Source of the DNA: Mycobacterium sp. UM_WGJ
GTDB taxonomy: Bacteria > Actinomycetota > Actinomycetes > Mycobacteriales > Mycobacteriaceae
Length of the DNA: 64,000 nt
NCBI RefSeq assembly: GCF_000455125.1
Contig: NZ_AUWR01000008.1
Coordinates: 396,802 to 460,801, forward strand
Direction of reading: 5' to 3'
Below the pieces are notes generated by a model, which was not told where the DNA came from, made no database searches, and saw nothing but the letters and a program-made list of their open reading frames with translations. Below, one piece after another: positions 1 through 64,000 of this stretch. Position 1 is the stretch's first letter; the number at the start of each line of letters is the position of its first letter. Made by a program: the position numbers and the translations under genes.

Positions 1-427
<427 letters not shown>

Positions 428-487
428 GGGTGTACTCCTCGATATCGTTGACATGGTCGGTCGTGCCGGTGCGGCGCGCGCTGCTGG

Positions 488-561
488 TCGGGGTGACAGG
501 ATTTGAACCTGCGGCCTTCCGCTCCCAAAGCGGATGCGCTACCAAGCTGCGCTACACCCCG
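488..561 (-). tRNA. tRNA-Pro (anticodon TGG)
   Basis: Read on the minus strand it folds as a full cloverleaf. The acceptor CGGGGTG/CACCCCG pairs over 7 bp, the anticodon stem is TCCGC/GCGGA with loop TTTGGGA (anticodon TGG), and the T-arm carries GGTTCAAATCC. The discriminator base is A. CCA is not encoded. It lies about 60 bp upstream of the tig start and is transcribed in the same direction. Confidence 0.97.
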
Positions 562-648
562 CACTGACCAGGCGATCCTACGGCCCGGCATAACGGTAAT
601 CACAATGACCTGCTGCCAACGCCCCACGAAGCCACCGCGACGGGGCAA

Positions 649-679
649 TTGGATTTCGGGTCCGCCACGCCGGTACAGT
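649..679 (+). promoter_or_regulatory. Possible promoter of tRNA-Gly
   Basis: TTGGAT (649-654) and TACAGT (674-679) resemble sigma-70/SigA -35 and -10 hexamers. The spacer is 19 bp, longer than optimal, and the -10 ends 18 bp before the tRNA. The call rests on position and a modest consensus match only. Confidence 0.3.
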
Positions 680-697
680 CTCGCTCTAGCTGTTCAT

Positions 698-768
698 GCG
701 GGCGTAGCTCAATGGTAGAGCCCTAGTCTTCCAAACTAGCTACGCGGGTTCGATTCCCGTCGCCCGCT
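698..768 (+). tRNA. tRNA-Gly (anticodon TCC)
   Basis: This 71-nt cloverleaf has acceptor GCGGGCG/CGCCCGC, anticodon loop CTTCCAA (TCC, reading GGA) and T-arm GGGTTCGATTCCC. The discriminator is T. CCA is not encoded. It is divergent from tRNA-Pro, with 136 bp between them. Confidence 0.97.
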
Positions 769-784
769 CTGCGAGAACCAGCGT

Positions 785-831
785 GGAGTCCGTCGACCTG
801 CGATTCGACGGACTCCCGCGGGGGTTCCCCC
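785..831 (+). terminator. Strong hairpin downstream of tRNA-Gly, probable terminator
   Basis: GGAGTCCGTCG (785-795) and CGACGGACTCC (806-816) form a perfect 11-bp stem with a 10-nt loop. A short GGGGG/CCCCC inverted repeat follows at 820-831. There is no U-tract, as is common for mycobacterial terminators. It begins 17 bp after tRNA-Gly, so termination of the tRNA transcript is the simplest role. Confidence 0.55.
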
Positions 832-920
832 TCGTGACCAGCAACAGGTCAGAGGCGTATGCGAACCGGGGTCGGGGGCTGCTGTACTCCCCCGTCACGG
901 CGGACTTATCCTTCGAAGCG

Positions 921-953
921 AGCTACGCGGGTCCGAGCGCCCCGTCGCCCCCG
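921..953 (+). pseudogene. Degenerate copy of the tRNA-Gly 3' half
   Basis: AGCTACGCGGGTCCGA (921-936) matches the variable and T-arm stretch of the tRNA-Gly gene at 15 of 16 positions, and CCCGTCGCCC (941-950) matches its 3' acceptor side. The 5' half and a functional cloverleaf are lost. It looks like a decayed local duplication of tRNA-Gly, or the far edge of an old integration at that tRNA. Chance similarity is possible but less likely given the order and spacing of the matching blocks. Confidence 0.4.
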
Positions 954-987
954 CGGAAGGGGATTCTCCCTAGCAGGAAGGCACGCC

Positions 988-2211
988 ATGGGCGGCACAC
1001 GGCACGTCCAAATACATGGGACGTGCTCCCCGCGCTTTGCGCAGGTGCGGTCCGAGTTCGAACGCAACTTCACCGAGCGCGACGAACTCGGCGCGGCCGT
1101 AGCCGCCTACGTCGACGGCGAACTCGTGGTCAATCTGTGGGCCGGCTCCGCCGACGTCGAGGGCCAGCAGCCCTGGCAGGAAGACACGCTGAGCACCGTG
1201 CTGTCGGGCAGCAAGGGCCTGACCAGCACCTGCGTGCACCGGCTCGCCGATGCCGGGGAACTGGACCTGCGGGTCCCGGTGGCCCATTACTGGCCGCAGT
1301 TCGGCCAGGCCGGCAAGGGCGACATCTCCCTGGCGATGGTGCTGGCGCACCGCTCCGGGGCGATCGGGCCGCGGGAACCGATGCACTGGCGCGACGTCAC
1401 CGACTGGGATCTGGTCTGCGAGCGCCTTGCCGCCGCCGAACCGTGGTGGCGTCCCGGGACCGCGCAGGGCTACCACATGACCAGCTACGGCTTCATCATC
1501 GGCGAGGTCGTCCGGCGGGTGACCGGATTGACGGTGAGCCAGTACCTGCGCACCGAGGTCGCCGGACCGCTGGGCGCCGAGGTGCACATCGGGGTGCCGG
1601 CCGAGCAGCAGCCCTACCGCTGTGCCGACCCGGTGGGCAAGCCGACGATCCGGGAGATGCTGTCCTCGGCCGGCGCACCGAAGCGCCCGACCTCGTTGGA
1701 CGACCACCCCAAGGCGGGACTGGCGGTGGCGATGGGATTCGCTCCCGACGACGAGATCGCCACCAACGACCTGACGCTCTGGCGTCAGCTGGAGTTTCCC
1801 GGCACCAACGCCCAGGTCTCTGCCCTGGGCATGGCCACGTTCTACAACGCACTGGTGCAGGAGAAGCTGCTCAGCCGGCCCGCCATGGACCGTCTGCGGG
1901 TACTGCAGGGCGGCACCGAAACCGACCTGGTGCTCGGCCCCCGAGTCGCCGAGCACGGGTGGGGCATGGGCTACATGCTCAACGCCCAAGGCGTCAATGG
2001 ACCCAATCGGCGGATCTTCGGTCACGGCGGCCTCGGCGGGTCGTTCGCGTTCGCCGATCTGGAGCACCGGATTGGCTACGGCTACGTGATGAACCGGTTC
2101 GACCACACCCAGGCCAATGCCGACCCGCGCAGCGTGGTGCTCTCCAACGAGATCTACCGGGCACTCGGGGTGCCGCTTCGGCCCCGACGCGAGGGGATCT
2201 ACGACGACTAA
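988..2211 (+). CDS. lipP: LipP-type serine hydrolase (beta-lactamase/esterase family)
   Basis: A 407-residue enzyme of the beta-lactamase-like (class C/EstB) family, expected to hydrolyse esters or amides through an active-site serine. The SxxK motif is SGSK at residues 73-76, a tyrosine motif occurs in YHMTSYG, and GHGG lies near the C-terminus. The ATG at 988 is preceded by AGGAAGG. The longer open frame upstream runs through the tRNA-Gly remnant and is not credible. Position next to tig matches Rv2463 (lipP). No signal peptide is visible, so it is probably cytosolic. The physiological substrate cannot be read from sequence. Confidence 0.85.
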   Translation: MGGTRHVQIHGTCSPRFAQVRSEFERNFTERDELGAAVAAYVDGELVVNLWAGSADVEGQQPWQEDTLSTVLSGSKGLTSTCVHRLADAGELDLRVPVAHYWPQFGQAGKGDISLAMVLAHRSGAIGPREPMHWRDVTDWDLVCERLAAAEPWWRPGTAQGYHMTSYGFIIGEVVRRVTGLTVSQYLRTEVAGPLGAEVHIGVPAEQQPYRCADPVGKPTIREMLSSAGAPKRPTSLDDHPKAGLAVAMGFAPDDEIATNDLTLWRQLEFPGTNAQVSALGMATFYNALVQEKLLSRPAMDRLRVLQGGTETDLVLGPRVAEHGWGMGYMLNAQGVNGPNRRIFGHGGLGGSFAFADLEHRIGYGYVMNRFDHTQANADPRSVVLSNEIYRALGVPLRPRREGIYDD

Positions 2212-2272
2212 CGGAACATCCGTACCGTACGTCCGGGGACTTGACGACCGAAACCCACCACACCTGGCCCAA

Positions 2273-2545
2273 CTACCCGCATGGTGCGCCAGGACCGCTG
2301 CACGGGCATATCACCCGTTCCCCATTCCTGCCAACACAGTTCGTTGGGTCGAATGCCGGTGCTGGTCGCGGTGTATCGGCCGGCGGAGGCGCGCTCGCCT
2401 TCTCTGCGCACATGAGATGTGCAATCAGACTGCGCGAGGATCTGGCCATACAGTCCTCATACGGCCCGGCCTGAGCCTGCGGCGCTAGTACGACGGTGAG
2501 CGCTGCCACTGCAGCCAAGCCCAAAGTGCCATAGATTTTTCGCAT
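2273..2545 (-). CDS. Small secreted cysteine-containing protein
   Basis: A 90-residue protein with a clear Sec signal peptide: basic start, hydrophobic core of about residues 6-22, cleavage likely after AQA at about residue 26. The mature part is about 64 residues, with cysteines near both ends (ending CPCSGPGAPC) and a Pro/Ala-rich middle. The even cysteine number suggests disulfides after export. It resembles the many small exported mycobacterial proteins of unknown function, and I do not recognise a family. Its 3' end converges on lipP. Confidence 0.7.
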   Translation of the reverse strand: MRKIYGTLGLAAVAALTVVLAPQAQAGPYEDCMARSSRSLIAHLMCAEKASAPPPADTPRPAPAFDPTNCVGRNGERVICPCSGPGAPCG

Positions 2546-2683
2546 CCCTTAACGAGTCTCCTTTTGGCTGCCTAGCTGGTGCGCCCACCCACGGCTTGCG
2601 TCTCGTTCACACTACCCATTTACGTCGACCAATGTGCGATTTTATGCACTTTTAGTCGCTTTTGTCGCCTTCGGGCCCCGCAA

Positions 2684-2712
2684 TCCCGGGTTCAAGTCCC
2701 GTCATCGGCTCC
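2684..2712 (+). pseudogene. tRNA-Thr-like 3' fragment
   Basis: CGGGTTCAAGTCCCG forms a T-arm and is followed by CATCGGCTCC, the acceptor 3' strand, T discriminator and CC expected of an actinobacterial tRNA-Thr. No matching 5' acceptor (GCCGATG) or anticodon arm lies upstream, so this is only a 3' piece. Such fragments are left when an element integrated at a tRNA gene excises or decays. No integrase is present in the window. It sits in the 214-bp gap between the small secreted protein and the glycosylase gene. Confidence 0.45.
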
Positions 2713-2759
2713 GCGTTCGTCCAGAGGCGCTAGCCCGATCAGCCAGGGCGGTGGTCCGC

Positions 2760-3566
2760 CTAGCCCGACTGACAGGACGGACACCAGAACACATTGCGGC
2801 CCTCAAGTTCAGCGGTCCGCACGGCAGTCCCGCACACCCGGCACGGGTCGCCGGCGCGGCGGTAGACGTAGGTGCGAGGCTTGCCGGCCGCGTACGCCGG
2901 TGCGCCGTGGTCATCCTCGGGCCGGACGACGACGATGCTGCCGCGACGCAGCCCGACCTTCATCAGCGCCACCAAGTCGGCCCAGATCTCGGCGAAGTCC
3001 GCTTCGCCGATCTGCACACCGGGCCGGTAGGGGTCGATCCGGTGCCGGAACAGCACCTCGCTGCGGTAGACGTTGCCGACCCCGGCCAGCACCGACTGGT
3101 CCATCAGCAACGCAGCAATAGTCTTGCGGGACTTGGTAATTCGCTTGAAAGCAAGCGACGGATCGGCGTCACCGCGCAGCGGGTCGGGTCCCAGCCGCGC
3201 GATCACGTCGGCGACTTGGGCCTCGTCGACCACCTCGCATGCGGCCGGACCACGCAGATCGGTGCCGTAATCGGCGCCCACCATCCGCATCCGCACCTGG
3301 CCGACCGGTTCGGGCAGGCCGCCTTCAGAAAGGTCGAACTCGGTGAAGTGGCCGTAGATCCCCAGGTGCACATGCACGATCGGCCCGCGCCCGTAGTGGT
3401 GGAACAGGTGCTTGCCCCACGCCTCGGCACGCAGCAGGGGCTGCCCGTCGACTACGGCGGCGCCGGATTCGAAGCGACCCTGCGGGCTGGACACCGCGAC
3501 CGGCGCCCCGGCGAAGCGGCGCTGATGGAGCCGGGCCAGCCGGTGCAGGATGTGCCCCTCCGGCAT
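2760..3566 (-). CDS. nei: Fpg/Nei-family DNA glycosylase (AP lyase)
   Basis: Base-excision repair glycosylase for oxidised bases, acting through its N-terminal proline by beta,delta-elimination. The 268-residue protein begins MPEG, giving the catalytic Pro2 and Glu3. It ends in a zinc finger with two CxxC pairs (CRVC near residue 242, CPSC near 263). The length is typical for the family. It is the counterpart of Rv2464c (Nei1) by position. It lies 22 bp downstream of rpiB on the same strand, so the two are probably co-transcribed. Confidence 0.92.
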   Translation of the reverse strand: MPEGHILHRLARLHQRRFAGAPVAVSSPQGRFESGAAVVDGQPLLRAEAWGKHLFHHYGRGPIVHVHLGIYGHFTEFDLSEGGLPEPVGQVRMRMVGADYGTDLRGPAACEVVDEAQVADVIARLGPDPLRGDADPSLAFKRITKSRKTIAALLMDQSVLAGVGNVYRSEVLFRHRIDPYRPGVQIGEADFAEIWADLVALMKVGLRRGSIVVVRPEDDHGAPAYAAGKPRTYVYRRAGDPCRVCGTAVRTAELEGRNVFWCPSCQSG

Positions 3567-3588
3567 GTCAGACCAGTCTGTGCCGACG

Positions 3589-4068
3589 TCAGGCGGGCGC
3601 GCCGGGCACCGGTGGTGCCTCGTGGGTGCGCTCGTAGGCAGCCAGGATGTCGATGCGCCGCTGGTGGCGTTCGGCCTCCGACCACGGGGTGCTCAAGAAC
3701 GCGTCGACGATGGCGAGCGCTTCAGCGGTGGTGTGCATCCGGCCGCCGATGCCGATCAGCTGGGCGTTGTTGTGTTCCCGGGCCAGCTGCGCGGTTTCGG
3801 TGCTCCAGGCCAGGGCACACCGCGCCCCCGGCACCTTGTTGGCGGCGATCTGTTCGCCGTTGCCAGACCCGCCGATCACGATGCCGAGGCTCTCGGGGTC
3901 GGCCACCGTGCGGGCCGCCGCCGCGATGCAGAACGCTGGGTAGTCGTCCTCGGCGTCGTAGCTGAAGGCCCCGCAGTCGACCGGCTCATGGCCGGCCTTC
4001 TTCAGGTGCTCGACGATCGTTTCTTTGAGTTCGTAGCCGGCATGGTCGCAGCCGAGGTAGACGCGCAT
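3589..4068 (-). CDS. rpiB: Ribose-5-phosphate isomerase B
   Basis: Interconverts ribose-5-phosphate and ribulose-5-phosphate in the pentose phosphate pathway. The 159-residue RpiB/LacAB-fold protein has a CDHAG motif at the N-terminus (about residues 7-11) and GGSGNGE near residues 66-72. As in the mycobacterial enzyme, the position where E. coli RpiB has a catalytic cysteine is serine (Ser68), and Glu72 is the likely general base. It lies between nei and the mycothiol-linked reductase, as in Rv2464c-Rv2466c. Confidence 0.95.
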   Translation of the reverse strand: MRVYLGCDHAGYELKETIVEHLKKAGHEPVDCGAFSYDAEDDYPAFCIAAAARTVADPESLGIVIGGSGNGEQIAANKVPGARCALAWSTETAQLAREHNNAQLIGIGGRMHTTAEALAIVDAFLSTPWSEAERHQRRIDILAAYERTHEAPPVPGAPA

Positions 4069-4109
4069 GGCGTCATTGTCTCAGACCCGGTCTGCTCCCC
4101 CGCCAGCCG

Positions 4110-4721
4110 TCAGTCGAACTCCGGCGCCTCGCCCCGGGTGCGCTTGAGCTCCCAGAAATGCGGGTAGGACGCAAAGGTCACCGACGCATCCCACAGCTGG
4201 CCCGCCTGCTCGCCGCGTGGAATGCGAGACAGCACGGGCCCGAAGAATGCCACCCCGTTGACGTGGATCGTTGGGGTCCCGACATCCTTGCCCACGGCGT
4301 CCATCCCGGCGTGGTGGCTCGCACGCAGCGCCTCGTCGTAGGCGTCGCTGGTGGCAGCGTCGGCCAATTCGGCCGGCAGACCTACCTCGGCCAGCGCGCC
4401 GGCGATGACGTCCGGGAAGTCCTTGTTGTTCTGGTTGTGGATCCGGGTTCCCATCGCGGTGTACAGCGGCCGCAGGATCTCGTTGCCGCGCAACTGTTCG
4501 GCGGCGATCGCCACCCGCACCGGACCCCACGCATGCTTGAGACCCTCGCGGTACTGCTCGGGAAGGTCATCGCGTCCCTCGTTGAGAACGGCCAAGCTCA
4601 TCACGTGGAAGGTGACGTCGATGTCACGGACCTTCTCGACCTCCAGGATCCACCGGGAGGTGATCCAGCACCACGGGCACAGCGGGTCGAACCAGAACTC
4701 GGCTTGCGATTTCACGGGCAT
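4110..4721 (-). CDS. Mycothiol-dependent nitroreductase (DsbA-like thioredoxin fold)
   Basis: A 203-residue DsbA/FrnE-like oxidoreductase, the counterpart of Rv2466c, which reduces substrates with mycothiol and activates nitro prodrugs in M. tuberculosis. The redox motif CPWC is at residues 15-18 and a cis-proline TPTIHVNG stretch near 150. The start at 4721 is chosen because GAGAGGA precedes it and the family begins a few residues before the [10 protein letters not shown] core; the open frame extends 24 codons further without support. Expected to be cytosolic and under oxidative-stress (SigH-type) control in relatives. No such promoter was confirmed here. Confidence 0.93.
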
Positions 4722-4800
4722 GGGCGATCCTCTCAGCCAACAATGGACACGTCTGGAACGTCTCAACGCGGTACCGGGCACATCTATGCCCACCGCACGG

Positions 4801-5181
4801 TTACAGGCTCAGGGCCAGCAGCGCGACCGCGACTGCCGGGAAAGCACCCTGCACGACCGCGGCGCGGGCCTTGTCGGGCGACGACGCCACCAGAACCAGC
4901 GCCGCGGCCAGCATGGACCCCACGCCGGCGAAGATCAGCGCATGCCCAACGGCGATGTGGTCCAACGAGAACGCGGCGATGCCGACCACCGTGACGATGG
5001 CCAGGAACAGGTTGTAGAAACCTTGGTTGAAGGCCAGCGTCTTGGTGGTTTCGGCTTCGGCGACGGTGGTGCCGAAGAGGGCCCGAGTGCGCGGTGAGGT
5101 CCAACTCAGCGACTCGAGCGCGAAGATGTAGACGTGCAACACCGCGGCCAGCGCGGCGAAGGTCAGACCGGCCATGTGCAT
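4801..5181 (-). CDS. DUF1304 family membrane protein
   Basis: A 126-residue integral membrane protein with four predicted helices (about residues 4-22, 52-70, 76-98, 108-125). The sequence around [11 protein letters not shown] is characteristic of the DUF1304 family, whose function is unknown. It reads divergently from pepN with 60 bp between starts. Start choice between Met1 and Met3 is open. I do not recall a gene here in M. tuberculosis, so it may be a lineage-specific insertion. Confidence 0.8.
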
Positions 5182-5241
5182 GGCCTCATTAAACTCGGTC
5201 CGGAGCCCGCCCGCACGGTCCTGCGGCTACTGTTGGCGGGC

Positions 5242-7815
5242 GTGGCACTTCCTAACCTCACCCGCGACCAAGCCGCCGAACGGGCCGCTTCGGTCACCGT
5301 CGTCAACTACCGGATCGCCCTGGACCTGACCGATGGCAGCGGCAACCCGGGCGAGCGCACATTCCGCTCCACCACCGTCGTCACCTTCGACGCGCTGGCC
5401 GGCAGCGACACCGTCATCGACATCGCCGCCGAGACGATCCACAGCGCCACCCTCAACGGCCACCCGCTCGATGTCTCGGCCTACGACGAGTCGGTCGGCA
5501 TCGCGCTGAGCGGCCTGGCCAAGCACAACACCGTCGAGATCGACGCGCAGTGCTACTACTCCAACACCGGGGAGGGCCTGCATCGCTTCGTCGACCCGGT
5601 CGACGACGAGGTGTACCTGTACTCGCAGTTCGAAACCGCCGACGCCAAGCGGATGTTCGCCTGCTTCGACCAGCCCGACCTCAAGGCCAGCTTCGACATC
5701 ACCGTCACCGCGCCGTCGCACTGGCAGGTGATCTCCAACGGCGCCACGAGTTCCGTGCGCGACGGCGTGCACACCTTCAAGACCACACCCAAGATGAGTA
5801 CCTATCTGGTTGCGCTGATCGCCGGGCCCTATGCGCGTTGGGACGACGTCTATCGCGACGAGCACGGCGAGATTCCGCTGGGCCTGTTCTGCCGGGCATC
5901 GCTGGCCCAGCACATGGACGCCGAGCGGCTCTTCACCGAGACCAAGCAAGGATTCGGCTTCTACCACAACAACTTCGGCGTGCCCTATGCCTTCGGCAAG
6001 TACGACCAGCTGTTCGTGCCGGAGTTCAACGCCGGCGCCATGGAGAACGCCGGAGCGGTGACGTTCCTGGAGGACTACGTCTTTCGCAGCAAGGTGACCC
6101 GGGCGTCTTATGAGCGGCGCGCCGAGACCGTGCTGCACGAGATGGCACACATGTGGTTCGGCGACCTGGTCACCATGCGCTGGTGGGACGACCTGTGGCT
6201 TAACGAGTCATTCGCGACGTTCGCCTCGGTGCTGTGCCAAAGCGAGGCAACCGAATACACCAGCGCCTGGACCACCTTCGCGAACGCGGAGAAGTCCTGG
6301 GCTTATCGCCAAGACCAGCTGCCGTCGACGCACCCGATAGCCGCCGACATCCCTGACCTGGCCGCCGTGGAGGTCAACTTCGACGGGATCACCTACGCCA
6401 AAGGCGCTTCGGTGCTCAAGCAGTTGGTGGCCTATGTCGGTCTGGAGCACTTCCTGGCGGGCCTGCGCGACTACTTCGCCGCGCACGCCTTCGACAACGC
6501 CACCTTTGACGACCTGCTCGCGGCGCTGGAGAAGGCATCCGGCCGGGATCTGTCCGACTGGGGCCGGCAGTGGCTGAAGACCACCGGACTGAACACCCTG
6601 CGGGCGGACTTCGATACTGAAGACAATGGCGGCGGAACCGTTTTCACCCGATTCGCGGTGACGCAGGGCGGCGCTGCCCCGGGTGCCGGTGAGACGCGGG
6701 TGCACCGGTTGGCCATCGGCATCTACGACGACGACCCGGCCGGTTCCGGCCGGTTGGTGCGGGTGCACCGCGAGGAGCTGGACATCGAGGGGCCCAGCAC
6801 GGAAGTGCCCGGCTTGGTCGGAGTTTCGCGCGGCAAGCTGATCCTGGTCAATGACGACGACCTGACCTACTGCGCGCTGCGGCTGGACCCGGAGTCACTG
6901 GCCGCCGCGACGGAGCGCATCGCCGATATCGCCGAGCCGTTGCCGCGGACCCTGGTGTGGTCGGCGGCCTGGGAGATGACGCGCGAGGCTGAGATGCGCG
7001 CCCGGGACTTCGTGGCACTGGTGCAGCGCGGCATCGGCGCCGAGACCGAGGTCGGCGTCGCTTCGCGGCTGCTGCTGCAGGCGCAGACCGCGCTGGGGTT
7101 CTACGCCGAGCCGGGCTGGGCCGCAGAGCAGGGTTGGCCGGCTTTCGCCGACCGGCTGCTGGAGCTGGCCCGCGAGGCCGATCCCGGCTCCGATCACCAG
7201 CTGGCGTATCTCAACGCGCTGTGCACCTCGGTGCTCGCCGAACGGCACATCACGGTGCTGGCCGCGCTGCTGGACGCCGACCCGGCCGTCCAGGGGCTGG
7301 CCGGGTTGGCCGTCGACACCGACCTGCGCTGGCGGATCGTGGTGGCGCTGGCCCGCGGCGGTGCGCTGGACGCTGCGGCGATCGACGCGGAGATCCGGCG
7401 CGACCCCACCGCGGCCGGCCAACGCCAAGGCGCTCAGGCGTCGGCGGCCCGACCGCAGCCCGCCGTCAAGGAAGCGGCCTGGCAGCAGGTGATCGAGGAC
7501 GACACGTTGGCCAACATCACCGGTCGCGCGATCATCGGCGGGATCGTGCAGCCCGGCCAGGGTGAGCTGTTGGCGCCGTTCACCGCGCGCTACTTTCAGG
7601 CGATCTCCGGGGTGTGGGAGCGGCGTTCCAGCGAGGTGGCGCAGACCGTGGTGATCGGCCTGTACCCCGGGTGGGATGTCAGCCAGGCCGGGTTGGACGC
7701 CGCCGACGCGTTCCTGGCCGACCCTTCGGTCCCGCCGGCGCTGCGGCGGTTGGTCACCGAGGGCCGGGCCGGGGTGGAGCGGTCGCTGCGGGCGCGCACC
7801 TTTGATACCGCTTGA
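5242..7815 (+). CDS. pepN: Aminopeptidase N (M1 metallopeptidase)
   Basis: Zinc aminopeptidase removing N-terminal residues from peptides in the cytosol. It has 857 residues; the exopeptidase signature GAMEN is at about 265-269 and the zinc site HEMAH at 299-303, with the third ligand Glu322 in NESFA. A C-terminal ERAP1-like domain follows. The GTG at 5242 is chosen because the mycobacterial enzyme begins with ALPNLTRDQA. The open frame upstream overlaps the divergent DUF1304 gene. Corresponds to Rv2467. The stop abuts the stop of the convergent HExxH gene with no spacer. Confidence 0.96.
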   Translation: MALPNLTRDQAAERAASVTVVNYRIALDLTDGSGNPGERTFRSTTVVTFDALAGSDTVIDIAAETIHSATLNGHPLDVSAYDESVGIALSGLAKHNTVEIDAQCYYSNTGEGLHRFVDPVDDEVYLYSQFETADAKRMFACFDQPDLKASFDITVTAPSHWQVISNGATSSVRDGVHTFKTTPKMSTYLVALIAGPYARWDDVYRDEHGEIPLGLFCRASLAQHMDAERLFTETKQGFGFYHNNFGVPYAFGKYDQLFVPEFNAGAMENAGAVTFLEDYVFRSKVTRASYERRAETVLHEMAHMWFGDLVTMRWWDDLWLNESFATFASVLCQSEATEYTSAWTTFANAEKSWAYRQDQLPSTHPIAADIPDLAAVEVNFDGITYAKGASVLKQLVAYVGLEHFLAGLRDYFAAHAFDNATFDDLLAALEKASGRDLSDWGRQWLKTTGLNTLRADFDTEDNGGGTVFTRFAVTQGGAAPGAGETRVHRLAIGIYDDDPAGSGRLVRVHREELDIEGPSTEVPGLVGVSRGKLILVNDDDLTYCALRLDPESLAAATERIADIAEPLPRTLVWSAAWEMTREAEMRARDFVALVQRGIGAETEVGVASRLLLQAQTALGFYAEPGWAAEQGWPAFADRLLELAREADPGSDHQLAYLNALCTSVLAERHITVLAALLDADPAVQGLAGLAVDTDLRWRIVVALARGGALDAAAIDAEIRRDPTAAGQRQGAQASAARPQPAVKEAAWQQVIEDDTLANITGRAIIGGIVQPGQGELLAPFTARYFQAISGVWERRSSEVAQTVVIGLYPGWDVSQAGLDAADAFLADPSVPPALRRLVTEGRAGVERSLRARTFDTA

Positions 7816-8619
7816 TCAGCGGTATCCTCCGTCGCTGAGTCCGGCGTCCTTCTCGAAACTGTTGACACCGCCGAAGATTCGCGCCCTCGCCTCCTCGGCG
7901 AGGTAACGCGCGGGCATCCGAACCGGTCCCAGCGCAGCCCACTGCTGGGCGTGGATCTCTTCGTGGTGGAGCAGCGCGTCCAGGCTCGGTCCACCAGGGC
8001 CGAGCCGCCCTGATTCAACGATCTCGCGCAGCCGCCCGGCGGGATCGAAGACTTGCTCGGTGTTGACCAGGAACAGATCACCCCACATGGTGCCGCCGCG
8101 GTGGCTGAACGAACCGTGAATGCGGTTGCCGCCCACCACCATCAGCACGCCGTTGGGGGTGGCGGCCACGCAGCCGCCGGTGTTGCAGATGCCTCGGACC
8201 ACCGCATAGCTCCAGCGGTTCGCCCGCTGACGGTCAATGATCCGCCGCAGCTCGGCGGCACCGTACAGCGTCTCGGAAAAGTCACTGCGAGCACCGCCCC
8301 GGCCGTAACCGGTGCCCGCATTGAGCAGGTAAGTCAGCAGCACCGCGCGCCGCACGGCATCGCCGCCGGCTGTCCGGGGAATGATGAAGAAGCTCTTACC
8401 ATCCGGGTCGGTGATCTGCTCCATCACGTCCAGAGCCCGGAAGCTGTCCCGCGTAAGGCCCTGCTCGCGCACGATTTCGGTCACCGCCCGCGGTCCGACA
8501 GCGCGCCGGTCGAGGTTCGCCAGCCAAGCCCGGTGCGCTGGAGAGGGTGCAGCCAGAGCCTGGGCGGAAACGACCTCCGGTCCTGCGTGTGGACCGGGGA
8601 GGTTCACGCTTGCGACCAA
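7816..8619 (-). CDS. HExxH-containing protein of unknown function (putative metallopeptidase)
   Basis: A 267-residue protein I do not recognise. It has a zincin motif HEEIH at residues 219-223, followed by AQQW and by an acidic AEEARARI stretch about 20 residues later that could give the third metal ligand (Glu242 or Glu243). The HExxHxxQ pattern recalls DUF4157-like metallopeptidases. Two cysteines (145 and 150) lie in the middle. The indicated start is TTG at 8619; GTG at 8607 is an alternative, and neither has a good ribosome site. It lies 28 bp downstream of the DUF5130 gene, same strand. No signal peptide is evident. Confidence 0.7.
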   Translation of the reverse strand: MVASVNLPGPHAGPEVVSAQALAAPSPAHRAWLANLDRRAVGPRAVTEIVREQGLTRDSFRALDVMEQITDPDGKSFFIIPRTAGGDAVRRAVLLTYLLNAGTGYGRGGARSDFSETLYGAAELRRIIDRQRANRWSYAVVRGICNTGGCVAATPNGVLMVVGGNRIHGSFSHRGGTMWGDLFLVNTEQVFDPAGRLREIVESGRLGPGGPSLDALLHHEEIHAQQWAALGPVRMPARYLAEEARARIFGGVNSFEKDAGLSDGGYR

Positions 8620-8646
8620 GGGATCGTCCGGTGGTACAGCCAGCGG

Positions 8647-9114
8647 CTAGGCCGGAGAGACGCCGGCGCTGATCACCTGCACCGCGCTGACCAGACCGTC
8701 GATCAGGTTGCCGTCGCGGAACGCCGCAGCCGCCGCGGCCACACCCTGCGGTGCGGCAACCGGGGCGATCCGGCCGGCCACGCCCGCGCCGTAGACCACC
8801 TCGATGGCCTTCTGGTCCGGCGAGACCGCGATCAAGACGGCGTCGTTGGGGGTGGGCACCTTCGCCAAGATCTCGCGGGCCCGCGCGGCGGTGTCAGCAC
8901 CCAGGTCGCCGATGTAGGTGGCGAACCGGGACTGGGTGGCGCGCGACGCGTAGGTCAGGGCGTCATCGAGAGCCACCAGTTCCTTGACCGGGAACGGGTA
9001 GTGCAACGACGCCTCGCCGGGCTCGGTAACCCCGGAAACCCGGCCGCTGTTGGTGACCACAAAGCCGTACGGCAGGTCAGCCGGATCGATCGTTACGACT
9101 TCACCAGTTGCCAC
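8647..9114 (-). CDS. DUF5130 protein (Rv2468c-like)
   Basis: A protein of about 155 residues whose core ([27 protein letters not shown]) matches the Rv2468c/DUF5130 family, distantly related to TPM-domain proteins. Function is unknown. GTG at 9114 is chosen because GGTGGAG lies about 5 nt upstream and because it overlaps the end of the small upstream gene by only 14 bp; the next in-frame ATG (9165) would overlap 65 bp. The 14-bp overlap points to translational coupling with the 74-residue membrane protein. Confidence 0.85.
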
Positions 9115-9325
9115 TGGCTCCACCCCCCACGCTGAACTCGGAATTGCCGTGGCCGTGTCCGCCAACGGCCTCGTCGGTCGCCGCCCAGAGGATCGGCGGG
9201 TGTGTCCACCGCTCCGACATCTGATAGATGGCCGCGCGCGGCCCCTTCTGCGTCAGGGTCCGGGCGGCCAGCAGCGCGAACATTGCCGCCGGGATGCCAA
9301 TGAAGATGCCGAGGGTTTCCAACAT
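9101..9325 (-). CDS. Small single-pass membrane protein upstream of the DUF5130 gene
   Basis: A 74-residue protein with one N-terminal hydrophobic helix (about residues 2-21, [16 protein letters not shown]) and a soluble tail with an HGHGN stretch. The ATG at 9325 is the likely start; a GTG two codons upstream (9331) is possible. It overlaps the DUF5130 gene by 14 bp, so the two probably form one unit. Small membrane proteins in this position occur in other mycobacteria. The function is unknown. Confidence 0.7.
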
Positions 9326-9535
9326 GCTCACGCCGTAGACGGTATCCCACCGCTCAACCAGCGGTGCGGGAACCCGGCCCGACGGTGCGCCGCGCCGGGG
9401 CGGACGCCCGAACGTCGGCCCGCCGGGACTGGCCAGCACCTGCTGAACGGGCACCGATTATGGTGGCGCCATACCCTGCCGCAGACGTTGCTCGAGGTCC
9501 AGGGGCTGCGCCGTCGTTCCGGAAAGGCGATAGTC

Positions 9536-10630
9536 ATGGTTCTTGCTGCCGCGGTCCAATTGGAGGCGGTACTCGGCGACGTTCCGGCCAACCTCGCCGC
9601 CTGTGAACGGCTGGCCGACGAGGCGGGCCGCGCCGGCGCCAGGATCATCGCCCTGCCGGAGTTCTTCACCACCGGTATCGGATTCGAGCCGGCGCTGGCT
9701 TCGGCGGCCTTACCGCCCGGCGGCGCGGCCACCGAACTGCTCACCGCGCTGGCTCGCCGGCACCGCGCGCTGGTCGGTGGGTCCTTCCTGTGTCGCGATA
9801 CCGACGGCCACGTCCGCAACGCCTATCTGCTCGCAGGTCCCGACGGCGGTTCAGCGAGGCCCGACGAAGGAGAGCCGAAGCTGGGACCGCCGCTTGAACC
9901 GGGCGGTTCAGCGAGGCCCGACGAAGGAGAGCCGAAGCTGGGACCGCCGCATGGACCCGGCGGTTCAGCGAGGCCCGACGAAGGAGAGCCGAAGCTGGGA
10001 CCGCCGCTTGGACCCGGCGTGGTGGGCCGCCACGACAAGGACCTGCCCACCATGTGGGAGAACGCGTTCTACACCACCGGCGACGACGACGGGGTGATCG
10101 CGGCAGGCGAATACACGGTCGGGGCGGCGGTGTGCTGGGAGTTGATGCGCACTCAGACGGTGCGCCGGCTGCGCGGCCGGGTGGACCTGGTGATGACCGG
10201 CTCGGGCTGGTGGTCGATTCCGCGCTGGTCGCCCCACGCCCTGTTCGACCGTCTCGAACGCACCAACGCCGGCACCGCGCGCCAGGCTGCGGCGTCGTTC
10301 GCCCAGTACGTCGGCGCACCGGTGGTGCATGCCGCCCACGCCGGGGCATTGACCTGCGCGATGCCGTGGCTGCCGCTTCGCTACCACGGCCATTTCGAAG
10401 GCGCCACGCTGATCGCCGACGCCGACGGCACCGTCATCGCCGAACGGCGCGCCGATCAAGGCGAAGGGATCGTCCTCGCAGAGATCACGCCCGGTCGGCG
10501 GCCGGCTCGACTCGCGCCGCCCGCCGGCTTCTGGCTGCACCGCCGCGGGACGCTGCCCACCGCGGTGTGGCACTACCAACGCTGGCACGGGCGACGCTGG
10601 TACCGGCACAACGTCGCACAGAACGTCTGA
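9536..10630 (+). CDS. Nitrilase-superfamily C-N hydrolase with in-frame 19-residue repeats
   Basis: A 364-residue carbon-nitrogen hydrolase. The Glu-Lys-Cys triad is visible: Glu42 in LPEFF, Lys168 in RHDKDLP and Cys200 in AAVCWEL. The amide or nitrile substrate cannot be predicted. The ATG at 9536 follows GGAAAGG. Residues about 104-161 are three tandem copies of a 19-residue unit (GGSARPDEGEPKLGPP plus three), encoded by a 57-bp DNA repeat also found outside genes at 32719-32822. It interrupts the domain between the NAYLLAGPDG strand and the lysine loop, a surface loop in this fold, so activity may survive. The next gene starts 12 bp downstream. Confidence 0.88.
   Translation: MVLAAAVQLEAVLGDVPANLAACERLADEAGRAGARIIALPEFFTTGIGFEPALASAALPPGGAATELLTALARRHRALVGGSFLCRDTDGHVRNAYLLAGPDGGSARPDEGEPKLGPPLEPGGSARPDEGEPKLGPPHGPGGSARPDEGEPKLGPPLGPGVVGRHDKDLPTMWENAFYTTGDDDGVIAAGEYTVGAAVCWELMRTQTVRRLRGRVDLVMTGSGWWSIPRWSPHALFDRLERTNAGTARQAAASFAQYVGAPVVHAAHAGALTCAMPWLPLRYHGHFEGATLIADADGTVIAERRADQGEGIVLAEITPGRRPARLAPPAGFWLHRRGTLPTAVWHYQRWHGRRWYRHNVAQNV
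9845..10015. repeat. Three tandem copies of a 57-bp hairpin repeat inside a coding sequence
   Basis: Units start at 9845, 9902 and 9959, an exact 57-bp (19-codon) period, nearly identical to each other. Each unit contains a hairpin: GGCGGTTCAGC at the left pairs with GCTGGGACCGCC at the right, apart from one bulge and one wobble. The inner segment includes CGACGAAGGAGAGCCGAAG. The unit keeps the reading frame of the nitrilase gene. Related copies, with TTCG in place of CCCG and GGAACC in place of GGGACC, lie at 32719-32822 with the same 57-bp spacing. Confidence 0.95.
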
Positions 10631-10642
10631 GGAGGCACCATC

Positions 10643-11089
10643 ATGGATTGGACCGGCGCGGCACTGCGCACCGACACGCTGATCACCCTGCTGGCGGCAG
10701 GCCTGATCTTCCTGCTCGCCCTGGGACTGGGCGTCTGGAAATACCAGCAGATGGCCACCCGGCCGGAGCGCCACGCCCATCCCTACGTCGACATCGCCCA
10801 CCGTGCCGCATTGCTGTATTCCTTCGCCACGCTGCTGTTGGCGGTGTTCGTCGAGCTCAGCGCCTGGCCGACGTGGGTGAATCTGACTGCCGCCATGGTG
10901 GTCGTGTTCTACTTCCTGGCCGCCATCGTCAGCTACATCGTGCACGGCGCCCTGCAGGACACCACCAACCAGTTCGAGCACCCCTCTGCGGGACTGCACG
11001 TGTCGATGGTGCTGCTCATCGTCGGTGAGATGGGCGGGTTTGGCGTGCTGCTCGCCGGGTTCCTCGCCGGTTGGCTCGGTCACGGCTAG
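10643..11089 (+). CDS. Four-helix membrane protein of unknown function
   Basis: A 148-residue protein with four hydrophobic helices (about residues 14-32, 52-70, 76-98, 119-142) and short charged loops. It has no motif I recognise. The ATG at 10643 has GAGGAGG upstream, an excellent ribosome site, and lies 12 bp after the nitrilase stop, so the two genes are probably co-transcribed. It converges on the HNH nuclease gene. Confidence 0.8.
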   Translation: MDWTGAALRTDTLITLLAAGLIFLLALGLGVWKYQQMATRPERHAHPYVDIAHRAALLYSFATLLLAVFVELSAWPTWVNLTAAMVVVFYFLAAIVSYIVHGALQDTTNQFEHPSAGLHVSMVLLIVGEMGGFGVLLAGFLAGWLGHG

Positions 11090-11092
11090 CGC

Positions 11093-11806
11093 TCAGGCGG
11101 CGCCTTCACCGAGATAGCGCATCCACACCGGATCGAGATCGTGAATCACCGCCAGCAGCCGCCAATGCTGGCCCTTGGGCGAGGTGGGCACCAACCGCAG
11201 CGTCCAGCCGATCTCGGCCAGTAATCGGTCCGCCTTGCGGTGATTGCAGGTCGAGCAGGCGGCTACACAGTTCTCCCAGGAGTGGTCGCCGCCACGACTG
11301 CGCGGCACCACGTGGTCCACGGTGTCGGCCTTGCCGCCGCAGTAGGCGCAGCTGTGCTGGTCGCGGTGCATCAGCGCAGCCCGGGTCAACGGGATCCGGG
11401 CGCGGTAGGGCACTCGAACGTAATTCCGCAGCCGGATCACCGACGGCACCGGCACCGACCGGGTCGCCGAGTGGATCACCGGGCCGGCCGGATCGTCGTG
11501 CACGATGTCGGCTTTACCGCAGATCAGCATGACCACGGCACGCCGCAGCGAAAGCGCCGTCAACGGCTCGAAGGTGGAGTTCAGCAGCAATACCCGCCGA
11601 CGGGTCCAGATGGATGCGGCTTCGTTGCTGGTCCCAGAACCGGTGACACCGCCGGCTGTGGCGACCGAATGCAGGCATGGGGCGGCGGCAAGCCCGCTCA
11701 GGCTCGCCGGTGGGGCACCGGGGGTGCGGTGGCCCCGACGTTTCATATCCGGTCTTGCAGCCGGTTTATGTGTCGCACCATTGACCTCCGCCGAACAGTT
11801 CACCAT
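11093..11806 (-). CDS. HNH endonuclease family protein (Rv2469c-like)
   Basis: Up to 237 residues. The C-terminal half has an HNH domain with zinc-binding CAYC and CSTC pairs and the catalytic [10 protein letters not shown] segment between them. The middle ([19 protein letters not shown]) is typical of mycobacterial chromosomal HNH proteins such as Rv2469c. The physiological target is unknown and it is not linked to a restriction system. The N-terminus is uncertain: ATG at 11746 is an alternative to 11806, and neither has a clear ribosome site. Confidence 0.88.
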
Positions 11807-11881
11807 GATTCGGTGCTGGTCGCACGCCTATTTGCTGTGTGTTCACCGGCAGTCACCGGCGATGCCCCACAATGGGGGGCG

Positions 11882-12280
11882 ATGCAGCCGATAGAAGAAC
11901 CCTCGTTTTATGACGCCGTCGGCGGCGCGGAGACGTTTAACGCCATCGTGTCGCGGTTTTATCAACTGGTCGCCCAGGATCCGATCCTGCGCCCGATGTA
12001 TCCCGCCGACGACATGGCCGGCGCCGAGGACCGGTTGCGAATGTTCCTCGAGCAGTACTGGGGCGGGCCGCGCACCTACACCGAGCGTCGTGGGCACCCG
12101 CGACTGCGGATGCGCCATATCCCCTACCGGATCGGCCCGATGCAGCGCGATGCGTGGCTGCGCTGCATGACGACGGCCATCAGCGAGATCAACAGCGACA
12201 CCCTCGACGATGCACACCGCAGCGAACTGCTGCAGTATCTGCATTCGGCGGCGGACTTCCTGGTCAACGCGCCGATCTGA
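11882..12280 (+). CDS. glbO: Truncated hemoglobin O (group II)
   Basis: Heme protein binding O2 and NO, linked to respiration and oxidative stress in mycobacteria. The 132-residue group II truncated globin contains the conserved FLEQYWGGP and HPRLRMRH stretches; the second includes the proximal histidine region. It begins with FYDAVGG, as in M. tuberculosis GlbO (Rv2470). A G-rich ribosome site precedes ATG 11882. The stop overlaps the start of the glucosidase gene (ATGA), as expected for an operon. Confidence 0.96.
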
Positions 12281-13857
12281 TGAGTCCGGCCACACGCCCT
12301 GCGGGGCAGCCATGGTGGACGAACAGCACCTTCTACCAGGTGTATCCCCGCTCGTTCGCCGACAGCAACTCCGACGGAGTCGGCGATCTCGACGGGGTGA
12401 CCGCACACCTGGACTACTTGCACTGGCTGGGGGTCGAGGCGCTGTGGCTTAACCCGGTGACGGTGTCGCCGATGGCCGACCACGGCTATGACGTGGCGAA
12501 TCCGCGTGACATCGATCCACTGTTCGGCGACCTCGCAGCGCTGGATCGGCTGGTGGCCGCCGCGCACGGGCGGGGAATCAAGCTGACGATGGACCTGGTG
12601 CCCAACCACACCAGCTCGGCGCACCCCTGGTTCGTCGAGGCATTGGCCGCCAAGCCGGGCAGTCCCGCGCGTGACCGCTACTTCTTCCGTGATGGGCGCG
12701 GAATCGACGGCCAGTTGCCGCCCAACAACTGGGTGTCGGTGTTCGGCGGCCCGGCCTGGACGCGGGTCACCGAACCCGACGGCCCCGGCCAGTGGTACCT
12801 GCATCTGTTCGATGTGTCACAGCCGGATCTGAACTGGGACAACCCGGAGGTCTTCGCCGATTTCGAGCGCACCCTGCGGTTCTGGCTGGACCGCGGCGTG
12901 GACGGCTTCCGCATCGATGTCTCCCACGGCATGGCCAAGCCGGCCGGTCTACCGGACATGCCGGTCACCGATGTGAAGCTGCTGGCCCATCAGGACGACG
13001 ACCCGCGATTCAATCGGCCCGGCGTCCACGCGATTCACCGGGCGATTCGGCGGGTCTTCGACGACTACCCGGACGCGGTGAGCGTCGGTGAGGTCTGGGT
13101 TCACGACAACGATCAGTTCGCCGAGTACCTACGGCCCGACGAACTGCACCTGGCCTTCAACTTCCGGCTGTTGCAAGCCGACTTCGATGCGACTCAGATC
13201 CGCGGTGCGATCGACAATTCGCTGGCCGCGGTGGCGTTGGTGGGCGCCAGCGCCACCTGGGCGCTGGAGAATCACGACGTCGAGCGGGCGGTCACCCGCT
13301 ACGGTGGCGGGGCCTTGGGCCTGGACCGGGCGCGGGCCATGGCCCTGGTCTTGTTGGCGTTGCCGGGCGCGGTGTTCGTCTATAACGGCCAGGAGCTGGG
13401 CCTGCCCAACGTCGAACTGCCCGATTCGGCCCTGCAGGACCCGGTGTGGGAGCGCTCCGGGCACACTGAACGCGGCCGCGACGGCTGCCGGGTGCCGCTG
13501 CCCTGGTCCGGCGAGACACCGGCTTTCGGATTCTCCGACAACCCCGACACCTGGCTGCCGATGCCGCCGGACTGGGCGGCGCTGACCGTCGAGCGTCAGC
13601 GTAGCGATCGCGCCTCGACGCTGTCGCTGTACCGGCAGGCCCTCGCCACCCGCAGGCGCAGGCCCGAACTCACCGGATCGCAGATCGATTGGCTGGACGC
13701 ACCACCAGGAATGCTGGTCTTCCGACGCGGCGGACTGGTATGCGCGCTGAATGCCGGCGACCGCCCGGTGGATCTTCCCGAAGGACAGCTGATCCTGGCC
13801 AGCGCGCCGGCGACCGGCGGTGTCTTGCCGCCCGACAGCGCCGCGTGGCTGGCCTGA
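12280..13857 (+). CDS. aglA: GH13 alpha-glucosidase
   Basis: Hydrolyses alpha-glucosidic bonds of oligosaccharides. The 525-residue alpha-amylase-family enzyme has the four conserved regions visible: DLVPNH (105-110), GFRIDVSH with nucleophile Asp213, SVGEVW with acid/base Glu271, and ENHD (329-332). The ATG at 12280 overlaps the glbO stop as ATGA, implying coupled translation. The order glbO-aglA is that of Rv2470-Rv2471. No signal peptide is seen, so it is cytosolic. Glucosidase versus isomaltase-type specificity cannot be settled from sequence alone. Confidence 0.93.
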   Translation: MSPATRPAGQPWWTNSTFYQVYPRSFADSNSDGVGDLDGVTAHLDYLHWLGVEALWLNPVTVSPMADHGYDVANPRDIDPLFGDLAALDRLVAAAHGRGIKLTMDLVPNHTSSAHPWFVEALAAKPGSPARDRYFFRDGRGIDGQLPPNNWVSVFGGPAWTRVTEPDGPGQWYLHLFDVSQPDLNWDNPEVFADFERTLRFWLDRGVDGFRIDVSHGMAKPAGLPDMPVTDVKLLAHQDDDPRFNRPGVHAIHRAIRRVFDDYPDAVSVGEVWVHDNDQFAEYLRPDELHLAFNFRLLQADFDATQIRGAIDNSLAAVALVGASATWALENHDVERAVTRYGGGALGLDRARAMALVLLALPGAVFVYNGQELGLPNVELPDSALQDPVWERSGHTERGRDGCRVPLPWSGETPAFGFSDNPDTWLPMPPDWAALTVERQRSDRASTLSLYRQALATRRRRPELTGSQIDWLDAPPGMLVFRRGGLVCALNAGDRPVDLPEGQLILASAPATGGVLPPDSAAWLA

Positions 13858-13870
13858 GCGGAAAGTCTGG

Positions 13871-13975
13871 TCAGCTGAGATCGCTTGTGGCGCCGACGAA
13901 TTCGACGACCACGTCCGCGAACCGGTCCGGCTGGTCGATCATGCTTCGCGCACGCATGCACAGTGATGCCTGCTG
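13871..13975 (-). pseudogene. C-terminal remnant of an alpha/beta-hydrolase-like gene
   Basis: On the minus strand this gap encodes MIDQPDRFADVVVEFVGATS and a few more residues before a TGA at 13871-13873. The phrase has the form of the last helix of an alpha/beta hydrolase (dQPdrFAdvvveF). No upstream body of such a gene remains before the thioesterase stop at 13980. Rv2472-Rv2474c occupy this interval in M. tuberculosis, so gene loss here is plausible. The match is by eye only. Confidence 0.35.
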
Positions 13976-13979
13976 CCGC

Positions 13980-14420
13980 TCAGCGGATGAACTTCTCCAG
14001 GTAGGCGCGGTGGTCCGCCGACAGCCGCACCAGCTTCTGCTCGTCGATGCTGAAGGTGGCCAACTGCGTCTCGGCGATCACGGCCGGCCGGGAATCCGGG
14101 GCCGCGTGCACCGAGCGCACCTCGTAGCCGATGGTGAAGTCCACCGTGCGCAGCCGCGACACCCACATAGTCACCTGCAGCGGTGAGTCCGTCAGCCGCA
14201 GCTGCCCCTTGTAGGCAACCTTGACCTCGGCGATCAGCAGCCCGACGCTGGTGATGTCGACCGCGAACGCCGGCGACAGGAACGGCACCCGCGCCTCTTC
14301 AAGCATGGTCACCATGGTCGCGTGGTTCACGTGCTGATACATGTCGATGTCCGACCAGCGCACCGGAACCGCTGCCACAAAGCCCACCGGCGCCCCGGTG
14401 GATTCGCCTGCCGGACTCAC
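13980..14420 (-). CDS. Acyl-CoA thioesterase (hot-dog fold, 4HBT type; Rv2475c-like)
   Basis: A 146-residue hot-dog-fold thioesterase. [17 protein letters not shown], about residues 25-41, contains the conserved Asp ([11 protein letters not shown]) of the 4HBT/YbgC type. It is expected to hydrolyse acyl-CoA esters in the cytosol. GTG at 14420 overlaps the gdh stop as GTGA, so it is translationally coupled to glutamate dehydrogenase, the same arrangement as Rv2475c-Rv2476c. The open frame extends upstream into gdh but family length favours this start. Confidence 0.9.
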
Positions 14421-17400
14421 GAAGCCGCGCCGCGTGTCATGCTGCGGATCTGGCGTGCCGCCACCGACAGGGTTGCCAGATCCCGCTGGCCCGATTCGTA
14501 GATCTGGGCCAGCGTGCGCCGCGCCCGCTCCACGCGTGAGGCGTTGGTCGATTCCCATTCGGTGATTTTCTGCATCCCGTCCTCGTCCGGTTCCCCGACC
14601 GCCAGCACATCCAGGCACAGCGACCGCACCGAATTGTAGATGTCGTCGCGGATAGCCAACCGCGCCAAGGCGTGCCAGCGGTCATCGCGCGGCAATTGGG
14701 CGACCGCCGTCAGCAGGCCGTCGGCGCCCAACCGATCCATCAGCGCGAAATAGGTGTCGGCGACCTCATCGGCGTCACGTTCGGTGATGTCGGCGACGTC
14801 GATGACGTCGAGCAGGCTGTAGCGGTACAAGCCCAGTGCGACATCGGTAGCCAGGCCACGAGGCACGCCCTGAGTCTCGAACTCGCTGATGTGTTTGGCG
14901 ACGATGTCGGCATCGTCGCCGCGCAGCCATTCCGACATCCGCGGTGACAGCGCGGCGACCTGCTCGGCGAACCGATTGATCTCGGCGCCCACCGCCAGTG
15001 GCTGCGGGCGGTAGTTGAGCAGCCAACGGCCGGCCCGGTCGATGAGCCGCCGCAGATCCAGGGTCATCCGGTCGGTCACCGCAACCGGCAGACCGTCGCG
15101 CTCACCGGCGGCGCGGATGCGCCGCCACAATTCGCCCACCCCGAAGATGGCGTCGGTCGCGACGTAGGCGCGCACCGCGTCGATCAGTTCCACCCCGGCG
15201 TCCTCGGTGATCCGGAAGGCATAGGTGATGCCCGCGGTGTCCACCACGTCGTTGATCAGCATGGTGGTGACGATCTCGCGGCGCAGTTGGTGCTGGCGGA
15301 TCTCGGGGCCGAAGCGCTGTTGCAGTACCTGCGGAAAATACTGCGGCAGCCGGGCGGCGAACACGTCCTGCTCGGGTAGGTCGGTGGACAGTACCGCCGC
15401 TTTCAGCGTCAGCTTGACGTGCGCCATCAGAGTGGCCAACTCCGGTGAGGCCAGGCCCAGCCCGGCCTCGGCGCGTCGGGCGATCTCCTTCTCCGATGGC
15501 AGCGCCTCCAGGGCGCGGTTGAGCCCGCGGTCTGCCACCAGGTGGCGGATCTGCTCGGCGTGCACCGGCAGCAGGCTCGCGGCGTTGGCCCGGCTGGTGC
15601 CCATCAGATCGTTCTGGGCGGTGTTGTCCGCCAGGACCAGCGCACTGACCTCGTCGGTCATCGATGCCAGCAACGCGGGCCGGTCGACGGCGTCGACCTT
15701 GCCGACGGTGACCAGGGCGTCGATCAGGATCTTGATGTTGACCTCGTGGTCGGAGCAGTCGACGCCGGCCGAGTTGTCCAGGGCGTCGGTGTTGATGCGG
15801 CCGCCGGCCAGGTCGAACTCGACGCGGCCCAGCGGCGTGACGCCGAGGTTTCCGCCTTCGCCGATCACCTTGGCGCGCACCTGGTTTCCGTTGACCCGGA
15901 CCTGGTCGTTGGCACGGTCTCCGACGTCGACGTCGGATTCGGACTCGGCTTTGACGTAGGTGCCGATGCCGCCGTTGAACAACAGGTCCACGGGCGCCCG
16001 CAGGATCGCCCGGATCAGCACCGGCGGGGTGAGTTCGGTGATGTCCGCGTCGAGACCCAGCACGGCGGCGACCTGCGGGCTGACCGGCACGGATTTCAGG
16101 TCGCGCGCGTAGACACCGCCTCCGGCGCTGATCAGCGACTTGTCGTAGTCGTCCCAACTGGATCGGGGCAGGTCGAACATCCGCTGACGCTCGGCGAAAG
16201 ACCGGGCGGGATCTGGGTCGGGATCGAGGAAGATGTGCCGATGGTCGAAGGCGGCCACCAGTCGGATGTGTTCACTGCGCAGCATGCCGTTGCCGAACAC
16301 GTCGCCGCTCATATCTCCGACGCCGACAACGGTGAAATCCTGGGTCTGGGTGTCGATTCCCATCTCCCGGAAATGCCGCTTGACCGACTCCCAGGCACCT
16401 TTCGCGGTGATGCCCATCTCCTTGTGGTCGTAGCCGACCGACCCACCGGACGCGAACGCGTCGCCCAGCCAGTAGCCGTAGGACTTGGCCACCCCGTTGG
16501 CGATGTCGGAGAAGCTGGCGGTGCCCTTGTCGGCGGCCACCACCAGATACGCGTCGTCGCCGTCGCGGCGCACGACCTGCGACGGCGCGCTGACCGCGCC
16601 GGTGGCGTGATCGACGTTGTCGGTGAGGTCGAGCAGTCCGGAGATGAACAGCGTGTAGCAGGCGATCCCTTCGTCGCGGGCCGCCTCGCGATCCGCTACC
16701 GGATTGCCGGTGGGCGTCGGTGGGCGCTTGACCACGAAGCCGCCTTTGGCTCCGGTCGGGACGATGACGGCGTTCTTGACCTCTTGGGCCTTGACCAGTC
16801 CGAGGATCTCGGTGCGATAGTCCTCGCGGCGGTCCGACCAGCGCAGCCCGCCACGCGAGACGAAGCCGAACCGCAGGTGCACCCCCTCGACCCGGGGTGA
16901 GTAGACGAAGATCTCGAACTTCGGCCGGGGCAGTGGCAACTCGTCGATCAAGCCGGCATCCAGCTTGAGCGCCAGTACGTTACGCGCGCGGGCCGAATCG
17001 GCGCGGGTGACAAAGTAATTGGTGCGTAGGGTGGCTTGAATCAGCGAGGCGAACGCGCGCAGGACCCGGTCGGTGTCCAGGCTCACCACCGCGTCGATGC
17101 CCGCCGCGACCTCCGCGGCGGCCGCCTGTGCGTCACGGTTGCGATGCGTGCGCGACGGGTCGAACAGCGCCTCAAACAGTGCCACCAGGCCGCGCGCGAT
17201 GCCCGGATACTCGTTAAGCACCGAGGCGATGTGGTTCTCGCTGTAGGGGAAGCGGGCCTGGCGCAGGTATTTGGCGTAGCCGCGCAGCACCACGACCTGT
17301 TGCCAGTTCAAACCGGCGCGCAGCACCAGCTCGTTGAATCGGTCGGGCTCGACACGGCCCTCCCAGATCGCGGTGACCCCGTCGGCGAATCGCTGTTCGG

Positions 17401-19279
17401 CATCGTCGCGCTCGACTCCGGTCTCCGGGATGTCGATGGTGGGGTGCGCTGACACCCTGAACTTGTAGATCCACACCTGCAGGCCGTCGCCGCGGGTGAC
17501 GGTGAACGGCCGCTCTTCGAGCACCGCCACCCCCATGCATTGCAGCATCGGCAGCAGTTGGCTCAGCGACGCACCGTGTCCACCGAGAAACCAGGCCAAC
17601 TGACTTCCGTCGGCCTCGCCGTAGTGGGTGAACACCAACTTGACCGAGTCGGCGGTCAGCCGCTCGATGATCGCGATGTCTTCGACGGCCTCGGCTGGAG
17701 TGACAGCCTGCTTGTAGATCTCGTCGAAGGCAGCGGCATAGTGTTCGGCCACCTCGACGGCGATGGAGTCCTGCGTCGCCGTCTCGAGCAGCCGGTCTCC
17801 CCAGGTGCGGGTGGCCTCGAACAGCATCGCCTGGATCCGGGCTCGGTTGTCCTCGCCGGTGTCGACCGCACGGGCGTCGGGGTCGTCGGAGATGCGGACC
17901 ATGAAATGCAGCAGCGCCCAAGGGGCTTCGCTGACGCGCGCGCTGTATTCCAGGCCCACTCCGCCGAACTCGCGAACCAGGATGTCCTCCATGTGCAGCC
18001 GCACCGGGGTGGTGTAGCGGTCGCGTGGCAGATACACCAAACACGATACGAAGCGCCCGGTGCGGTCGCCGCGCAGGAACAGCAGGGTCCCGCGCCGCGA
18101 ACCGAGGTCGGACACCGCCATCGCCATGTTCAGCAGCTGTTCCGGGGTGATCGCGAAAAGCTCTGAACGCGGAACGGTTTGGATGATGTCGAGCAGAAGT
18201 TGTCCGGGGTGCCCGGGTTCCTTCTCCGCGAGCGCGAGCGCATGGCGGACAGTGTGGGAGATGACCGGGATCTCGAAGACGTCAGCGTTGATCGCGCCGG
18301 CGGTGAACAATCCGACGAACCGGTGCGCGACGATGCTGTCGCCGGTGTCCTCCCGGATCACCACCACGTAGGTGTGCGAGCTGAATCGCATATAGCTGGG
18401 CACGGTAGCCTGCGCCAGAGTCAACAGACTGTCACCGATGAGCCTGGGCCGCAAAGACTTACGCAGCTGCAAAACGCCCAGCCGGGCGGCGTCATCGACC
18501 AGCACCTGTTCGTCGCGCACCACCCCCCGCTGATAGCCCAGCAGAACGAAATGCCCGTCGGCCAGCCAGTGCAGGAGGGCCGCGACATCGTGGCGGTCCG
18601 GGGCGGCGTAGTGGCCCTGCGCGTCCGACTCGACCTCGGCGGCAAGCTCGGTGAGCGCGTTGTGCATCGCCTCGGAATCGATCGCCACCTGGCGGACGTC
18701 GGCCATCACATCGGGAAGCAGGCGTTCGGTTTCGGCGAGGGTGTGCCGGTTGACCGTTGGTGAGAGCTGGACATGAATCCAGGCCTCGGCCCCCACCGTG
18801 CCATCCACGGATCTCGGCTCAACGTCTGAGCCTCTCGGCTCCACCGAACGCAGTTCCCCGGCCTCATCTCGCTGCACGGCGAACACCGGCGACATGATCC
18901 CCACGTAGGCCACCCCGAGCCGGTGCAGGAGCACCGCCACCGAGTCCATCAGCATGCCGCCGTGTTCGGTGACCACCTGCAGCGCCGGCCCGCAACCAGC
19001 CGGATCGTCGGCGGTCAACACCGCAACCCGGGTCTCACCGGCGAGCCGATGCCGCGCCAGCCCGGCGTGCGCGGCCAGCAGCGCCGGGGTCACCAGGTCG
19101 ATGGCGGCTGCCCGGCTGGCGGGATCGGCGTCGGTGGGTTCGTCGCTGATCAGCGAGTCGCTGTGCGAACCGCGGTAGGTCTCGACGTAAGCCGTCGAGA
19201 CCCAAGCAGGAATGCCTTGCGGCTCAGGGGGATCGGGAAATGTTGTCCACGCGGTCGATTCTTTGGTGGACTTTGTCAT
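14417..19279 (-). CDS. gdh: NAD-dependent glutamate dehydrogenase, large (about 180 kDa) class
   Basis: Oxidises glutamate to 2-oxoglutarate and ammonia with NAD. At 1620 residues it matches the L_GDH-180 class (M. tuberculosis Rv2476c is about 1624). A long N-terminal regulatory part precedes the catalytic domain, where [18 protein letters not shown] (about residue 800) and the GAKGGFVVK substrate-binding lysine motif are seen. In mycobacteria this enzyme is inhibited by unphosphorylated GarA; no garA is in this window. AGGAGGGG precedes the ATG. Coupled at its 3' end to the thioesterase. Confidence 0.97.
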
Positions 19280-19332
19280 CCCACCCCTCCTGACTATGTG
19301 TCAGCTCCGGCAGCACGGCTACCGGAACAACA

Positions 19333-21006
19333 TTAGTCGCGGGTGAGCCTGCGGTGGGTCACTCGATGCGGACGCGCCGCTTCGGCACCGAGACGTTCCA
19401 CCTTGTTCTCCTCGTAGGCGCCGAAGTTGCCCTCGAACCAGAACCACTTGGCCTCGTTGTCGTCGTCGCCCTCCCACGCCAGGATGTGCGTGCAGGTCCG
19501 GTCGAGGAACCAGCGGTCGTGGCTGATGACGACGGCGCAACCGGGGAACTGTTCGAGGGCGTTCTCCAGTGAACCGAGCGTTTCGACATCGAGGTCGTTG
19601 GTCGGCTCGTCCAGCAGGATCAGGTTGCCGCCCTGCTTGAGAGTCAGGGCCAGGTTCAGCCGGTTGCGCTCACCGCCGGAGAGCACGCCGGCAGGCTTCT
19701 GCTGGTCGGGGCCCTTAAAGCCGAACGCCGAGACGTAGGCCCGGGACGGGATCTCGTTCTGCCCGACCTCGATGTAGTCCAGGCCGTCGGAGACCACTTC
19801 CCAGACCGTCTTCTTCGGGTCGATGCCGGCACGGTTCTGGTCGACATAGCTCAGCTTGACCGTTTCGCCGACCTTGACCGTGCCGCTGTCCGGCTCTTCC
19901 AGGCCGACGATGGTCTTGAACAGGGTCGTCTTGCCGACGCCGTTGGGGCCGATCACGCCGACGATGCCGTTGCGCGGCAGCGTGAACGACAGGTCCTTGA
20001 TCAGCTGGCGCGACTCGAAACCCTTGTCCAGGTGCTCCACCTCGACGACGGTGTTGCCCAGGCGCGGGCCGACCGGGATCTGGATCTCCTCGAAGTCAAG
20101 CTTGCGGGTCTTCTCCGCCTCGACAACCATCTCCTCGTAGCGCTGCAGGCGGGCCTTGTTCTTGGCTTGGCGGGCCTTGGCACCCGAACGCACCCAGGCG
20201 AGTTCGTCCTTGAGCCGCTTCTGCAGCTTCTGGTCCTTCTTGCCCTGCACCTCGAGACGCTCGGCCTTCTTCTCCAGATAGGTCGAGTAGTTGCCCTCGT
20301 AGGGGTAGGCCCGGCCGCGGTCGAGCTCCAGGATCCACTCGGCCACGTTGTCGAGGAAGTAACGGTCGTGGGTAACCGCGAGGATGGCGCCCGGGTAGGA
20401 GGCCAGGTGCTGCTCGAGCCACAGCACGCTCTCGGCGTCGAGGTGGTTGGTGGGCTCGTCCAGAAGCAGCAGGTCGGGCTTGCTCAGCAGCAGCTTGCAC
20501 AGCGCCACCCGCCGACGCTCGCCACCGGAGAGATGGGTGACGGGCTCGTCGGGCGGCGGGCAGCGCAGTGCGTCCATGGCCTGTTCGAGCTGCGAGTCGA
20601 TGTCCCAGGCGTCGGCGGCGTCAAGCTCCTCCTGGAGCTTGCCCATCTCTTCCATCAGCTCGTCGGTGTAGTCGGTGGCCATCAGCTCGGCGACCTCGTT
20701 GTACCGATTGAGCTTGGCCTTGATCGGCACGCCCTCTTCGACGTTCTCCCGGACCGTCTTGGTCTCGTCCAGCGGCGGCTCCTGCAACAGGATGCCGACG
20801 GTGGCTCCGGGCGCCAGGAAAGCGTCGCCGTTGTTCGCCTTGTCCAGCCCGGCCATGATCCGCAGGACGCTGGACTTACCCGCACCGTTGGGGCCGACGA
20901 CACCGATCTTGGCGCCGGGCAGGAAGTTCAGCGTGACGTCGTCAAGGATGACTTTGTCGCCGTGTGCTTTGCGCACCTTCTTCATCGTGTAGATGAACTC
21001 AGCCAT
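19333..21006 (-). CDS. ettA: Energy-dependent translational throttle protein EttA (ABC-F)
   Basis: ABC-F ATPase that binds the ribosomal E site and gates the first elongation steps according to ATP/ADP. The 557-residue protein has two ABC domains: Walker A GPNGAGKSS (38-46) and GPNGVGKTT (about 350), and signatures LSGGERRR and LSGGERNR, with the interdomain linker between. No membrane segments are present. ATG 21006 gives the family N-terminus MAEFIYTMKKV. Corresponds to Rv2477c. Confidence 0.96.
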   Translation of the reverse strand: MAEFIYTMKKVRKAHGDKVILDDVTLNFLPGAKIGVVGPNGAGKSSVLRIMAGLDKANNGDAFLAPGATVGILLQEPPLDETKTVRENVEEGVPIKAKLNRYNEVAELMATDYTDELMEEMGKLQEELDAADAWDIDSQLEQAMDALRCPPPDEPVTHLSGGERRRVALCKLLLSKPDLLLLDEPTNHLDAESVLWLEQHLASYPGAILAVTHDRYFLDNVAEWILELDRGRAYPYEGNYSTYLEKKAERLEVQGKKDQKLQKRLKDELAWVRSGAKARQAKNKARLQRYEEMVVEAEKTRKLDFEEIQIPVGPRLGNTVVEVEHLDKGFESRQLIKDLSFTLPRNGIVGVIGPNGVGKTTLFKTIVGLEEPDSGTVKVGETVKLSYVDQNRAGIDPKKTVWEVVSDGLDYIEVGQNEIPSRAYVSAFGFKGPDQQKPAGVLSGGERNRLNLALTLKQGGNLILLDEPTNDLDVETLGSLENALEQFPGCAVVISHDRWFLDRTCTHILAWEGDDDNEAKWFWFEGNFGAYEENKVERLGAEAARPHRVTHRRLTRD

Positions 21007-21086
21007 GCCGGGGTGTCGCCTCCTGGTCTCGCGAATTTGCTCGCCAACCATCCTAGGGGGTCGTCCGGCAGGGCCGTCGGCTGCTG

Positions 21087-21569
21087 TCAGGGCGTCAGAG
21101 CTATCCCGGCCATCTCGGCCATCTCGTCGCCGGCGCCGGATTCGCCGTCGGCGCAGTCCGGGCTGTCGGCTTCGGCGCTCGGAGAAGTCGCCGTCGGACC
21201 GTCCGGTCCGGCGGCAATGATCTTCTCCACCCGGGCCGCACATCGCGCCAGGTTCGGGCCGACCGCCGTCGCGCGCAGCTCCACCGACGATCGGCGATTG
21301 CCGTCTTTGTCCTCGTATTCACTGGTGAATACGTCTCCGACCACGATCACCGGCAATCCCTTGCTCAGTGACGCACCGACGCCGGTGACCAACCGGTCCC
21401 AGCAGGTGACAGTCAGGTACAGCGAGTTGCCGGGCTCCCAGTTCCCGTCGGCGCCGCGCTTGCGCGAGTTGCTGGCGACCCGGAATTTGATCAGTTCGTG
21501 CTCCCCCACCCGGCGCCGGATCGGGTCGGTCACGACGTTGCCGATGATGGTCAACGGGGTTTCATACAT
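21087..21569 (-). CDS. ssbB: Single-stranded DNA-binding protein paralogue SsbB (Rv2478c-like)
   Basis: A 160-residue SSB-family protein with an OB fold in about the first 110 residues (ETPLTIIGNVVTDP at the start, LTVTCWDRLV in the core), then an acidic low-complexity tail. The tail does not end in the DDDIPF-type peptide of the main SSB. That fits the auxiliary mycobacterial SsbB, implicated in stress or recombination rather than replication. GGAAGGA precedes ATG 21569. It lies 80 bp upstream of ettA on the same strand, as in Rv2478c-Rv2477c. Confidence 0.92.
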   Translation of the reverse strand: MYETPLTIIGNVVTDPIRRRVGEHELIKFRVASNSRKRGADGNWEPGNSLYLTVTCWDRLVTGVGASLSKGLPVIVVGDVFTSEYEDKDGNRRSSVELRATAVGPNLARCAARVEKIIAAGPDGPTATSPSAEADSPDCADGESGAGDEMAEMAGIALTP

Positions 21570-21723
21570 GGCACGTTTTCCTTCCTGGTTGCGGCGGACG
21601 TGATCAGCCCGCTCATGCTGCACCCATTGAGCCCGCCGGCCCCGACAACGCGACGGCTCAGGCGGTTGCGTGCAGCGGCAACTGTGGAAGAAGTGTGATT
21701 TGGGGATAGCCGAGGCAGGTGTC

Positions 21724-22584
21724 CTACACCCGCGGCTTGCCGACGTTAACCGGCGCGTTCCAATTCGAGAATGTGATCACCACCGACTCGTCGTCTCCGG
21801 ACCCCAGTTTGAGCGCAACCAGGTGATGATCACCGGTCTCCTCGATCCAGACCGTGCACGACGTCCGTTTGGTGGCCGTCAAATGCGGCACGATCTTCTT
21901 GGCCGCGCGCGCAGACACCTGGCCGCTGATCCGGACGGTGTGCACTTCGTCTGTGCCGAGCGCGATCGTCTCGCGGCCCTCGACCTCCGGGTCGAAGAAA
22001 TCGGTCAGCATGTCGGCGAGCCCGGTATCCGGGCTCAGGATCGAGGCCACGTCGAAGAAGTTCGTGGCCGGCCCGTAGTCGATCCACCGGCCATCATCTT
22101 GCGACACGTAGAGGTCTCCCCCGAACACCACGAACTCCACGTAGGCCGGAGCCCCCCGGTATTTGATCTTGGCGTAGCCCTTGGCGGCCTCGGCAGGCTG
22201 CCTGGTCACGTCGCCGTCGAGGGCGGTGATCGCCATGTTCTCGATGCCGCTGCTCGCCGACAGACTCAGGTGCGCGCTGTCGACTCCTGCGGTGGTGGCG
22301 CTGGACTCCTTGAGAATCGCCGCGGCGCTCGGCAGTGGCTCACTGGCCTTCTTCGAAGACGGGGGCGACGGCTTCGAGGAGGTGGCCGGTTCGGTAGCCG
22401 ACGATGGTTCGGGCGGCGACGTCGTCGACGCGGAGGTCGATTCGGTGGCCGATTGGACTGTCGGCGTGACGGCAGACGACGAAACCGACGGCGCGGTTGG
22501 AGCGGTGGACGAGCAACCGGCGACCAGGGCAGCAGCGGCACTCGCGATCGACAGTACGGCGGGGAGCCTGCGCATGCCCGCCAT
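21724..22584 (-). CDS. LppX/LprG-family lipoprotein
   Basis: A 286-residue exported lipoprotein with a lipobox LVAGC, Cys24 lipidated. A Ser/Thr/Pro-rich linker (about 25-80) leads to a LppX_LprAFG domain with the typical start AAAILKESSATTAGVDSAHL and the DVTRQP phrase. This fold has a hydrophobic cavity that binds triacylated glycolipids. In M. tuberculosis lprG is paired with an MFS pump (P55). Here an MFS gene lies divergently 77 bp away, but of the MHS symporter type, so functional pairing is not assured. Start 22584 or 22575. Confidence 0.88.
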   Translation of the reverse strand: MAGMRRLPAVLSIASAAAALVAGCSSTAPTAPSVSSSAVTPTVQSATESTSASTTSPPEPSSATEPATSSKPSPPSSKKASEPLPSAAAILKESSATTAGVDSAHLSLSASSGIENMAITALDGDVTRQPAEAAKGYAKIKYRGAPAYVEFVVFGGDLYVSQDDGRWIDYGPATNFFDVASILSPDTGLADMLTDFFDPEVEGRETIALGTDEVHTVRISGQVSARAAKKIVPHLTATKRTSCTVWIEETGDHHLVALKLGSGDDESVVITFSNWNAPVNVGKPRV

Positions 22585-22660
22585 GCTAGGTGCCCTCGGA
22601 CCGGCGGACCCGGCAGGGGGAACCGCGCGGCGATGGAACCGTTGGTATACGTTGCTTGCG

Positions 22661-24097
22661 GTGGATACCAAAGGCCAGTCCGGCAGCGGTGCACACACCG
22701 ACCGCAGCACATGGGCACGCGACGAAATCCGGGTTTCGAACCCGAAAGCCATGCGACGCTCGATTGCCGGCACTGCTGTCGGCAACTTCATGGAGTGGTA
22801 CGACTTCGGCATCTACGGCTTCCTCGCCACCACTCTCGCGCAGGTCTTCTACCCCGGCGACAGCTCCAGTGCGGTGGGCCTGATCGCCACGTTCGGCACC
22901 CTGGCCGCGGCCTTCGCGGTGCGGCCGTTCGGCGGGATATTCTTCGGCGCACTCGGTGACCGCATCGGCCGCAAAAAAGTCCTGATCATGACCGTCTCGC
23001 TGATGGCGATAGGCACCACGATCACGGGACTGCTGCCGTCCTACGAGGCGATCGGGATCTGGGCTCCGGTCCTGCTGATCATCACCAAGCTGATGCAGGG
23101 CTTCTCCACCGGCGGCGAGTACGTCGGCGCGATGACCTATGTCAGCGAACACGCCCCGGACCGCACCCGCGGCGCGCTGACCGGATTTCTGCCGTTAGGC
23201 ACCTTGGGCGGCTACATCACCGGCGCCGGCGTGGTCACCCTGATCCAATCCCAACTGCCGGTGTCCGACATGTTGCACTGGGGCTGGCGAGTCCCCTTCC
23301 TGCTGGGTGTGCCGCTGGCCATCATCACGCTGTACATGCGGTTGCGCATCGATGAATCACCGGCCTTCGAAGAGCTGGAACAGGCCGGTGCTGACAACTC
23401 GGTGGCCAGCGAAACCGGGTGGCAGCAGTTCCGGCAAACCGTCGTGGGACACCGCAGCGGTCTGCTGATCTGCATGGGCCTGGTGCTGGCGGAGAACGTC
23501 ACCAACTACATGCTCACCGGATACCTACCGACGTACTTCAAGCAGGTCGGCAGTATCAGCGGCAGCCGCGGGCTGACGATGATCGTGGTGGCGCTGGTGA
23601 TGATGTTGGTCGTCGTGATGCCACTGGCCAGATTGTCCGACCGAATCGGCCGCAAGCCGCTGCTGTGGACCGGCAGCGCCCTACTGATCTTCGGCTCGGT
23701 CCCAGCGTTCCTGCTGATCCGCCACGGCGGCAGCTATCCGATCCGGTTGCTCGGTGTGCTGCTCATCGGGCTGATGCTGGTGTGCTTCAACAGCACCACA
23801 CCGTCGACGCTGCCAGCGCTGTTCCCCACCGCGGTGCGCTTTTTCGCGGTGGCCATCGGATTCAACATCTCGGTCTCGTTGTTCGGAGGTACCACCCCGC
23901 TGGTCGCCGAGACGCTGGTCTCGGGAACCGGCAACGTGATGGTGCCCGCCTTCATCCTGATGGGCGCGGGCGTCATCGGCGCGATCACGGTGTGGTTCAC
24001 CCCGGAGACGGCCGGCAAGCGCCTGCCCGGGTCGGGACCGTCGGTGGCCACCGAGCAGGAGGCCAGTGCCATCGCCGAAGCGGGGCTGCGCGAATAG
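22661..24097 (+). CDS. Metabolite:H+ symporter (MFS, MHS family)
   Basis: A 478-residue 12-helix transporter of the MHS group (KgtP/ProP-like). It opens with GNFMEWYDFGIYG (about residues 38-50), diagnostic for the group. The MFS loop motif appears twice as GDRIGRKK and SDRIGRKP. The substrate is probably an organic acid, betaine or similar compatible solute. GTG 22661 is the first plausible start clear of the divergent lipoprotein gene; its ribosome site is weak. It lies in the inserted segment between ssbB and plsB2. Confidence 0.88.
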   Translation: MDTKGQSGSGAHTDRSTWARDEIRVSNPKAMRRSIAGTAVGNFMEWYDFGIYGFLATTLAQVFYPGDSSSAVGLIATFGTLAAAFAVRPFGGIFFGALGDRIGRKKVLIMTVSLMAIGTTITGLLPSYEAIGIWAPVLLIITKLMQGFSTGGEYVGAMTYVSEHAPDRTRGALTGFLPLGTLGGYITGAGVVTLIQSQLPVSDMLHWGWRVPFLLGVPLAIITLYMRLRIDESPAFEELEQAGADNSVASETGWQQFRQTVVGHRSGLLICMGLVLAENVTNYMLTGYLPTYFKQVGSISGSRGLTMIVVALVMMLVVVMPLARLSDRIGRKPLLWTGSALLIFGSVPAFLLIRHGGSYPIRLLGVLLIGLMLVCFNSTTPSTLPALFPTAVRFFAVAIGFNISVSLFGGTTPLVAETLVSGTGNVMVPAFILMGAGVIGAITVWFTPETAGKRLPGSGPSVATEQEASAIAEAGLRE

Positions 24098-24132
24098 ACC
24101 AAGTCGATCGATTCGGGCACCGGCCGTGGTGA

Positions 24133-24963
24133 TCAGTCCAGACCGACGAGATCCGCGGAGATGCGCCACAGGCCGTCGATGAGCTTGGGGTCGCGGGCCT
24201 GTCGGTTCTCGCGGCCGTTGGCGCGGTGCCGGTCGAAGTAGACGCCGTTGATCGCGGGGTCGGCGCCGCGGTTGGCCAGTTCGATCAACGGCGCGGCGCC
24301 CTGGGCCGGGGTGATGGCCGCGAGGTGGCGCAGCGGGGTGCGGTAGAGCAGGCCGACAAACCAGGAGTCCCGGCCGAAGCTCGTCGCGACCGGACCGGGA
24401 TGCACTGCGGCCGAGATGATCGCGTCGTCAACCCAGCGCTGGGCGATGCCGCGGGTGAACAGGATGTTCATCAGCTTGCTGGTCCCGTAGGCCCGCGGCT
24501 CAATGGCACGCCGGCGCCGATAGTCCAGGTCATCGAGGTCGACGTGGCCGAACCGGTTGCCGATGCTGGAGGTGTTCAGCACCAGCGCGCCGCCGGCGGC
24601 GGCCAGCCGGTCGCGCAACAGGTTGGTCAGCAGGAACGGCGCGAGGTGGTTGATCCCGAAGTTGGGTTCATGTCCCTGGGCGGTACGTTGCCCCGGCGCG
24701 AACGTTCCGCCCGCGTTGTTCAGCAGAACGTCGATGGTGCCGACCTGTTCGCGGATCTGTTCGGCCAGCGCACGAACCTGGTCGAGATCGGCGAAGTCAG
24801 CGGTCAGGGCGGTGGCACCGGCGTCGGCGGCGACCGGCGCCAATTTCTGAGCCGAGCGGCCGACGACTACGAGATTGACCTCCGGTCCGGCCAAAGCACG
24901 CGCTGCGACAGCGCCGATGCCGTCACTGGCGCCGGTGATCACGATCGTTCGGGGTGAGGTCAC
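24133..24963 (-). CDS. Short-chain dehydrogenase/reductase
   Basis: A 276-residue classical SDR with a retinol-dehydrogenase-like layout. The cofactor motif is TGASDGIG (about 10-17), NNAG lies near residue 88, and the catalytic pair is YGTSK (about 159-163). It is expected to use NADP(H) on a lipophilic carbonyl or alcohol; the substrate is unknown. Start is GTG 24963 with AAGGAGA upstream. It converges with the symporter gene. Confidence 0.88.
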   Translation of the reverse strand: MTSPRTIVITGASDGIGAVAARALAGPEVNLVVVGRSAQKLAPVAADAGATALTADFADLDQVRALAEQIREQVGTIDVLLNNAGGTFAPGQRTAQGHEPNFGINHLAPFLLTNLLRDRLAAAGGALVLNTSSIGNRFGHVDLDDLDYRRRRAIEPRAYGTSKLMNILFTRGIAQRWVDDAIISAAVHPGPVATSFGRDSWFVGLLYRTPLRHLAAITPAQGAAPLIELANRGADPAINGVYFDRHRANGRENRQARDPKLIDGLWRISADLVGLD

Positions 24964-25022
24964 TGCAGGTTCTCCTTCGATTCGTCACGGTCAGATCGCG
25001 TCGGCGGGTCGCCGCACCGGGC

Positions 25023-27023
25023 TCACCCGTCGCGGCGGGCCATCTCCGCCAGCATCGCGTTGTAGGCGGCCAGGTCGGCGTCGTCATCGCGTTCGGCGGC
25101 GCGGTCGAGACGCTTGGCGATGCGCCGGTCACTGCGATGCCACTGCACCAGCAGTGCGATCATCACCATGAGCAGGGGCAATTCGCCTGCTGACCAGGTG
25201 ATGCCGCCGCCCAGGTGCTGGTCTCCGGCCAAGTCGGTGTGCCAGGGCAGGCCCAGCGCACCGTAGAACCACTCCCCGAGCACCTTGTGCATCCCCATCA
25301 GGAAGACCCCGAAGAAGCCGTGCAGCGGCAGCGAGGCGAACACCACCGCCAGCTTGGCCAGCGGTGAGATGGGCCGGGGAGTGGGGTCCACGCCGATCAC
25401 GACCCAATAGAAGAGGTAGCCGCTGAGGATGAAGTGGATGTTCATCGCAAGGTGCCCGGCGTGACTGCCGGCGATCGAGTCGAACAGGCTGCTGAAGTAG
25501 AGCCCGTAAAAGCCGACGACGAAGATCACCGCCGCGACGATCGGATTGGTGAGGACCCGCGAGACCCGGCTGTGCAGCGCGGCCAGTAGCCATTCCCGCA
25601 TTCCTGGCGGTTCGCCGCGACCGGCGACCGGCAGCGCCCGCAGCGCCAGCGTGGTCGGTCCGCCCAACACCAGCAGGATCGGCACCAGCATCGACAGGAG
25701 CATGTGCACCGCCATGTGCATGCTGAACATCGCCGGCATGTAGCGACCGGTGCCCGACGAGGTGGCGAACAGCAGGGTCAGACAGCCCAGCATCCAGGCG
25801 ATGGTGCGGCCCGCGGGCCAGGCGTCACCGCGGCGGCGCAGCCGCAGCACCCCGGCCAGATACACGCCGGCCAGGACTATCGCGGCGGTCCCGAAGACGA
25901 CGTCGTATCGCCAGTCGAACAGGATCCGGGCCACGGTCGGCGGGCCGGCGAAGTCGTAGCCGATCTTGACCATCGGGACCGACGGGTTGAGCACCGTCGG
26001 CGGGGGCGGCGGAGTGCGGCCCAGTCCCACCGCAACGCCGAAGGTCAGCGCGAAGACGATGGCCTCGGTCAGCGCCAGCCGGATCAGCGGGGCGCGCTTG
26101 TTCGGGTCTTCCTGCAGCGCCGCCACTCCGCGGCGCCGCTGCCAAGCACCGAGGCAGCCGAGCACACACAGCGCGACGAACTTGGCCACTACCAACTGGC
26201 CGTACGGCGTGGTCAGCAGGTCGGCAGGGGCCAGCCGAACCAGCGCGTTGAGCCCACCCGACAGGCCCATCGCCACGAAGCACCACAGCGCCACGGTGGA
26301 GAACCGCCGGGCGGCGAGGTCGGCGTGTTCTCCGCCCCGAATCGCGTGTACCAGCAACGCCAGTAGACCGCCGGCCCACAGGCCCGCGGCGATCAGGTGG
26401 ATGAGCAGGCTGTTGGTGGCCAGATCGTGTGACCCGCCGGCGGCCGAATGGCCGGTCAGCCCCAGCGGGATCAGGGTCAGCAGCGAACCCGCCAGCAGCA
26501 CCGGTGTCCAGGACCAGCGCAGCACGGGCAGGCTCGCCAGCGTCACCACCGCGGCCAGCAGCGCGGTCCACCGCCAGGCCGACGCGGTGTCGACCAGCCC
26601 AGCAAACGACCAGGCCGTCGCCGGGTCGAGGAACTCCGACAAGGGGTGGCCGGAGACATCGGAGATGGTCAGCGGAACCAGCAGTGCGGCACACACCGCC
26701 CAGGCTCCCGACGCCGCGGTTCCCAACCGCAGCGCACGGTAGCCGGCGGCGTCGAGCACCCCGCTTTGCTGCGGCGGCACCAGGAACGCCGCGAGCAGAA
26801 ACGATCCCACCGCCAGCACTGCGGCCATCTCGCCGGCTGCCCGCACGAATGGCAACCCCAGCGTGGTCACGGGTCCCGGGTCGGGCAGGCCGGTCGCGGT
26901 CAGGGCGTCGGCCAACGACAGGGCCCCGATCCCGGCGGCGATGCACCCGGCCAAGATCGCCAGCGCGGCCAGCATCGGCAGCACGATCGCCGCGCGGCCG
27001 CGGGTTGCCGAAGTAGCCGTCAT
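25023..27023 (-). CDS. CopD-CtaG (caa3) fusion membrane protein, Rv0102-like
   Basis: A 666-residue integral membrane protein. The N-terminal half (to about 390) resembles CopD copper-import proteins, with WAGGLLALLVHAIRGG and several membrane helices. The C-terminal part is a cytochrome c oxidase assembly CtaG/caa3 domain, recognisable in MHMAVHMLLSMLVP and SLPLHGFFG. His- and Met-rich helices suggest copper handling in the membrane, perhaps for cuproenzyme assembly. The domain order matches Rv0102. GGGAG precedes ATG 27023. It is out of its M. tuberculosis location. The copper nitrite reductase at 37703-40288 could need such a factor. Confidence 0.88.
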   Translation of the reverse strand: MTATSATRGRAAIVLPMLAALAILAGCIAAGIGALSLADALTATGLPDPGPVTTLGLPFVRAAGEMAAVLAVGSFLLAAFLVPPQQSGVLDAAGYRALRLGTAASGAWAVCAALLVPLTISDVSGHPLSEFLDPATAWSFAGLVDTASAWRWTALLAAVVTLASLPVLRWSWTPVLLAGSLLTLIPLGLTGHSAAGGSHDLATNSLLIHLIAAGLWAGGLLALLVHAIRGGEHADLAARRFSTVALWCFVAMGLSGGLNALVRLAPADLLTTPYGQLVVAKFVALCVLGCLGAWQRRRGVAALQEDPNKRAPLIRLALTEAIVFALTFGVAVGLGRTPPPPPTVLNPSVPMVKIGYDFAGPPTVARILFDWRYDVVFGTAAIVLAGVYLAGVLRLRRRGDAWPAGRTIAWMLGCLTLLFATSSGTGRYMPAMFSMHMAVHMLLSMLVPILLVLGGPTTLALRALPVAGRGEPPGMREWLLAALHSRVSRVLTNPIVAAVIFVVGFYGLYFSSLFDSIAGSHAGHLAMNIHFILSGYLFYWVVIGVDPTPRPISPLAKLAVVFASLPLHGFFGVFLMGMHKVLGEWFYGALGLPWHTDLAGDQHLGGGITWSAGELPLLMVMIALLVQWHRSDRRIAKRLDRAAERDDDADLAAYNAMLAEMARRDG

Positions 27024-27089
27024 GGCTCCCAGCGTATGGTGCGCGCCAGCCGCGCTGCATACCAGGCGGGCGACGTTGCGGCGCGCCTG

Positions 27090-29444
27090 CTACCTGCTCA
27101 ATCCCCGCCAGTGGCGTCGCACCTCCATGTCCCGGGCGGCAAATGCCTCCCGGGCGATGCGGGCGATGTGGTCGGAGTCCTGCAGGATCCCTCGCAGTTC
27201 AGCGCGGAACGCCTTGCGGCGGCCGGCCAGATCCGGCGCGGGTTCCAGCAGGCCCTGGTCGGCGAGCACCTGACAGGCGGTGGCGAACAGCAAGGTCGAC
27301 ACCGATTCGCTGCTGCGAACGCGCCCCTGCGCCACGTACTGGCGACCGACCCCTAGGGCCAACTGCGTCAGTTCGTTCTCGCCGATGTCGTCCGGTGCGT
27401 CGCAGAGCACATCGGCGACGATCGCGTAGGACTCGAAGAACACCCGCAGCATGACGTCGGAGGTCACCGGACTCTTTTCGGACAGAATGCCGTCGATCTC
27501 GGCGCCACCGGCGCCCACCCGCTGCTGCCAGTCACCGAACCAGGACATCTCCTCGGCGATGTTGTCGCGGAAAGACGCTGAATCGGCGAAGTAGAAGTCG
27601 AACTTGAGCAGGTCGCGCAGCCGCATCGCCTGCGTCCAGAACGCGTCCAGCCGGTCGCCTTCACCGCGGCCGGCGTGCGCCAGGGCCAGTTCGACGATCG
27701 ACGTCTCCAGGAAGGCGTGGATCACCGAGTTGCGGTAGAACGACGCGGCGTGCTCGTCTTCGGGGGCGATCCGCCACACCGACTCTCGTCCGCCGTCAAC
27801 ACGGGTTACCGGGTGCCCGTTGGATAACGCATCCACCGCTGCGCGTACCCCGTCGCGGCTGCGCAGCCGCAACCCGCTGTTGGAGATCGGAGTCTGCTTG
27901 CGTTCCAGGTAATCCAGGCCGGCCTGCAGCGAATGGTGGATCTGGTCCAGCGTCAACGCCAGCCCGTGCGTAGTCAGCAGCAACGCTGACACCAGGCCGG
28001 TCGCGCTGATCGGGGTGACACGCTGGATCCGCCAGGCCACCTCGATGGCCATCTTCTGCATGGCCAGCCGCTTGGCATCCGGATCAGTGGCAGCCGCACT
28101 GTCGGGGGCACCCAAGTACTGGCGCATTGATACGGCCTCGGGGAAGCGCACGTATATCTTGCCGTAGTTGCGTTCGCCCTGCGCCTTGATGAAACGGTAG
28201 AGCCAGCGGATCCCCTCGGGGGTCTTCTCTCCGCCGCGGGCATAGGCGGCGTACTCGTCGGTCTCATGCAGTTGGTCAAAACTGATCGAAACACCCTGCA
28301 GCAGAACATCTTCGGTGCGGTTGTCCAGGTAGGCATCGGCGACGTAGGTCATCAGCCCGAGCTTGGGGGGCAGCATCTTGCCGGTACGCGACCGGGTGCC
28401 CTCGATAGACCAGCTCAGGTTGAACCGCTTCTCCATCACGTAGCCCACGTACTCCTTGAGCACGTATTTGTAGAGCGGGTTGTTGCCGATGCTGCGGCGG
28501 ATGAAGATGACGCCGGAGCGGCGCAGCAACGGCCCCATCAATCCGAACGACAGATTGATACCCGCGAAGACGTGGACCGGAGGAAGCCGGTTCTCCTGCA
28601 TCGCCACCGGCATGACCGCGCCGTCGATGTAGGACCGGTGGGAGAACAGCAGCACCGCGGGGTGATTCTCCAGCGCGGTGCGCAGGGCGGCGACCTGATA
28701 TTCGTCGTAGTCGATCTCGGGATCGAAGCCGCGGCTGAGCATCCGGGTCAAGACGGCGACCAAGTCGACCGAGACCCGACTCCAGCCGGTGGACAGCTCA
28801 TCGAGCATCTTGCCGGCCTCGTCGACGGTGGCGCCCGGAATGGCGTCCAGTCCCTCGCGGAATCGGGTGGACGCCAAGATCTCCGGTTTCACCAGCCGCG
28901 GGGACTTGTATTGCGGGCCCAGGATCCGGTTCTCGGCGCGCTCCAGCGCCAGCACTGCGCGGCGCGTGACGAAATGCGCGAAGTCCCGCGGGTTTTCCGC
29001 GACGGTGTTTTCACTCCACTGGCTGCGCAGGTCGGCGACGCTGGCCGGCTCACCCACCACGACGCGGGCCAACGACGACTCGGTACGCAGGATCTGGCGC
29101 TGTTGGCGTTCGCTGGGCCGATACGGATTGCGGCCGGGCAGCAAGGCGGCCACGCGCTTCAGGGCGGACGCTTCAGCACGGGGCATCCAGAACACCCGCA
29201 CCGGCAGGATCGACCGCCGCTCGTCGCGCTGGAGGTGGCCGACCAGCCGAGCCATCGCACCGGACGAGCGTTGCGACGGGTCGAGTTCCAGCAGTTCGAT
29301 GCGGTGGTCGGGGCGGCCGTCCCGGTACCGTTCCAGCCACTCGTGAACGAGGTCGGCCTCCACCGGCGACTTCACGTAGGCCAAGACCAGGGTGTCGAAG
29401 GGTGCGGTGGCCTCCGCGGGATCGCTGGCCGGTGATGTCGTCAC
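27090..29444 (-). CDS. plsB2: Glycerol-3-phosphate acyltransferase
   Basis: First acylation of glycerol-3-phosphate in phospholipid and triacylglycerol synthesis, at the inner face of the membrane. The 784-residue enzyme has acyltransferase motif I HRSYID (H-x4-D, about residues 268-273) and the EGTRSRTGK substrate-binding motif. The length agrees with Rv2482c (about 789). GTG start overlaps the plsC stop (GTGA), so it is the third gene of the WS/DGAT-plsC-plsB2 unit. Confidence 0.95.
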
Positions 29445-31075
29445 TGCTCCCCCTTCGGGGCCGGCGGCTTCTTGGCCGGGGCTTTCTTGGCCGCAGCCTT
29501 CTTGGCCGGCGCCTTCTTGGCGGCAACCTTTTTAGCCGGGGTCTTCTTGGCGGCAGCCTTTTTAGCGGGCGCCTTCTTGGCCGCCGGCTTGGGTGACCAG
29601 GCCGGCAACTCGTCGACCGGCCAGTCGGCCAGGGTGTCCAGGTACAGCTGCCGGACCTCCGCGATCCGCTCGGGCAGCGTGTCGACCGTCCAATCCTCGA
29701 CCGAGATCGCCGGGAACACCGCGACGTCGACGGTGCCCGGGTGAGCGCTCATCGAGTCGCGGGCCGCGACCACCTCGGCGTTGCGGATGATCACCGGCAC
29801 GATCGGTATCCCGGCCGCCATTGCGAGCCGGAAGGGTCCCTTCTTGAACGGGCCCACCCCGGTGGTGTCGACCCGAGTGCCTTCCGGCGCGATCACCACC
29901 GACAAGCCGCGCTTGGCACGTTCTTCGACCTGTTGTAGCGACTCCACGGCCGCTGCCGCGTCGTCCCGGTCGATGAACACCATCTCGGTCAGCTTCCCCA
30001 GCGGACCGGCGATCGGGTCTCGCTCCAGTTCGCGCTTGCCGACGCTGATCCAGTTGTCACGCACCAGCGAGGCTGTGATCACCGGATCGACCTGGTTGCG
30101 GTGGTTGAAGATGAACACCGCCGGCCGGGTTGCGGTGAGATTCTCTTTGCCGATCACGTTGAGCCGCACGCCATTCAAACCAAGCAGCACCTGCGGGAAC
30201 AGCGCGGTAAAGAAGTTGACCCCGCGACGGCGGCTGCCACTCAGTAGGCCCAGCCCGATCGCGCCAGCGCCCACCGGGACGATCGAGCTGAGGCCGGCCA
30301 GGTTCCGCAGTTGGCCGACGACTCCGCTGCCGCGGCTGCTGAACTGCAGGATCGGCCAGCCGCGCTTGCGGGCGACCGAGGCCATCTTGCCCTCGGGGTT
30401 CGTCGGTCGCGGATTGCCGACCAGATGCATCAGCGCAACGTCTTCGTCCCCGTCGGCGTAGAAGTAACTGTCCTGCAGGTCGATGTCGTGTTCGGCGGCG
30501 AACTTCTGCACCGCGGCGGCCTTGCCCGGCCCCCACAGGATCGGTTCGACCACCTCGCCGGTGAGCACCCCGTCCTCGTCGGTGACGAAGGCGTTGGTGA
30601 GCGTGTTGGCAATACCCAGGAAACGGGCCACCGGTTCGACCTGGATGGTCAGCGCCGAAGAACTCAGCACGACGGTGTGCCCACGAGCCTGGTGGGCTCG
30701 CACCACCGCACGCATTTCGGGGTAGATGCGCTTGGCGATCTTCTGCACGAACAGCCGCTCGCCGATCTCATCGAGGTCACTGATCGAACGGCCACGCAGT
30801 GCCGACGACGCGGTCTTGATGAGCTCCTCGAACTCGATGCGGCCGAGCTGATGGTTGAGCCCGGCCTGGATCATGCCGAATAGCTCCCCCAGCCCCATGT
30901 CGCGGCTCCGGAATCGCTCCCGGGTGAGGATCACGGCGGTGAAGCCGGCCACCAGGGTGCCGTCAAGGTCGAAGAACGCGCCGATCTTGGGCCCTGGCGG
31001 GCTCGCCGCGATCTCAGCCACCGATCCGGGCAGCCGCATGTCGCGCGGCTGCCGAGGCTTCGAGTCGTCGGTCAT
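29441..31075 (-). CDS. plsC: Bifunctional HAD hydrolase / lysophosphatidate acyltransferase with Lys-rich tail
   Basis: A 544-residue fusion. Residues about 30-260 form a SerB-like HAD phosphatase (FDLDGT near 36-41). Residues about 310-500 form a PlsC acyltransferase with FNHRNQVD (H-x4-D) and PEGTR. It acylates lysophosphatidate; the HAD domain may dephosphorylate a lipid or glycerol intermediate. The last 45 or so residues are repeats of AAKKAPAKK type, like histone-H1-type tails of mycobacterial HupB, which could bind nucleic acid or acidic lipid. The ATGA overlap with the WS/DGAT gene and GTGA with plsB2 show a tight operon. Matches Rv2483c. Confidence 0.94.
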
Positions 31076-32520
31076 GACGCGTCACCGTCCGAGAAGGAGG
31101 CCGGCACGCAGCGCGGCGCGGGATCTCCGGCGAGCGCCAGCACTTCGTCGAAGCCCGCCACCAGACAGCTGGCGAACAGCCTCTCGTCGCGGACGGCTGC
31201 GCGGTCGTAGCGGACCGTGACGGTGCACTCGCCGCCGCGGGAGATCAGCACCACCATCATCGCGACCCCCGGCAACGGACCTATCCCGTAGTGCCGCAGC
31301 ACCTTCGCACCCGCGATATAGGTTTCGCCGGGATAGAACGCCACATTGCTGGCCTGCACGTCGGCGTTGACCACCGACTCGGTCATCTTCTCCAGAACCG
31401 GGGATGGGAAGACGCTCAACAGCGGCGCGATGGAGCCGAGCACGTCCATCGCCGGCTCGTCACGGCGCTGGGTCATCTGCGACCGAATCCGCTTCATCCG
31501 CTCTACCGGGTCGGCGACTCCGACCGGGGCCGCCAGATTCACCCCGGTGAACCGGTTGCCGCCGGCTGGATCGGCATCGGCGCGCAGGTTCACCGGGATC
31601 GCCATCGGCAGCGTCGCGATCGGCACCCCCAGCGCCCGGTGATAGCGCCCCAGCGCACCGGACAGGGCAGCCAGGTAGGCGTCATTGATGGATCCACCGC
31701 CGGCCTTGGCGGCCCGATGCAGATCCGACAGCCGCACGTCGATCGCCTGGGTCCGGCTGGCCAGGCTGCGCCGGCGCAGCAACGGCGAGGGTTCGGCGGC
31801 CTGACTCATCACCCGCGCACCCGACCGGGCGTAGGTGATGGCGCCGGTCACCGCCGACAACGGGTCGCGCACGGTGCGGGTCGCCATCGACAGCGCCCCC
31901 AACAGCACATCGCGGGTACCGCCGAGCATTGCGATCGGCAGGTGGTTGATGCCGTCGCGCATCAGGTCGCCTGCCGACAGCTCCTGCGGTATCGGCTGTG
32001 GCGGCATCGACCGCGCCGGCGGATCACGCTCCAGGTCATAGATCCGGCCGAACATCGCAGCACCCCCGACACCGTCGGTGACCGCGTGGCTCAGGTGCAT
32101 CAAGGTGGCCGCGCGCCCGTCGGCCAGCCCTTCCACCAGCGTCGCCGACCACAAAGGGCGCTGGATGTCCATCGGTGATTGCAGGGCCACCTCGGCCAGA
32201 TCGAGCACCTCGCGCAAGCCCCCGGGCTCGGGCACCCGAACCCGCCGGACGTGAAAATCAAGATTGAAGTCGGGGTCCACCACCCACCGCGGGGCAGCCG
32301 TCGGCAACGTGGGCACCACAACTTTCTGGCGTAACCGCAGCACTTTCCGCGAGACGTTCTCGAACAGACTCCGGAAGCGGTCCCAGTCAGGGGTGGTGTC
32401 GAGCAACTCCAGGCCCATGATCCCCGAGCGGGTGCGCGGATTGGCCTCCCCGCGGTGCAGCAGGTAGTCAAGAGCACCGAGCTCGGTAGGCAATCCGTCG
32501 GCGTCCACAAGGTCACCCAC
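31072..32520 (-). CDS. WS/DGAT family O-acyltransferase (triacylglycerol synthase), Rv2484c-like
   Basis: A 482-residue member of the wax ester synthase/acyl-CoA:diacylglycerol acyltransferase family. The N-terminal LDYLLHRGEANPRTRSG and internal AIPVNLRAD-type region are family features. The active-site motif HHxxxDG reads SHAVTDG (144-150): the second, catalytic His145 and the Asp-Gly are kept, and the first His is Ser. It is the first gene of the plsC-plsB2 operon, so triacylglycerol output of the preceding acylations is the likely role. The GTG start at 32520 lacks a strong ribosome site. Confidence 0.9.
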   Translation of the reverse strand: MGDLVDADGLPTELGALDYLLHRGEANPRTRSGIMGLELLDTTPDWDRFRSLFENVSRKVLRLRQKVVVPTLPTAAPRWVVDPDFNLDFHVRRVRVPEPGGLREVLDLAEVALQSPMDIQRPLWSATLVEGLADGRAATLMHLSHAVTDGVGGAAMFGRIYDLERDPPARSMPPQPIPQELSAGDLMRDGINHLPIAMLGGTRDVLLGALSMATRTVRDPLSAVTGAITYARSGARVMSQAAEPSPLLRRRSLASRTQAIDVRLSDLHRAAKAGGGSINDAYLAALSGALGRYHRALGVPIATLPMAIPVNLRADADPAGGNRFTGVNLAAPVGVADPVERMKRIRSQMTQRRDEPAMDVLGSIAPLLSVFPSPVLEKMTESVVNADVQASNVAFYPGETYIAGAKVLRHYGIGPLPGVAMMVVLISRGGECTVTVRYDRAAVRDERLFASCLVAGFDEVLALAGDPAPRCVPASFSDGDAS

Positions 32521-32898
32521 GCCGAGCTCCCCACACCGCAGCCCTACCCCGCCCTGCTCGGCACACCGAGGCTGTCACCACACACCACTCCTGATTCACA
32601 GAGGTCACGCCGACCATTCAACGCTAGTTGTTTGCCCCCGGCGACGGGTGTCGATTGGCCCAGATCCGGATGCCTGCCGACAAATCGAAATACTGTGTTG
32701 GCCGGTTGAATTGGTAACGGCGGTTCAGCGAGGTTCGACGAAGGAGAGCCGAAGCTGGAACCGCCACATGAGCCCAGCGGTTCAGCGAGGTTCGACGAAG
32801 GAGAGCCGAAGCTGGAACCGCGGCCTCGACCCCGCGGGTGCGGCTTTACTCGGTCGCCGGGGATCCACCCCTACCAGCGGATAAACTGGATCCGCATT
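32521..32898. other. Intergenic region with the 57-bp repeat
   Basis: This gap between the WS/DGAT start and tRNA-Arg must hold the promoter of the lipid operon (on the minus strand) and of tRNA-Arg. Two 57-bp repeat units occupy 32719-32822. TAAACT at 32882-32887 could be the tRNA-Arg -10 box, with no convincing -35. No credible coding sequence was seen; short open frames merely read through the repeats. Confidence 0.6.
32719..32822. repeat. Two intergenic copies of the 57-bp hairpin repeat
   Basis: The units share the motif GCGGTTCAGCGAGG, then CGACGAAGGAGAGCCGAAG, then GCTGGAACCGC, starting at 32720 and 32777: again exactly 57 bp apart. The arms GCGGTTC-AGC and GCTGGAACCGC pair except for one bulged base. 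The inner TTCG and CGAA can also pair. Compared with the copies in the nitrilase gene, the arms differ (GGAACC against GGGACC), so the two loci have diverged from each other. They lie 77 bp before tRNA-Arg. Confidence 0.93.
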
Positions 32899-32972
32899 GC
32901 CTCCGTAGCTCAGGTGGATAGAGCACATGACTTCTAATCTTGTGGTCGCAGGTTCGAGTCCTGCCGGGGGCG
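32899..32972 (+). tRNA. tRNA-Arg (anticodon TCT)
   Basis: A 74-nt cloverleaf: acceptor GCCTCCG/CGGGGGC (one G-T pair), anticodon loop CTTCTAA (TCT, reading AGA) and T-arm AGGTTCGAGTCCT. The discriminator is G. CCA is not encoded. Confidence 0.96.
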
Positions 32973-33393
32973 CAACAGCCGTGTATGACTTCGGGTGATG
33001 CTTGCCAGCGGCTTCGGTTGATCCTTGACGCGCCGGCCGGGTCGACGAGCTCAACTAGCGGCGATCGGCCCGGCTACCGTCACCGGATGCCACCTCGCCG
33101 CAGGTTTCCGTCTGCCAAAACCTCGGGGCGGCTCGCGCGCGTTACGCGACGCGACGACGACGGCTCCTTCGTTGCGGGCCCTGGACCACAGTGATTAGCG
33201 CCGGGGATTCGGCAACCAGCCGGGCTAGCCACTAGGCTGGAGCATCAACGATCAACCAAGGCGATCCGTCCACGCATCGAACGCCGCCGAACAGCGGCGC
33301 GTCAGCCCCAGCGGAACGCCACAAGCCCGGTTCGCATGACATCGTGTCGCGCGGAACGACAAGGAGACCGGGCAAATCGCGAAAGGCAGATCC
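32973..33393. other. Intergenic region, no clear gene
   Basis: This 421-bp stretch between tRNA-Arg and the 29-residue peptide gene shows no open frame with a credible start and composition, no repeat and no obvious terminator. The lipQ gene lies between the Rv2484c and echA14 homologues in M. tuberculosis, so this may be where it was lost. The promoter of the small peptide and echA14 is probably in the last 100 bp. Confidence 0.5.
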
Positions 33394-33483
33394 ATGAGCC
33401 ACGAACGGGCGCTCGTCTTCTTCACCATGTTCATGATCGCAATGGTGGGGGTGACCGCAGGAGTCGTCACCTGGCTCGGCTGA
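33394..33483 (+). CDS. 29-residue single-pass membrane peptide
   Basis: A short frame begins MSHERALVFFTMF and ends GVVTWLG. About residues 6-28 form one hydrophobic helix after a charged N-terminus. GAAAGG lies 7-8 nt before the ATG, a good ribosome site. The stop is 29 bp before echA14, so the two may be co-transcribed. The size is typical of small membrane regulators, but there is no homology evidence here. Confidence 0.5.
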   Translation: MSHERALVFFTMFMIAMVGVTAGVVTWLG

Positions 33484-33512
33484 TCGCTCCCCCGCGGTAG
33501 CGTCATCGCCCC

Positions 33513-34271
33513 ATGACACGTCCCGATCTCGTCTTATACAGCGTCACCGACCGCGTAGCGCTGATCACCGTCAACGATCCGGACCGGCGTAATGCCGTCA
33601 CCGGCGCGATGTCGGTGCAGCTGCGGGCCGCTGTGGAGCGCGCCGAAGCCGACCCCGACGTGCACGCGGTGGTGGTCACCGGCGCCGGCCGGGCGTTCTG
33701 CGCCGGAGCCGACCTGTCGGCCCTCGGTGCGGCGACCGAGGACGGCCTGTTGGCGCTGTACGACGGTTTCATGGCGATCGCGCAGTGCACGCTACCCACG
33801 ATCGCCGCGGTCAACGGTGCCGCGGTAGGTGCGGGTCTGAACCTGGCGCTGGCCGCCGACGTGCGTATCGCCGGTCCGGCGGCGCTGTTCGACGCCCGGT
33901 TCCAGCAGTTGGGTCTGCATCCCGGCGGCGGCGCCACCTGGATGCTGCATCGGGCGGTCGGTCCCCAGGTGGCCCGGGCCGCGCTGTTGTTCGGGATGCG
34001 TTTCGACGCGGAGGCAGCGGTGCGGCACGGTTTGGCGCTGCAGATCGACGAGGACCCGGTCAGCGCGGCTTTGGCGTTGGCCGCCGGACCGGCGTCGGCG
34101 CCTCGGCAGGTGGTTTTGGCGACCAAGGCGACGATGCGCGCCACCGCCACTCCCGGCGCGCTCGAGGGCGACCAACACGAGTTCGCCAAGCAGACCGAGC
34201 TGGGTCCGCAGGCAGCCACCGTCGAGTCGCCCGACTTCGCCGCACGGCTGGCCGCAGCGCAGCGCAAATAG
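33513..34271 (+). CDS. echA14: Enoyl-CoA hydratase/isomerase family protein
   Basis: A 252-residue crotonase-fold enzyme. The oxyanion-hole segments are visible: [13 protein letters not shown] (about 57-69) and [14 protein letters not shown] (about 104-117). It hydrates enoyl-CoAs in fatty-acid or branched-chain acyl-CoA breakdown. Position next to the bkd genes matches Rv2486 (echA14), although in M. tuberculosis a PE_PGRS/vapBC segment separates the two. It converges on bkdC with only 10 bp between stops. Confidence 0.92.
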
Positions 34272-34281
34272 CAGCGCCCGC

Positions 34282-35469
34282 CTACAGATCCAGCAGCGCG
34301 AGCTCGGGTTGTTCGATCAGATCGCGAAGCGCGCACAAGAATTCGGCGATCTGCGCGCCGTCGGCGATGCGATGGTCGAATGCGCACGTCAGGGTCAGCT
34401 GCGGACGCACGACGACGCTGTCACCCACCGCCACCGGCCGTGGCCTTAGCGAGCCGATCCCCAGGATGGCCGCCTCCGGGTAATTGATCACCGGCACCCC
34501 GTCATCGAGGCCGAGCGCCCCGAAGTTGGAGACCGTGAACGTGGATCCCTGCAACTCGGCTGGCTTGAGGGTTCCGGCGCGGGCCTCGGCGATCAGCCGG
34601 GCAACGATGTCGGCGAGTTCGCGGGTGGTCTTGCGGTGCGCGTCGAACACCACCGGCACCAACAGGCCGCGGGGCGCGGCCACCCCGAAGCCCAGGTGGA
34701 CGCTGTGGTGGGTGCGGATCATCGGGCCCGCCGGCGCTTCGACCCAGGTGGCGTTCAGCACCGGGTGGCGGGTCAGGGCGATGACCAGCAGACGCAGGAT
34801 CAGCACGAACGGAGTGATCGCTGCAGCGTCCGCCTCGACCAGCCGGTCCCGCAGCTGCAGCAGATTCGTGCCGTCGACCTGCACGCTGGCGTGCGCATCG
34901 GGGATCCTGCTACGCGACAGTGTCATCCGCTCGGCCATGGCCGCCTGCACCGGGCTGGGCGGACGAAGTTCGTCGTCGGGTGCCGCCTGGCCGGCCGCGG
35001 CCCGCACACCGTCGGGGGTGATCACGCCGCTCGGTCCGGGAGGCACCCGGCTCAAGTCGACGCCCAGCTCGGCGGCGAGCTTGCGGGCACCCGGCTTGGC
35101 CTTGGGCCGACCCGTGGTGGACGTGCAGGTGCGGCGGCTGGTGTCGAACGTGTCGTCGGCGCCGTAGCCGACCAGCACCGGAGCGCGCCCGCCGGGCTCG
35201 GCTGGGCGCTCGGCCGGTGTACCGGTATCGATACGCACCAGGGGTGCCCCGACCGCGAGCACATCGCCCACCGCGCCGCCCAGCTCGACCACCCGGCCGG
35301 CATACGGGCTGGGGATCTCCACCTCAGCTTTGGCGGTCTCCACCGAGCACAGTGCCTGGTTGAGTTCGATCCGATCACCGACGGCGACGTTCCAGCTTGT
35401 CACGGTCACCTCTTCGAGTCCCTCCCCGAGATCGGGGACGGTGAAGGTCTGAACCGTCTCGGTGCTCAC
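34282..35469 (-). CDS. bkdC: Branched-chain alpha-keto acid dehydrogenase E2 (lipoamide acyltransferase)
   Basis: Core of the BCKDH complex, passing the acyl group from lipoamide to CoA. Of 395 residues, the lipoyl domain spans about 5-80 with the lipoylated lysine in VETAKAEVE (about residue 46), a peripheral-subunit-binding domain lies at about 130-165, and the catalytic domain ends with the FDHRIADG active-site motif. GTG 35469 overlaps the bkdB stop (GTGA). M. tuberculosis BkdC (Rv2495c) is about 393 residues. Confidence 0.95.
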
Positions 35470-36518
35470 GGCGCCTCCAACACACGCTGAACGCAGTCCA
35501 GCAGCCGGTCGGGGCCGGGCAGCCACAGTCGTTCCAGCCGCGCCGGTGGATAGGGGGTGTCGAATCCGGTGGCGCGCAACACCGGTGCCTCCAGCTCGTA
35601 GAACAGCTCCTCGGAGATGCGCGCGGCCAGTTCGGCGCCATAGCCGAGGTTGCGGGACCCCTCGTGCAACACCACGCATCGCCCGGTGCGCCGCACTGAC
35701 GCAGCGACGGTGTCGAAGTCGAGCGGGACCAGCGAGCGCAGATCGACCACCTCCAGGCTCCACCCGTGGTTCTGCGCGCCGATCTCGGCCGCGGACAGTG
35801 CGGTGGCCACCCCGCCGCCGTAGGTGAGCACCGTGACGTCGGTACCGGCGCGGCGTACGGCAGCACACCCGATCCCCGGCGCCGGGTGTTCGGTATCGAC
35901 GGCACCCCGGGCCCAGTACCGTCGCTTGGGTTCGAGGAACATCACCGGGTCGGGGGCGGCGATCGAGTGCCGCAGTAGCCAGTAAGCGTCCGAGGGGTCG
36001 GCGGGCACCACGACCTTGAGTCCGGCGGTGTGCGCCCAATAGGTTTCGGTGGATTCCGAATGATGCTCGGCCGCACCGATTCCGCCGAACGAGGGGATGC
36101 GCACGGTGACCGGCATCGACACCGCGCCGCGAGTTCGGGTGCGGTACTTGGCCAAGTGGCTGACCACCTGGTCCAATGCGGGGTAGCTGAATCCGTCGAA
36201 CTGGATCTCCGGAACCGGTACGAAGCCGCGCATCGCCAGCCCTATAGCGATGCCGATCACCGCCGATTCGGCCAGTGGCGTATCGAAACAGCGTTGCTCA
36301 CCGAACGTTTCAGCCAGGCCTTCGGTCACCCGGAACACCCCGCCCTGCACGCCGACGTCGGTGCCGAACACCAGGACCTTGGCATCGGCGTCCATCGCAT
36401 CGCGCAACGCCCGGTTGAGCGCCGCGACCATGGTCAGCTCTTCACTTTTTCGGGCGGTGGATCCGGTGGCCGCGGTGGGAGTCGCTGCGCGGGTGGGTGG
36501 TTCGAGAATCTGGGTCAT
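35466..36518 (-). CDS. bkdB: Branched-chain alpha-keto acid dehydrogenase E1 beta
   Basis: Beta subunit of the thiamine-diphosphate-dependent E1 that decarboxylates the keto acids of leucine, isoleucine and valine. The 350-residue protein has the transketolase-like pyrimidine-binding fold ([32 protein letters not shown]) and a C-terminal transketolase domain. Start ATG 36518 shares its A with the bkdA stop (TGATG). Corresponds to Rv2496c. Confidence 0.95.
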
Positions 36519-37612
36519 CAGCGCCCCCTGCCCAATTCGGCGTGCAGCGCGGCGCGCTGCTGCTGCAGATCCGGGGTGATCTCGGCGTAGACGGCGGTGA
36601 ACACCTCGTCGATGTCGGCATCGGGGGCCGCGACCGTGGCGTCTCGCAGCTCGCTGCGTACGCGCTGGGCCCGAGCGTCGACTCGGTCTTCCAGGCGTTG
36701 CGACCACACGCCGATATTGCGCAGGTAGCTGCGGTAGCGCGGGATCGGGTCGAGTGCCGTCCACCGGTCGACTTCGGCGTTGCTGCGGTAGCGGGTCGGA
36801 TCATCGGAGGTGGTGTGCGGGCCGAGCCGGTAGGTGACGGCCTCGATCAGGCTCGGGCCACCGCCGTGTCGCGCCCGCTCGGCAGCTTCGGCCATCACCG
36901 CATAGCAGGCCAGCGGGTCATTGCCGTCCACCCGGATGCCGGGCATGCCGTAGCCGATCGCCTTGTGCGCCAGCGAGACAGCGGCGGTCTGCTTGCTCAG
37001 CGGCACCGAGATGGCCCATTGATTGTTCTGCACATAGAACACGCACGGGGCGGTGTACACCGCGGCGAAGTTGAGTGCCTCGTGTACGTCGCCCTCGCTG
37101 GTGGCGCCGTCGCCGGTGAAGGCGACGGTGACGGAGTCCTCGGCCAGGCGTTGGGCGGCCATCGCCGCGCCCACCGCGTGCAGCGTCTGGGTGCCGATCG
37201 GAATCGAGATCGGCGCACAGTTCTTCTCGGTGAACTCCAGCCCGCCGTTCCACGTTCCACGCCAGGCGGATGCGAGGTGCCACGGCGGGATGCCCCGGGT
37301 GACGAAGACGCCCAGCTCGCGGTATTGCGGGAACAGCCAGTCGGTTTTGCGCAGACACGCGGCGGCGCCCACTTGGGCGGCCTCCTGGCCGCGGCATGAC
37401 GCGTACAACGCCAGCTCGCCCTGGCGTTGCAGGTTGACCAGTTCGGTGTCGAGCTCGCGGGTGAGCACCATCAGCTCGTAGAGCCAACAGAGGGTCTCTT
37501 CGGGCAGGTCCCGGCTATAGCGATTCTCGGCGGTGGGCGCCCCGTCCGGCCCGATCAGCTGCACAGGCTCCAGAGCGACCTGAGGACCGGTAATGCCTGG
37601 CAGCTGGCCCAT
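36518..37612 (-). CDS. bkdA: Branched-chain alpha-keto acid dehydrogenase E1 alpha
   Basis: Thiamine-diphosphate-binding subunit of E1. The 364 residues include the cofactor motif beginning GDGATSEG (about 169-176) and ending at the Asn of QNNQW near residue 200. The phosphorylation-loop-like RLGPHTTSDDP follows near residue 268. First gene of bkdABC (Rv2497c-Rv2495c). The 90 bp upstream hold its promoter; no BkaR-type operator was seen there. Confidence 0.95.
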   Translation of the reverse strand: MGQLPGITGPQVALEPVQLIGPDGAPTAENRYSRDLPEETLCWLYELMVLTRELDTELVNLQRQGELALYASCRGQEAAQVGAAACLRKTDWLFPQYRELGVFVTRGIPPWHLASAWRGTWNGGLEFTEKNCAPISIPIGTQTLHAVGAAMAAQRLAEDSVTVAFTGDGATSEGDVHEALNFAAVYTAPCVFYVQNNQWAISVPLSKQTAAVSLAHKAIGYGMPGIRVDGNDPLACYAVMAEAAERARHGGGPSLIEAVTYRLGPHTTSDDPTRYRSNAEVDRWTALDPIPRYRSYLRNIGVWSQRLEDRVDARAQRVRSELRDATVAAPDADIDEVFTAVYAEITPDLQQQRAALHAELGRGR

Positions 37613-37702
37613 GTGAGCCTCCTTGTGACGCTGATCTCATTATGCCAGCGAACACCGAGAGCCCAGTTCATCCACACCACGGCGACGCGCCGTGTCGGGC
37701 CG

Positions 37703-40288
37703 TCAGCCGGAGACCTCGAAGATGCCGTGCGCACCGTTCTCGGCGTGCCGCATGTCGTGATCCATGAACGGATAGTGGCCCGGTTCGGGGAAGGTGAGCT
37801 CGACGAACCCGCCTTGGGCGGGCGCCAGGTCGAGAGCCTGCGCACCTCCTGCCGGCGCCGAAGGGTCATTGGGCCGCAACAGCCAAGCGCCCTCTTTGTA
37901 GACGGTGTCGAACTGCGACCCGACGACGTGGAATGCGATCGAGTCGCCCGGGCCGGCATTGACCACCCAGACGCGCACCCGTTCGCCGGTGCGCGCCGGA
38001 AGCGGGGCGTGCATGTACTGGGCCGCGGTCCCGTTGAACATCCAGCCGTCGGGCTGGCCGGCGCGGATGGCCGTGGTTTGGGCGTCGGAATCCGGTGCGC
38101 TCGCATAGAGCTGCGCACCGACCAGGGCGTATTCCCGATCGACCGCCGCCAACCCGGGCGGGTCGATGATCACCGCCCCGTACATGCCGTTGGCGATGTG
38201 CAGCGCCATCGGCGGGGTACTGCAGTGATAAAGCCAGGCGCCGGCCCGCTGCGCCGTGAACCGGTAGACCAGCCGCTCCCCCGGCGTCAAGGTGCGCATC
38301 GGTTGGTCCGGGGCGAGCGCGCCGGCGTGAAAGTCGATTCCGTGGCCCATACTCGCGTCGTTGATCAGGGTGATCTCGAAGGTGTCTCCGACCCGGCCGT
38401 GCAGGGTCGGTGCCGGTTCGACACCGCCGAAGGTCCAGCGGATCTCCCGGCGACCGGGAGCGATCTCCAATTCCCGGTCGACAGCGTGCAGTTCCACCCG
38501 ATGCACACCAGGGGTCGCCGCCGCGAGCATCGCATCGCGCGGCCGCCAGCCGGGGGACGGATCGGCGGCCAGGTCCAAAACCGTCGGTGCGGACAGGCCA
38601 CCATGCTCCCCGCCGCTGTGCTCATGCCGCGGGACACCACCGAGGGCGTGGATCGTCATCGTCATGCCGGCCGCCCGGTGACCGGGTACGTCGCACCATG
38701 CCTCCCGGTCCTGGCGCACCGCACCGAGATCCAGCACCGCGGTCTGGCCGCGACTCAACCGTGGGGTGCGCTCGCCGGTGTCGACGTGCAAGTCGTGCGG
38801 CAGTCCGTCGATGTTGGTGACTCGCAGCACCAATCGGGTTCCCGCCGGCACGTTGATCACATCCGGGGAGAACCGCATGTTCTTCAGGGTGACGTCGACG
38901 GTGCGGGCTTCACCGGAGACACCGGCGGCCCCCGAGGACGCGGGGCCGCCGACCCCCAGCCCCAGCGCGGCGGCGACGGCGACCGCCGCGGCGACGGCGA
39001 CCGCGCCGGTGACCGCCCGGGGATGCGGTGCGATCGCCTCGGTGTCGAGCGGGCCGCGCAGCGCCACGGGTAGCGCGAGCCGCAGCGCCAGCAGTACGAA
39101 GCTGGCGACCGCGACCGCGGCCAGCACCCAGCCGATCAACGGCACGGGTGGTCGCCACGGCCCGGCCACCAGCGGGACGGCGAGGTTGATCGCGCAGACC
39201 CGGGCCTGCCAGCCCTGGTCCAAGTAGCTGATGACGGCTTTGCGAACGGGTGGGCCGTTGGCCACCAGGATCGGCAGCAGTTGGCTCAGGGCGCCCAGCA
39301 GGATCTGGGCGACGAATCCGACCGCCAGCAGCGGCAGCAGGGTGTTCTCCACGAATGCGGGCAGCACGTCGACGGAGCGGGCGGCGATCAGACGGATCGT
39401 CTCGATCAGGACGGCGACCCCGAGCCAGGCCGTCGCGCCGACCAGCATCCAGGCCGCGGGTCCGGTGAAGCTACGCCCTGGCCATAACCCGACGATGGAC
39501 AGACCGACCCCGACCGCATACCCCAGCAGTCCGGTGGCGGTCAGCCACCAGCTGTCGGTGAGCAGGCCGGCGGCCGCAACGGTTAGGCCCACCGTCAGCG
39601 TCGGCAGCGCGCGCTGGGCCATCGCAAAGCTGCGCGGGGTGATCTTCTCGCGGATTGTGGTGGGCCACAGGGTGAACAAGGTGCCCACCACTGTCAGGCC
39701 GATCCAGCCGTAGAGCATCACGTGCACATGGGTGGTCCACAGCCGCGCATACCAGCGGGCTACCCCGAAGGCCATGGCAGCACCGGTCGCCGATCCGGCC
39801 AGCAGCGCGGCGATGGCTGCCAGGTAGAAGCCGACCAGGTAGTCGAAGCGCGCCGACAGGGCGCGCTTTTTCATCGCGATCAACTCGGCACCGTGGGCGA
39901 CGGCCACCGCGGCCACGGCCGTGCCACCCATCCCGGTCAACGCCTCGGTGTTGAAGGCCACTCCGGCCAGGGTCGCGATTACCGCGAGGTTGAGCAGGGA
40001 CAGCTTGGCCACCAGGTGCCATTGCGGTGGGTCGGGAACCCGGCACAGCGTGGTGGTGAAGTGTCCCGACCAGATGACGATCGCGTTGGTGGCCGCACCG
40101 AGCAGTAGCGCGTGCACCGGCAGCCAGATCGGGTGCGCAACGACGTTGTGGGCGGCCAGCAGCGCCACCGCGACGGCCAGCCAACCCAGCACCACGATGT
40201 TGGCGCCGAGGAACACCGGCCCGCGCGGTCCGCCCCGGCGGCGGGGTTTGACGACCGGCGCGGGGGGCGGCGGTCCCAACTGGATCAT
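37703..40288 (-). CDS. Membrane-fused copper nitrite reductase (membrane domain, cupredoxin, NirK)
   Basis: An 861-residue three-part protein. Residues about 25-410 form around ten membrane helices with histidines 76, 91, 187 and 189 (THVHVMLYGWIGL), recalling heme-copper oxidase or NnrS helices. Residues 460-548 are a cupredoxin with type-1 ligands His498, Cys532, His537, Met542. Residues about 600-861 are a two-domain copper nitrite reductase with all key residues: His649, Asp652, His654, His688, Cys689, His697, Met702, His787, His844. It should reduce nitrite to NO outside the membrane, taking electrons through the cupredoxin. A membrane electron-entry role for the N-terminal domain is inference. 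First gene of the insert between bkdA and citE. Confidence 0.85.
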   Translation of the reverse strand: MIQLGPPPPAPVVKPRRRGGPRGPVFLGANIVVLGWLAVAVALLAAHNVVAHPIWLPVHALLLGAATNAIVIWSGHFTTTLCRVPDPPQWHLVAKLSLLNLAVIATLAGVAFNTEALTGMGGTAVAAVAVAHGAELIAMKKRALSARFDYLVGFYLAAIAALLAGSATGAAMAFGVARWYARLWTTHVHVMLYGWIGLTVVGTLFTLWPTTIREKITPRSFAMAQRALPTLTVGLTVAAAGLLTDSWWLTATGLLGYAVGVGLSIVGLWPGRSFTGPAAWMLVGATAWLGVAVLIETIRLIAARSVDVLPAFVENTLLPLLAVGFVAQILLGALSQLLPILVANGPPVRKAVISYLDQGWQARVCAINLAVPLVAGPWRPPVPLIGWVLAAVAVASFVLLALRLALPVALRGPLDTEAIAPHPRAVTGAVAVAAAVAVAAALGLGVGGPASSGAAGVSGEARTVDVTLKNMRFSPDVINVPAGTRLVLRVTNIDGLPHDLHVDTGERTPRLSRGQTAVLDLGAVRQDREAWCDVPGHRAAGMTMTIHALGGVPRHEHSGGEHGGLSAPTVLDLAADPSPGWRPRDAMLAAATPGVHRVELHAVDRELEIAPGRREIRWTFGGVEPAPTLHGRVGDTFEITLINDASMGHGIDFHAGALAPDQPMRTLTPGERLVYRFTAQRAGAWLYHCSTPPMALHIANGMYGAVIIDPPGLAAVDREYALVGAQLYASAPDSDAQTTAIRAGQPDGWMFNGTAAQYMHAPLPARTGERVRVWVVNAGPGDSIAFHVVGSQFDTVYKEGAWLLRPNDPSAPAGGAQALDLAPAQGGFVELTFPEPGHYPFMDHDMRHAENGAHGIFEVSG

Positions 40289-40348
40289 GTTCGCCAGGCT
40301 ACGGTGGCGGCGCGCTCAGCCGGAAGTGACCTTAGACATCGAAAGCCC

Positions 40349-41596
40349 TCAGTCGGCGACGAACCGGTTTCGGTAGTCGCGCAGTCGGTTCGCCACCTCG
40401 TCGGCATCCAGACCCAGATCGGCCGGTCGGTAGTCCACCGCACCGTAGCGCCCGCGGGGGTGCTCGGCACAGAACTGCGTCATGGCTTCTTTAGCCCGGG
40501 TGTCGAGAGGCTGACCCGCGAGCTCGTAGATGGCAGCGACGGTCCCGTCCTCATCAGCCATGAAGTCCTCGAACCGCACGTCGACGGACTGCGCGGCCGG
40601 CAGCACCTCGCGATCGCGCAGGCAGCCGGTGAGCAGGTCGTCGGCCCGGTCCAGCCAATACTTCGAGATCTTGACCGGATCGGGATGGTCGCAGGCCATC
40701 CGTGCCGCATAGCTGATCATGGTCGCCATCGATCGCGTCACCTCGACCGGATCCCGATGGGTGACAACGAAGGTGGCGTCGGGGAAAGTGGCATACAGCG
40801 CGGGGAACTGCTCCAGATGCTGGGGCGACTTGAGCACCCAGCGGGTCCCACCGCGCAGCCATTGCAGTGCCTGCAACGTGCGCTTCATGTAGGCGTACGA
40901 CGCGCTCTGATCGTGTTCCTTGTAGTGCTGCGCGAATGTCGGCACGTAGTAACTACATTCGAAGAGCATTCCGGAGATGTCGTTGCCCAGCAGCTGGATC
41001 TCTTCGTGCGCGTGGTCGACGGTCATGTCATGCATGCGTTTGAACTCGGGCATCGAGGTATTGATCAGATCCAGGCCGACGGCGCAGCGGTCACGCCTGG
41101 CCTGCGGATCGGGTTCGCCCGGAGTGGCGACCGGCTCCATGCTCTCCCAGTACGGCAGGTAGCGCAGGGCCGGGTCGGCGGCGATCAAGTTGTGCAGGTG
41201 GGTGGTGCCGGTCCGTGGCAGCCCGCAGATGATGATCGGGCGTTCGATCTCGACGCTCTCGATCTCGGGGTTCGCCTCGATCAGGTCTTCCAGCCGAAGC
41301 CGGTTGACCAGGTGGCCCACCAGTTGTTCGAACGCCATCGCCCGCCCAACACCGGACAGGTCGGCCTCGGCGACCAGCGAGCCACAGAGCACGTCGAGGC
41401 GTTCGGCGAATCCATTGTCGCCCCAGTTGTCCAGGCCTGTTCGTTCGGTTGCCGCCTGCAGCAGGGCTTCCGGGGTGAGTTGCAGGATCGCGCCGTAGCC
41501 GGCCAGGCCTTCGCGCATCGGGCCGGCGGCCTCGGGAAAGACCGGATTGGCCAGGTCTGTAAGCCGAATGGCGCCGGGCCGCGTGGCGGCGCTCAC
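40349..41596 (-). CDS. Sulfotransferase family protein
   Basis: A 415-residue PAPS-dependent sulfotransferase. The 5'-phosphosulfate-binding loop is LPRTGTTHLHN (about 128-138), and the 3'-phosphate site lies around THRDPVEVTRS (about 265-275). It resembles the Sulfotransfer_3 proteins common in mycobacteria (Stf-like). The acceptor is unknown, possibly a lipid or sterol-like alcohol. GTG 41596 overlaps the DUF1214 stop (GTGA), so the two proteins are made together. Confidence 0.88.
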   Translation of the reverse strand: MSAATRPGAIRLTDLANPVFPEAAGPMREGLAGYGAILQLTPEALLQAATERTGLDNWGDNGFAERLDVLCGSLVAEADLSGVGRAMAFEQLVGHLVNRLRLEDLIEANPEIESVEIERPIIICGLPRTGTTHLHNLIAADPALRYLPYWESMEPVATPGEPDPQARRDRCAVGLDLINTSMPEFKRMHDMTVDHAHEEIQLLGNDISGMLFECSYYVPTFAQHYKEHDQSASYAYMKRTLQALQWLRGGTRWVLKSPQHLEQFPALYATFPDATFVVTHRDPVEVTRSMATMISYAARMACDHPDPVKISKYWLDRADDLLTGCLRDREVLPAAQSVDVRFEDFMADEDGTVAAIYELAGQPLDTRAKEAMTQFCAEHPRGRYGAVDYRPADLGLDADEVANRLRDYRNRFVAD

Positions 41597-42657
41597 GAGG
41601 CCAGCTCTGCGACGTCGACGACCCGGCAGACCAGTGGGTCGGGGGTGGCCTCGGGCAGGAACCAGCGCAGCCAGATCAGACCTTTCGACCGGCCCGCGGT
41701 GGACACCCAGTTCGGATGTCCGGGATCGGTTTCGCTTATCACGATCTGCCAGGACCCGTCGGGTGCGTAGGTGACGTGCGCACCGTTGATGGTGACTCGC
41801 TCGCGGGTGTAGTCGTAGGTGTGCAGGAACGGATTCCACAGGCACAGATTCCAGAACACACACTCCGGTGAGGTTCCTTCGATGGCCAGGGCCTGGCCGG
41901 GTTGCAGTTCGTAGGCGCCCATCGCATAGGCGGCATCGCCGGCAGCCCAGCCCACGGTGCGGCTGGGAACCGGGTACGGATCCTGCAGCGCGTTGGCCGG
42001 CAGTCGCACGGGCGCCATGGCGGCCTGTTCGCGAATCCAGGTGCGCGCTGCGCGCATCCTGCGGCTGAGGTCGGCCGGGCTGTCGGGGCGCCGCGGCGTG
42101 TCATCAAGTGCCTCGATCTTCCACTGCACGCGTCGATCGGTGCCGGGGTCGGTGAGGTAGTCGCGGGTCAGGATGAACACGGCGTCGGGCTCCAGTTTGA
42201 GCCAGTTGCCCTGCTGCTCTTGCGCACTGATGATGAACTCGAAGTTGCCGTCGGCGTCGCAACCGAGGTCGCGATCGTTGATGGTGTCGATGATGCGGTC
42301 GCTGTAGCGGCCGTCATCGGGGCCGCCGTAGACGGTCATGGACAGGTAGACCCCGTCGCCACGGTTGCCGGTGACCCGATAGCTGCGGCTCGGGTCGACG
42401 GGCGCCAACTGATAGAAGGCATCCGAATTGTCGCCGCCCCACTTGAGATAGGGTCCGATCACGTCGACCAGGATCGGTTTGTCCGCATCGCCCCAGATGT
42501 AGGCCTCGGAGGCGACGCGCAGCAGGCTCAACGCCCATCGATAGCCGTCGAGGACATCGGCCTCCTCCAGTGGCGGATCGGCGTTCAGTAGACGCTGCTC
42601 GACGACGCGCACCTCGTCAAGCAAGTCCGCAAAGGCCTGAGACAGCTCGTCACTCAT
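41593..42657 (-). CDS. DUF1214 domain protein
   Basis: A 354-residue protein. The C-terminal half (WNLCLWNPF; LQPGQALAIEGTSPE) and the YRVTGNRGDGVYLSMTVYGG stretch are typical of DUF1214-containing proteins often found near sulfotransferase and lipid genes in actinobacteria. No catalytic mechanism is established for the family. It overlaps the TetR gene by 8 bp upstream and the sulfotransferase by 4 bp downstream, giving a TetR-DUF1214-sulfotransferase operon. Confidence 0.8.
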   Translation of the reverse strand: MSDELSQAFADLLDEVRVVEQRLLNADPPLEEADVLDGYRWALSLLRVASEAYIWGDADKPILVDVIGPYLKWGGDNSDAFYQLAPVDPSRSYRVTGNRGDGVYLSMTVYGGPDDGRYSDRIIDTINDRDLGCDADGNFEFIISAQEQQGNWLKLEPDAVFILTRDYLTDPGTDRRVQWKIEALDDTPRRPDSPADLSRRMRAARTWIREQAAMAPVRLPANALQDPYPVPSRTVGWAAGDAAYAMGAYELQPGQALAIEGTSPECVFWNLCLWNPFLHTYDYTRERVTINGAHVTYAPDGSWQIVISETDPGHPNWVSTAGRSKGLIWLRWFLPEATPDPLVCRVVDVAELAS

Positions 42658-43279
42658 CCCGGTTCTCCCTTTTTCTCATTCCCTGCAGCAGCAGGGCGCA
42701 CAGTCTGTCGGCGGCGGCGTCGACGGTCTCGGTGGCCAAGACTTGGGCGATGTAGAAGCTGGTGCCCACCAAGGCGTCATAGGCGATCTCGATATCGACG
42801 TCGGCTTCGAGCACGCCTTGGTCGATACCGGCGCGGACCAGCACAGCGAAGGCGGTGCGGGTCGTCTCGTCGAGTAGCTGTTGGGTGCGGATGAACAGCT
42901 CCGGGTCGCGGTGGCGATCGGCCAAGATGCCCAGTGCCGCAGCGGCCACGTCCGGTGCGCGCCAGAACTCGAACACCCCGGCAACGAATTGGCGCAGATC
43001 GGCTTCAAAATCGCCCGAGCTGGTCAGCACGTCACTGCCCTCGGCGGCACCGAAAACCGCGTCGAACACCAGGTGCGTCTTCGACGGCCAGCGTCGGTAG
43101 ACGGTGGGGCGGCTGACGTCTGCCTCGCGGGCGATCGCCTCGATCGACACCTGGTCGTAGCCGTCGCGAGCCAGTAGCCGGCGGGCGGCCTCGGTGATGG
43201 CCCGCACGGTGCGCGGATCGCGCGGGCGTCCTCGACCGACCGGGGCCTGGTCCGGGCCCGTCGTCACTGTGACGTCCAC
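42650..43279 (-). CDS. TetR-family regulator of the DUF1214-sulfotransferase operon
   Basis: A 209-residue repressor. The N-terminal helix-turn-helix is visible at about 27-73 (VSIEAIAREADVSRPTVYRRW, recognition helix SRPTVYRRW), with a variable C-terminal ligand domain. Start GTG 43279. The gene overlaps the next by 8 bp, and a perfect 15-bp palindrome 30 bp upstream of its start is a likely autoregulatory operator. The ligand is unknown, perhaps the sulfotransferase substrate. Confidence 0.9.
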   Translation of the reverse strand: MDVTVTTGPDQAPVGRGRPRDPRTVRAITEAARRLLARDGYDQVSIEAIAREADVSRPTVYRRWPSKTHLVFDAVFGAAEGSDVLTSSGDFEADLRQFVAGVFEFWRAPDVAAAALGILADRHRDPELFIRTQQLLDETTRTAFAVLVRAGIDQGVLEADVDIEIAYDALVGTSFYIAQVLATETVDAAADRLCALLLQGMRKRENRDE

Positions 43280-43308
43280 TGTCGGCGACTCACGCCCTAA
43301 ACAGTTAC

Positions 43309-43323
43309 ATTACGTAACGTAAT
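43309..43323. promoter_or_regulatory. Perfect palindrome, likely operator of the TetR at 42650-43279
   Basis: ATTACGTAACGTAAT is a perfect 15-bp inverted repeat centred on A43316. It sits 30-44 bp upstream of the TetR start in an otherwise short AT-rich gap, a standard place for a TetR operator overlapping the promoter. Confidence 0.65.
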
Positions 43324-43359
43324 TAGTCAATGGCGTGGCGGGCGGCCGACCTGCGCAGG

Positions 43360-44181
43360 TCAGAATGCGTAACGGTGGTATTGCGACATGTTCGCTACCG
43401 CCGGAACCAGCGACATCGCCTTGCCCAGCGCCCGGTAGGCGCGCGGCAGTTGGGCGAAGGTATCCGACTCGAACCAGCGCTCCCATTGCAGGAGCCGGGT
43501 GCCCGGTACCGCGGCAAGAATGTCGTCGGGGCCGTTGATCGCCCAGTGCAGCGTCGCCCCGGATTTGCGCACCACCGCGTTGGACCATTGCGACTTGATA
43601 GCCAGCCAGTTGAAGGCATCGAACTGCAGCTCCCCGCTCGGGGCGTGCTCGACGACACGGCGCAGCAACGCCACCCCGTCGGATTCGGTGAGGTACATGG
43701 TCAGGCCCTCGCCCAGCATCAATGTCGGGCGGCCGCTGGGGATTTCGGCAAGCCATGCCGGGTCGGTGACCGACGCGGCCACCACGTGGTTGTGCGGTCG
43801 TTCGGGCAGCAGGCGCCGACGCAGGGCGGCGACATCGGGATAGTCGATCTCATACCAGTCGATTCCATCGCCCGGTTGCAGTCGGAAGTATCGGGCGTCG
43901 AGCCCACAGCCCAGGTGCAGGACCACGGCGTCGGGTTCGGCCGTCAGGAATCGGCGGGCCCAGCTGTCGAAGTGCGCCGCACGGGTGGTCACCGACGGTG
44001 ATCGGGCCGCGGTGATGGTGGTCTTGCGCCAGTCGTAGTCGATGCGTGCGACCACGTCCTTGGCGTAGCGATCTCCCAGGATGGGTGCGGGCAGATCGGC
44101 ATCCAGCGCCTTGGCGTACAGCGTCGCGAGCATGGTCTGCGGGGACCCGCTCAGGTCCACCCGTGCCTTGTCATCGGTCAT
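43360..44181 (-). CDS. SAM-dependent methyltransferase (LCMT/PPM-like class)
   Basis: A 273-residue class I methyltransferase of the leucine-carboxyl-methyltransferase-like family (polyketide O-methyltransferase type). The SAM-binding motif is VVLHLGCGLDARYFRL (about 81-96), followed by WYEIDYPDV and LGEGLTMYL. ATG 44181 is chosen because it places the family start shortly after; ten further codons are open upstream. The acceptor is unknown. It lies 63 bp downstream of the PanE-like gene. Confidence 0.85.
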   Translation of the reverse strand: MTDDKARVDLSGSPQTMLATLYAKALDADLPAPILGDRYAKDVVARIDYDWRKTTITAARSPSVTTRAAHFDSWARRFLTAEPDAVVLHLGCGLDARYFRLQPGDGIDWYEIDYPDVAALRRRLLPERPHNHVVAASVTDPAWLAEIPSGRPTLMLGEGLTMYLTESDGVALLRRVVEHAPSGELQFDAFNWLAIKSQWSNAVVRKSGATLHWAINGPDDILAAVPGTRLLQWERWFESDTFAQLPRAYRALGKAMSLVPAVANMSQYHRYAF

Positions 44182-44244
44182 GCCAGTCCACGCTAGCGCC
44201 GCCGGCGGCAACCGCGCGGAGCTGAACGCATCTCAGCGTGGTGT

Positions 44245-45174
44245 TCAGCCCTCGGGCGCGATCCACTGACGTTCAACCGCTTTGACCAGCGCGGTCAGCG
44301 TGGCGTTCACCGGTACCTGCTCCCCCACCTGTGCGGCCGTGCGCACCACGGCGCCGTTGATGACGTCGATCTCGCTGACTCGGCGGGCCAGATGATCCAG
44401 TAGCGCAGACGGTTTGGCGTTCGGCATCTGCGCACCGAAGGCCCGGACATGCTCGACCGGGTCTGCCACATCGATGCCGATTCCGGCGGCGCGTGCCACC
44501 GTCCAGGCCTCGGTCGCGGTGGCACGGCTGACCGGTCCCATGTCTGCGTCGTCCATGACCTGCCCCACCGTCATGCCGGTCAGCGCGCACGGCGCGCTGT
44601 AGGCGGCGTTGCAGATCAGCTTCTCCCACTGCATGGCGGCGATGTCGGCGACCGCGGCCGCGTCGAATCCCGCCTCCGACCACACCCGGGCGATCTGATC
44701 GACAGTCGAAAAGGGCAGCGCCGCATAGGCGCCGAACCGGACGGCGCGCATCGCGTTGTGGTGTACATGCCCCGGGGCCGGACGCGACGCCCCGAATCCA
44801 CTGGCGATGCCCACCGCAACGCGATGCGCGCCGACGATGTCGGCGACGGTGTCGGCCGACCCGAGACCGTTCTGGATGGTCAACACCGGCGTGGTGTCGC
44901 CGAGCAGTGGCAGTGCCTGGTTGGCCCCGGTGGCGACGTCGGCGGCCTTGACCGCCAGCACCACCAGATCCATCGGCTCGGCCGGGGCGGTGGTGGCCGC
45001 GCGCATTGGCACCACCTGGTCAGGCTGCGGCCCGCTGATCCGTAGGCCATTGGCGGCGATGGCGTCGACGTGTGCGCTCGACCGGTCCACGGCCAGCACG
45101 TCGTTGCCGGCCGCCGCCAATCTGGCGGCGTAGATCGAACCCATGGCGCCGCATCCGATGACCGCGATCTTCAT
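44245..45174 (-). CDS. 2-dehydropantoate 2-reductase-like protein (ApbA/PanE family)
   Basis: A 309-residue NADP-dependent reductase. The nucleotide-binding GCGAMGS motif is at 8-14 and the catalytic lysine in QWEKLICNA (about residue 171). True ketopantoate reductase activity is uncertain, because many paralogues reduce other 2-oxo acids. ATG 45174 overlaps the stop of the enolase-superfamily gene (ATGA), so it probably reduces the keto acid made by that dehydratase. That link is inference. Confidence 0.85.
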   Translation of the reverse strand: MKIAVIGCGAMGSIYAARLAAAGNDVLAVDRSSAHVDAIAANGLRISGPQPDQVVPMRAATTAPAEPMDLVVLAVKAADVATGANQALPLLGDTTPVLTIQNGLGSADTVADIVGAHRVAVGIASGFGASRPAPGHVHHNAMRAVRFGAYAALPFSTVDQIARVWSEAGFDAAAVADIAAMQWEKLICNAAYSAPCALTGMTVGQVMDDADMGPVSRATATEAWTVARAAGIGIDVADPVEHVRAFGAQMPNAKPSALLDHLARRVSEIDVINGAVVRTAAQVGEQVPVNATLTALVKAVERQWIAPEG

Positions 45175-46376
45175 CGGCTCATTCCCACCAGATCGGCGAT
45201 CACGGCAGCCAGGTCGGGTTTCTCCTCCAGCCCGAAGCCTGGCGCGTCGGTCGGGGCGATGGTGCCCTCGGTCAATACACAACCCGGTGCGTAGCCGCCG
45301 AACGGTGCGAACACCCCGGGATAGGACTCGCAGCCGCCCAGACCCAGCGCGACCACGATGTGCAGATTGATCAGGTGCCCGCCGTGCGGGAAGGCGAAGC
45401 GACGATCAAACCCCTGCTGTTCGAGCGTCTCGATCATCCGGACGTATTCGGTGAGGCCGTAGCTGAGCCCGGCATCCATCTGGAAGATGTCGATGCCCGG
45501 CCGCATGCCGGCGTAGCGAACGAGGTTGGTCGCATCGCGCTGTGAGAAAAGGTTCTCTCCGGTGGCGATGGCGCCGTCGTAGGCCTCAATGACCGCGGCA
45601 TTCAATGCGAAATCGAGTGGGTCACCGGGCTCTTCGTACCAGCGCAGGTCATAGGGGTTCAGAGCCTGTGCCCACTGCACTGCGCCGGCCTCGTCGAACC
45701 GGCCGTTGGCGTCGACGGCGACCCGGGATCCGCTGCCGACGATGTCGATCACGGCCTCGATGCGTGCCAGGTCTTCGCTGGTCGACGTGCCGCCGATCTT
45801 CATCTTGACCGCGTCGTAGCCCAGATCGAGATAGCCGCGGATCTCGCTGCGCAGCCGGTCCAGGGCGGCAGTCGAGTCCGCGCGATCGGAGCCCGGGTAG
45901 TAGTAGCCGCCGGCGGCATACACCGGGACGGCGGTGTTGACGGGGTCCCCGTCCAACTCCCTGCCGAAGTACTCGGCGATGGTGCGGTAGGCGGGCTCGT
46001 CGGCCAGTTTGGCGTTCAGGTCCCAGCACGCCAATTCCAGTGCGGCTGCGGCACCGGCCCGGTCGCCATGCCCGCCGGGCTTCTCATCTGCCAGCGCACA
46101 ACACAGCACCCGCGCAGGATCGATGCGGCCGGCGTCGTCAAGCAAGGACTCGGGGCTCGCGCGCAACACTCGCGGGATCATCCGGTCGGCCAGGATGCCG
46201 CTCTGAGCGAATCGGCCGATCGAGTTGAACGCGACCCCGGTCACCGGCTTCCCGTCGCGGATCTGGTCGCTGACCACCGCGACCAGCGACACCGTGTGCC
46301 GGGAGAAATCGACCAAGGCGTTGGCGACCTCGCCGCGCAATCGGACCGGTGTCTCGATGATCTGGGTGATGCGCAT
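45171..46376 (-). CDS. Enolase-superfamily (mandelate racemase-like) sugar-acid dehydratase
   Basis: A 401-residue enzyme of the mandelate racemase/muconate lactonizing family. The catalytic KMK is at 191-193, metal ligands Asp222, Glu248 or Glu249 and Glu274, and a His in FPHGGH (about 331-334). This set fits dehydration of an acid sugar or a similar hydroxy acid to a 2-keto acid. AGGAGGA precedes the ATG. The start lies 23 bp from the citE stop on the same strand, so it could be read through from the leucine operon. Confidence 0.85.
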   Translation of the reverse strand: MRITQIIETPVRLRGEVANALVDFSRHTVSLVAVVSDQIRDGKPVTGVAFNSIGRFAQSGILADRMIPRVLRASPESLLDDAGRIDPARVLCCALADEKPGGHGDRAGAAAALELACWDLNAKLADEPAYRTIAEYFGRELDGDPVNTAVPVYAAGGYYYPGSDRADSTAALDRLRSEIRGYLDLGYDAVKMKIGGTSTSEDLARIEAVIDIVGSGSRVAVDANGRFDEAGAVQWAQALNPYDLRWYEEPGDPLDFALNAAVIEAYDGAIATGENLFSQRDATNLVRYAGMRPGIDIFQMDAGLSYGLTEYVRMIETLEQQGFDRRFAFPHGGHLINLHIVVALGLGGCESYPGVFAPFGGYAPGCVLTEGTIAPTDAPGFGLEEKPDLAAVIADLVGMSR

Positions 46377-46399
46377 GCGCGGTCAGTCCTCCTGGTGCG

Positions 46400-47200
46400 T
46401 CAATCCGCTCGCCGCAGGATGGCTTCCGCGTGCCGCAGCACCGGGGAGTCGACCATCTGTCCTTCGAACGCGAACACCCCGCGCTCGGTCTGCGCCGCGG
46501 CGAGCACCCTGCGCGCCCAGTCAACCCGTTCCGGGGCGGGCCGATAGGCGTCACGGACCACCGCGATCTGGCTCGGGTGGATGCACACCGTAGCAGCGAA
46601 TCCGACCGCGGCGCCATCGAGTGCTTCGGCTTTGAGCCCGTCGAGGTCGCGGATGTTGAGGTAGACGGCGTCCAGTGCGGCCCGGCCGAACGTCGAGGCC
46701 GCCAACAACACACTCGAGCGCACGTGGCGGGCCACATCGCGGTACCGGCCGTCGGAGTGCCTGCTGGAACCGCCGCCCATGGCCGCGACCAGATCTTCGG
46801 CGCCCCACATCATCGCGACGCATTGCTGTGCGGCGGCGATCTCGGCGCAGAACACCGCGCCGCGTGGGGTCTCGATCAAGGCCACCACCTGCCGGGGCGC
46901 CAGCGCGGCGACCTGGGCGGCGGATTCGGTCTTGGCCAGCATCACCGTCGTGTAGGCAGTGTCTGCCAGGGCCTCCAAGTCGCGGGCCTGGTCTTCGGTT
47001 CCAGCCGGGTTCACCCGCACCACGGTCCGCTCCGGGTCAAGCGGCGTGCTCCGCAACGCTTCGCGAGCGGCGGGCCGATCCGCCGCGGCCACACCGTCTT
47101 CCAGGTCCAGGATCACCACGTCGGCAACCGCAGCCGCTTTGCCGTATCGCTCCGGGCGATCCGCCGGGCAGAACAGCCACGCCGGGCCGACGCCACTCAT
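46400..47200 (-). CDS. citE: CitE-like beta-hydroxyacyl-CoA lyase (Rv2498c-like)
   Basis: A 266-residue HpcH/HpaI-aldolase-fold lyase (CitE-like). The [16 protein letters not shown] segment (about 30-45) and VRVNPAGT are characteristic. The M. tuberculosis counterpart is reported to cleave (S)-citramalyl-CoA and HMG-CoA-type substrates in itaconate and leucine breakdown. That fits its place here behind the methylcrotonyl-CoA carboxylase genes. ATG 47200 overlaps the MaoC gene stop (ATGA). Confidence 0.92.
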
Positions 47201-47700
47201 CGTCCGTCCTCTGGCCGCTTGCGCACCAGCGTGGTGCGTACCGCGCGGGCAACGATGTCACCGTTCTGATTACGCCCGACGTGCTCCAACGTCACGATGC
47301 CCTCCCCGGGACGGCTCTTGGACTCCCGCTTGTCGGTACAGACCGTCTCGGCGTAGAGCGTGTCGCCGTGAAACACCGGCTTGGGGAACGACACCTCCGA
47401 GAAGCCCAGGTTGGCCACGATGGTGCCCAGCGTCAGCTGCGCCACCGACAGGCCGACCAGGGTGGAGAGGGTGAACATCGAATTCACCAGGCGCTCACCG
47501 CGAAATCCCGGCTGCTGGGCCGCCCACGCCGCATCCAGGTGCAGTGATTGGGTGTTCATGGTCAGCGTGGTGAACAGCACGTTGTCGGCTTCGGTGATGG
47601 TGCGCCCGGGCCGGTGCAGGTAGGTGGTGCCGATCTCGTATTCCTCGAACCACAGGCCGCGCTGCTCGACGGTCTTGCTCACGTTGTCGGCCATCGTCAC
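47197..47700 (-). CDS. MaoC-like acyl-CoA hydratase (Rv2499c-like)
   Basis: A 167-residue hot-dog hydratase. The segment [14 protein letters not shown] contains the Asn-His-Asp type hydratase pattern, and [10 protein letters not shown] is a family feature. In the leucine route it would act on a methylglutaconyl- or itaconyl-type enoyl-CoA between the carboxylase and the CitE lyase. Start GTG 47700 (GTGA overlap with fadE19) or ATG 47694. Confidence 0.9.
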
Positions 47701-48857
47701 AGCCCCAGCGATCGTGCGATCAGCATCAGTTGCACCTCGGTGGTGCCCTCACCGATCTCGAGGATCTTGCTGTCGCGATAGTGCCGGGCCACCGGATACT
47801 CGTTGATGAAGCCGTAGCCGCCGTGGATCTGGGTGGCGTCGCGGGCGTTGTCCATCGCCGCTTCCGAGGAGATCATCTTGGCGATCGCAGCTTCCTTCTT
47901 GAACGGCTTGCCCGCCAGCATCTTCGCCGCGGCGTCGTAGTAGGCGGTACGGGCGACGTGGGCACGGGCCTCCATCCGGGCGATCTTGAAGCTGATCGCC
48001 TGGTAGGAGCCGATCGTCTGGCCGAACGCCTCACGCTCGCCGGCGTACTTGACGCTTTCGTCGACACAGCCCTGCGCCACCCCGGTGGCGACCGCGGCGA
48101 TCGCGATGCGGCCCTCGTCGAGGATGGACAGGAAGTTGGCGTAGCCACGGCCCTCGTCACCGAGCAGGTTGGCGTGGGGAACGCGGGCGTCGGCGAAGGT
48201 GAGCGGGTGGGTGTCCGAGGCGTTCCAGCCGACCTTGTTGTAGGCCGGTTCGACGGTGAATCCGGGTGTGCCGGAGGGCACGATGATGGTGGAGATCTGC
48301 TTCTTGCCGTCAGGCCGCGTTCCGGTGACGGCGGTGACGGTCACCAGTGAGGTGATGTCAGTGCCGGAGTTGGTGATGAACTGCTTGGTGCCGTTGATGA
48401 TCCACTCGTCGCCGTCGCGGCGGGCGGTGGTCCGGGTGCCGCCGGCATCGGAGCCGGCGCCCGGCTCGGTCAGCCCGAAGCCGGCCAGGGTGCGACCGGC
48501 AACCAGATCCGGCAGCCAGGTCTGCTTTTGTTCCTCGGAGCCGAACCGGTAGATCGGCATCGCCCCCAGGCCGACGCCGGCCTCCAGGGTCATCGCCACC
48601 GACTGGTCGATCTTGCCGAGTTCCTCCAGGGCGAGCGCCAGGGCGAAGTAGTCGCCGCCCATCCCGCCGTACTCCTCGGGGAACGGCAGGCCGAAAAGCC
48701 CCATCTCCCCCATCTTGGCGATGACTTCGTAGGGAAAGCTGTGCTCTTCGTCGTGCTTGGCCGCCACCGGAGCGACGACGGTGCGGGCGAACTCGGCGAC
48801 GGTGTCGCGCAAGTCCTGATAGTGGCTCGGCAGGGTTCCTGCCTCGATCGTCGTCAT
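47697..48857 (-). CDS. fadE19: Acyl-CoA dehydrogenase, probable isovaleryl-CoA dehydrogenase
   Basis: A 386-residue flavoprotein. Family signatures are visible: [13 protein letters not shown] (about 128-140) and QIHGGYGF (about 345-352), with a Glu in the C-terminal active-site region. The context (methylcrotonyl-CoA carboxylase and CoA transferase in one operon) points to isovaleryl-CoA in leucine breakdown. ATG 48857 overlaps the accA1 stop (ATGA). Counterpart of Rv2500c. Confidence 0.94.
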
Positions 48858-50845
48858 GATTTCGCTTCCTCGGTCTCTTCCTCCGGGACCAGCCGCGCCA
48901 GCACCTGATCCACCTTCACCTGATCGCCCACCGCCACCAACACCTGCACCCGGCCGGAAATCGGGGCGGTCAGGGTGTGCTCCATCTTCATCGCCTCGAC
49001 CACGACCACCGGAGCACCTTCGCCGACAGTGGATTCCGATTCCACAGCGACGGCGATCACGGTGCCCGGCATCGGACTGGCGATCTCTGCGGTACGCGGG
49101 CCGGCGGCGGACCGCACCACAGTGCTTTCCTGGGCCTCCCGCAGCTGCCAACTCCCGCGTTCGTCGCAGATCCACAGTTGGCCGTCGTCCTCGGCGAACA
49201 GGTAGCGACGTTGCCGCCCGGCCACGGTCGCGATCAGCTGATCGCCTTCGACATGGGCGCTGGCGCCCTGGATCTCGCCCTCGCCGATCTGCACCTGCGC
49301 GGCGTCGGGCAGGCCCCACACCGACACCGTCTCGGTGCGCAGCGGGGTGTGCATCTGCGTGCGCACCGGCGCCGCCGCGCCGATCCGCCATCCGCTCGGG
49401 GATGCCCACAGGTCCGTGCGGCCGCGCTGGGCCAGCTCCCACTGGCGGTAGAGGCCACCGGCGGCCAACACATCGTCGGGAGCGGGCAGCGGTGTGAAGT
49501 GGCCCGACCGGGCGTCGAGCAGTTCGGTGTCGAGGTCACCGGCGATCACCCGCGCATCGGCCAGCAGGAACCGCAGGAACTCGATGTTGGTCTGCACCCC
49601 GAACACCGCCGTGCCGGCCAGCGCCGCATCGAGTCGCGCCAGTGCCTGCGCCCGGTCGGCCCCGTGCGCGATTACCTTGGACAGCATCGGGTCGTAGTCA
49701 CTGCCTACGACGGTGCCGTCCAGCAACGACGAGTCCACCCGCACCCCCGGACCGGTGGGTTCGTGCACCGCAAGCACCCGCCCGCCGGTGGGCAGGAAGC
49801 CCCGAGCCGGGTCTTCGGCATACACCCGGGCTTCGACGGCGTGCCCGGTGAAGGTGATGTCGTCCTGGGTGAAGGACAGCTTCTCCCCGGCGGCCACCCG
49901 CAGCTGCCACTCGACGAGGTCCAGGCCGGTGATCGCCTCGGTGACCGGGTGTTCCACCTGCAACCGGGTGTTCATCTCCATGAAGAAGAACTCATCGGGG
50001 CGATCCGCCGAGACGATGAACTCCACGGTGCCGGCGCCGACGTAGTCCACGCTGCGGGCGGTGTTGCAGGCCGCCGTACCGATCCGGTCGCGGGTGGCGG
50101 CGTCCAGCAACGGGGACGGTGCCTCTTCGATCACCTTCTGGTGGCGTCGCTGCAGGCTGCATTCACGTTCGCCGAGGTGCACCACGTTGCCCTGGGTGTC
50201 GGCGAGCACCTGTACCTCGATGTGGCGCGGCCGCAGCACGAATCGCTCCAAGAACAAGGTGTCGTCACCGAACGCCGAGGCCGCCTCGCGCCGGGCAGTG
50301 GCCAGCGCCGGGCGCAGCTGCGCCGGGTCGTCCACCAGGTGCATGCCTTTGCCACCGCCGCCGGCCGACGGCTTGATCAGCACCGGGTAACCGATCTCGG
50401 CTGCCGCGGCCACCAGCTCGTCGTCGGACAGACCGGGTTTGGCGATCCCCGGAACCACCGGCACCTCGAAGGCGGTGACGGTGTTCTTCGCTGAGATCTT
50501 GTCGCCCATCACCTCGATGGCCCGAGCCGGCGGCCCGATGAAGACCACTCCAGCCCGTTCGCAGGCGGCCGCGAATCCGGCGTTCTCGGAAAGGAATCCG
50601 TAGCCGGGGTGAATGGCCTGGGCGCCGGTGGCCGCGGCGGCCTCGAGCACTTTGGGTATCGACAGGTAGCTCTCCAGTACCGGTGCGGGCCCCAGGCGCA
50701 CCGCGGTGTCGGCTTCACACACGTGGCGCGCCCCGGCGTCAGCGTCGCTGTAGACGGCTACTGACCGGATGCCCATCCGGCGCAGGGTGCGGATCACCCG
50801 TACCGCGATCTCACCGCGATTGGCTATCAAGACGGTTTCAAACAT
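48854..50845 (-). CDS. accA1: Biotin-dependent acyl-CoA carboxylase alpha subunit
   Basis: Biotin carboxylase plus biotin carrier in 663 residues. The BC domain covers about 1-450 (ATP-grasp with GGGGKGM near residue 164), and the carrier motif VEAMKMEHT places the biotinyl lysine at about 620. Together with AccD1 it forms 3-methylcrotonyl-CoA carboxylase for leucine catabolism. It follows accD1 after 6 bp. Counterpart of Rv2501c. Confidence 0.95.
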
Positions 50846-50851
50846 GTGCGC

Positions 50852-52423
50852 TCACATCCGGAATACGCCGTAGGAGACCGGGTCCAAAGGCGCGTTCGAG
50901 CAGACCGAAAGCGCAAGGCCCAATACTGTTCTGGTGTCAGCCGGGTCGATGATCCCGTCGTCCCACAGCCGCGCGGTCGAGTAGTACGGGTTGCCCTGCA
51001 CCTCATATTGCTCACGGATCGGGGCCTTGAAGGCCTCCTCGTCGGCGGCCGACCACGGCTTGCCGGCGGCGTCGAGTTGATCGCTGCGCACGGTGGCCAG
51101 CACCGACGCGGCCTGCTCGCCACCCATCACCGAGATCCGGGCGTTGGGCCACATCCACAGGAATCGCGGCGAGTACGCCCGGCCGCACATGGAGTAGTTG
51201 CCCGCCCCGTAGGACCCGCCGATCACGACCGTCAGCTTGGGCACCCGCGCACACGCCACGGCGGTGACCATCTTCGCGCCGTGTTTGGCGATGCCCCCGG
51301 CCTCATAGTCCCGGCCGACCATGAACCCGGCGATGTTCTGCAGGAACACCAGTGGTATCGAGCGTTTGTCGCACAGCTCGATGAAGTGCGCCCCTTTGAC
51401 CGCGGATTCACCGAACAGCACCCCGTTGTTGGCGATGATCCCGACCGGGTGGCCGTGGATGCGCGCGAACGCGGTGACCAGCGTCTTGCCGTACTCGGCC
51501 TTGAACTCGCTGAACTCGCTGCCGTCGACCAGCCGCACGATCACCTGGCGCACGTCGTAGGGCACCCGCGGGTCCGGGGGAACCACGTCGTAGAGCTCGG
51601 CCGGGTCATGGCGGGGCTCGACAGAGTCGCTTATCTCCCATGGGCTTTCGGGGCGAGGGCCGAAGGTGGCCGCGATCTGGCGCACTATGCGCAGCGCGTG
51701 TTCGTCGTCGTCGGCCAGGTAGTCGGTGACCCCGGAGACCTTGGAGTGCAGGTCACCGCCGCCGAGTTCTTCGGCGGTCACCACTTCACCGGTGGCGGCC
51801 TTCACCAGCGGCGGCCCGCCCAGGAAGATGGTGCCCTGTTCCCGGACGATGACGGCTTCGTCGCTCATGGCCGGGACGTAGGCGCCGCCGGCGGTGCACG
51901 AACCGAGCACCGCCGCGATCTGCGGAATGCCCGCAGCGCTCATGGTGGCCTGGTTGAAGAAGATCCGCCCGAAGTGCTCACGGTCGGGGAAGACTTCGTC
52001 CTGGCGGGGCAGGAACGCTCCACCCGAGTCCACCAGGTACAGGCAGGGCAGCCGGTTGCCCAGTGCCACCTCTTGGGCACGCAGGTGCTTTTTGACCGTC
52101 ACCGGGTAGTAGGTGCCGCCCTTGACGGTGGCGTCATTGGCGACGATCACGCATTCCCGGCCTGACACCCGACCGATCCCGGTGATGATCCCCGCCCCGG
52201 GGCACTCGTCGTCGTACATCCCGTCGGCGGCCAGTGGCGCCAGTTCCAGGAACGGGCTACCGGGGTCCAGCAGCCGGTCAACCCGGTCGCGGGGCAATAG
52301 CTTTCCGCGAGCCACGTGGCGCTGGCGGGACTGCTCGTTGCCGCCCAGCGCCGCGGTCGCCAGCTTGTTCTTGAGTTCGGCGACCAGGCGGCGGTGCTCG
52401 TCAGCGAATGCCGATGTTGTCAT
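50852..52423 (-). CDS. accD1: Acyl-CoA carboxylase beta subunit (methylcrotonyl-CoA carboxyltransferase)
   Basis: A 523-residue carboxyltransferase. Two crotonase-like halves are seen, with oxyanion loops [14 protein letters not shown] in the N-half and [15 protein letters not shown] in the C-half. It transfers carboxyl from biotin to 3-methylcrotonyl-CoA. ATG 52423 overlaps the scoB stop (ATGA). The longer open frame upstream runs back over scoB and is rejected. Counterpart of Rv2502c. Confidence 0.95.
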
Positions 52424-53061
52424 GACAGTGCCGACAAGTCCAGCGGAGCATCGGTTTTCGCGACCACGTCGTCGACGGTGATGCCCGGCGCGGTCTCGAT
52501 CAGCGCCAACCCGTTCTCGGTGACGTCGATGACGGCCAGGTCGGTGATGATCCGGTTGACGCAGCGGGCGCCGGTGAGCGGCAGCGTGCACTGCTCGACG
52601 ATCTTGGCACTGCCGTCTTTGGCGGCGTGTTCCATCATCACGATCACCCGGCGCGCTCCGTGCACCAGGTCCATGGCTCCACCCATACCTTTGATCATCT
52701 TGCCGGGGATCATCCAGTTGGCCAGGTCGCCGGCGGCCGAAACCTGCATGGCGCCAAGGACCGCCACGTCCAGGTGGCCGCCGCGGATGACGCCGAACGA
52801 GGCCGACGACGAGAAGAACGAGGCGCCGGGCAGGGTGGTCACTGTTTCTTTGCCGGCGTTGATCAGGTCGGCGTCGAGGTCTTCGCGCAGCGGATAGGGG
52901 CCGACCCCGAGGATTCCGTTCTCCGAGTGCAGCACCACATTGACGCCGTCGGGGATGTGGTTGGGAATCAAGGTGGGCAGGCCGATGCCGAGGTTGACGT
53001 ACTGACCGTCGCGCAACTCGGCGGCGACCCGTGCGGCCAGTTCATCTCTTGTCAGGGTCAT
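52420..53061 (-). CDS. scoB: 3-oxoacid CoA-transferase subunit B
   Basis: A 213-residue beta subunit of succinyl-CoA:3-ketoacid CoA-transferase. The catalytic glutamate lies in [12 protein letters not shown] (about residue 46). It activates acetoacetate, the end product of leucine breakdown. Overlaps scoA by 4 bp (ATGA). Counterpart of Rv2503c. Confidence 0.95.
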
Positions 53062-53810
53062 GCGCGCACCGTCTCCCGCTCGATTCGCTTGATCGGATCG
53101 GGCACGTGCACCACCCGGTGCACGAAGACTCCCTGGGTGTGCACCTCGGCGGGGCAGATCTCACCGGGCTCGACCAGGTGCTCGACCTCGGCGATGGTGA
53201 TCCGGCCTGCCGCAGCGCAGTCCGGGTTGAAGTTGGCGGCGGCCTCGCGGTAGACGAGGTTGCCGTGCCGGTCGCCCTTCCAGGCGTGCACCAGCGCGAA
53301 GTCGGTGCGAATCGCCCGCTCCAAGACATAGGTTCGGCCGTCGAACTCCCGGGTCTCCTTCGGTGGCGAGGCCACCGCCACCCCACCGGCCCCGTCGTAG
53401 CGCCACGGCAAACCTCCGTCGGCGACCTGGGTGCCCACGCCGGTGGGCGTGTAAAAGGCCGGGATGCCGGCGCCGCCGGCGCGCAGCCGCTCGGCGAGGG
53501 TGCCCTGCGGGGTCAGCTCCACCTCGAGCTCGCCGGAGAGAAACTGCCGGGCGAACTCCTTGTTCTCGCCGACATAGGAGCTCACGGTGCGGCGGATGCG
53601 CTTGTGCTCCAACAGCACTCCCAGACCGACGCCGTCGACACCGCAGTTGTTGGAAACCGTCTCCAGGTCAGTGACCCCGAGCTGCAGCAGGGCATCGATC
53701 AACGTCTCCGGGATGCCGCAGAGTCCGAATCCGCCTACCGCCAGTGACGCGCCGTCGGTCACGTCGGCCACGGCCTCTGCCGCCGTCGCCACGACCTTGT
53801 CTATCGCCAC
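53058..53810 (-). CDS. scoA: 3-oxoacid CoA-transferase subunit A
   Basis: A 250-residue alpha subunit. The CoA-binding loop is [10 protein letters not shown] (about 27-36). First gene of the eight-gene run scoA-scoB-accD1-accA1-fadE19-MaoC-citE-enolase-like. A 20-bp palindrome lies 17 bp upstream of the start, a likely BkaR operator, so this is where the operon promoter should be. Counterpart of Rv2504c. Confidence 0.95.
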
Positions 53811-53826
53811 CCGCGCCTCCTCATTT

Positions 53827-53846
53827 CAGTTAATATTCATTAACTG
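53827..53846. promoter_or_regulatory. BkaR-type operator in front of the leucine operon
   Basis: CAGTTAAT-ATTC-ATTAACTG is a perfect 8-bp inverted repeat with a 4-bp centre, in the 68-bp gap between fadD35 and scoA. Its inner half-sites AGTTAAT-N4-ATTAACT recur with the same spacing at 55576-55593 beside bkaR. A TetR regulator gene lying between such sites and controlling this operon is known in mycobacteria. Binding to this exact sequence is inference. Confidence 0.8.
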
Positions 53847-53878
53847 ATGCCAGAGAATACCATTCTCAAGCAGCCCTG

Positions 53879-55519
53879 TCAGCCGCCGCCCAAATGCTCG
53901 ATTGCCTGCTGGCGCATCTCGTCCTTGCGGACCTTGCCGGTGACCGTCATCGGGAACTCGGTCACAACCCGCACATAGCGCGGCACCTTGAAGTGCGCGA
54001 GTCGGCCGGTGCAGAACTCCCGCAGCCGCTCGACGGTCAGCGGCGGCGCGCCGTCGCGCATCATCACCACCGCCATCAGTTCCTCGCCATAGGTGTCGTC
54101 GGGCACACCGATGACCTGGGCGTCGCGGATGTCGGGATGGGCATAGAGGAATTCCTCGATCTCGCGCGGGTAGATGTTCTCCCCGCCACGGATCACCATG
54201 TCCTTGATCCGCCCGGTGATACGCAGATAGGCGTCGCCGTCCATCACGGCCAGGTCGCCGGTGTGCATCCAGCCTTCGGCGTCGATGGCCTCCGCAGTCT
54301 TGTCCGGGTCGTTCCAGTAGCCGGTCATCACCGAGTAGCCGCGGGTGCACAGCTCGCCGACCTGCCCGCGCGGCACCGTCGCACCGGTGGCCGGGTCGGT
54401 CAGCTTGATCTCCAGGTGCGGGCCGACCCGGCCGACGGTCTCGACTCGCTGCAGCAGCGAGTCCTCGCCGCGGGTTTGGGTCGACACCGGCGAGGTCTCG
54501 GTCATGCCGTAGCAGATCGCGACCCCGGTCATCTGCATGTCATCGATGACCCGTCGCATCACCTCGGCCGGGCACGGCGATCCCGCCATGATTCCGGTGC
54601 GCAGGCTGGTCAGGTCGTACTCGGCGAAGTCAGCCAGCCCGAGTTCGGCGATGAACATGGTGGGCACCCCATAGAGGCTGGTGCACGCCTGGTCCTGCAC
54701 GGCCCGCAGCGTGGCCGCTGGGTCGAATCCGGGGCCCGGCAAGACGATGGCGGCCCCGTGACTGGTCGCCGCGAGGCTCCCCATCACTGAACCGAAGCAG
54801 TGATAAAGCGGCACGGGCAGGCAGATCCGATCTGCTGCGGTGTAGCCGAGCAGCTCACCGACCAGGTAGCCGTTGTTGAGGATGTTGCGATGGCTCAGCG
54901 TCGCGCCCCTGGGGTAACCCGTTGTGCCCGAGGTGTATTGGATGTTGATCGGATCATCAGCACGCAGTGTCGCGGCCACCTGCGACAGTGCTGTCGCATC
55001 GATCGGCGTGCCGGTTAGCTCCTGCCACCGGGAGCCGCCGATGAACACCACCTCGCGCAGCTCCGGGCATTCGGGAGCCACCTCCTGCAGCATGACGACG
55101 TAGTCAGATGTCTTGAAACGCTTCGCCGAGATGACCAACGCGACCCCGGACTGCTTGAGCGCATAGGCCAATTCGTGGGAGCGATACGCGGGGTTGACGT
55201 TGACCAGAACCGCGCCGATCTCGGCGCTGGCGTACTGGGTCAATACCCATTCGGCACAGTTGGGCGCCCAGATGCCCACCCGGTCCCCCGGCCTGATGCC
55301 GGCATGCAGCAGCCCGGTTGCCAGTCGGCGCACCTCGGCTACCAGCTCGGTGTAGCTGAAGCGCCGACCCGCCGGAACGTCAACCAACGCATCATGATCG
55401 GGGTACCTGCTGGCGATCGCCGCGAGATTGGCGCCGATCGTCGTCTCCAGCAAGGCGGGCTGAGCCCCGCCGCGGGCATAGGACAAGTCGTTCTGCGCCG
55501 CGGGTACCGCAGTTGACAT
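53879..55519 (-). CDS. fadD35: Acyl-CoA synthetase (AMP-forming)
   Basis: A 546-residue ANL-superfamily ligase. The phosphate-binding motif is [12 protein letters not shown] (about 190-201), with YGMTETSP and a C-terminal [11 protein letters not shown] hinge and the lysine of TGKVRKDE. It activates a short or branched carboxylic acid to its CoA ester; the operon context suggests a leucine-derived acid. ATG 55519 has GGAGGAG upstream. An earlier in-frame ATG (55588) lies inside the operator and is rejected. Counterpart of Rv2505c. Confidence 0.93.
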
Positions 55520-55575
55520 CGGCTCCTCCACCGGTGCCGCCCGAAGCCCGATGTGCTCGCAGGCGACGGGTGTTA

Positions 55576-55593
55576 CGTTAGTGGCCATTAACT
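55576..55593. promoter_or_regulatory. BkaR-type operator in the fadD35-bkaR divergent gap
   Basis: CGTTAGT-GGCC-ATTAACT is an imperfect inverted repeat with the same 7-4-7 layout as the operator at 53827-53846. The right half-site is identical and the left differs at two positions. It lies 57 bp before fadD35 and 30 bp before bkaR, so one bound repressor could silence both genes. Confidence 0.75.
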
Positions 55594-55622
55594 CCAGTTG
55601 TCCACGACGGAGCGGAGGCGTG

Positions 55623-56276
55623 ATGGCTTCTTCCATTCCGAAGTCCATCTCGGCCGACTCGGCGGGCAATGACGAGCCGGGCAACCGGCGCAGCCGGCTG
55701 AAGTCCGACCGGCGTAGCCAGCTGCTCGCAGCAGCCGAACGCCTCTTCGCGCAGGGCGGCTACCCGGCGGTGCGGCTGGAGGACATCGGCGCGGCCGCAG
55801 GAGTCAGCGGCCCGGCCATCTACCGCCACTTCGCAGGCAAGGAGGCGCTGCTGGTCGAGTTGCTCGTCGGTATCAGCACCCGGTTGCTCGCCGGGGCGCG
55901 CGCCGTCGAAGCGGGTGGACACAGTCCGCAGCAAGTGCTGGACGGCCTGGTCGAGTTTCATCTCGATTTCGCCCTCGGCGAGCCGGATCTGATCCGGATC
56001 CAGGACCGCGATCTGGCTCACCTGCCGGCCGCCGCGCAGCGTCAGGTGCGCAGCGCCCAGCGGCAGTACGTCGAAGTGTGGGTGAGCGTGTTGCGCGCGC
56101 TGCATCCGGGGCTGGCCGAAGCCGATGCACGGCTGATGGCGCACGCCGCGTTCGGTCTGCTGAACTCGACCCCGCACAGCATGAAGCCCATTGGCGCCAA
56201 GTCGGCCGGCCCGGAACGCTCGCGAGCGGTGTTGCGGGCGATGACGATCAGCGCGCTGGGCGCGACCGGAATTTAG
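55623..56276 (+). CDS. bkaR: TetR repressor of branched-chain keto-acid catabolism
   Basis: A 217-residue TetR regulator. The helix-turn-helix is at about 30-75 ([19 protein letters not shown]) with a C-terminal ligand domain. It is the counterpart of Rv2506/BkaR by position and divergent orientation to fadD35. The ligand is probably an acyl-CoA of the leucine route (inference). Two matching operators are listed at 53827-53846 and 55576-55593. Confidence 0.92.
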
Positions 56277-56341
56277 GACCGCGCGCCGACGTCCCGGCCG
56301 CAGACGCCCGGCGCAGGTACCCTGCAAGCCATGAGGTGGGC

Positions 56342-57109
56342 ATGACCGATCCGTATCGACCGGAGGGCTCTAATCAGTCCTGGCAGCGCGGTGGAGCGTC
56401 TGAGCCGCCGACGTCCGGCTATCCGCCCTACGTCGACCCGGCCTACGCCGGGCAGCTGCCGTCGTACCCGTCCGGTTATCCGCCGCAGGCTCCCCACCCG
56501 ACCGAGCAGTTGCCGCGGCAGCACTGGGAGGCATCCCAGCCCCCGGAGGGTGGACCCGTAGGCGGCGGCGAAGGTGGACCGCCGGAGCCTCCGCGGTTCC
56601 CGGCCTGGCTGTTCCTGGTAGCCGGCGCCGCGGTACTGCTGGTGGTCGGCATGGTGATCGCCCTGGTGATTGCTAATGGCTCACAGCGCAATTCAGCCAC
56701 CGTCACGCCGGTGACCCCGTTGCCGACCGCCCCGAGCACCCCGGTGCCCAAGCGTGTCCCCACCACCACTCCCTCGACGCCAACGACGCCGGCGCCGAGC
56801 ACAACGACCACACCTCCACCGACGACATCGACCACTGCCGGAGTGCCCGAGACGATCCTCTACAGCGTCAGCGGGACCGGTCGGGCGCTGAGCATCGCCT
56901 ACATCGATACCGGCGGCATCTTGAAGACTGAGTTCAATGTGGCGCTGCCGTGGAGCAAGCAGGTGACGCTGACGCCGCCGGCCACGACGGCGGCGGCGGT
57001 CACGGTGGTCAATTTCGGCGAACAGATCACCTGCTCGGTATCGGTGGACGGTGCACAAGTCCGCCAGCGCACCGGTTCGATTCTCACGGTGTGCGCTGCT
57101 GCCGGCTGA
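56342..57109 (+). CDS. Proline-rich membrane protein with MmpS-like C-terminal domain (Rv2507-like)
   Basis: A 255-residue single-pass protein. The Pro/Gly-rich cytosolic part is about 1-86, one membrane helix lies at about 88-111, a Thr/Pro-rich linker at about 115-165, and an external domain (ILYSVSGTGRALSIAYIDTG onwards) looks like the MmpS fold, with two cysteines that can form a disulfide. MmpS proteins assist MmpL exporters, but no mmpL gene is nearby. GAGGTGGGC precedes ATG 56342. Counterpart of Rv2507. Confidence 0.85.
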   Translation: MTDPYRPEGSNQSWQRGGASEPPTSGYPPYVDPAYAGQLPSYPSGYPPQAPHPTEQLPRQHWEASQPPEGGPVGGGEGGPPEPPRFPAWLFLVAGAAVLLVVGMVIALVIANGSQRNSATVTPVTPLPTAPSTPVPKRVPTTTPSTPTTPAPSTTTTPPPTTSTTAGVPETILYSVSGTGRALSIAYIDTGGILKTEFNVALPWSKQVTLTPPATTAAAVTVVNFGEQITCSVSVDGAQVRQRTGSILTVCAAAG

Positions 57110-57120
57110 CGCGGCGATCG

Positions 57121-58461
57121 CTAGCGCGGCGAAGCCGGGCGAAGCGGGGTCGGCGCCATCGGCACCCGCACCGGCAGCAGCGCCAGCAGGCCCAGCAGCA
57201 GGACGGTACACAACCCGCCCATGCCCGCCCGGTCGGTGCCGAAGACGTCGACGAAGACCGAGAACAGCCACGGCGCCAGGAACGAGACCGCCCGACCGGT
57301 CATCGTGTAGAGGCCGAACGCCACCCCTTCGAACCCATCCCGGCCTTCTTGGGCCATCCGCAGCAGCAGGGTGCGTGCCGAGGACTGAGTCGGCCCGATG
57401 AACAGACACAGCACCAGCCCGCAGGCCCAGAACGCGCCCGGGCCCGACAGTGTCATCAACGTGGTGCCGGCAGCGATCATCACGACCAGTGAGCCCACGA
57501 TGACGGTTTTGGATCCGATCCGGTCGTCGAGCAGGCCACCGGCGATGGCCCCGACTGCGGCCACCACACTGGCCGCCACCCCGAAGATCAGCACGTCGCC
57601 GGCTGAGATGCCGTAGACGTTGACGCCGAGCACCGCGCCGAACGCGAACACCCCGGCCAGCCCATCCCGGAAGATCGCGCTGGCCACCAGGTAGAAGACC
57701 AAGTTGCGGTCGCGGCGCCATTCCCCGGTGATGTCGCGCCACAGCTGGCGGTAGCCACCGAGGAAGCCCACCCGCACGGCAGGCGCCTCGGTCTCGCCGG
57801 CCAAGCGCTGCGCGGTGACCAACAACGGCAACGCGAACACCGTCAGCCAGGCCGCGGCCAGCAGCATCGCCACTCGAACGTTGTGTCCGCCTTCAGTGGA
57901 CAAGTGCAGCAGGCCGCGGGTGGGACCGCTGCCGGCGATGCAGCCCACGTAGACCAGCAGCAGCAACACCACGCTGCCGGCATAGCCGGCCGCCCAGCCG
58001 AACCCGGAGATCCGGCCGGAGTTCTGCGGCGTCGACAGCTGCCGCAGCATGGCGTTGTAGGGCACGCCGGCCAGGTCGCCACATGCGGCGGTCAACGCCA
58101 ACAGCAACAGTCCCGGAGCCAGGTAGGCGGGCTCATCACGGATCAGGCTCATCGAGGCTGTCAAGACCGCTGCGGTACCGGTCAGCACCGCCAGCGTCAG
58201 GCGACGGCGGTGCGGGGCAGCCACCCAGACTCCGATCACCGGCGCGACTGCGGCCACGGTCAGCCCGGAGATGGCCAGGGTGCGGCCCAGCCAGCTGGCC
58301 GGGGACACCTCTCCGGTCAGCTCTCGACCCACACTGCTGGTCAGATACACCGAGTAGACGAACGTCACAACGATGGCGGAAACTCCGGCCGCACCGGTGT
58401 CCCACAGCGCCCAGGCCACGATCCGGGAACGCCCCGGCTTGTCCGCCCCCGGCTCTCCCAT
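57121..58461 (-). CDS. MFS transporter (Rv2508c-like, UMF1/BtlA-type)
   Basis: A 446-residue protein of about 12 helices. The start WALWDTGAAGVSAIVVTFVYSVYL is the mark of the UMF1/BtlA (Atg22-like) MFS group. The substrate is unknown. ATG 58461 gives the length of Rv2508c (about 445); ten codons are open upstream. It is divergent from cmrA with a very short gap (23 bp between starts), so the two promoters must overlap or lie within each other's genes. Confidence 0.85.
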   Translation of the reverse strand: MGEPGADKPGRSRIVAWALWDTGAAGVSAIVVTFVYSVYLTSSVGRELTGEVSPASWLGRTLAISGLTVAAVAPVIGVWVAAPHRRRLTLAVLTGTAAVLTASMSLIRDEPAYLAPGLLLLALTAACGDLAGVPYNAMLRQLSTPQNSGRISGFGWAAGYAGSVVLLLLVYVGCIAGSGPTRGLLHLSTEGGHNVRVAMLLAAAWLTVFALPLLVTAQRLAGETEAPAVRVGFLGGYRQLWRDITGEWRRDRNLVFYLVASAIFRDGLAGVFAFGAVLGVNVYGISAGDVLIFGVAASVVAAVGAIAGGLLDDRIGSKTVIVGSLVVMIAAGTTLMTLSGPGAFWACGLVLCLFIGPTQSSARTLLLRMAQEGRDGFEGVAFGLYTMTGRAVSFLAPWLFSVFVDVFGTDRAGMGGLCTVLLLGLLALLPVRVPMAPTPLRPASPR

Positions 58462-58484
58462 GACTGGCACTCTACGATTGCCCC

Positions 58485-59291
58485 ATGCCAATTCCTGCTC
58501 CCAGCCCAGATGCCCGCGCCGTCGTCACCGGAGCGTCCCAGGGAATCGGTGAGGCGCTGGCCACCGAGCTGGCCGCCCGCGGCCACGCCCTGATCATCAC
58601 CGCGCGCCGCGAAGACGTGCTCAACGACGTGGCGGCGCGGCTGCGTGACACGTACCGGGTCGCGGTAGAGGTACGCGCCGTCGACCTGGCCGACCCGCCC
58701 GCACGTGACGCGTTCTGCGCTGAACTGGCCGAGCGGGAGATCTCGGTGCTGTGCGCCAACGCCGGCACCGCGACATTCGGACCGATCTCCGGCCTGGACC
58801 CGGCAGCGGAGAAGGCCCAGGTGCAGCTGAACGCGGTGGCGGTGCACGACCTGGTGTTGGCAGTGCTGCCCGGCATGCTCGCGCGCCGCGCCGGCGGCAT
58901 CTTGATCTCCGGTTCGGCGGCCGGAAACTCGCCGATCCCCAACAACGCCACCTACGCCGCCACCAAGGCCTTCGCCAACACGTTCAGCGAGTCGCTGCGC
59001 GGCGAGCTGCTGAAGTCCGGGGTGCACGTCACGTTGCTGGCGCCCGGACCGGTACGCGCCGAGATGCCTGATGCCACCGAGGCCTCGTTGGTTGACCGGC
59101 TGATCCCGGATTTCTTGTGGATCTCCACCCAACACACCGCGAAACTGTCGCTGGATGCGTTGGCGCGCAACAAGATGCGCGTCGTACCCGGCGTCACCTC
59201 CAAGGCCATGTCGATGGCCAGCGGCTACGCGCCGCGCGCCATCGTCACACCGATCGTGGGGGCAGTTTACAAAAAGCTCGGCGGCGGCTAG
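58485..59291 (+). CDS. cmrA: Mycolate reductase CmrA (SDR; Rv2509-like)
   Basis: Reduces the 3-oxo-mycolate precursor to mature mycolic acid after Pks13 condensation. A 268-residue SDR with cofactor motif TGASQGIG (about 15-22), catalytic Ser in ISGSAAG and YAATK (about 156-160). Length and position equal Rv2509. The C-terminal SMASGYAPRAIVTPIVG stretch is hydrophobic and may contact the membrane. Confidence 0.92.
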   Translation: MPIPAPSPDARAVVTGASQGIGEALATELAARGHALIITARREDVLNDVAARLRDTYRVAVEVRAVDLADPPARDAFCAELAEREISVLCANAGTATFGPISGLDPAAEKAQVQLNAVAVHDLVLAVLPGMLARRAGGILISGSAAGNSPIPNNATYAATKAFANTFSESLRGELLKSGVHVTLLAPGPVRAEMPDATEASLVDRLIPDFLWISTQHTAKLSLDALARNKMRVVPGVTSKAMSMASGYAPRAIVTPIVGAVYKKLGGG

Positions 59292-59704
59292 CACGATCGG
59301 GTGGCATCGTCGCTGGAACGCCGCGGTTCAGGAGATGCCCAACGCAGGAAAGGCGTTGCCGCTCTGGAAGAATCCGGTATCTGCGCACCGCCGCCGAGCC
59401 GTCACCAGGCCGCAGGACGCGAGCCGTTCATGCCATGCCGCTTTGCCGGCACCGCCCGGCCGGATCGACTCGACTACCTGGTCGCCGCCAAGAAGGCGAG
59501 CATCTCCAGTCCTGCGGCATAGTCGTCGCTCTGGTCGACCGCGGCGACACGGCAGCTCCACCTCCGCATATTCGGCGGTTCAGCCCAAACGTGGACGAAT
59601 GATGTAGTTGCAGCCTCCCAGTTGATAAAGGCGGCAACATGTCCACTAAAGTTCGGAAATAGAGTTAACATTTATCGATATCACAGCTCCATCACAAAGG
59701 AATC
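59292..59704. other. Intergenic region, composition shifts to AT-rich at its right end
   Basis: This 413-bp stretch between cmrA and the protease gene has no gene I can support. Short minus-strand frames (59328-59561, 59474-59671) look like fragments or chance. From about 59620 the sequence turns visibly AT-richer, matching the following gene, and the segment with AGTTAACATTTATCGATATC probably holds its promoter. Confidence 0.5.
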
Positions 59705-60901
59705 GTGAAGATGACACAGCGAAAAAATAGGCATTGGTCAGCCAGCGCGCACACACGGCGCAAGGCCATTGCCACTACCGCTCCAATCGAGGATGTTGAA
59801 CGCGCCACCGTCAGGACATCAGCCACGCGGCACCACGGATCCGACAAGGTGATCGTCTCGCTATTGATCGCCGGCGCGGCGCTGCTCGCCCCTCCTGCGC
59901 ATGCGGACATCGATGACATGTTCTTGGACGTAGCGGGCAGTGCGGATGCCAGCGGTCCAACGAACTTCGCCATGGTTCCTATGGACGTGATAGGTGAGCT
60001 CCATCGGCCGGTAATCGACATCTCCATCGGGCGCGAATCGTTTTCTACCCTGGTAGACACCGGCTCCGAAGGGCTATTCGTTCCATTGCAAGAGCTCGGG
60101 GGAACCCTCGGGATCATCGAAGGTATCTTAGGTGGATATTTCGGACTTCCGGCCGCCTTTCATGCGGGCGATTTCAGCTTTGGCGACAATGATCCGCTTT
60201 GGTATATAACGCTTCCAGTCAACCAAATTGGATTCGGCTATGATATTGGAACCGGAAGCGAACTGACATCCGGCCCGACGGAAATTCAGGTACTGATATC
60301 GTCCGGGTCAGGATTTAGCGGCTGGTTCAATTTTGCTCTTGGATTGGCCTTTCCCAATGATTTCGACTATGTCGATAAATACGGCGCAGCTTCAATCATG
60401 GGCGTAGGACTGGGCACCGGCGGCCCCGGCCCAATCGTTACTGCAGCTCTGCCCGGAAACCTTGGCTCCTACATCGTCATCGATGAACCTGAGCGCCTCC
60501 TAGGTTTCGGGATGCCACCCGGCGTTCACTGGACGGAATACTACGGCGATAGGCCCGGCGACGTAGATACTCCATATTCATCATTGTGGGTGAAGATCGG
60601 CGACCAGCAACCTGTGAAAGTACACGCCCTTTGGGACACGGGCGGCGGCTGGGGAAGCATTCCATCGAGTGTGCTCGATGCTGGCCATCAGAACCTAATC
60701 GACGGGGGTGGCCTTAAAAATGGAGTGCCGGTCGCTGTGTATGGCGAACTCGACGGCGTAAGAAAGCTAGTATATTCGTTTGTGACGGACGCATATCACA
60801 ACACTTACATCAACGACGATCCCGATATGAACACCGGATTCTTTCCATTCGTTAATAATATAATTGGATTCTGCACGGCGGCGGGTAAATGTGGCAGTTG
60901 A
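59705..60901 (+). CDS. Secreted PecA-like aspartic protease without a PE domain
   Basis: A 398-residue predicted exported protein. A 45-residue polar N-region precedes a hydrophobic core (about 49-64) and an AHA cleavage site near 67. The mature part has two pepsin-like active-site motifs: VDTGS (117-121) and WDTGG (310-314), with hydrophobic-hydrophobic-Gly strands after each (IMGVG, LLGFG). This is the layout of the aspartic-protease domain in PecA (PE_PGRS35) and PE_PGRS16/26, but the PE domain is absent. AAAGG precedes a GTG (59705) and an ATG (59711); either may be the start. AT-rich codons (ATA, AAT, GTT) set it apart from its neighbours and suggest transfer. Confidence 0.75.
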   Translation: MKMTQRKNRHWSASAHTRRKAIATTAPIEDVERATVRTSATRHHGSDKVIVSLLIAGAALLAPPAHADIDDMFLDVAGSADASGPTNFAMVPMDVIGELHRPVIDISIGRESFSTLVDTGSEGLFVPLQELGGTLGIIEGILGGYFGLPAAFHAGDFSFGDNDPLWYITLPVNQIGFGYDIGTGSELTSGPTEIQVLISSGSGFSGWFNFALGLAFPNDFDYVDKYGAASIMGVGLGTGGPGPIVTAALPGNLGSYIVIDEPERLLGFGMPPGVHWTEYYGDRPGDVDTPYSSLWVKIGDQQPVKVHALWDTGGGWGSIPSSVLDAGHQNLIDGGGLKNGVPVAVYGELDGVRKLVYSFVTDAYHNTYINDDPDMNTGFFPFVNNIIGFCTAAGKCGS

Positions 60902-60945
60902 TCCACCGTCGCGCCTAATTCGCCAAAGCTCCTGACAGTATTGAG

Positions 60946-62514
60946 CTAACGCCGGCGCCGGCCGGTACCCATTGCGCCGCGGGTGATCTGACCGACCACC
61001 ACAGTGGTGACGGCACGTGTCACCTGCTTGCCCTCCCGAGTGGAGAGGAAGTGGGCGAGCCAGCGACCGAACCGCGTCCACCAATGCACTTTCGGTGGCG
61101 GCGGCACTTCGTCGTAACCCAGGGGATCCGACGGCGGCGCAGTGCCCTCACCGGCTGCGAGCTTGCCGGACAAGATCTCATAGGCCGACTCGCGATCCAC
61201 TGTCTCGCTGTAGACCGCGTGCAGCGGGCTCGCGGTGGCAGCCGCGGTGATCGCCGCGTCGCCGACCGAGGCCATCATCGATCGCGGTGCCCGCAGCCGC
61301 GTCCAGGCGACCGGCGTCGGTGCACCTTTCTCCGACAACACGGTGACGACCGCCTCGCCGATCCCCAGCGAGGTCAGCGCCGACTCCAGGTCATACGCCT
61401 TGGTTTTCGGGTAGGTGCGCACCGTCTTGCTCAGCGCTGCCTGGTCATCGGGGGTGAACGCCCGCAGCGCGTGCTGAATCCGGGCGCCCAGCTGGGACAG
61501 CACGCTGTTGGGCACATCGGTGGGCAACTGGGTGCAGAAGAACACTCCGACGCCCTTGGAGCGGATCAGCTTCACGGTCTGCTCGACCTGCTGCAGGAAC
61601 GCCTTCGAAGCGTCGGTGAACAGCAGATGCGCCTCGTCGAAGAAGAACACCAGCTTGGGCTTGTCCACGTCGCCGACCTCGGGAAGCAGCGTGAACAGGT
61701 CGGCGAGCACCCACATCAAGAAGGTGGAGAACAACACCGGGCGGGTAGCTTGATCACCCAGTTCCAGCAGCGTGATGATCCCGCGGCCCTGACTGTCGGT
61801 GCGCAGCAAGTCCTCCGGCTTGAGCTCCGGCTCACCGAAGAAGGTGTCGCCGCCCTCGGCCTCCAGGTTGACCAGGGCACGCAGGATCACCCCGGCGGTC
61901 TGAGCCGACACCCCGCCCAGGTTCTTCAGTTGAGGCTTACCGGCATCGCTGGTCAAAAACGTGATGACCGAACGCAAATCCTTTAGGTCCAGCAGCAGGT
62001 AGCCGTTCTGGTCCGCCCAGTGGAAGATCAGCCCCAGCGTCGACTCCTGAGTGCTGTTGAGCCCCAACACCTTCGACAACAGGATGGGCCCGAAGCTGGA
62101 AATGGTGGCACGCACCGGGATTCCGAGACCGCCGGTGCCCAGCGACAGGAACTCCACCGGGAACGCCGTCGGCGTCCAGTCGTCGCCGGTCTCGGTGGCA
62201 CGCTGGGTGATCTTGTCGCCGGCCTCTCCGGCCCGCGACAGCCCGGACAGGTCGCCCTTGACGTCGGCCATCAGCACCGGGACGCCGGCGGCGGACAGCT
62301 GCTCGGCGATCACCTGCAACGTCTTGGTCTTGCCGGTGCCGGTGGCGCCGGCCACCAGCCCGTGACGGTTGATCGTGGCCAAGGGAATGCGGACCTGCGC
62401 GGAGGCGTCTGCGGTGTCGTCGATGACCACCGTGCCCAGTTCGAGGGCCTGGCCGTCAGCGACGTAGCCCGCCGCGATTTGCTGCGCGGCGTTCGCCGCC
62501 GACTCGGGACTCAC
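60946..62514 (-). CDS. HerA/YjgR-type ATPase (DUF853, Rv2510c-like)
   Basis: A 522-residue FtsK/HerA-like ATPase. Walker A GATGTGKT is at 56-63 and Walker B in FFFDEAHLLF (about 290-299); DUF853 covers most of the chain and the C-terminus is very basic (GTGRRRR). Cellular role is not established; DNA processing is inferred from the fold. Divergent from orn with 75 bp between starts, as in Rv2510c-Rv2511. Confidence 0.92.
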   Translation of the reverse strand: MSPESAANAAQQIAAGYVADGQALELGTVVIDDTADASAQVRIPLATINRHGLVAGATGTGKTKTLQVIAEQLSAAGVPVLMADVKGDLSGLSRAGEAGDKITQRATETGDDWTPTAFPVEFLSLGTGGLGIPVRATISSFGPILLSKVLGLNSTQESTLGLIFHWADQNGYLLLDLKDLRSVITFLTSDAGKPQLKNLGGVSAQTAGVILRALVNLEAEGGDTFFGEPELKPEDLLRTDSQGRGIITLLELGDQATRPVLFSTFLMWVLADLFTLLPEVGDVDKPKLVFFFDEAHLLFTDASKAFLQQVEQTVKLIRSKGVGVFFCTQLPTDVPNSVLSQLGARIQHALRAFTPDDQAALSKTVRTYPKTKAYDLESALTSLGIGEAVVTVLSEKGAPTPVAWTRLRAPRSMMASVGDAAITAAATASPLHAVYSETVDRESAYEILSGKLAAGEGTAPPSDPLGYDEVPPPPKVHWWTRFGRWLAHFLSTREGKQVTRAVTTVVVGQITRGAMGTGRRRR

Positions 62515-62589
62515 AGTTCACGACATTACTTGGCCGGTCTGGACCGCTGTGCGGCTATGGCTGGGGTGAACGGCTAACGTTGGCTAACT

Positions 62590-63246
62590 GTGAGTGCTGC
62601 ACGAGACGAACTCGTCTGGATCGACTGTGAGATGACCGGCCTGGATCTGGGCAAGGACAAGCTCATCGAGATCGCCGTCCTGGTCACCGATGGCGAGCTG
62701 AACATCCTGGGCGACGGTATTGACGTGGTGATCCACGCCGACGACGCGGACCTGGACGCCATGAGTCCCGTGGTGACGCAGATGCACACCCGATCGGGCC
62801 TGATCGACGAGGTCAGGGCATCGACGGTCGATCTGGCCACCGCCGAGAAGATGGTGCTCGACTACATCCGCACCCACGTCAAGCAGGCCAAGACGGCGCC
62901 ACTGGCGGGCAACTCGATCGCCACCGACCGCGGTTTCCTGGCCCGCGACATGGGCGCCCTCAACGACTACCTGCACTACCGGATGATCGACGTCAGCTCG
63001 ATCAAGGAGCTGTGCCGTCGGTGGTATCCGCGGATCTACTTCGGCCAGCCCGAGAAGGGCCTGGCGCACCGCGCACTGGCCGATATCCACGAGTCCATCC
63101 GGGAATTGAAGTACTACCGGCGTACCGCGTTCGTCTCCCCGCCCGGGCCTTCTACCAGCGACATCGCTGCGGTGGCCGGGGAACTGGGGCCGCCGGTGGA
63201 CGCGCCCGACGATATCGATTCGGTCGCTGAGCGCCCAAGCGGTTAG
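62590..63246 (+). CDS. orn: Oligoribonuclease
   Basis: DEDD 3'-5' exonuclease degrading very short RNAs and pGpG from cyclic-di-GMP turnover. A 218-residue protein with the ExoI motif [10 protein letters not shown] (about 10-19), [10 protein letters not shown] (about 102-111) and the final [10 protein letters not shown]. The C-terminal 30 residues beyond the E. coli length are low-complexity, as in mycobacteria. GTG start at 62590. Counterpart of Rv2511. Confidence 0.96.
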
Positions 63247-63280
63247 TATCGACGACGCTGCTTGCTAGTCGGCAGCAATG

Positions 63281-63356
63281 GTGGCTGTAGTTCAGTTGGT
63301 AGAGCACCAGGTTGTGATCCTGGGTGTCGCGGGTTCGAGTCCCGTCAGCCACCCCA
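63281..63356 (+). tRNA. tRNA-His (anticodon GTG), CCA encoded
   Basis: Acceptor GTGGCTG/CAGCCAC, anticodon loop TTGTGAT with GTG, T-arm CGGGTTCGAGTCCCG. The base before it is G (63280), the His-specific G-1, opposite C73. CCA is encoded at 63354-63356, unlike the other tRNAs here. Confidence 0.97.
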
Positions 63357-63359
63357 GTA

Positions 63360-63389
63360 AGTCAGGCCCCCTTTCGAGGGGGCCTGACT
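63360..63389 (+). terminator. Terminator hairpin after tRNA-His
   Basis: AGTCAGGCCCCCT (63360-63372), loop TTCG, AGGGGGCCTGACT (63377-63389): a perfect 13-bp stem starting 4 bp after the tRNA, without a long U-tract. Confidence 0.85.
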
Positions 63390-63517
63390 CGTTCCTGCAG
63401 GATGCCGAGCGACCTCAGTGCGACCCACCCCATAGCCGGCCTTCCGACAAAACTCCCTCTGAGCGGTCCATGGATTAGAGTTCAGCACCCGTTCAAGAGG
63501 GAGTTCTTGCAGGCTCT

Positions 63518-63781
63518 GTGTTGGCAGCTGGGCTGCTTCTAGGCACTACCCCGGTCGCCCATGCCGACCGCGACAGTTTCATGCAGTACATCCGCGACCA
63601 CCAGATCAACACCTCGGTCACCCATCCGGACAGGGCCCTCCTGTTTGGCATTCAATATTGCGACGACACGATGCGGCAAGGCGTGAGTCCTGAGGAACTT
63701 GCGGACACCATTTCGCTCTTAGACATCCGTGGATTCGTCGATGCGGCGCAGCACGAACTGTGCCCGGACACCCTGCGATGA
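63518..63781 (+). CDS. DUF732-like small secreted protein, 5' end doubtful
   Basis: An 87-residue frame. A hydrophobic core (LAAGLLLG) and AHA/D cleavage site near residue 16 precede a mature domain of about 70 residues with two cysteines (CDD and LCPDT) in the DUF732 pattern, a family of small exported mycobacterial proteins of unknown function. The signal peptide lacks its basic N-region. The GTG at 63518 is a weak start, and the in-frame TAG at 63476 blocks extension, so the 5' end may be eroded. GAGGGAG lies 14 nt upstream. Confidence 0.6.
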   Translation: MLAAGLLLGTTPVAHADRDSFMQYIRDHQINTSVTHPDRALLFGIQYCDDTMRQGVSPEELADTISLLDIRGFVDAAQHELCPDTLR

Positions 63782-64000
63782 GGCGTGGCTCACCCCGCTA
63801 ACCGCGGCAGCCTCCTTCGATGTGACGCCAGCAGCGCGCGCGGATGACGCGGCCGTGGTGAGGCAGTCCGGTGGTCTGGAACGAGGCCCACGAGGTACCC
63901 CTTCCCACATCGCTGATCTCTCTCGTTCAAGATGCGATCACCCCAGAGTTACGTCTACATAGGTGAATGAGTAATCGCTGTGCTCTAGTGTCCTGAGTCA
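63782..64000. other. Right-end intergenic sequence, no gene seen
   Basis: The 219 bp after the DUF732 gene contain no credible coding sequence; open frames on either strand are short. The last bases could begin an element that continues outside the window, but this cannot be decided here. Confidence 0.5.

Follow-up and report, generated by a model that had tools for sequence, protein, structure and literature searches.

The three 57-bp repeats in a nitrilase-family gene belong to a repeat family that is dispersed over the genome. We consider the unit very probably a palindromic interspersed repeat of the Mycolicibacter clade without an enzyme of its own, which would enter a site as a founder, grow there locally and be filtered by selection, with the nitrilase array being a tolerated insertion. 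The evidence is that we observed dispersal of the unit, empty nitrilase sites, copy-number variation, in-frame residence, homogeneity within arrays and covariation in the hairpin. Below, the window is the whole stretch of 64,000 nucleotides that was analysed; positions elsewhere are given as contig and coordinate, with contig handles such as C8 referring to the window's genome unless another genome is named.

As the original prediction stated, the nitrilase-family gene contains three near-identical 57-bp units (Table 1), arranged head to tail and in frame within ORF 9050-10630. TRF reports the array at 9844-10019 (period 57, 3.1 copies, 95% matches and 0% indels), and the 47-nt hairpin part is identical across all three units. 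The GGCG directly 3' of unit 3 is native, judging by comparison with empty sites. Because the orthologues begin at ATG 9536, we took it as the start, which likely gives the protein of 364 aa. The insert corresponds to added residues 104-160. E42, K168 (which we take to be the catalytic lysine) and C200 are invariant in an alignment of 24 sequences, and the 57 extra residues are therefore placed between the Glu and Lys segments with the catalytic residues intact, both as proposed; the insert ends 8 residues before K168. Compared with solved nitrilases, the insertion point falls within the 'VVGPRG-FIGKYRK' stretch, immediately ahead of the catalytic Lys. In an AlphaFold2 model computed from the 24-row alignment (mean pLDDT 81.5, pTM 0.83), pLDDT is < 50 at residues 108-152 and residues 101-161 have no secondary structure, with the insert flanked by strands 93-100 and 162-167. 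The insert is predicted to be a disordered loop, the remainder of the fold being confident, and in this one modelled host it appears solvent-exposed and compatible with the fold. We also note a separate 15/30-bp tandem repeat at 29459-29584 of the window (CTTCTTGGCCGGCGC...), which on the minus strand presumably encodes a histone-like protein's Lys/Ala-rich tail.

Table 1. Features of the nitrilase locus, the intergenic array of the window and the 55-nt subfamily.
Feature	Position	Strand	Evidence
C-N hydrolase (nitrilase superfamily) gene, array host, intact, 364 aa (likely start)	9536..10630	+	ORF, orthologue alignment, Pfam PF00795 CN_hydrolase E 8e-20, AlphaFold2 model
Repeat unit 1, 57 bp, residues GGSARPDEGEPKLGPPLEP	9845..9901	+	model R1 82.2 bits
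Repeat unit 2, 57 bp, residues GGSARPDEGEPKLGPPHGP	9902..9958	+	model R1 84.3 bits
Repeat unit 3, 57 bp, residues GGSARPDEGEPKLGPPLGP	9959..10015	+	model R1 82.8 bits
Peptide LGPPLEPGGSAR, example sequence spanning the nitrilase insert			
Related unit, intergenic, upstream of tRNA	32719..32775	+	3 mismatches; model R1 83.0 bits
Second unit of intergenic array	32776..32832	+	model R1 76.1 bits
tRNA adjoining intergenic array	32899..32972	+	Rfam RF00005
Arrays of the 55-nt subfamily	window's genome C1:37182, C1:40673, C27:59701, C72:19976, C92:21134; genome G022 C1:2945343-2945565		

The consensus of 56 units is GGCGGTTCAGCGAGGCTCGACGnAGGAGAGsCGAAGCTGGrACCGCCGCATGAACCC. Each 57-nt unit consists of an 11-bp imperfect hairpin (GGCGGTTCAGC...GCTGGrACCGCC) and a 10-nt tail (GCATGAACCC), and the predicted inverted-repeat arms (GGCGGTTCAGC / GCTGGGACCGCC) are indeed found in each unit. 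For pair counting and for the covariance model we used 38 of 55 distinct units, leaving out same-array near-duplicates and units out of register. In these 38 distinct copies 96.5% of the hairpin cells pair, as compared to 25-48% in slid controls. Four pairs are altered on both sides, a value not reached in any of 500 shuffles, and both-side changes affect 7 cells against a shuffled mean of 0.9, while the +1 slid control also shows 8 cells in 3 pairs changed on both sides. Position 41 is A or G opposite U7, such that pair 7-41 alternates between U-G and U-A, and this pairing holds on the unit strand alone, counting G-U. In RNA folding against shuffles the unit strand reaches z -3.1 (consensus) and -2.5 (window unit), and the reverse complement -0.1; DNA parameters yield a weak advantage over shuffles (z -1.7 and -1.8; reverse -0.8). 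The unit is palindromic with a stable hairpin by these measures, and since the G-U pairing and the RNA fold are seen on the unit strand and absent on the other, the structure appears to be constrained in RNA of the unit's orientation. Rfam gave no match at E <= 1 for the unit and no known RNA family over the array. We also observed a subfamily of 55-nt units, a length that is not a multiple of three, with, for example, GGTTAGC in place of GGTTCAGC (Table 1); four of its five single arrays in the window's genome are between genes, and C1:40673 lies antisense in a gene.

The related copies reported from a distant non-coding gap of the window are confirmed as a two-unit array, located between the tRNA of Table 1 and an ORF that we assume to be acyltransferase-like. 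A search for the 47-nt part with up to 3 mismatches finds its first unit as the fourth match in the window (mean 0.00 in 100 window shuffles). The same site has one unit in Mycolicibacter sp. MYC123 and none in MYC340 and MYC098. We then have, for the window's genome (4,473,234 bp, 116 contigs), 42 places by BLAST, 60 places by a 28-nt core pattern (0 in the reversed control), and 103 units in 77 arrays by the covariance model at E <= 0.01, including 57 single, 15 double, 4 triple and 1 quadruple arrays. Several contigs end in or beside units, namely C1 (97479-97511), C12 (128000-128027 of 128028), C54 (74060-74087 of 74088), C28 (29978-30034 of 30042) and C78 (1-45); the repeat seems to break the assembly there, and the copy counts are therefore lower bounds.

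Searching related species, we found the unit in all 12 named Mycolicibacter genomes (M. heraklionensis, M. algericus, two of M. senuensis, two of M. sinensis, M. kumamotonensis, M. arupensis, MYC123, MYC017, MYC340 and MYC098), with 32-120 units each. None of eight other mycobacteria (M. kyorinense, M. gordonae, M. asiaticum, M. intermedium, M. frederiksbergense, M. elephantis, M. houstonense and Mycobacteroides LB1) holds it at E <= 0.001. Under stricter filters, and with the window's genome included, matches were seen in 3 of the 41 genomes sampled from the genus and in 6 of the 249 sampled from the order (1 genus out of 68), one of the six having a single weak match. Around the nitrilase gene, the pieces that align with M. 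heraklionensis show about 91-94% identity, which suggests that the window's genome is probably that of a Mycolicibacter. Carriage by phages or plasmids was rejected: no phage matched the unit, no viral contig had an exact pattern match, and one plasmid, of Nocardiopsis eucommiae (CP074403.1), gave a weak 71% array match (L377 1001-1151) in an unannotated stretch, one of three such places there.

We were able to align both flanks of 41 distinct orthologous nitrilase loci (from 79), and the unit is found in none of them; 38 are shorter by exactly 171 bp and two keep 3 bp more. The nitrilase gene of MYC340 is empty. M. heraklionensis, the nearest, has a 15-bp in-frame remnant (GGCGGTTCAGGGGCC) at the exact insertion point, which consists of the first 10 nt of the unit and a tail-like end. 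The simplest reading of this scar is that the insertion predates the split from M. heraklionensis and was lost there by in-frame deletion. Empty sites are also seen for single-unit insertions in other genes, at C8:51438 (empty in MYC340), C8:188745 and C8:161292 (MYC098), and C8:307140 (both). Where a site is occupied in several species, the number of units differs: C6:15083 has 1 unit in the window's genome, 3 in genome G022, 3 in M. sinensis, 2 in MYC017 and 2 in M. heraklionensis; C45:5782 has 1, 3 and 1; and the coding sites in KshA, EctA and SRAP have 1/1/2, 1/2 and 1/2 units, respectively. The family therefore combines tandem units, many dispersed sites and variable copy number. We note that M. 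sinensis E1572 carries two in-frame units in the gene neighbouring the nitrilase, presumably glycosidase-like, a position that is empty in the window. Many sites are common to several species (12 of the 20 best-scoring arrays of M. heraklionensis coincide with a sampled one), so the pattern gives no proof of recent movement.

Units are 97.7% identical within arrays (17 pairs from 11 arrays) and 86.5% identical between arrays (283 pairs). This homogeneity, together with the copy-number variation at shared sites, indicates that arrays grow locally from a founder. For the three nitrilase copies, a single insertion that was later duplicated locally is the best explanation; three independent insertions are disfavoured, as the arrays are homogeneous and the three window units have T17C in common, a change found in 0 of 53 others.

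To place arrays relative to genes, we used our own codon-model caller on 131 arrays, comprising 71 of the 77 arrays of the window's genome (6 were dropped for missing sequence, a short flank or a length under 50), the best-scoring 20 of MYC340 and the best-scoring 40 of G022. There are 85 arrays between genes and 46 inside them (36 sense and 10 antisense), with weak coding support on one side in 3 sense and 3 antisense cases; in the window's genome alone, 51 of 71 are between genes. Coding sequence makes up 54,102 of the 64,000 nucleotides of the window (about 85%), so genes are avoided. Among the intergenic arrays, 16 of 85 closely follow an upstream sense gene: they start 2-6 nt past its called stop, and in 7 cases the distance is exactly 3 nt (e.g. 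C8:63567, C22:21988, C2:79313 and C54:7430 are arrays of this kind).

Base 1 of the unit is at codon position 1 in 35 of the 36 sense arrays. After clustering by flank similarity, 27 distinct sense sites remain, 26 of them in one frame; the exception (L351, a nucleoside hydrolase) uses the second open frame. The antisense arrays represent 10 sites, 8 of which are in one phase. Among the 20 best-scoring arrays of M. heraklionensis, all four sense arrays (two of them new sites) are in the dominant frame, 2 are antisense and 14 are between genes. An earlier and cruder test of coding context (7 sense sites, all in one phase, and 5 antisense) is superseded by these counts. The frame bias has P = 4e-7 under equal use of two frames. 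In window genes, however, C|GGCG, which resembles the insertion point, is in the dominant phase in 63% of cases, and against 0.70 (open frames only) the P-value is about 8e-4; target phase therefore explains much of the bias, and selection a part. A stop-free frame had been put forward as a special trait of the unit, a point that does not survive: four of the six consensus frames are open, and open frames are common in such DNA. Its length, said to let it invade genes as a multiple of three, has a visible effect that is weak: in the window's genome 19 of 55 arrays of exact 57-bp multiples are in genes, as compared to 1 of 16 others (Fisher 0.029), a test of 57-bp multiples in which 5 of the 16 are themselves multiples of three. 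Third-position changes per array are 0.37 in coding and 0.71 in intergenic arrays (35 coding and 68 intergenic arrays). With no third-position excess in coding copies, the unit is not seemingly conserved for its peptide, and purifying selection at the peptide level is unsupported.

Pfam and NCBIfam were used to name the families of 20 sense-host fragments out of the 36 sense arrays, and they show the unit in frame in protein genes that are otherwise conserved. MurD (TIGR01087), EctA (TIGR02406) and MptA (TIGR03459) score above cut-off; two more assignments, a FadD5-like ligase and a PcrA-like helicase, do not reach the cut-off of the specific model. Further hosts by Pfam include a KshA-type oxygenase, SRAP, UvrD-type helicases (two), SDRs (three), an AraC-type regulator, a polyketide-cyclase-like protein, a thioredoxin-fold protein, an enoyl-CoA hydratase, a nucleoside hydrolase, a patatin and an M13 peptidase; one fragment has only a weak family match. 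Eight sense sites, including murD, mptA-like and fadD-like ones, are retained in two or three of three genomes. A single murD match of the window's genome is above cut-off. Its two parts (C8:35171-36130 and 36194-36634) are separated by nothing but the unit, and with the unit they form one frame of 535 aa without a stop; two other murD matches are below cut-off. MurD is essential in bacteria, and since the sole match above cut-off carries the unit, the product with the insert is presumably functional.

These observations bear out the prediction of a small element to the extent that it is dispersed, amplifies and resides in frame in many apparently intact genes; they do not extend to mobility itself, be it by mechanism, by enzyme or by differences between strains. 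In the explanation that we favour, a single unit would enter at a CC|GG(CG)-like point and the array could then reach 2-5 units as its head-to-tail copies slip or recombine unequally; units could also be lost again by in-frame deletion. Selection would remove insertions that break genes, leaving most arrays between genes, and the sense arrays within genes would use essentially one frame, encoding a hydrophilic Gly/Pro/charged linker that the host protein may tolerate. The flanks of 71 arrays prefer CCC | GGCG, partly owing to partial units, and native empty sites agree with it.

An ordinary protein tandem repeat, i.e., a low-complexity linker arisen in place, would suit the tandem, in-frame arrangement in a predicted loop; it has next to no chance of being correct, and we rejected it on the genomic copies and empty sites. 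Such a repeat should be present in all orthologues and have no other genomic copies, and what we found is 41 of 41 aligned sites free of the unit, 103 units in the genome (76 other arrays, mostly between genes) and a covarying hairpin. That the insert is beneficial, a 19-aa module of variable number that tunes enzymes, is quite improbable: the different copy numbers in KshA, EctA and SRAP and the eight retained sense sites speak for it, but coding copies have no enrichment of synonymous changes, arrays are depleted from genes (46 of 131 inside, against 85% coding), and the nitrilase insert was apparently deleted in M. heraklionensis. As to how the unit spreads, a MITE-like element moved by a resident IS transposase with matching ends is a possibility that we rate as rather doubtful. 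It is in line with 11-nt imperfect terminal inverted repeats, high copy number, presence or absence between species, and a similarity of tail and left flank in an array's own pair above that in shuffled pairs (4.25 of 10 against a mean of 3.79, 0 of 2000 shuffles as high; 71 arrays), a match that comes partly from partial units. Against it, there is no consistent target duplication (none evident at the nitrilase site and no clear one overall), and in G022 we found no 5' and 3' unit halves split by up to 5 kb, the mark of a parent element, which led us to dismiss such a parent there. Mobilisation by RAYT was likewise rejected, as Y1_Tnp (PF01797) is absent from all 11 unit-bearing genomes searched, with 9 matches in one rapid grower as positive control. 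We regard it as unlikely that the unit is copied independently of any transposase, through its hairpin or a single strand, with the dominant frame shaped into a protein-tolerable 19-residue linker that colonises essential enzymes and makes 19-residue protein VNTRs; if true, the essential hosts would be MurD, a PcrA/UvrD-type helicase and an MptA-like mannosyltransferase.

We also asked whether the unit could be a member of MIRU, as a Mycolicibacter-specific subfamily with a new hairpin arm, and consider this unlikely. The habit is similar (units of about 50-77 bp, tandem and dispersed, with an ATGA-containing junction), and a comparable core, CGACGA.G.AGAG.CGAAGC, is found in both. The core sequence that we searched, taken to be that of MIRU, has 7-41 hits in each of seven other mycobacteria. 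Six genomes with the unit have 1-5 hits each and five further genomes have 0, and the four of the seven core-rich mycobacteria that were searched with the unit model have no unit. The alignment score of 30, however, was reached by 220 of 5000 dinucleotide shuffles and by 100 of 19855 random window segments, and with the covariance model over 11 MIRU loci, no MIRU unit exceeds 9.8 bits (E 1.9), whereas 12 other stretches score higher. The core is thus suggestive, and homology is not significant by alignment or by model. Two single loci may be mentioned: an exact copy of the MIRU core at C23:6220-6242 of the window's genome, where both kinds of repeats coexist, and a MIRU-like core with 3 mismatches in Mycolicibacter sp. 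MYC098 (L265 1501, G053:C1:615786), just upstream of a start that we take to be regX3-like, a classical MIRU locus. The searched core is printed as Primer 3 in PMC10117815.

The repeat provides natural alleles of the same enzyme genes that are filled, empty, scarred or variable in copy number, so that the question of whether such inserts are neutral, harmful or useful can be tested directly, and the arrays could possibly serve as VNTR typing markers in the Mycobacterium terrae complex. Our literature search found the family described in no title or abstract opening among the matches listed, and a search by sequence letters found no paper printing the unit cores, most subscription papers being outside the reach of both. 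The earlier idea was largely right, and we regard the unit as a new family among the in-frame palindromic elements, set apart by its tandem amplification within coding genes.

Among known systems, REPs are short dispersed palindromes that are extragenic by definition; the palindrome is what the unit has in common with REP/RAYT systems, whereas the RAYT domain Y1_Tnp is missing from the 11 genomes mentioned above. With MIRUs, whose copy number also varies, the unit shares short tandem dispersed mycobacterial units, an ATGA-containing junction and a similar core of ~20 nt. MIRUs are found mainly at gene junctions, where the ATGA overlap joins the flanking ORFs. The consensus tail of our unit carries ATGA too, but most arrays do not link two ORFs, about a third of the sampled arrays lie inside genes, and the homology is not significant. 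ERIC/RU-1, YPAL/RU-2 and Correia elements (reviewed in PMC2229807) are small non-autonomous hairpin repeats of ~100-200 bp; some of their frames are open, they occur as in-frame fusions to genes, and several have target-site duplications; compared with these ORF-fusing MITEs, the unit is shorter (57 nt) and has no clear target-site duplication.

The closest analogue, by its features, appears to be the Rickettsia palindromic element (RPE). RPEs were reportedly described by Ogata et al. in 2000. According to PMC2229807 and PMC3767692, they are dispersed palindromic repeats that occupy intergenic sites as well as in-frame positions within conserved protein genes, those of aminoacyl-tRNA synthetases among them, with solvent-exposed inserts and with one tested host enzyme being active; their length in Rickettsia is 105-146 bp (PMC2229807). 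The unit differs from RPEs in being 57 nt long, GC-rich, found in Mycolicibacter and arranged in tandem arrays with copy-number variation, and it would represent a far-removed, GC-rich mycobacterial counterpart to the in-frame palindromic repeats of Rickettsia.
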